Position numbers and translations under genes: made by a program
Source of the DNA: a virus
IMG/VR virus record: IMGVR_UViG_3300037847_001854
Coordinates: 1 to 23,275 of that record
Length of the DNA stretch: 23,275 nt
Strand: one strand, 5' to 3'
The notes under the pieces: model-generated
The model's input: only the letters and a program-made list of their open reading frames with translations
Database searches by the model: none
What the model was told of the DNA's origin: nothing
Shown: piece after piece, positions 1-23,275 of the stretch
Layout: each line of letters starts with the position of its first letter
Numbering within the stretch: position 1 is the first letter of the stretch

Positions 1-761
1 TTTTGTATCGTCAGTTTACCTACTTTGAGGTTATTCAAGACAATGCCTTCGTCATACGCCTTCAAGTTCTTGATGTGCAACTTGCCTATCTGTGCATTAG
101 CACCTGCTGTTTCAATTATTATTCGGTCATAATCAGAACCTGTAATCGCAGGCAGGTCGATTGCACCACGAGTAGAAGCAAGTGTTATATCTGCTATCCC
201 ATTAGTTAAAGTTGGACTAAACGAATTACCATCTGCTTTGTTGTCTTTTACGACCAACTCATAGATTTCACTACTGCCCAAAACAAAGTCAGGTGCAGTA
301 AGATTATCTATCAACAATTCATCTACCTCTATCCAATGAGCACCTGTTGCAAATATTTTTAATGAGTCGGTAATAGTTGTACTACCTACATTGATGTCAT
401 CAATAATAATTGACTCTATCCTAGCACCACCTATATTCAAATCAAGAGTTTGAGTTAGCTCAGAACCTTGATTACCTACTGGAACAGTAGTTGTGTTTTC
501 GTTCATATCGTATGTCGCAGACTGTGGAAATACTGGTGCTTGATTTACTCCTGCAATAGCAAAGTAAACAGAACCTACTATTATTAAACCTGCTAAGGAC
601 AATGATATGCCCATAATTTTTCTGAAGTTATCTCCTAAACCTAACTTCGTTTTAATTCGTGGTATAGCCATCTGCAATACTGGTAAACTGAGCTTTGCTC
701 TAATCTTCGGTATGTAGATTTTAGGAAAACGAAATGTTTTTGACTTGAATGTTATCTTCAT
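1..761 (-). CDS. Membrane-anchored beta-rich protein, 3' end outside window
   Basis: The frame is open for 253 codons from ATG at 759-761 to the left edge, so the C-terminus is missing. The start overlaps the previous gene's stop as TGATG, and GGAG lies about 8 bases upstream. The N-terminus is strongly basic and contains a short internal duplication: IPKIRAKLSLP (residues 17-27) and IPRIKTKLGLG (33-43). A single hydrophobic segment follows at about 49-71 (IMGISLSLAGLIIVGSVYFA). The rest (about 77-253) is rich in Ile, Asp, Thr and Gly with alternating hydrophobics, suggesting beta-sheet or beta-solenoid, for example KIGKLHIKNLK-like strands near the edge. The topology would be basic side in the cytoplasm and beta domain outside the inner membrane. 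I do not recognise the family. A role in lysis, envelope modification or superinfection exclusion is speculation from its place after the holin candidate. Confidence 0.75.
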   Translation of the reverse strand, partial: MKITFKSKTFRFPKIYIPKIRAKLSLPVLQMAIPRIKTKLGLGDNFRKIMGISLSLAGLIIVGSVYFAIAGVNQAPVFPQSATYDMNENTTTVPVGNQGSELTQTLDLNIGGARIESIIIDDINVGSTTITDSLKIFATGAHWIEVDELLIDNLTAPDFVLGSSEIYELVVKDNKADGNSFSPTLTNGIADITLASTRGAIDLPAITGSDYDRIIIETAGANAQIGKLHIKNLKAYDEGIVLNNLKVGKLTIQ

Positions 762-1045
762 CAGTCATCTCCTTTTTTCTTGTCTGTTACCTCAGCAGCA
801 TACGCCCTGAGTATTTCTGATAGTCCACCAGCGACTGGCAACGACAAGACTGCCAAAGCTGTTAGTAATCCCTCGATAGAATCTAGGGTCTCAGGATTAC
901 TTGATGCACTCCAAACTATTCTAGCAGCGAGGAACAACCACACTACTACGATTGGGAAAAAAATAAGGAAGGTAATCAACTGTGTTCCAGTTAGATTTAC
1001 ATTCCCATCTTTTTCTTTAATATCTTTTTGAGATTTATCTACCAT
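761..1045 (-). CDS. Small two-segment membrane protein, holin candidate
   Basis: This 94-residue protein has a charged N-terminus (residues 1-15). A long hydrophobic segment covers about 23-41 (LITFLIFFPIVVVWLFLAA), and a second, weaker one covers about 59-79 (LLTALAVLSLPVAGG). The C-terminus is charged and ends KKKGDD. Size, two membrane segments and a charged tail fit a class II-like holin, and position after the structural genes supports a late lysis role. No endolysin is visible in the window, so holin is an inference. The start lies 3 bases after the upstream stop with no clear Shine-Dalgarno, which suggests reinitiation by ribosomes finishing the upstream gene. Its own 3' end supplies GGAG for the next gene. 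Confidence 0.7.
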   Translation of the reverse strand: MVDKSQKDIKEKDGNVNLTGTQLITFLIFFPIVVVWLFLAARIVWSASSNPETLDSIEGLLTALAVLSLPVAGGLSEILRAYAAEVTDKKKGDD

Positions 1046-1048
1046 ATA

Positions 1049-1324
1049 TTATTTCTTTTTTTTGTGTCTTCTTGCAAAGTTTCTAGCAGACTCAGGACTT
1101 CTAAACCCCCAAGCTCTCAATGCTAATGCCTTTCTAGTAGGTCTACCTTTACTATCTTTCATAGGACCTTTCATACCACCAAACCTAGCAGCAAAACTTA
1201 CACGTCTAGGTGATGTACCAGACTTCAATGGTCGCTTTAGATTAGCACCTTCTTTTCTTTTGAAGTATGCCCTACCTGCTGCATTCAAACCACCTTTAGG
1301 ATTTTGATATTTCTTTGCAACCAT
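1049..1324 (-). CDS. Small basic phage protein, DUF6321-like
   Basis: The 91-residue protein is very basic. Its N-terminal motif (KNPKGG-type: NPKGGLNAAGRAYFKRKEG, residues 8-26) and central GPMKDSKGRPTRKALALRAW (residues 53-72) are features I associate from memory with the DUF6321 family of phage and giant-virus proteins. The end is RRHKKKK, encoded by an A-rich stretch. Function is unknown; the charge suggests nucleic acid binding or a structural role in the particle. The start overlaps the upstream stop as TAATG. It belongs to a chain of basic genes joined by such overlaps between the 56-residue gene and the membrane protein at 761-1045. The family name should be confirmed by profile search. 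Confidence 0.8.
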   Translation of the reverse strand: MVAKKYQNPKGGLNAAGRAYFKRKEGANLKRPLKSGTSPRRVSFAARFGGMKGPMKDSKGRPTRKALALRAWGFRSPESARNFARRHKKKK

Positions 1325-1566
1325 TATGCTCTCCTAACACCTCTTGCTATTTTTTTTGAATACTTTGCTCTACTACCTACTCCACCTGCTTTTCTTTTCT
1401 TTCTATTAGTAGCTGCCTTTTCTCCAGCAGTAAGACTAGCACGAACACTAGCAGGTAAATACCTACCACGTTTACCTTTAGGTTTTTTCTTATCTCCAGG
1501 TGAAACGTAATCCCACTTCTGTTTAGTCCATTTAGTCAAAGATTGTTGACGTTTGGTCTTAGCCAT
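1324..1566 (-). CDS. Small basic phage protein, DUF5872-like
   Basis: The 80-residue protein is highly basic. It begins SLTKWTKQKWDYVSPGDKKK (residues 9-28) and continues with RYLPASVRASLTAGEKAAT (residues 35-53) and then NRKKRKAGG. The W-x2-Q-x-W plus RYLP...SLT..E.AAT pattern is what I remember of DUF5872, a family found in phages and large algal viruses. Its function is not established. The start overlaps the upstream stop as TAATG, and its own stop overlaps the next start in the same way, so translation is probably coupled. Lys and Arg dominate, and acidic residues are limited to D19, D25 and E49. I am confident it is a real gene and fairly confident of the family. Confidence 0.8.
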   Translation of the reverse strand: MAKTKRQQSLTKWTKQKWDYVSPGDKKKPKGKRGRYLPASVRASLTAGEKAATNRKKRKAGGVGSRAKYSKKIARGVRRA

Positions 1567-1685
1567 TACTTGCGTCTACCTCGTTTTAGTTTTCTAAAAT
1601 CTGCACCAGTTATTTTATTTCTTGGTGGTGCTACTCTTGCTATTCTTTTTTGTTTAGCAGAGTATCCCTTTTTTCCTTTTGGCAT
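1566..1685 (-). CDS. 39-residue extremely basic protein
   Basis: This gene is too short for usual gene calling. It reads from ATG at 1683-1685 to TAA at 1566-1568. The product starts MPKGKKGYSAKQKRIARVAP and ends KLKRGRRK. It has 9 Lys and 7 Arg among 39 residues, against a single acidic residue (D29). Both ends form TAATG overlaps with the neighbouring genes, which is strong evidence that it is translated. The sequence resembles tiny proteins I remember from other marine phages, annotated as hypothetical. A nucleic-acid-binding or condensing role is plausible from charge alone. Confidence 0.8.
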   Translation of the reverse strand: MPKGKKGYSAKQKRIARVAPPRNKITGADFRKLKRGRRK

Positions 1686-1876
1686 TAGTTTCTGTACCCT
1701 CCACCAGCAGCTTTGTATTGTTTAGCCAACATCTGAGCTTTACGAGCAGACCATTGTCCTCTCGCACCACCTTTGCTGCCAGCTTTTATTCTTTGAAACA
1801 TTCGTTTCCTCATAGCAGGTTTGGTATAGTTACCTGCTTGATTGACTGTTGATTTTCTTTTCTTTTTAGTAGCCAT
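1685..1876 (-). CDS. 63-residue basic phage protein, no acidic residues
   Basis: The product starts MATKKKRKSTVNQAGNYTKP (residues 1-20). It then reads AMRKRMFQRIKAGSKGG and GQWSARKAQMLAKQYKAAGG. There is not one Asp or Glu in 63 residues. The pattern STVN.AGNYTKP..RKR.F..IKAGSKGG..GQWSARKAQ is one I recall from many cyanophage and marine phage genomes, always without known function. The start overlaps the upstream stop as TAATG. A good Shine-Dalgarno (AGGAG) sits inside the end of the upstream 25-residue gene. The conserved GQWSARKAQ segment looks helical. A virion-packaged or DNA-binding role is possible, but nothing in the sequence settles it. Confidence 0.8.
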   Translation of the reverse strand: MATKKKRKSTVNQAGNYTKPAMRKRMFQRIKAGSKGGARGQWSARKAQMLAKQYKAAGGGYRN

Positions 1877-1953
1877 TACATTTCTCCTATAAATAATAAA
1901 GTGATTAGCATTGCTATAAACAATATAAAACTAAACACTCTATCACCTATCAT
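1876..1953 (-). CDS. 25-residue single-span membrane peptide
   Basis: ATG at 1951-1953 overlaps the upstream gene's TGA as ATGA, and TAA at 1876-1878 overlaps the next ATG as TAATG. The peptide begins MIGDRVFSFILFIAMLITLL and ends FIGEM. Residues 6-22 are uninterrupted hydrophobic sequence, long enough for one membrane span, with only D4, R5 and E24 charged. The fit at both ends makes a chance open frame unlikely. Its last codons also carry the AGGAG that serves the next gene, so a second role as a translation leader is possible. It is the only membrane peptide inside a run of basic genes. A lysis-related or holin-modulating role is speculative. Confidence 0.6.
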   Translation of the reverse strand: MIGDRVFSFILFIAMLITLLFIGEM

Positions 1954-2123
1954 CTTCCTACTTTTTTCTGAGCTGCTTTGTGCGACTCACCAAAAGTTTT
2001 ACCTCTATTCATAGACTTCACCATTTCTCTAAGATGTTTAGCAGTATGGTGTTTGCCGTGTCTTTTCATAGCACCTTGTTGTCTTTTAGTTAAAGAGTCT
2101 ATGTTTACATTTTTTACTTTCAT
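1950..2123 (-). CDS. 57-residue basic, histidine-containing protein
   Basis: The product starts MKVKNVNIDSLTKRQQGAMK (residues 1-20) and continues RHGKHHTAKHLREMVKSMN. It ends FGESHKAAQKKVGR. It is basic and mostly predicted helical by eye, with five histidines, four of them at residues 22-30. The pattern NIDSLT.RQQ..MK.H..HHT..HL..M recalls small proteins seen in other marine phages, function unknown. ATG overlaps the upstream stop as ATGA, and its own TGA overlaps the following 25-residue gene as ATGA. The gene is absent from length-filtered gene calls but fits the chain at both ends. Confidence 0.8.
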   Translation of the reverse strand: MKVKNVNIDSLTKRQQGAMKRHGKHHTAKHLREMVKSMNRGKTFGESHKAAQKKVGR

Positions 2124-2218
2124 CTCATTCTCTTTTTCTTAGGCTTAGACTTCATTCCCATTCCCTTTTTTCTCATTCCGTTACTTTTTTTCTTCTTCTT
2201 TGTTGTGTGATAAGGCAT
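2120..2218 (-). CDS. 32-residue poly-lysine protein
   Basis: The product begins MPYHTTKKKKKSNGMRKKGM and ends KPKKKRMR. It has 12 Lys, 3 Arg and 5 Met in 32 residues, with no acidic residue. A clear Shine-Dalgarno (AAGGAG, 2225-2230) lies 6 bases before the ATG. The first 38 bases overlap the end of the 56-residue gene in another frame, and its stop overlaps the next start as ATGA. The upstream ribosome site and the coupled end support translation despite the length. This is the first gene of the basic chain. No function is known. Confidence 0.7.
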   Translation of the reverse strand: MPYHTTKKKKKSNGMRKKGMGMKSKPKKKRMR

Positions 2219-2351
2219 TTTTTTCTCCTTTCTGTTCTGTGTTTATTCTTGATTGTGCTATTAGAATTAACTGTGATTCAAAAACTTTATTAAGCTTGCA
2301 TAACAAAAGCACATCATCCATAATTATTGTTCCTAAATTTTCTTGTTCCAT
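2181..2351 (-). CDS. 56-residue hypothetical protein
   Basis: I choose the ATG at 2349-2351 (MEQENLGTIIMDDVLL...) rather than the one 15 bases upstream, because AAGGAG at 2358-2363 stands 6 bases before it. The product is mixed-charge and probably helical: residues 8-33 alternate hydrophobic and polar, followed by a charged tail (NKEEEKK). It is much less basic than the genes that follow. The last 38 bases overlap the start of the 32-residue gene. The family is not recognised. The good ribosome site and its place in a compact operon make it likely real. Confidence 0.65.
   Translation of the reverse strand: MEQENLGTIIMDDVLLLCKLNKVFESQLILIAQSRINTEQKGEKNALSHNKEEEKK
2225..2230 (-). promoter_or_regulatory. 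Shine-Dalgarno of the 32-residue gene
   Basis: AAGGAG, 6 bases before the ATG at 2216-2218. It lies inside the coding part of the upstream 56-residue gene and is the main reason for accepting the short overlapping gene. Confidence 0.7.
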
Positions 2352-2357
2352 AATTAT

Positions 2358-2363
2358 CTCCTT
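2358..2363 (-). promoter_or_regulatory. Shine-Dalgarno deciding the start of the 56-residue gene
   Basis: AAGGAG, 6 bases before ATG at 2349-2351. The alternative ATG at 2364-2366 would put this site inside the coding sequence and has no comparable site of its own. The spacer 2364-2392 is very AT-rich; I see no convincing promoter or terminator in it. Confidence 0.7.
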
Positions 2364-2392
2364 CATAGTTTTTTATAATAATAACGTATTTA

Positions 2393-2731
2393 TTATGATT
2401 TTGCATATTTACTCTTAACTGCTGCAATAGCATCTTGCCATGTAGTTGTACCATTTACTGCGTCATGGTATTGCATATCTAACTGGTCACCAATACTAGG
2501 GTATTCTGCTTTCCTATTGAGTCTATATGTAGCATTTTCTGTATCCCAGGCTGCCTGTAGTTCGGCTAACTTTGTAGTCAAACTTGACTCTGTAGGTTTA
2601 CTGTGACCACTAGCAACCGTTAAGTTTGCATAAACTTTATTTGAGCTATCTGACCAACTAAACCATTGTCCTGCATTTAATGTTACAAGAACATCTTCAA
2701 TATGATTTGGTCTACCTGTTGCCATGTCCAT
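2393..2731 (-). CDS. Tail-associated small protein
   Basis: The 112-residue product has a hydrophilic N-terminal part with QWFSWSDSSNKVYANL. The C-terminal part holds RKAEYPSIGDQLDMQYHD (about residues 73-90) followed by TTTWQDAIAAVKSKY. The motif YPsIgDQLDm.yhd..nGtttW..aI..vK is one I recall from small proteins encoded beside fibre or tail genes of many phages, where they are thought to be tail or fibre accessory proteins. The location just after the fibre gene agrees. GGAG at 2741-2744 lies 9 bases before the chosen ATG. A second in-frame ATG two codons later is possible. Whether it is in the virion or acts as a chaperone is not shown. Confidence 0.75.
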   Translation of the reverse strand: MDMATGRPNHIEDVLVTLNAGQWFSWSDSSNKVYANLTVASGHSKPTESSLTTKLAELQAAWDTENATYRLNRKAEYPSIGDQLDMQYHDAVNGTTTWQDAIAAVKSKYAKS

Positions 2732-2748
2732 TGTGTTTATCTCCTATT

Positions 2749-4749
2749 CTATGTAGAATCTGTATCTGCTAATCTAATAAATGTAAAGTATGTATAGTTT
2801 ATACTTGTACTTCCAAAAACAGTATTACTAGAACTATTCCCACTAATTTTAAATCTTACTTTATGAGTTGATGTACTAGCAACATCAACAATAGTTTGAG
2901 CAACTATTGTAGTCCTCGCACTACTATTGTAAACACTTCCTTGTGCAACAGTAGCATCACTATAACCACTACCTGTTGTTACCTGAATATGCAAGTTGGT
3001 TTCAGCATCAGCTGCACCATTACCAAATAATACGTGTGCTTGTACTAAATAATGCCCTCTAGTTGGAAATGAAAAAACACCAGAGGTTTGAGAAACTTGT
3101 CCACTATCTCCTAGTGTACTATCTGCAGTAGTATCATCTTGTTCAAGGTTTGTTGCAATTGGGTCAGCATCTCCTGTAAAATCACTTGTCAACCTAAAAA
3201 TTACTGCATTATCTATACCACCACCTGATGCTGTTAATTGTCCACTTGAAGCACTCAAGCCTGTTCCTGCTATTGCTGATACAAAGTCTGCTACAGATTC
3301 TTTATTCATATTACCTGTAGCTCCACCATCAAGGAAAAGCAGATAGTCACTTGCAACTGCTACTGTATCTTCTGTTGCTAGTTGAGGAGAAAGTTCTACA
3401 AAATTATCTAAGCCTACTTTTTTAAGAGTACCCCCATCAGAGTAAAGTAACTCATCTTCTGCTGCAAGACCTGAAGATATTTCTGTTTGACCAGATATAA
3501 CATTGTTATTTAACATTCCAGACTCTACTGCTGTTGATTGAATTGTTCCAGCACCAGTTACATTTCCTGAACCATCAAAAGAAGCTGATGTCCAAGCCAC
3601 ATCTCCAGTCATAGCAATAGTTCTGCCTGTTGCTAATGCAGTTGCAGTATCAGCATTACCTGTTAATGCACCTATAAAACCAGTAGCAGTTATTTTACCT
3701 GTACTTGGATTGTATGTTAATGTGCCGTCAGATTCTAAGCCTATATTACCACCATCTACATCACCACCAGCTGTAAATACAATTGCGTTGTCTTCGTTTG
3801 TAGATTCGTTATCTGTAATTGTTACAGTTGTAGCAACTGTAGCTGTGTCTGCATTACCAGTTACATCTCCAGTAACATTACCAGTCAACGCTCCAATGAA
3901 ACCTGTTGCTGTAATCTTTCCTGTGCTAGGGTTATAAGTTAAAGTACCATCTGACTCTAGTCCAATATTTCCACCGTCAACGTCTCCCCCTGCTGTAAAG
4001 ATAATAGCATTATCCTCATTAGTAGATTCATTGTCAGTTATAGTTACTGTAGTTGCAACAGTAGCCGTTGATGCTGTACCAGTTACATTACCAGTTACAT
4101 TACCAACAAATGTTGTAGCAGTAACAGTACCAGAACTAGGATTGTAATGAAAGTCTCCATCAGATTCTAGTCCTACATTTCCAGTTGCAGAAGCATCTTC
4201 TATAAATGGAATTAAATTATTTTCATTAGTGCTTTCGTTGTCTGCAACAGTTACATGAGTTGCATTAGTAGCTGTACCTGTTACATCACCTGTAATAGGA
4301 CCAGCAAAGGCATCAGCTGTTACAGTACCATCAAAGAAAGCATCTTTAAATTCTAGTGAACTTGTTCCTAAGTCAACATCATTATTAGTAACTGGAGCTA
4401 ATGCACCATCTACTAGTTTGATTTGGTCAGCACCAGATGCTCTAAATAAAATTGTATTATCAGTTGCAAAGTCTATGTCGTTGTCAGAATCTCTACCAAT
4501 TACTAAACTGGTATTTAAAACAGATGTAACACCTGTTACAGTTGCAGTCCACTCTGGAGCAGATGCACCTGAGTTTACCTGTAATATTTTGCCAGCTGTC
4601 CCTATACCTAGTCTTGATAACTGAGTAGTAGAACTAGCATATATAATATCTCCAGCTGCTTGAGAATCTAAAACGTGTGACGTAGTACTTTCGTACTCTG
4701 CCTGAGTTAATTCTGTTCCAACTGATGCGTGTTTAAATTCATTTGCCAT
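2749..4749 (-). CDS. Tail fibre/adhesin with repeats and C1q/TNF-like tip
   Basis: The 666-residue protein is rich in Thr, Gly, Asn, Asp and Ala. Residues 1-110 probably attach it to the particle (SVGTELTQAEYE..., a common start in phage fibre proteins). Residues 140-365 hold three repeats built on TDNESTNEDNAI, GLESDGTLTYNPSTGKITAT and FIGALTGN. The first repeat is degenerate and the next two are nearly identical. Residues 365-510 form a linker with SDGGTLKK- and ATGNMNKES-type segments. Residues 514-666 begin FRLTSDFTGDADPIATNLE and end YTYFTFIRLADTD, a pattern typical of C1q/TNF-like jelly-roll domains at marine phage fibre tips. Role: receptor contact, probably as a trimer. The start overlaps the upstream stop as TAATG. 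The family and role come from composition and position. Confidence 0.85.
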   Translation of the reverse strand: MANEFKHASVGTELTQAEYESTTSHVLDSQAAGDIIYASSTTQLSRLGIGTAGKILQVNSGASAPEWTATVTGVTSVLNTSLVIGRDSDNDIDFATDNTILFRASGADQIKLVDGALAPVTNNDVDLGTSSLEFKDAFFDGTVTADAFAGPITGDVTGTATNATHVTVADNESTNENNLIPFIEDASATGNVGLESDGDFHYNPSSGTVTATTFVGNVTGNVTGTASTATVATTVTITDNESTNEDNAIIFTAGGDVDGGNIGLESDGTLTYNPSTGKITATGFIGALTGNVTGDVTGNADTATVATTVTITDNESTNEDNAIVFTAGGDVDGGNIGLESDGTLTYNPSTGKITATGFIGALTGNADTATALATGRTIAMTGDVAWTSASFDGSGNVTGAGTIQSTAVESGMLNNNVISGQTEISSGLAAEDELLYSDGGTLKKVGLDNFVELSPQLATEDTVAVASDYLLFLDGGATGNMNKESVADFVSAIAGTGLSASSGQLTASGGGIDNAVIFRLTSDFTGDADPIATNLEQDDTTADSTLGDSGQVSQTSGVFSFPTRGHYLVQAHVLFGNGAADAETNLHIQVTTGSGYSDATVAQGSVYNSSARTTIVAQTIVDVASTSTHKVRFKISGNSSSNTVFGSTSINYTYFTFIRLADTDST
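3655..4059 (-). repeat. Two tandem protein repeats with scrambled codons
   Basis: Copy A is 3877-4059 (fibre residues 231-291) and copy B is 3655-3837 (residues 305-365), 222 bases apart. They agree at 60 of 61 residues; the one difference is Ile250 versus Val324. By my codon-by-codon comparison 47 of 61 codons differ, 46 of them synonymously, and no identical run exceeds 8 bases. A more divergent third copy covers residues of about 163-225. These are repeats at protein level but not at DNA level. Confidence 0.85.
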
Positions 4750-7238
4750 TAGCTTGTTTTCACCTCATTCAATGTTAGTGATAGTAAATAAGACCTTTCT
4801 GTTGCAGCTCCACTAATAAATCTACGGTCTCTATCTATAGGTATTAAAGTCCTATTAGATATTCTAGCTCTATATTGAGTACCATCAATATCAGTATATA
4901 AAATAAATGCTTGCTGTCGCAAGGTATCTAAATTACTTAGTGTAGTAGACAATACTTGGCTATCACTAGCTTGACGTAATCTTCTACTTGTAAGTCTAGC
5001 ATCTAATAACTTTGATTGTAAATTCCATGTTAAATAATCAACAGGGTTGAATATAGAATGAACAACCATACTCAATATTCTTGGACCTATATCTGTTCTC
5101 AAACCTGTAGTCAATGTAAGTTTGAATCTAATACGTTTAAAAGAAACAGGTGTTGTTAAAGATGGTGTTAGTACTTGATGCCCAGAAGACGTAAGTGTAC
5201 CTATATCAGTCCACCCTTGGTCATCATCATAAGTAGAATCATCAGTCTTATAGGATAATTTTACTGTACTATCTGAGTCTACATTGTTAGTTAAGAAAGC
5301 AATCTTTGCTAATGATTTTTCTTGGTCTGGAAAATTGAAGTCCATAAAAGATGTATAAAATTCACCAGATGTTCTTATTTGCCTGCTACCAACTAAGCTA
5401 GGATGTTCATTTTCTACAGGCATAACCAACCTAGTTATTCTAGGTTCATCTTTATTCGTTGCAGCTGTATCTGGATTTTCAAATACTCCAAAAGCAAACA
5501 AATTAGAAATACTAGATGACGTACTAACATTATCTTTGTATCTTGCAAGTTGATTACACTCAGTCATATCTAATGAAGAAATAGTATGTGCTACTGTTTC
5601 AGAACCACTACCTTTACTATCTCTTTGGTTTCTAATAGTTGCTATATATATTTTCTGGGAAATTCCCCCAGTACTAAAATCAAAAGGAAATGTATATGGA
5701 TACAACTGCGTTTGTGGTTTCAAATCATCAGAAACTGTAACAAATATATTATTTACATCTTGTGCTATTGATGTAACTCTACCACCAAAACCAATAAAAC
5801 TAGTTGCTCTAAGCAAATAAGATATATCTTCCCATTGATTATCTTGCACCAAAAAAGGTATAGACCAGAATGCTCTGTCTCCAGATGTTGCAAAGATTCT
5901 ACCTGCCCTTGCAATTGCTCTGTTAAAATTATTACTACCAGTAAATAAATTAGCTTCTGGAGATACATCTCTAAACTGGTTAACATTTCTATCATATACA
6001 AATAATCCATCTTCCTTACCAACTACCAAAGTGTCATTAGCTGAGAAAGCATTGGTTACATTTCTATCTGACTTACCTACCTCTAGTTCTCCACCCCATA
6101 CAGGCGAACTAACTGCTGGGTCAACTAGGAATGAAACCTTATTAGAATATACTTTTGCTATTGCATAATCTCCGTTGGCGTTCCTAGCCTTTACGAAGAA
6201 CTGTGCTCTTGCTACAGATGCACTTGAACTTGTTACTGCATTTACAGTAATAGTTGTACTTGCTGGATTACCACCAACTGTTATGTAAAAATATTTATAG
6301 TTACTACTGCCATCTATATTGTCGCTACCTACTAGCAACTTACCATCAAAGACTTCTATTGTAGACATTACCCTATCAAAGTAATAACCTACATCAAATG
6401 CTTTTCTACTTTCATTCCAAAACAAAAGTGTCTGTCCAGATATTGCATATAGGTATCCTTCAAAGTTGACTGGAGGTACAGGAAAAGATACACCACCTGC
6501 TGGGATTACACATATATCATCTACTTGCCAAACATCTGATGCCGTACTAAATGTAAGTGTTATTGAAGTAGCAGCAGTAGCTGCTGTGCCTTGTATTTCT
6601 ATCAAAGAATAAGATGTACTAGTAGATGAGTTATCACTACCAGAACCATTAGTTGTAGTAAGTGTACAACTACCACTACCAGATACTCTTTTTACATATG
6701 CTAATACTTGATAGTTTTGTCCATTCAAAGCTGCTGCTGACTTAGCAACAAATGATTGAACTAGAGTACCATTGTTAGAACCAACAGTTACTTTTAGAGA
6801 AGCATCTCCTGACCTAGGGTCAGTAGTATCTCTTTCTGGTGTTACGTTAGTTGCAGTCCATTGATTAATTTCAGTATCTTCAAATCTACCATTTCTAATA
6901 ATCATATCCACTTCTTCTTGTGCATAACCTAAAGTTATCTCACCTTCAAAGTTTGCTAACACACCATCTGAATAACCATATTTAGCATCTTTACCAAAAT
7001 TTCTATCTTCACCTTGACCAAATCCTCTATGAAAAGATGTAAGGTCGTACGTCATAGAAGCGTTAGGGTCAACCTGTTGGTAGTTCGCATCATCTGTTGG
7101 TTGTCTAGGGGGTAAGAAAGGCTTAGAGCTAAGAGAATAGCCGTTTGTTAAGTTAGGACTATCCTTCCATAATGTTAGTTCTACAGGATTTGAACTGCCG
7201 TCTGTGTTTTGTAATATTACATCTGTATGTTGTGGCAT
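4749..7238 (-). CDS. Large virion structural protein with carbohydrate-binding-like domain
   Basis: The 829-residue protein is nearly all beta-rich. Residues 1-110 form an N-terminal domain (PNLTNGYSLSSKPFLPPRQP). Residues 113-246 form a jelly-roll-like module that starts IIRNGRFEDTEINQWTATNV and ends WQVDDICVIPAGG, the usual layout of CBM4/9-type carbohydrate-binding domains. Residues about 255-505 contain repeated strands such as LLFWNESRKAF, GKLLVGSDN and LVVGKEDGLFVYD, suggestive of a beta-propeller. The remaining part (about 600-829) is mixed and ends with a helical segment (SRRLRQASDSQVLSTTLSNL). It lies between the neck candidate and the fibre, so a tail or tail-spike platform is likely. 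TAATG overlaps link it to both neighbours. I do not recognise a named family for the whole protein. Confidence 0.8.
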   Translation of the reverse strand: MPQHTDVILQNTDGSSNPVELTLWKDSPNLTNGYSLSSKPFLPPRQPTDDANYQQVDPNASMTYDLTSFHRGFGQGEDRNFGKDAKYGYSDGVLANFEGEITLGYAQEEVDMIIRNGRFEDTEINQWTATNVTPERDTTDPRSGDASLKVTVGSNNGTLVQSFVAKSAAALNGQNYQVLAYVKRVSGSGSCTLTTTNGSGSDNSSTSTSYSLIEIQGTAATAATSITLTFSTASDVWQVDDICVIPAGGVSFPVPPVNFEGYLYAISGQTLLFWNESRKAFDVGYYFDRVMSTIEVFDGKLLVGSDNIDGSSNYKYFYITVGGNPASTTITVNAVTSSSASVARAQFFVKARNANGDYAIAKVYSNKVSFLVDPAVSSPVWGGELEVGKSDRNVTNAFSANDTLVVGKEDGLFVYDRNVNQFRDVSPEANLFTGSNNFNRAIARAGRIFATSGDRAFWSIPFLVQDNQWEDISYLLRATSFIGFGGRVTSIAQDVNNIFVTVSDDLKPQTQLYPYTFPFDFSTGGISQKIYIATIRNQRDSKGSGSETVAHTISSLDMTECNQLARYKDNVSTSSSISNLFAFGVFENPDTAATNKDEPRITRLVMPVENEHPSLVGSRQIRTSGEFYTSFMDFNFPDQEKSLAKIAFLTNNVDSDSTVKLSYKTDDSTYDDDQGWTDIGTLTSSGHQVLTPSLTTPVSFKRIRFKLTLTTGLRTDIGPRILSMVVHSIFNPVDYLTWNLQSKLLDARLTSRRLRQASDSQVLSTTLSNLDTLRQQAFILYTDIDGTQYRARISNRTLIPIDRDRRFISGAATERSYLLSLTLNEVKTS

Positions 7239-8557
7239 TACGAAGCTGTATTCCTTATCATAGCCATAGGTGTCATTGCACCCATCATTTCATTTGTTCT
7301 ATTTCTGTAATGATTAAATCTATTCAATGCTTGTTGCTGTTCTGTAGAGTCAACTGTATCTATTTCACCTTGAAATAAAATACTAGCAGCTACGTTATAC
7401 AATAACCTTCTACTGTTTTCGTTTATCTCTTGTGCTGAAGAAGATAAGTTTCCAAAGTCTAACATACCCATACCAACAATCATTAGGTTGTGGTCTTCTG
7501 GTATTGCCTCTGTAATTCTAATTTGTGTGTCTTCTTCTCTCCAGTTTCTAACTGCAATCCTACCTGCTCTAGGCATTTCTTCTCTACCAGAAGTAGCTAT
7601 TGCTTCATCTGCATAACAAGTAAAAGCATCACCAGAACTTATCTGTATACCTGCTTTGATAGAACTAGAAACATTGTTAGCAACTGTAGTAACTGTTATT
7701 CTTTCCCAACCGTTTCCTGTGTGTGAATCTCCAGTAACTACAGTATCGGAATCTGTTTGCAAAAATGCAGATACACGACTTGCAGTTTTAGAATATACCC
7801 ATATAGCAAAGTTTAGTTCTTCACCTTCGTAATTAGTAGGGTTAGTTACTGATAAATAAAACTGACCTACAGAGGATGCAGACACAGTTAGTTTCGCAGA
7901 TTGAGATTCTGCCCATACCATTGCATTGTCTGGGTCAGTAGTATCTGCTTCTACAGCAGCAGTAATATTACTTGCAGTCCAGTCAGTAATACTAGAAGAT
8001 GAATCTTCCATGTCACAGTTCTGGTCACTAAGAATATTATCTGTACTTGTTTTTGCATCTATTCTTTTTTCTATCCATACCTGTCTAACATATCCTCTTG
8101 GGATAGAAGTAGGTCTAGTAAAGTTATATTGAAATTCTTTAGCCGTACTTGTATTGTTGTACACAGGAACAAATACTCTAGGGAATATTTCTTGAGCTGC
8201 ATCTTGCAACGTATCAGTTAGTCTTTGAGGGTCATATCTATATATTTCAAAAGTAGCCTGTGTACTACTATCTGAAGTAAGACTAGAACCAGATACAGTT
8301 ATAGTTCCACTACTACCTGTGTAGTCAGATATTCTACGAATAGCACCATCATTATTTTGTGATGTTATCTTTATATAAAAATCATTTAGTATGTCATCTA
8401 CATCCCAACCTCTATCTCCTAGAGTTGTACATACTACAGATGTATTTGCAGCTATAGCAGTTGTAGTTGTAAACGAACCAACATATGCACCAATACGTCT
8501 AGCATATTCTGGTAGCATAGTTGCTAATGATGTTGTTGATGAAATTGTTGTTGGCAT
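7238..8557 (-). CDS. Neck/adaptor-like structural protein with inserted binding domain
   Basis: The 439-residue protein has three parts. Residues 1-165 contain helix-like LATMLPEYARRIGAYVGSF, a small beta domain, and DTLQDAAQEIFPRVFVPVYN, which resembles the start of phage neck or head-tail adaptor proteins. Residues 173-322 form a jelly-roll-like module (DMEDSSSSITDWTASNITAA ... FTCYADEAIA) related to the one in the next gene. Residues 325-439 resume helical sequence (NSRRLLYNVAASILFQGEID, then QQQALNRFNHYRNRTNEMMG). The module therefore looks inserted into an adaptor-type scaffold. TAATG overlaps join it to both neighbours. Neck assignment rests on position between the small head genes and the tail proteins, and on weak sequence resemblance. 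Confidence 0.7.
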   Translation of the reverse strand: MPTTISSTTSLATMLPEYARRIGAYVGSFTTTTAIAANTSVVCTTLGDRGWDVDDILNDFYIKITSQNNDGAIRRISDYTGSSGTITVSGSSLTSDSSTQATFEIYRYDPQRLTDTLQDAAQEIFPRVFVPVYNNTSTAKEFQYNFTRPTSIPRGYVRQVWIEKRIDAKTSTDNILSDQNCDMEDSSSSITDWTASNITAAVEADTTDPDNAMVWAESQSAKLTVSASSVGQFYLSVTNPTNYEGEELNFAIWVYSKTASRVSAFLQTDSDTVVTGDSHTGNGWERITVTTVANNVSSSIKAGIQISSGDAFTCYADEAIATSGREEMPRAGRIAVRNWREEDTQIRITEAIPEDHNLMIVGMGMLDFGNLSSSAQEINENSRRLLYNVAASILFQGEIDTVDSTEQQQALNRFNHYRNRTNEMMGAMTPMAMIRNTAS

Positions 8558-8853
8558 TATACTAATACTCCAATAAAATGTATTTTATCCCCATCTGATG
8601 CAGAATCGCAATAAAATTCTGACAAGTCTCCTGGTCTTCCTTCCGTAAAATCTATAGTCTCACTACCACCTCCTGCTGAAAATTCAATACCTGCTACAGA
8701 TGATGAAACATCTGAACCACCAACATAAGTTATACCAGTATTGCCTGGTGGTGCTTGAAATCTAACACGTCTTACTGGTGTTGGAGTAGTAGTAACTTGC
8801 ACTCTAGTACCAGCTGAACTAATTGTTTTAGTACCTGCTGTAAAGGATGCCAT
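8557..8853 (-). CDS. Small beta-rich structural protein
   Basis: The 98-residue product has no signal or membrane segment. It alternates short beta-type strands: TRVQVTTTPTPVRRVRFQAP (residues 16-35), NTGITYVGGSDVSS, and DLSEFYCDSASDGDKIHFIG near the end. This resembles small decoration, neck or tail proteins of phages, in which a beta-sandwich packs on the particle surface. It starts one base after the previous stop and ends in a TAATG overlap with the neck candidate. No named family recognised. Its place between the capsid and tail genes makes a virion role probable. Confidence 0.7.
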   Translation of the reverse strand: MASFTAGTKTISSAGTRVQVTTTPTPVRRVRFQAPPGNTGITYVGGSDVSSSVAGIEFSAGGGSETIDFTEGRPGDLSEFYCDSASDGDKIHFIGVLV

Positions 8854-8854
8854 G

Positions 8855-9283
8855 TTACACTCCCATATCGCTTAATTCGTCTACAGAAAAATATTTTTCT
8901 TTATGCTCTACCAATCCACTTGGATGAGTAAGCTTTGTTAAAACAGTATAACCTTTTACAAAACCAAAATCATCTTCATGAGCAAGTAAAGTAAAAGCAG
9001 GTTTCTTAGCTCTTACTCTTTCCATTGCTCTTTTTCTTTTTAGTTCTTTCCAGTCAGTTGTTTCTAATTGCTGTCTTGCTTGTTCGTATGCTACTTTAGC
9101 AGCTTTGTCACTATTATTAGAATGTTTTCCAACCACGTCTTGAGCCATTTGTGCTACAGACTCAGTATCACCATATGCGTATCTGTTATCAGGTATAAGA
9201 ACTTTTAAATCTTTATCTGGTACATCTACTTCAACTACAGTTTCGTCAGGTTTTTCTATAAATCTATTTTTATCGTGAGCCAT
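8855..9283 (-). CDS. 142-residue hypothetical protein of the head-tail region
   Basis: The N-terminus is acidic (PDETVVEVDVPDKDLKVLIP, residues 12-31). A helical, charged middle follows (SDKAAKVAYEQARQQLE, then LKRKRAMERVRAKKP), and the C-terminal domain is beta-like (FGFVKGYTVLTKLTHPSGLV). It is soluble with no membrane segment. The KYFSVDELSDMG end looks like a folded domain closing helix. Start and end fit the compact operon: TAATG upstream, a one-base gap downstream. I do not recognise a family. A minor structural or assembly role is inferred from position only. Confidence 0.65.
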   Translation of the reverse strand: MAHDKNRFIEKPDETVVEVDVPDKDLKVLIPDNRYAYGDTESVAQMAQDVVGKHSNNSDKAAKVAYEQARQQLETTDWKELKRKRAMERVRAKKPAFTLLAHEDDFGFVKGYTVLTKLTHPSGLVEHKEKYFSVDELSDMGV

Positions 9284-9588
9284 TAAATTGCATCCTGAAA
9301 GCCAGCTATACCAGATGATTGTGTACCATAAGCCACTTTAAGTGAAGCACTTGTAGAAGTTGTTCTTATAAACTTTACTTGTGCTAAAACATCACTACCT
9401 ATTAAAGTAATACTACCATCTGCTGCAATCGTTGTGCCTTCTGCTGTTGTTGGGTCAGTACCATCATATCTAAACCTAACAGCTGCTGTATCACATTGTA
9501 TATGTGCAACTGTAGCTTCTGATGGAACACTAGCCAAGCCAACTGCTGAAGCAGCCACAGCTAATTTTTCATATCCTAATCTTGCCAT
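9283..9588 (-). CDS. Small beta-rich structural protein
   Basis: The 101-residue product begins MARLGYEKLAVAASAVGLAS. It contains AHIQCDTAAVRFRYDGTDPT (residues 28-47), TIAADGSITLIGSDVLAQVK and FIRTTSTSASLKVAYGTQSS. The RFRYDGTDPTTAEGT segment followed by strands is a pattern I recall in small phage head or tail surface proteins, where it looks like a compact beta-sandwich. It begins after a strong RNA hairpin (9605-9635), with AAGGA about 8 bases before the ATG. It ends in a TAATG overlap with the 142-residue gene. Virion component is likely; the exact role is unknown. Confidence 0.7.
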   Translation of the reverse strand: MARLGYEKLAVAASAVGLASVPSEATVAHIQCDTAAVRFRYDGTDPTTAEGTTIAADGSITLIGSDVLAQVKFIRTTSTSASLKVAYGTQSSGIAGFQDAI

Positions 9589-9604
9589 TATATATTCCTT
9601 GTCT

Positions 9605-9635
9605 AATAGGGGGAGAAATTAATCTCCCCACTATT
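9605..9635 (-). other. Strong intergenic hairpin
   Basis: On the transcribed strand, AATAG-T-GGGGAGA, loop TTAATT, then TCTCCCC-CTATT pair with 12 base pairs and one bulged base. It is the most GC-rich structure I noticed in any gene gap and fills the widest gap among the structural genes (9589-9643). No U-run follows on the minus strand, so it is not a standard intrinsic terminator. Partial termination, RNA processing or protection of the upstream capsid messenger's 3' end are the options. Confidence 0.65.
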
Positions 9636-9643
9636 AATTGTTT

Positions 9644-9979
9644 TTAAGTTTCGCCTGTAGTAGTTACCCACTTCGCACCTGTCCATTGAAAATGAGCCAT
9701 TTTATTTTGCTCAATTACACAAAGGGCAGAGTCGGAGTTGTTACCATCTCTAACTGTAAACGCTTCAGCAGCGTCAGCTACGTTGTCTATAAAAACTTCT
9801 GCAAATGATGTAGTTACACCAGTTTCAGAAGTATCTACAAATACAAGGTCGATAGTTCTATCTGCTCCACCTGGGTCGAGAGTAAGAATTTTATCAGTTG
9901 CAGCTGTGATTGTTATATCACCAGCACCTTGAGTTGCTGAATCAGCAGAAGTTGTATACTGTCTTGTTCCTGCACTCAT
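9644..9979 (-). CDS. Small beta-rich virion protein
   Basis: The 111-residue product is Thr/Asp/Ala-rich: SADSATQGAGDITITAATDK (residues 11-30), then ILTLDPGGADRTIDLVFVDT (31-50). It ends with ALCVIEQNKMAHFQWTGAKW and VTTTGET. The sequence alternates strands and turns, and the AHFQWTGAKWVTT end resembles fibre or decoration proteins, where a Trp-rich final strand closes a beta-sandwich. A head decoration protein or a small fibre is plausible. It begins 2 bases after the upstream stop and is followed by the hairpin. No named family recognised. Confidence 0.7.
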   Translation of the reverse strand: MSAGTRQYTTSADSATQGAGDITITAATDKILTLDPGGADRTIDLVFVDTSETGVTTSFAEVFIDNVADAAEAFTVRDGNNSDSALCVIEQNKMAHFQWTGAKWVTTTGET

Positions 9980-9981
9980 AA

Positions 9982-10455
9982 TTATTTTTCCTTATGTTTC
10001 CGAGTAATATGAATCTTCATGTTACTCTCTGTAGCAAATCTTTTTCTGCAACCTTTTACAGTACATTTCAAAGATTTACTTTTATTTGTTTCTCTTGTAT
10101 CACGTTTCTTCAACTGTTCAACTAACATATCAGTCGCCACATTAAGATTGCTCTTACTGGAAGCTTCGGTACTATCGGCTTCTAACGTCTCAAGCACAGG
10201 GCGAGCCATGAGCCAATTTTTTTGTACGGCAGTAACGAGACCATGTATTTGAGCAGGGTACTTGAGAGATTCCCATACACCATCTATTTCACGATAAAAT
10301 ATCGCTTGGTCTGGTGTTACATATTCAGGTAACGGTAGTTCCTGTAAATTATTCTTATCTAAATATGCTTTGACATCATCAGCGTGTCGTGCAATGACTT
10401 CACGTTTCCAATACTCTTGCATTTGTTTAGGTGGAGTAATAACTGGTTGTTCCAT
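9982..10455 (-). CDS. Virion-region protein with C-terminal C2H2 zinc finger
   Basis: The 157-residue protein has two parts. Residues 1-95 look helical and hydrophilic (QMQEYWKREVIARHADDVKA, IHGLVTAVQKNWLMARPVLE). Residues 95-128 are a charged linker with KKRDTRETNKSK. Residues 131-154 match the classical C2H2 zinc-finger pattern: C131, C136, F140, M146 in place of the usual Leu, H149 and H154, spaced C-x4-C-x12-H-x4-H. The finger is at 9994-10065. Basic residues flank it (KGCRKRF, TRKHKEK), which fits DNA or RNA contact. The gene starts in a TAATG overlap with the preceding one and lies two genes after the capsid gene. Function is inferred: genome contact in the head or a regulator made late. 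Confidence 0.8.
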   Translation of the reverse strand: MEQPVITPPKQMQEYWKREVIARHADDVKAYLDKNNLQELPLPEYVTPDQAIFYREIDGVWESLKYPAQIHGLVTAVQKNWLMARPVLETLEADSTEASSKSNLNVATDMLVEQLKKRDTRETNKSKSLKCTVKGCRKRFATESNMKIHITRKHKEK

Positions 10456-10817
10456 TATCTTTTACCTCTCTTTCCTCTTTTTCTTTTTTTAGGTTTAGAA
10501 ATAGTTTCACCTGGCCTGGTTACACTATTCTCAATCTTTTTTGGTGGCGACCAATCAAATAAGTTTTTTGTTGAATCGACATGATTTGTAATTCTTCCGT
10601 CTTTATCTTGCGAAGAGACAGAATAAGGTTTTTTTAGATAAGTATTAGCAGAGTATCTCGGAATGACTAACTTTGAACCATCTCTCTGGTCATAAAGTGT
10701 CACCTTCTCAGCATCTGCTGGAGTATCAAGGTTTAGCTCTGCAATTGAATTTCCTAAAAAACGTTTTACTTTGCCTTGTTTTTTATTCATCCATTGAGAC
10801 GTATCCTGAGTTACCAT
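10455..10817 (-). CDS. 120-residue protein with polybasic tail
   Basis: The product begins MVTQDTSQWMNKKQGKVKRF. It contains NLDTPADAEKVTLYDQRDGS (residues 29-48), SSQDKDGRITNHVDSTKNLF and DWSPPKK. It ends with KPKKRKRGKRGKR, a tail of 13 residues with ten Lys or Arg. There is no membrane segment. The first gene after the capsid gene, it overlaps the zinc-finger gene as TAATG, so the two are probably made together. The tail suggests nucleic-acid contact. No family recognised. Confidence 0.65.
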   Translation of the reverse strand: MVTQDTSQWMNKKQGKVKRFLGNSIAELNLDTPADAEKVTLYDQRDGSKLVIPRYSANTYLKKPYSVSSQDKDGRITNHVDSTKNLFDWSPPKKIENSVTRPGETISKPKKRKRGKRGKR

Positions 10818-10835
10818 TGCTATCTATTCCTTATC

Positions 10836-11729
10836 TTATATTGAACTTGCTAATGAGAATATTTCTACTCCCCAGTTATCAACAACTTCTGACTCACCCC
10901 AAGTACCAACAGTTACAATTTCTGTTCCTCTTAGTGATGCGTCTCTTTCTTCTTCAGCTGCTATTTCCATTTCCATTGCCAAAGCTAGAGCTTCTCTTGC
11001 GAATACTCCACCTTTTGCATTGTTTGAAGATACGGTAATATTACCATCTTCATATATAGGAACACCAAAGATAGGGTCATTACCTCTCCAATAAGAACTA
11101 ATAACTTCAGCTGATGGTCCTTCTGGAACAGTAGCACCTGCTGCTGCACCTGCACCTGCTGCTTGTATACCTGCAAGTTCTTGAGTCAACCTTCGTATCT
11201 GCTCTGGGTGTAAAACTGCATTAGGTTTACTTGGAGCTGGTCCAAAAGTTGCATTATCTGTTCTCAAAAGAGAAACAGCACCAGCAATAGTAGTAAATGT
11301 TGCATTGCTACCAGAACCTGGTTTAGATGTACTAAAGCCATCTAATAGTGTTAATAAGTCGCTATCTAGCAATCTACCTACTGCTCTTCCGTGCATAGTA
11401 CCTACTGCTGATAGTACGTTTTCGTTGTTTTCATGTCGTAATCGGTCACTAACAAATGATAGTATTCCGTGTTCAGAAGCAGTCAAGTTTACAACTGTTG
11501 CTGTAACTTGCTGTGGTACAGATAAATCTACACCTTCTGTAAGAGCTGTTGCACTCTGTCTTCCCCAAATAGGAACATTGACTTGCTTGCTTCCTGTAGG
11601 TATATCATACCTGCTCACAAGGTCCATCATAGGTGCTGACGGCTCTACGTTATCAATTGATTCAGCGACAATGATTTTAGACATATCACTCAGACTCGAA
11701 GAGCCTGTTAGTGTCAATCCTGTTGCCAT
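10836..11729 (-). CDS. Major capsid protein, HK97-fold type
   Basis: The 297-residue product follows a scaffold gene, as capsid genes do. It starts MATGLTLTGSSSLSDMSKII and has the usual order of an HK97-type shell protein. The N-arm (about 15-45) is followed by an E-loop-like strand pair (VDLSVPQQVTATVVNLTASE, about 68-87). The helical spine is RHENNENVLSAVGTMHGRAV (98-117). The P/A-domain segment follows (HPEQIRRLTQELAGIQAAGA, with SSYWRGNDPIFGVPIYEDGN). The closing strand is EIVTVGTWGESEVVDNWGVE. Its length is typical of small capsid proteins in this class. AAGGAA at 11737-11742 overlaps the scaffold stop and serves this gene. It should be among the most abundant virion proteins. Confidence comes from order plus layout. 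Confidence 0.85.
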   Translation of the reverse strand: MATGLTLTGSSSLSDMSKIIVAESIDNVEPSAPMMDLVSRYDIPTGSKQVNVPIWGRQSATALTEGVDLSVPQQVTATVVNLTASEHGILSFVSDRLRHENNENVLSAVGTMHGRAVGRLLDSDLLTLLDGFSTSKPGSGSNATFTTIAGAVSLLRTDNATFGPAPSKPNAVLHPEQIRRLTQELAGIQAAGAGAAAGATVPEGPSAEVISSYWRGNDPIFGVPIYEDGNITVSSNNAKGGVFAREALALAMEMEIAAEEERDASLRGTEIVTVGTWGESEVVDNWGVEIFSLASSI

Positions 11730-11740
11730 TGTTTATTTCC

Positions 11741-12523
11741 TTATAATGTTGCTGACCCAGACCTTCTTATTTGTTTTTTGGCTTCTCTATATTGAGTAGA
11801 GCTTATATTACCATCTGCAAATAATTGTGCTGCATCAGACAAACTGCTAATTGTTTTTACGCTTTTTTGTGGAGCACCTTGAGTTGAAGGAGTAGCTGGA
11901 GGTGGTGTAGTTGCTTGAGGTTGTTGAGTCTGTTGAGGTTGTGAGCCTTTCATTTTCTCGATATTTTTTCTTGCTAAATCAATTGACTGCAATAAAGACA
12001 TATTTGCACTATATCCTTCCCACAATCTTGGGTCTTCAATATTCATATTAAGACCGTTTTGATTTATCAAATCCTGTGTAGCTGTTGCCAAAGCATTTAT
12101 ATTAGGGTCTACTGGTTGTTCCTGTTGAACAGGTTGTGGTTGTGCCGTAGCTTGTTGTGACCTTTGTTTTAATACCATCTCTGCTAGTTGTTCATTGTCA
12201 AGGTTAAGAAGTCTTTCTCTTTCTTGTGCATTAGCCATTTGCATCAAAGGTTCTAATCTTTGGTTCAATTGTTCTAATTTACTATCAAGAGATTTTTCAA
12301 CTGCTGCTATTTTTTGTCCTGACACTTGTGCCAGTCTACCTTGTTCCTTACCCATAAAGTCTTGTAATGTTTTATTTACAATACTTGTTACGTCTGGAGT
12401 TTCGGTAACAGCTGGTTGTTCTTCCGTAGTTGCTGCAACTTCTTGTGATTGTTCCGTAGAATTTTCTGCAAGCACTTGTTGTGCAGTATTTTCTGGTGTA
12501 TTTTGTTTGACTTCTTCTGCCAT
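11741..12523 (-). CDS. Capsid scaffolding protein
   Basis: The 260-residue protein has all the usual traits of a phage scaffold. The N-terminus is acidic and Gln/Glu/Thr-rich. A coiled-coil-like middle follows (GQKIAAVEKSLDSKLEQLNQ at about 69-88, then ERERLLNLDNEQLAEMVL). The Q/P-rich linker is at about 122-140 and again at 195-215. The C-terminus is basic (TQYREAKKQIRRSGSATL), the type of end that binds capsid protein. It sits directly before the capsid gene. No Ser protease motif is visible, so maturation protease is not fused here. It directs shell assembly and should be absent from mature particles. Confidence 0.85.
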   Translation of the reverse strand: MAEEVKQNTPENTAQQVLAENSTEQSQEVAATTEEQPAVTETPDVTSIVNKTLQDFMGKEQGRLAQVSGQKIAAVEKSLDSKLEQLNQRLEPLMQMANAQERERLLNLDNEQLAEMVLKQRSQQATAQPQPVQQEQPVDPNINALATATQDLINQNGLNMNIEDPRLWEGYSANMSLLQSIDLARKNIEKMKGSQPQQTQQPQATTPPPATPSTQGAPQKSVKTISSLSDAAQLFADGNISSTQYREAKKQIRRSGSATL

Positions 12524-12564
12524 GTCCTTAGACCTTTCTATCCATAGATAGTGTTGTTTTATTG
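12524..12564 (-). other. Spacer before scaffold gene with small hairpin
   Basis: A 41-base gap. On the transcribed strand CTATC-TATG-GATAG (12538-12551) can form a 5-base-pair hairpin, followed by AGAAAGG and AAGGAC before the scaffold ATG. It is too weak for a terminator. It may set the scaffold translation rate, but that is a guess. No promoter is evident. Confidence 0.35.
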
Positions 12565-15500
12565 TTATTGTACAACATTTTCTGCCATTGTGGCATATTG
12601 GTCGTACAAGTTACCTTGTTCGTTTAGTGTTATAGCTTTTTTATTTCTCCATAGAGTTTGAGCTTCAAAGCTATCATTTTGAGGGTTTAACAAGGTGGTA
12701 GTATACCCCCATCTATATAAAAATCCATCTAATGCTGGATTATTCTCTCTCATAATTTTACGAGATTGTGCAATATAACTTGTAACTTCTTTTATTATGT
12801 CAGATTCTTTTAATACTTCTTTTTCTGATACTGTACCTGTTCTGTAAGCATTATACAATTGAGAAACTTCTGACTTAAGTCTTCCTAATTTATTTGCTGT
12901 AAAGTTTATAGCATCTTCTTTTGCACCATCCCAATAAAAAGAAAACCTTTCTCTAGCATCATATAATTCTTGTATTATAGGAGAAGTATTTTTACCTGCA
13001 ACTAAATACTCTTGAATGTATTCATAGGCATCATTACCATATTGATTAATCCAAGAAGCTTCTGCTTCTGCTTTACCGTCATAATCATAAAAAGATATAC
13101 CTTGTTCTGTTTGTTTTTCCCATTCTGAATTATACAAAACATTTTCTAAGTAAGAACTAATCCATATATCTTCTATTTTTTCAGTATCATTTATACTTTC
13201 TAATTGTTTTATGTAATTATGTGCATCAGAATACTTACCACCTTCTTCATATATATCTTTGTATTTAGATGAGTATTCAGCATTTATTATATTCAATGAA
13301 GCTCTTAAATCTGCTGGAGATTGAGCAACACTTGATATATAAGTATTCAAAGTTTCTGCTACTTTTTCTGCTTTTTCATTTCTAGTTGTTTCTAATATTT
13401 CATAAAAATCATCTAATTGAGAAGAATTACCACCTTTATTTTGTCTATCAATTTGTATTAATTCATCAGTTGCTTTTAAATCATTTAATAAAGCTGGCGA
13501 AATTTTGTCACTTGATTCTTTTTCTAACTCAGCATTAAATAATTTTTTTCTTGTTGGGTCTAAATCTAAATAACTTGAAAATTCTGGAAACATTTCTGTT
13601 ACTGCTTGGTCACGGAAATCACGTCTTCTTTCATAAGTAGTAAGTGGCCTTGTTCTTAATCCTACAAATTCAGCTGCAACACCCCTTAATCCTGTTCTAT
13701 AAGGGTCAGCAACTACTGCATCTTGCATCCAAAAAGGTAAACCTCTTTTTAATTGTGCTGCTCCAAAATCACTCAATCCTTCATAAGGCTCTCCAAAATA
13801 ATTTTCATTGCTTATTGCTTCTAACATCATAGAACCAGCAGGTGCACTAAATGCCCTACTTCGCAAAAATTGAAACCAAGGTTGGTCTGTAATTTCATTT
13901 TCTTGGTTTATTTCTCTATACACAGCATCTACATCATCTGGTCCAGCTGCTAATCTATATACTGCTCTAGGTACAGAAATTATTTGCGAACCAGGACCTA
14001 CCCAATCATTACCTATTTTTATTTGCAAGTAATGTGGTTGGGTTGGGTCTAAGTTTACATCTTGTCCTAAAGCTTGGCCCATAGCCCAAGTATAAGCTTG
14101 CAAACTTGTCCATGCTCCTATTGCTCCTTGTCTTGCTAATGCACCTCGTTCTCCACCTCTTGTAACTGCATCACTAAGTAATCCCAACATAGAACGAGTC
14201 ATTCTAGGAGAAAAAAACAAAAATGTTGATTCTAATTTTCTTTGAAAACTAGACAACCCAATAGACTCTGAACTTAATGTACCTGTTCCTTTTTCTATGA
14301 AATCTGCTATTTCTCTTATTTTTATTGCATCTTCTATTTCATCTAAGCCTGATGTTAATGATTCAAAAGTAGAAATTTTTATTTCATCTATAAATGTAGA
14401 CCAACCACCTTCAAATGTTCTTAATAAACTTGTTAGCTTAGTAATTGGTTTCCAATTAGTAAAACCTAGTGGTTCAGTTACTTCACCACCCCATTTTTGA
14501 CTACTAGCTGAAACTGCTTCGTAAGCTTCTACTTGTTTTCTTCCCAAACTCATATTATTTCTATTCATAAGTTCTAAAGTTTTTTGTCTTGCAGGAGAAT
14601 AAGTTTTTGCTAATACTCTGTCTGGATTAAAAAGAGCAACAAAACTATTAACAGTAGCTCTTCCAATACCTTTATATAAATTTTTCCCTTCTGTTATAAG
14701 TTTAGGACTATCTGCTGCAATACCACCTAAAATTTTTGCTGAACCTAAACCAAAAACTATTGGTGCATATATTGCAGTTAAACCTAAATCAATACCAGTA
14801 CCAGCTAAACGAAAAACTTTTGTTATATCACCTGCTGTAGAAATAGGTTTTCCTAAAACACCTGTACCTGTTTTTATTTGATTTTTTATTAACGCAGGCA
14901 TACCTACAACATCTTTACTTGCATTAACAATTAAATCAAAATCATTTGCAAATTTTGCAGCATCTTGTGGAGTGTGAAATAACAAACTGCTCCAAAGTTT
15001 TTCACTTTCTGTTTGTTCTAATGGAACATTTCTATTGCTTGGCTTTGTTTTCTTTAATGTAATTTCTTTGTTTGCAATTCTATAAGCAGGCAAATTATCA
15101 GCTTCTAATTGAAAACCAGATTGTGGCGATTTTATTTTTTCAACTATTGATACATTATATTTATTTCTCATTGCTTTATTTTTAGTAAACAAATCAATTA
15201 AATCGTGTTTTAATACTGTATCTATTATTTGGTTATACCCACCAATTAAAGATAAACTCAAAGCATCTTCTGGGTTAGCATATATAATATTTCTTTGACC
15301 ACTAATAATATCGTCATTAATATTGTCTGGGTCTAAATATTTTCTACTTTTGTTAAATGATTTTAATAAACTGTTATTAGAAAAAGCTGTATTGTTTCTT
15401 TTACTTAGAACATACCTTGCAGAATAAGTACCTTCTTGTATAAGCCAATCTGCTAAAGCTTTTCCTTGTAACACTTTACCACCAGCTACAATTGGAGTGC

Positions 15501-17526
15501 CGTATTCAGCTTGCAATTTTGCTTTTTCATATTGTGCTTTTGCTCTTTGCACAACATAATTTCCTTTTTCTGTTAATATTCCTCTTCTAGCATCAAAAAA
15601 ATCACTATTTTGAACTTTGAATTGTCGCTTTATATCAAAAATTAATTCTTCTACTGGTAATGCTGCTTGAGTGCCTTGTCTGTAAACAGGCTTAACATCT
15701 ACTACTGCACTAATTATATCTGATTCTAAAAAAGAATTTGTTTGAATTGAATTGTCTAAATCTTTAGCATTATATCCTGAGTTTTTATGCTGATTTTTTA
15801 ATTCTCTATATATTCTGTCATTATCTAGTTCATTGTCAAGCGTTACTATAAATCCATCTATTTCTGAATTTCCTGTAGCACTTCTAAAAACACGCTTAGA
15901 ATCACCAGATTTTGTAATGGTATTTTTTGCACTAATACCAGCTGCATTCATAGCGTTTGCTTTATTGCTAGCGTGTTCTAACCGTTTAGTTGCTAAGTCT
16001 GTTTCATCTCCAATTTTTGCTAATATTTGAGGGTCAATAATATTTACTACTGAACGAAAAGGATTTGTTATAAAAGATAACCCTATCTTGTCTATACCAT
16101 CAAAAGTTTTTCTTATTCCTTCTTGTAATTTAGCTGCTTGATATTCTTTTAAAACTCTTTGATTTCTTTTTGATAATTTTTCTCTAAGCCTGTTTTGTCT
16201 TCGTACTTTACTTGCTATTCCATTCCTAGTAATAGCATCATCAAAAAAACTTTCTGTATAGTCTAAAGTTTCTATAAGTTTAAGATTTTCTAAATCATCA
16301 AATTGTTTTTTTGTTAAAGGTCTAGCTAAATCTTTTAATTCTGGCGTTTTAGAAATTTTTTCAGTAATTCTTGCTGCAATATTATCATAATGGTCATAAC
16401 TATCAACAAGAGGAATAACATTATCGTATATACCTGGAATTTTAGAACCAACTCTACCTTCTGCTGCTGCTACAACATATTCTTCTGCATATCCATTTTT
16501 TACTAAATCTGCACCTTTTTCTTCTATACGTTGTCGCAATAAATCAGTAGGATTTGTATTGTAAGTTGCTACATCATCTATATAACTTCTTATATCTGTA
16601 GCAGCTTTTTGAATATTTTGTACAACTTTTTTAGGTTGTGCAACTGCTTTACCTGTTTTAGTAACTGCTTGAACAGGTGCTTTTATAGAAAGCCTAGCTA
16701 AACCTTTTAAAGCTTTAGACCCTGTTTTTATATCTGATGCTATTCCTACACCTGGTAATACATTCAATGGGTCAAATATAAACTCTAATGTTCCTTTTAC
16801 ATATGTAGGTTGGTCTGTTTCTTTATACGCTCTTTTAGTTGCATTCAAATCTTCTACTGGATTATTAAAAGAACTTAAAAGAGTCCATTCTTCACCAGTA
16901 GCTTCTTTAAAATATTGATTTCTTTTTTCTCTAATTTCATCTGAATTAATTCCAAAAACACCATCTGGTATAACACTCGTTGCTAAAGAAGCTCCATATT
17001 CTGCACCTCTTTGTAAAGGAGCTGCACGTCTAGCTGCTTCCGTTCCTGTTGCAAAAAATCCTCTAAGTCCTCTTTGTTTACCAGCTGCTTCACGTTCTTC
17101 TTCTACTATTTTAAGTTGTTTATCAAACTCAGTTTCTCCAGGACTTACAAACCTTGCAGCTATACCTACTGCTGTGTTGATTCCTGGTTCTATAAATTCT
17201 AAAGCACTCAATCCTGCATTTGCTAAGTTTTCTCTAACACCAGATGCAAAACCAGAATAACTTATAGGCTCTGCTGTTTCTTGTGGAGGTTCTACAACTG
17301 GAAATGGTTTCGGTGGAGAATCAGGTTGGTTCAAAGGAACAACAGGTTGTTGAGGGTTTAAAATATTTTGTTCAGCTACCAAAGCTCTTTCTCTTGCTTG
17401 AGCTTCTATAAGTAATCTTTCTTGTTCTTTTAAACGGTTTTCTCTTTCTTTACGAAGTCTTTTTATTCTCTCATAATTATCTTCTCTTGGAGCAGAAAAA
17501 GGATTTCTATTAAAAGGTGTTACCAT
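12565..17526 (-). CDS. Giant 1653-residue virion protein, polyvalent-protein-like
   Basis: The gene fills over a fifth of the window between the 763-residue protein and the scaffold. Residues 16-55 are a charged helix or coiled coil (RIKRLRKERENRLKEQERLL), and 55-85 are Pro-rich. Residues 90-190 are Ala/Gly-rich amphipathic helices. Residues 890-985 hold another apolar region (GIDLGLTAIYAPIVFGLGSA). Residues about 1100-1300 carry TFLFFSPRMTRSMLGLLSDA, then QIKIGNDWVGPGSQIISVPR, PWFQFLRSRAFSAPAGSMML, ENYFGEP and VGLRTRPLTTYERRRD. This order resembles a domain I recall from very large phage proteins injected with DNA (polyvalent proteins). Residues 1300-1653 are helical and acidic. No catalytic motif was recognised. 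It is probably an internal or ejected virion protein; the A/T content looks higher than in the tail genes. Confidence 0.75.
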   Translation of the reverse strand: MVTPFNRNPFSAPREDNYERIKRLRKERENRLKEQERLLIEAQARERALVAEQNILNPQQPVVPLNQPDSPPKPFPVVEPPQETAEPISYSGFASGVRENLANAGLSALEFIEPGINTAVGIAARFVSPGETEFDKQLKIVEEEREAAGKQRGLRGFFATGTEAARRAAPLQRGAEYGASLATSVIPDGVFGINSDEIREKRNQYFKEATGEEWTLLSSFNNPVEDLNATKRAYKETDQPTYVKGTLEFIFDPLNVLPGVGIASDIKTGSKALKGLARLSIKAPVQAVTKTGKAVAQPKKVVQNIQKAATDIRSYIDDVATYNTNPTDLLRQRIEEKGADLVKNGYAEEYVVAAAEGRVGSKIPGIYDNVIPLVDSYDHYDNIAARITEKISKTPELKDLARPLTKKQFDDLENLKLIETLDYTESFFDDAITRNGIASKVRRQNRLREKLSKRNQRVLKEYQAAKLQEGIRKTFDGIDKIGLSFITNPFRSVVNIIDPQILAKIGDETDLATKRLEHASNKANAMNAAGISAKNTITKSGDSKRVFRSATGNSEIDGFIVTLDNELDNDRIYRELKNQHKNSGYNAKDLDNSIQTNSFLESDIISAVVDVKPVYRQGTQAALPVEELIFDIKRQFKVQNSDFFDARRGILTEKGNYVVQRAKAQYEKAKLQAEYGTPIVAGGKVLQGKALADWLIQEGTYSARYVLSKRNNTAFSNNSLLKSFNKSRKYLDPDNINDDIISGQRNIIYANPEDALSLSLIGGYNQIIDTVLKHDLIDLFTKNKAMRNKYNVSIVEKIKSPQSGFQLEADNLPAYRIANKEITLKKTKPSNRNVPLEQTESEKLWSSLLFHTPQDAAKFANDFDLIVNASKDVVGMPALIKNQIKTGTGVLGKPISTAGDITKVFRLAGTGIDLGLTAIYAPIVFGLGSAKILGGIAADSPKLITEGKNLYKGIGRATVNSFVALFNPDRVLAKTYSPARQKTLELMNRNNMSLGRKQVEAYEAVSASSQKWGGEVTEPLGFTNWKPITKLTSLLRTFEGGWSTFIDEIKISTFESLTSGLDEIEDAIKIREIADFIEKGTGTLSSESIGLSSFQRKLESTFLFFSPRMTRSMLGLLSDAVTRGGERGALARQGAIGAWTSLQAYTWAMGQALGQDVNLDPTQPHYLQIKIGNDWVGPGSQIISVPRAVYRLAAGPDDVDAVYREINQENEITDQPWFQFLRSRAFSAPAGSMMLEAISNENYFGEPYEGLSDFGAAQLKRGLPFWMQDAVVADPYRTGLRGVAAEFVGLRTRPLTTYERRRDFRDQAVTEMFPEFSSYLDLDPTRKKLFNAELEKESSDKISPALLNDLKATDELIQIDRQNKGGNSSQLDDFYEILETTRNEKAEKVAETLNTYISSVAQSPADLRASLNIINAEYSSKYKDIYEEGGKYSDAHNYIKQLESINDTEKIEDIWISSYLENVLYNSEWEKQTEQGISFYDYDGKAEAEASWINQYGNDAYEYIQEYLVAGKNTSPIIQELYDARERFSFYWDGAKEDAINFTANKLGRLKSEVSQLYNAYRTGTVSEKEVLKESDIIKEVTSYIAQSRKIMRENNPALDGFLYRWGYTTTLLNPQNDSFEAQTLWRNKKAITLNEQGNLYDQYATMAENVVQ

Positions 17527-19818
17527 TTAGTAAGTTCCTATCGTACTTGTAAATGGAGCTAAACCTCCAGGATTAGTATTCACTCCTTGTGGCGTTACTC
17601 CTAAAATTGCTTGTTCTATATCTTGTCCAGTTGATGCAAGATTTGCTTGAGTTGCACCTTGTTGGAATGGAGTTTGTTGTTGATATTGTCCAAGAGTAGG
17701 AGTTGACATAGGTGCAGTCGCTTGAGTAGCTGTTCCACCTGTAAAGTTTGTTCCTAAAAATGGATTTAATGCACTTCTTAGATTAGCAGTACCACCCAAT
17801 ACACTAGATAAAGCACCCAATGATTGTGGAGATGCTCTAAATAATTCAGGAACTATTCCTAATCTTTGTTCTGCTAATCTTTCTTCAGCAGACAATCCAC
17901 CTCTTGCCAATGCTGTTTGTAAATCAATTTGTTCTTGAGCAGTTAGATTAAAAGGATTGACAGCTGCTCTTTGTTCTGCCAACCTTTGTTCTGGTGTAAG
18001 CCCACCTCTAGCCAAAGCAGTTTGCAAGTCAAACTGTTCTTGTGCTGATAAACCACCTCTAGCTAATTGTGTTTCTAATGCAAATTGTTGAGGAGCAGTA
18101 AGACCACCTCTGGCTAAACTTTCTTGCAATCCTATTTGTTGAGCTGCTGTAAATCCAAAAGGATTAGCAGTTGCTCTAGCCAAAGCTATTTGTTCATCTG
18201 GAGTCAAACCCCCTCTAGCTAAACTAGTTTGTAAAGCTATTTGTTGTTGAGCATCTAAATCAAAAGGATTTCCTGAAGCTCTTGCTAAAGCTAATTGGTC
18301 AGTAATACTTAAACCATCTCTTTGTGCTTGAAAAATATCTTGTGGATTTATTCCTGCTGCTAACGCACCAAAAACTCCACCTGTTCCTGCAAGTTGACTT
18401 CGTCTTCTAGCATCTTGTTCTTCAGGAGTTAAGCCTTCTAACCCAAAAAATGGTGATGTTCCTGCTTGTGTTTCAGCTACAGCTGCCCTAGCTATTCTGT
18501 CTTGGGTTGCTTGTGCTGCTCTAGCAACTCTATCTTGTTCAGCTGCTTTTATACCTATGTTAAATTGATTATTAGATTCAACAATTCTTGCATCAGTTTC
18601 TAATTTTGTAATTTCTCTTTCTATATCTAGTCTAGCTTCTTGTAATTCTATTTGTTTTTCTATTTCACTAAGAACTTGATTGTCACGAATTTCCTGTTGT
18701 TTTAATTCAAATTCTTTGTTTAATTCATCTTCTTTTATTGCATTATAATTGTTTATTAACTCTTCACCTATAGCAGTAAGAGAAGGTATACCATCAACGG
18801 TTGTTGTAAACAAAATATCTTGATTTTGTGATAAAAATTCTTGAAATTCTGGGTCACCAATATTTCCAATAAGCTCAGTTACTGAAGCAGCAGGAGTAGG
18901 TGCACCTGGTGCTTGATTTGTTGCTTGACTTGCTTTTAATCGTTCATTTTCTGCTAACAAAGCTTGATATTCAGGAGTTTGAGTTATATCAACTATTTCA
19001 TTTCCAGGGCCAGGTGGTGGTCCAAAGTCACCACCTTCTGTCGTAATATTATTTGCATCTTCTACAACACCACCTGCTGTATCTGTTTCTCCAATTTCAG
19101 GAGTAACATTATCAGCTGCAAACGGAGTATTAATATTTCCTCTAGCAAAAGGATTACCTTTTTCTAATTCAGCAGATATTCTAAATCCTAAATCTTCATC
19201 AATTCCTGGTTCTATTAAACGTGATAATCTATCAGGTGAATTTTTAAAAACATTAATTTTACTTGCAAAACTATTTAGTAAAGCAACTTGGTTTGCAACT
19301 TGTTGATTAGTTAATTTATCTTCTTCTTCTCTATTTTCTAAAGAATCATTTAAAAAAGCTATTGCTGTTGGAACTGCTGCTCTACCAAAAACTTGTGTGC
19401 TTGGAACACTTCTAATAGTGTTTATTATATTATCAACATTTTCTACATTTTCATCAGTTAAATTACTAACATTATAATTTCCTGTATTTTTTAATAATAA
19501 ATTTATAGATTCAACTAATTCTTTAGTAATAGGAACATCTGAATCTTCAATATCTAAAATAGTTTGAGTTGGAGTAAATTCAATAGGGTCTCCTGGAGTT
19601 ACAACTTGATTTGAAAATGGAGAAATTCCCTCTCCAAATCCTTCATCTACATTTAACTGTGGTCCAAATTCACCTAAGTATTGTGTTCCTGTAATAGTAC
19701 TACCTGGAAAACGAGATAAAGCACTTGTTCTAGCTTGTGCTATAGTATTACCTTCGCTAATTACAGATTCTGTAACTCCATCTGGAGTAGTTATTTGAAA
19801 ATTATATCTTAATGCCAT
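17527..19818 (-). CDS. 763-residue virion protein with helical repeats
   Basis: Residues 1-50 form a small N-terminal domain (MALRYNFQITTPDGVTESVI). Residues 60-270 are acidic and Asn-rich. Residues 285-297 (ALLAENERLKASQ) and about 360-450 (ELKQQEIRDNQVLSEIEKQI ... QDRVARAAQATQDRIARAA) are coiled-coil-like. Residues 503-655 hold nine repeats of 17 or 18 residues. Residues 670-763 are Gly/Thr/Gln-rich and look unstructured. No membrane segment or enzyme motif is seen. A long helical protein encoded between portal and scaffold fits an internal core or ejection protein. A head-tail channel component is an alternative. Its stop directly abuts the giant gene's ATG, so the two are co-translated. 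Confidence 0.75.
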   Translation of the reverse strand: MALRYNFQITTPDGVTESVISEGNTIAQARTSALSRFPGSTITGTQYLGEFGPQLNVDEGFGEGISPFSNQVVTPGDPIEFTPTQTILDIEDSDVPITKELVESINLLLKNTGNYNVSNLTDENVENVDNIINTIRSVPSTQVFGRAAVPTAIAFLNDSLENREEEDKLTNQQVANQVALLNSFASKINVFKNSPDRLSRLIEPGIDEDLGFRISAELEKGNPFARGNINTPFAADNVTPEIGETDTAGGVVEDANNITTEGGDFGPPPGPGNEIVDITQTPEYQALLAENERLKASQATNQAPGAPTPAASVTELIGNIGDPEFQEFLSQNQDILFTTTVDGIPSLTAIGEELINNYNAIKEDELNKEFELKQQEIRDNQVLSEIEKQIELQEARLDIEREITKLETDARIVESNNQFNIGIKAAEQDRVARAAQATQDRIARAAVAETQAGTSPFFGLEGLTPEEQDARRRSQLAGTGGVFGALAAGINPQDIFQAQRDGLSITDQLALARASGNPFDLDAQQQIALQTSLARGGLTPDEQIALARATANPFGFTAAQQIGLQESLARGGLTAPQQFALETQLARGGLSAQEQFDLQTALARGGLTPEQRLAEQRAAVNPFNLTAQEQIDLQTALARGGLSAEERLAEQRLGIVPELFRASPQSLGALSSVLGGTANLRSALNPFLGTNFTGGTATQATAPMSTPTLGQYQQQTPFQQGATQANLASTGQDIEQAILGVTPQGVNTNPGGLAPFTSTIGTY
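17854..18315 (-). repeat. Nine 17/18-residue helical repeats
   Basis: Within the 763-residue protein the unit is GLTAQEQxxLQTALARG. The phase-marking Leu or Phe falls at residues 503, 521, 538, 556, 573, 590, 607, 625 and 642, spaced 17 or 18. The 18-residue units end in NPF and the 17-residue units end in ARG. The DNA copies differ, so this is a protein-level repeat. Each unit has a Gly turn plus an amphipathic helix of about 12 residues. Confidence 0.85.
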
Positions 19819-20006
19819 TAGCTTCTCCCAAATGGTGTGTTCAATCCATAATTATAGATTGATTTCTTGCTACGTTTTTTTGGTTGTTGTACATCAGGAA
19901 TACTATCTATGTTTTCAAAACTATTAGATACTTGTTTTAAATATCTTTTAGTAGTGTCATCAAATTTCATAAATGCTAGTTCTAATGGGTGTGTGTTTTT
20001 TGCCAT
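19818..20006 (-). CDS. 62-residue protein between portal and core genes
   Basis: The product begins MAKNTHPLELAFMKFDDTTK and continues RYLKQVSNSFENIDSIPDVQ. It ends in a basic tail (QPKKRSKKSIYNYGLNTPFG). It is soluble, mostly helical in the first half, with a basic C-terminal third. TAATG overlaps join it to the portal and to the 763-residue gene, so translation is probably coupled. No family recognised. A minor head protein or assembly factor for the portal region is an inference from place only. Confidence 0.65.
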   Translation of the reverse strand: MAKNTHPLELAFMKFDDTTKRYLKQVSNSFENIDSIPDVQQPKKRSKKSIYNYGLNTPFGRS

Positions 20007-21943
20007 TATCCTCTTGCTCCTGGTGATATGTCTGCTCCTGGTACTCTAACATTACCACTTCTTGGTCCTGCTACAGCACGAGCTGTTTGATTCATTTCAT
20101 CTATAGAACCTGGTATTACAGGTCTAGTAGTTTGTGGTACTCCTGTACCTGGGTTGTTAGGTCTTGTACCTGCTTGATTACCTTGTTGGAAATTTCCTGC
20201 ATTAGGCAATTGCATAGCTCCTTGTGTATTTAAAATATTCATTGCAGTTTGTTCAGGAGTTGGTCCTGTTTGTGGTGACTGTTGTCCTGCTGCTTCTATT
20301 ATATTTTGTATCGTAGGTATTCTTGATGCTGCTGCTTGTTGTAGCTGCTCTTGAATGCCTGGCGAGTTAATAAATTGTTCTTCTAATATCTTAGCACGAA
20401 CTTCTAATGGATTGCTAACTCCACCTTTTCTGAGAGCAGTATCCAAATCAACGTATCCTGAACGCCATAAGTTTGCCCACAAGTTAAGTCTTCTTTCCTG
20501 TTCTTCTGGCGAAACAGAGTTAATACGAACAATGTTGACGTAATGCCCTTTGATGTCAGTAGGCTTGATAGCAGCATCTAAAACTCCAGCTTCTGTTTTA
20601 CCAAATACTGTTAGTTTATCATTAATAACGTGTTCTACTATTCTTAGTATTAATTCACCTTTATCTTGTAAACCACGTTCCATTGCTTCTTTTACTGCAC
20701 CAAAGTTAAGTGATGCAATACCAGCTAGCACAGCAGTATGATAACCAGATGCTGCACCTGTTGGTCTTTGTCCTCTAGCAACAGCAGGAACAGTATTAGC
20801 TTCAATTGCTTCATCTAAGAATTGTTTTGCAATACCAATTTCTGAAGGTGGCCTTGGTGTTTGTGATGCACCAACATTTACCTGTGGTGGTTTAATATTC
20901 TTTGCACCTGGAGTATCATCCCATGCTGCTTGCACTTCTTCTGTAATTCCTGGTGGTCCTGTAAATTCTAGTGTAGGCCAAGCTGATTTACCTACAATGT
21001 CAATATAGTGTGATGCTAGTTGACTTTGTGCTCTTAGCATATCTATAGAACCATTTAGTAATCCCATGTATAAAGTTTCTGGTTCTGAGTTACCTGTATC
21101 TAATCCCATCTGTGGCCAGTACATAATCCAAGGTAGTTTACCATAACCATGTCGTCTAGGTTCTAATACCCATTTATCATCTGCTAAGTATCCTACTTGT
21201 GTAGCTGTCCATACTTCTTGGAAAGTAACGTAACCTTTTTTGTATACGTTCCATTCTGGGAAGTGAGCTTGTACCCATTCTGCATCTACTTGATATTCAT
21301 ATATAACCCATCTAGGTTGTGTACCATTATTTAAATCCCATATAAGGTTTTGAGGATTTACAGCTACTGATTTTATAGGCCATGATACAGACCGTTTTTC
21401 CAATACTTCTTTAACTTGTTCTCTGTATTCTGCACTTGCTTCTTCTTCATGTGGTGGTGCTTCTGGAAAGTCACTCCATTCATTTGCAGTAAACTCTATT
21501 TTTTCCCAAGCAATACCATAAAGACCAGCGTGTTTAGTAATCTCTCTGTATACAGGTGTTCTTTGTTCTACCATATGATGTGCACCTGTCAAAAACTTTT
21601 CGATTAGTTCTGCTCTTGCTTGTCCTCTTGCACCTGGAGGTGGAACAGATATATCTAAAAACTGTGGACTAACGTGTGCAACTAGAGTGTTTATTACTGA
21701 CTGTGCAGTACCTAGTCTAATCAATGTTCCGTTTTCTGGAACGCTAAAATCAAAGTTGTTTAGATAAAAGTCATCTAGTTCTTCTGCTTTACTACGAAAC
21801 TCTCTAAATAATTCGTGACCAGTTTGTGCTTTTTCTTTTACCCATTGTAATGTTATATCTGGCTCATCTGTAGGATTTGCTGCTTCTACTAAAATTGCTT
21901 CTGTGCTACCTTCAGCTGAGTTTGTTCCGTAATCTAAAACCAT
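20006..21943 (-). CDS. Portal protein
   Basis: The 645-residue product follows the terminase gene by 7 bases and has the composition and order of a phage portal. The N-terminal helix region is GHELFREFRSKAEELDDFYL (43-62). The first core segment is RLGTAQSVINTLVAHVSPQF (76-95). Wing-type strands follow (VSWPIKSVAVNPQNLIWDLN), with DKWVLEPRRHGYGKLPWIMY. The helical stem/clip region contains YMGLLNGSIDMLRAQSQLAS and GYHTAVLAGIASLNFGAVKE. The last 110 residues are Gln/Pro/Gly-rich and probably flexible or internal to the head. The dodecameric ring forms the DNA gate and binds the terminase. Length is on the large side, comparable to podovirus portals. Confidence 0.88.
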   Translation of the reverse strand: MVLDYGTNSAEGSTEAILVEAANPTDEPDITLQWVKEKAQTGHELFREFRSKAEELDDFYLNNFDFSVPENGTLIRLGTAQSVINTLVAHVSPQFLDISVPPPGARGQARAELIEKFLTGAHHMVEQRTPVYREITKHAGLYGIAWEKIEFTANEWSDFPEAPPHEEEASAEYREQVKEVLEKRSVSWPIKSVAVNPQNLIWDLNNGTQPRWVIYEYQVDAEWVQAHFPEWNVYKKGYVTFQEVWTATQVGYLADDKWVLEPRRHGYGKLPWIMYWPQMGLDTGNSEPETLYMGLLNGSIDMLRAQSQLASHYIDIVGKSAWPTLEFTGPPGITEEVQAAWDDTPGAKNIKPPQVNVGASQTPRPPSEIGIAKQFLDEAIEANTVPAVARGQRPTGAASGYHTAVLAGIASLNFGAVKEAMERGLQDKGELILRIVEHVINDKLTVFGKTEAGVLDAAIKPTDIKGHYVNIVRINSVSPEEQERRLNLWANLWRSGYVDLDTALRKGGVSNPLEVRAKILEEQFINSPGIQEQLQQAAASRIPTIQNIIEAAGQQSPQTGPTPEQTAMNILNTQGAMQLPNAGNFQQGNQAGTRPNNPGTGVPQTTRPVIPGSIDEMNQTARAVAGPRSGNVRVPGADISPGARG

Positions 21944-21950
21944 TCTTTAC

Positions 21951-23275
21951 CTATATTTCTGTAGTAATTAATTCGTTTTCTTCTAAGTATTGTAATTTTT
22001 GTTTTGTCTTTTGTTGTCTTCTCATTTGCATAAATCGTGACGGCTTCCTAGAGTCTGTAGGTCTTATAGGTCTCATTCTACTTATAGCTCCTAAATATTT
22101 ATATTCACCATCATCATAACCTGGTGGGTCACTAGCCATTAATGCTAACAACTCTGCATCAACCCAATCGTCATGCTCACTTGATTCATTATAAAACACA
22201 TATGAACCATTTCCACTAGGTCTTATACTTATATCTTCCAATTGTTTTTTAAGTGTATCCCAACTTTCTGGGAAATGTACAGTACCATTTTCTAGTGCAA
22301 TGTAGTAATTTTGGAATAATTGATATTTACTTTGTGCACTAAATTTAAATGGTGTTACTGGTAATCCAGAAGATAGTAAGTGGTCAAACACTACATCTCC
22401 CAAACCAGTTGAGTCAACTCTAATATCACCTATTTTCCATCTATTTATTTCAGAACTAATGGTTTCTATTTGGCTAACCCAATCACTACCAGACATTTCT
22501 AAAGCATATACAGATTTTCTACTAGCTGCATCCTTTACTATAAATACAGTATAGTCTTGTTTCTTACCCAAGTCTAATCCAGCAACATATCTTCTGTTAG
22601 AATCTGGCATCAATATTTCTTTTCCAATGGCAGCTTCTTGTATTTTGCTAGGTCTGAAGAAACCACCTCCACCATCTGGTTGTTTAGCCATGTACATTCT
22701 ATCCCAAACAATTTCTGGCATAGTTGCTTTTTCGTCTTTGATAGCTTCTTTTTGTTTTTGTGATAGGAAAACGTTATCAAAACTCGTTGCATGAAAGGAT
22801 TCGTAATCTTCGCTAGGATTTTCTTGTGACCATTTAAAAAGTTTTGAAAACCAATGAGACCTTTTGAATGGTGGTATGCCTTCTACACAACCTTTACCTA
22901 GTCTACCAGCAGAGTTAAGCATAGGTCTTAGTTTATTCCATGCAGCTTCTTTTATATCTTGTGATTCTGTAATCCAGATAAAATCAGGACCAGCAGTCTG
23001 TAAAGATTCAGGGTCATCAGCAGATTTTATTTCAATGTAAACATCTCGTCTCACTAGGTTAGGACTTTTTAGATATAGCCATACAGACTTTGCATCTTCT
23101 CTCCATCCATCACCTCGACCACCACCTTGGCCTTGTTTTCTTTTGACTACAAGTTCTGGTGGTATAAATTGTTTTAGTTCGTTCCATGCTTGTCTGCTCT
23201 GTGCAAAGTTAGGTGCAACTACCCATATATGGATTGCAGGTTCTAGTGTGTTAGTCAAGTCATATCCTACTGGTA
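21951..23275 (-). CDS. terL: Terminase large subunit, 5' end outside window
   Basis: The frame stays open through the right edge (…PVGYD then LTNTLEPAIHIWVVAPN), so the N-terminus and Walker A motif lie outside. Counting from the TTG codon at 23258, the segment AIHIWVVAPNFAQSRQAW (8-25) is the usual strand after Walker A. GPDFIWITES (90-99) is Walker B with its catalytic Glu. The nuclease domain shows AGLDLGKKQDYT (D229), RVDSTGLGD (D282) and HDDWVDAELLA (D363, D364, D367), matching the RNase H-like acidic residues. It cuts and pumps DNA into the prohead through the portal encoded next. The TTG is not the true start, as the reading frame continues upstream. Confidence 0.93.
   Translation of the reverse strand, partial: PVGYDLTNTLEPAIHIWVVAPNFAQSRQAWNELKQFIPPELVVKRKQGQGGGRGDGWREDAKSVWLYLKSPNLVRRDVYIEIKSADDPESLQTAGPDFIWITESQDIKEAAWNKLRPMLNSAGRLGKGCVEGIPPFKRSHWFSKLFKWSQENPSEDYESFHATSFDNVFLSQKQKEAIKDEKATMPEIVWDRMYMAKQPDGGGGFFRPSKIQEAAIGKEILMPDSNRRYVAGLDLGKKQDYTVFIVKDAASRKSVYALEMSGSDWVSQIETISSEINRWKIGDIRVDSTGLGDVVFDHLLSSGLPVTPFKFSAQSKYQLFQNYYIALENGTVHFPESWDTLKKQLEDISIRPSGNGSYVFYNESSEHDDWVDAELLALMASDPPGYDDGEYKYLGAISRMRPIRPTDSRKPSRFMQMRRQQKTKQKLQYLEENELITTEI

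Follow-up and report, generated by a model that had tools for sequence, protein, structure and literature searches.

How do two adjacent segments of one phage protein come to be almost identical in amino acids and yet be written in largely different codons? The question is raised by a tail-fibre gene in a metagenomic virus record from IMG/VR (IMGVR_UViG_3300037847_001854), of which we analysed a stretch of 23,275 bases, here called the window. A preliminary description of this DNA had offered two readings. One was selection that disfavours recombination or slippage deleting a repeat unit, the other acquisition of a domain from a relative that had diverged under protein constraint.

The fibre gene and its two module copies

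Large terminase and major capsid genes were recognised near the fibre gene in the 23,275-base record. The best annotated matches of the terminase are distant (25-28% identity; the 12 best listed of 19); for part of the fibre, the pelagiphage HTVC033P comes closest among annotated phages, with 86% over residues 72-158. The fibre matched no Pfam model at E 0.1; its PHROG matches are weak and include phrog_30742, tail fiber protein (E 5e-6). Upstream, in the same direction, lies a gene for an 829-aa protein with a match to the carbohydrate-binding family CBM_4_9 (4749-7238, minus strand, E 1e-5). A small basic protein with DUF6321 (E 1.3e-23) is encoded at 1049-1324 on the minus strand, and this gene is adjoined by two small lysine/arginine-rich ORFs (1324-1566 and 1685-1876) with no Pfam match. 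Parts of the fibre gene are listed in Table 1, where L001, L002, L003 and L015 are our handles for related fibre loci.

Table 1. Parts of the fibre gene in the window (GC3, GC content at third codon positions; nt, nucleotide identity).
Feature	Position	Strand	Basis or relatives
Tail-fibre gene, 666 aa, mosaic of exchangeable segments	2749..4749	-	ORF; weak PHROG matches; segment-wise mosaic against L001, L002, L003
C-terminal head, residues 495-666, predicted C1q/TNF-like fold	2752..3267	-	AF2 model and Foldseek
Linker, residues 366-378 (ADTATALATGRTI)	3616..3654	-	L001 identity back from about here; L003 identity continues
Module copy B, residues 302-365, GC3 0.125	3655..3846	-	Groups with the single copy of L003 and the second of L002
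A-B spacer, residues 292-301 (VTGDVTGNAD)	3847..3876	-	
Module copy A, residues 228-291, GC3 0.219	3877..4068	-	Groups with the first copy of L002 and the third of L015
Linker, residues 216-227 (GNVTGNVTG...)	4069..4104	-	L001 identity stops here
Third module, diverged, residues 163-225	4075..4263	-	95-98% nt shared with L001, L002

The AF2 model of the shaft is poor (mean pLDDT 48.7) and usable no further than one hairpin per module, such a hairpin being predicted in each NPSTG/NPSSG segment. The C-terminal domain was modelled better, with a pLDDT of 62-84 by ten-residue blocks over residues 551-640 and below 50 at 445-513. Foldseek, run with this low-confidence model, returned C1q, TNF-family, adiponectin and collagen NC1 heads among the 50 matches listed (best E 6e-6); its output comes without a query range, and the match presumably falls in the C-terminal domain. 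A sequence search of the PDB with the C-terminal part gave nothing convincing (best E 0.16). The modules probably form a stalk for a C1q/TNF-like receptor-binding tip; the stalk would vary in length and composition, and its tip would be exchangeable.

Alignment of copies A and B at an offset of 74 codons showed 63 of 64 residues to be the same, the sole difference being I250/V324. Codons differ at 48 of the 63 shared residues, 142 of 192 bases match and no stretch shared in register is longer than 8 bases, which confirmed the near-identical adjacent protein copies in scrambled codons that had been described. When codons are drawn as the other genes of the window use them, the expectation over all 63 codons is 32.0 ± 3.8 mismatches, and none of 20,000 draws reached 48. 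Whole-fibre usage gave the same expectation (32.0; P(≥48) 1e-4 in 20,000 draws), usage of the fibre outside the copies 31.3 (none in 20,000 draws) and a next-base-aware null 30.7 (0 of 100,000 reach 48). Permutation of codons inside a copy, which keeps its own make-up, raised the expectation to 39.2 (P 0.002). A and B share no 9-mer, against 19.7 expected (P 0.002). The count of 14 different codons among 18 two-fold degenerate positions also stood; the accompanying expectation of about half was too generous given the AT-ending bias, phage usage predicting 5.7-6.5 mismatches (P 2e-4 or less) and each copy's own codon make-up 10.6 (P 0.05).

The third copy (residues 163-225), which had been proposed as a control, is saturated without any excess. 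Its codons are at expectation against A (16 of 34 differ, 16.6 expected) and slightly below it against B (14 of 33, 16.1 expected). As this copy is merely saturated, the mismatch excess is numerically real but specific to A versus B.

Module lineages and the mosaic of the fibre

Searches with copy A revealed 520 IMG/VR stretches encoding a relative and, in prokaryote contigs, two loci with relatives, in a Pelagibacter MAG and a SAR116 genome. From each of four IMG/VR scans the best 80 were kept, of at least 593, 520, at least 295 and at least 353 relatives. The 159 sequences searched held 170 module occurrences in 100 genes, 44 of them non-redundant, with one module in 27 genes, two in 13, three in 3 and five in 1; the window's own entry (L081) was left out of the comparisons. 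An identical 62-aa core is encoded by four modules with distinct DNA, namely that of L003, two in L015 and A of the window. Among annotated phages, the module query found two weakly matching records, both of S-RIM8 (43%), and the third-module query found no match; the whole-fibre query matched around B in S-CBS4 (47%, query 315-403) and in the Nitratiruptor phages NrS-4 and NrS-5 (44%, query 330-407). The three isolate fibre regions contain a single repeat pair at ≥75%, in S-CBS4, with an observed/expected mismatch ratio of 0.87; because close copies were not found there, the isolates give no control for assembly bias. The unit is a shaft module that occurs widely in the fibres of marine phages, and the survey documents it as one without a Pfam match that is common to many uncultured marine phages.

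A tree was built from 82 module DNAs, thinned at 92-95% nt identity with the copies of the window, L002 and L003 exempt. A joins the first copy of L002 (L002_227; support 100/96) and then the third copy of L015 (L015_346; 94/94), and B joins the only copy of L003 (L003_331) and the second copy of L002 (L002_338; 100/94) in a clade that sits inside a 33-row group (96/82). The deepest split of the tree (85/86) thus separates the two copies. The nearest DNAs follow the same order, L002 first copy and L015 third copy for A, L003 only copy and L002 second copy for B, so that copies cluster across genomes rather than within one. Pattern scans for A-like and B-like DNA recognised no further genome with copies of both lineages. 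A topology with A and B as sisters was rejected (AU p 0.011, cost 61 log units; p 0.045 on third positions alone), whereas one clade of all five copies of the window, L002 and L003 was tolerated (AU p 0.244). A recent tandem duplication is therefore excluded, and an old one would be compatible with the second result; shared GC3 could also pull A towards the high-GC3 rows of the tree. Each copy being closest to a different outside lineage, the suggested domain gain from a diverged relative under protein constraint gains support.

Individual comparisons with three relatives showed how the fibre is put together. DNA identity to L001 is 92% over residues 1-163, 98% over 163-225, 97% over 366-494 and 96% for the C-terminal part; L001 lacks both A and B and carries another insert at their location, with switch points at the GNVTGNVTG linker and NADTATALATGRTI. 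L003 has no A; its nt identity to the fibre is 95% in B and 98% in the 129 residues after it (366-494), and its C-terminal region has 46% protein identity to the fibre. L002 contains both copies in the same order with a different spacer (third module 95%, A 90%, B 87%), and residues 366-494 are without a match there. With B alone in L003, neither copy in L001 and both around another spacer in L002, the copies behave as exchangeable cassettes. A near-identical segment in otherwise different fibres (L003) and near-identical flanks around a different insert, with switches at the linkers (L001), are both present. The pattern is one of module exchange between related fibres, with the linkers as putative crossover sites; recombination at the linkers, the direction of transfer and the function are inferred.

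Elsewhere in the window, the product of the gene at 8855-9283 (minus strand) is 100% identical in protein to that of L005, with 1 of 137 shared codons different, and only about 50% identical to those of L001, L002 and L006, despite neighbour genes that are 90-98% identical. This is an apparent allele swap.

Codon mismatch in other modules and repeats

In a first survey of modules (pairs with fewer than 40 shared codons left out, redundancy thinned, L003 merged with the window), the mean z was -0.74 for 32 within-gene pairs and -0.75 for 2,171 between-gene pairs; the window pair had a z of 4.03 and the between-gene maximum was 3.05. A second survey, corrected for codon make-up, covered 3,183 module pairs (fewer than 45 shared codons excluded; window, L002 and L003 copies exempt from thinning). 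Here the means were -0.95 within genes (32 pairs) and -0.84 between genes (3,151 pairs; one-sided p 0.82), and the window pair ranked first (z 3.23) and the orthologous pair of L002 fourth (2.76). A third set consisted of 177 non-redundant within-gene repeat pairs of ≥85% protein identity and at least 38 shared codons, which are non-independent as they come from 74 loci. Their mean z was -1.34, with the window pair at the top (4.09) and L129 second (3.06); the L002 pair is absent from the listed rows and was probably merged with that of the window as redundant. Saturation is common in this set, 83 of the 177 pairs reaching ≥0.9 of the expected mismatch. The distance between copies had no effect (Spearman 0.04, p 0.59), and 25 of 177 pairs have at least 30 consecutive bases in common in register, the longest such run being 161. 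As calibration, 11 comparisons of diverged orthologues of two other genes, each with over 200 codons in common and a protein identity of 40-54%, gave observed/expected ratios of 0.87-1.05, and smaller orthologue comparisons scattered up to 1.25. The 177 repeat pairs and 3,183 module pairs make a calibrated set for judging claims of selected scrambling in phage fibres.

Two further observations came from the repeat pairs. Near-identical DNA (ratio below 0.1) occurs in none of the 177 pairs and only 2 lie below 0.3, which could reflect loss of recent duplicates in assembly. The fibre ORF of L151 contains tandem 114-aa repeats at about codons 325-552 with 99% protein identity and saturated synonymous codons (63 of 113 differ, 55.6 expected).

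Comparison of the window with L002 revealed six sites at which both copies have changed: five keep the mismatch, one is neutral and none creates a match. A crossover would yield the same pattern at three of these five sites, which fall within the last seven codons, and given a mismatched ancestor five out of five is non-significant (about 0.75^5 = 0.24, estimated by hand). Over the remaining 43 quartets the total is -15, from 51 sites counted as positive, 65 as negative and 10 as neutral; L151/L153, one of these quartets, also reaches +9. L002 has no repeated 12-mer in the whole gene against 9.4 expected, and 0 of 60 shuffles were as low. Such fibres are at about chance level, with 3 of 44 in the lowest 5% (L002, L151 and L129); repeated 12-mers equal or exceed all 60 shuffles in 19 of 44 fibres. 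Gene-wide avoidance of DNA repeats was rejected because repeated 9-mers lie above the codon-shuffle mean in 38 of 44. General codon scrambling was likewise rejected on the within/between comparison, the quartet test, distance and the third-copy control. Selection against recombination or slippage, as first proposed, is thus unsupported beyond the A/B lineage, given within-gene pairs no more discordant than others, the third copy, the lack of a distance effect and the long runs in relatives. At a ratio ≥1, within-gene pairs are closer in protein (mean 0.892, n=10) than between-gene pairs (0.779, n=2,111); we make no claim of protein-level homogenisation within a fibre, since saturated sites no longer tell time and variants are common to fibre families.

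Part of the A/B excess can be traced to composition. GC3 is 0.27-0.44 in four array fibres that the tree places near A, and 0.124 in this fibre when the copies are left out; A itself (0.219) is only intermediate. Drawing A from the array fibres and B from this fibre gave 39.4 expected mismatches (P 0.013), the module sets of both clades 39.3 (P 0.012), array-fibre usage for both copies 39.1 (P 0.011) and the copies' own usage 41.0 (P 0.036). The contention that usage-matched simulations would fall short of the mismatch therefore held with the phage's own usage, where most runs did not produce as much, and lost force with that of A's relatives (P 0.011-0.036). For the maximum over 177 independent tests, the chance of reaching 4.09 is 0.004 and that of reaching the composition-corrected 3.02 is 0.20. 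Composition hence explains much of the excess, and the choice of an extreme case can explain the rest.

Explanations and comparison with known systems

We consider it quite probable that the locus is mostly ordinary, the product of module shuffling and purifying selection that set two old module lineages side by side. A and B would be members of one widespread marine-phage fibre-shaft module with two old DNA lineages, and would have become neighbours when fibre genes exchanged modules, the switches falling in short linkers, G-N/D-V-T-G and NADTAT. The module protein would be held nearly constant by purifying selection while synonymous sites saturate. With A from a lineage whose relatives have more GC-ending codons, the A/B mismatch would exceed the prediction from phage usage, and the leftover excess would be chance together with the reader's pick of the most extreme case. 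This account builds on the two lineages, the mosaic, the saturation and the composition difference, all of which were observed. Against it speak the outlying position of the pair under phage usage (z 4.09) and its first rank after make-up correction, with the L002 pair fourth, the double changes between window and L002 of which none creates a match, the tolerated five-copy clade, the deepest split at only 85/86 and A's intermediate GC3. The tolerated clade leaves room for an old duplication in this phage lineage, long before the window and L002 split, followed by purifying selection on the protein and saturation of the codons by drift. In its favour, both copies have orthologues in L002, arranged likewise, and within-gene pairs are closer in protein at equal saturation. 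However, the best tree parts A from B, their placement as sisters is rejected, losses are needed to leave L003 with B only and L001 with neither, and the GC3 of A tends towards that of another lineage, so that we regard such a duplication as unlikely.

Selection against recombination or slippage could have driven the synonymous codons of A and B apart in this lineage. The excess over saturation under phage usage, the missing shared 9-mers, the first and fourth ranks of the window and L002 pairs among 3,183, the five non-neutral double changes that all keep the mismatch and the lack of any repeated 12-mer in L002 are in its favour. In the lineage of the window and L002, a change in one copy would then be answered in the other, shielding the two-module stalk from recombinational deletion; we give this version little credence. 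The surveys, however, show no within-gene shift over 32 pairs and a negative mean z over 177; the 43 other quartets are negative in sum, the third copy is without excess and distance without effect. Long shared runs in 25 of 177 pairs, the abundance of repeated 9-mers and 12-mers in most or many fibres and the non-significance of the five sites likewise count against it. Since the signal comes from one lineage and from a case selected by the reader, we hold selection to be improbable. Near-identical repeats are disfavoured by short-read assembly. An assembly chimera joining the fibres of two populations is conceivable in a metagenomic record, and the same assembly bias may account for the absence of near-identical DNA among the 177 pairs; but L002, on a separate contig, has both lineages in one gene, downstream of B, L003 continues with the DNA of this fibre at 98% nt and the reading frame is open throughout, which makes an artefact highly improbable. 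On the preferred reading, module exchange and purifying selection, two ordinary processes, would explain an eye-catching pattern.

In the literature searched, which was partial, neither this module nor codon scrambling under selection in fibres was described. Comparable patterns are known from other repeats. Polyubiquitin, like A and B, consists of head-to-tail repeats near-identical in protein with many synonymous differences, and concerted evolution and birth-and-death are debated for it (PMC10457151, which cites a 2000 paper by Nei and others in this debate). One side invokes purifying selection with birth and death of copies, and the same question is raised for filaggrin repeats (PMC5225520). 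The mark of birth-and-death, a conserved protein with saturated synonymous sites, is found here (63 of 64 residues the same, 48 of 63 codons different). In polyubiquitin, repeats of one locus are generally closer in DNA than those of different species (PMC10457151); A and B, in contrast, differ at least as much as modules taken from different phages do, and copies pass from phage to phage. Mosaicism of tail-fibre domains is established in phages (PMC10684548), and marine phages have variable host-recognition islands (PMC3909814); replacement of fibre-gene segments among related phages is shared with the present fibre. PMC3909814 also places C1q-like genes among the receptor-binding genes of marine phages, a likeness to the predicted head of this fibre, and describes fibre-specific repeat patterns without sequence similarity, whereas here one shaft module is common to many fibres. 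The A/B case belongs with known polyubiquitin-like repeats and with the shuffling of fibre domains.
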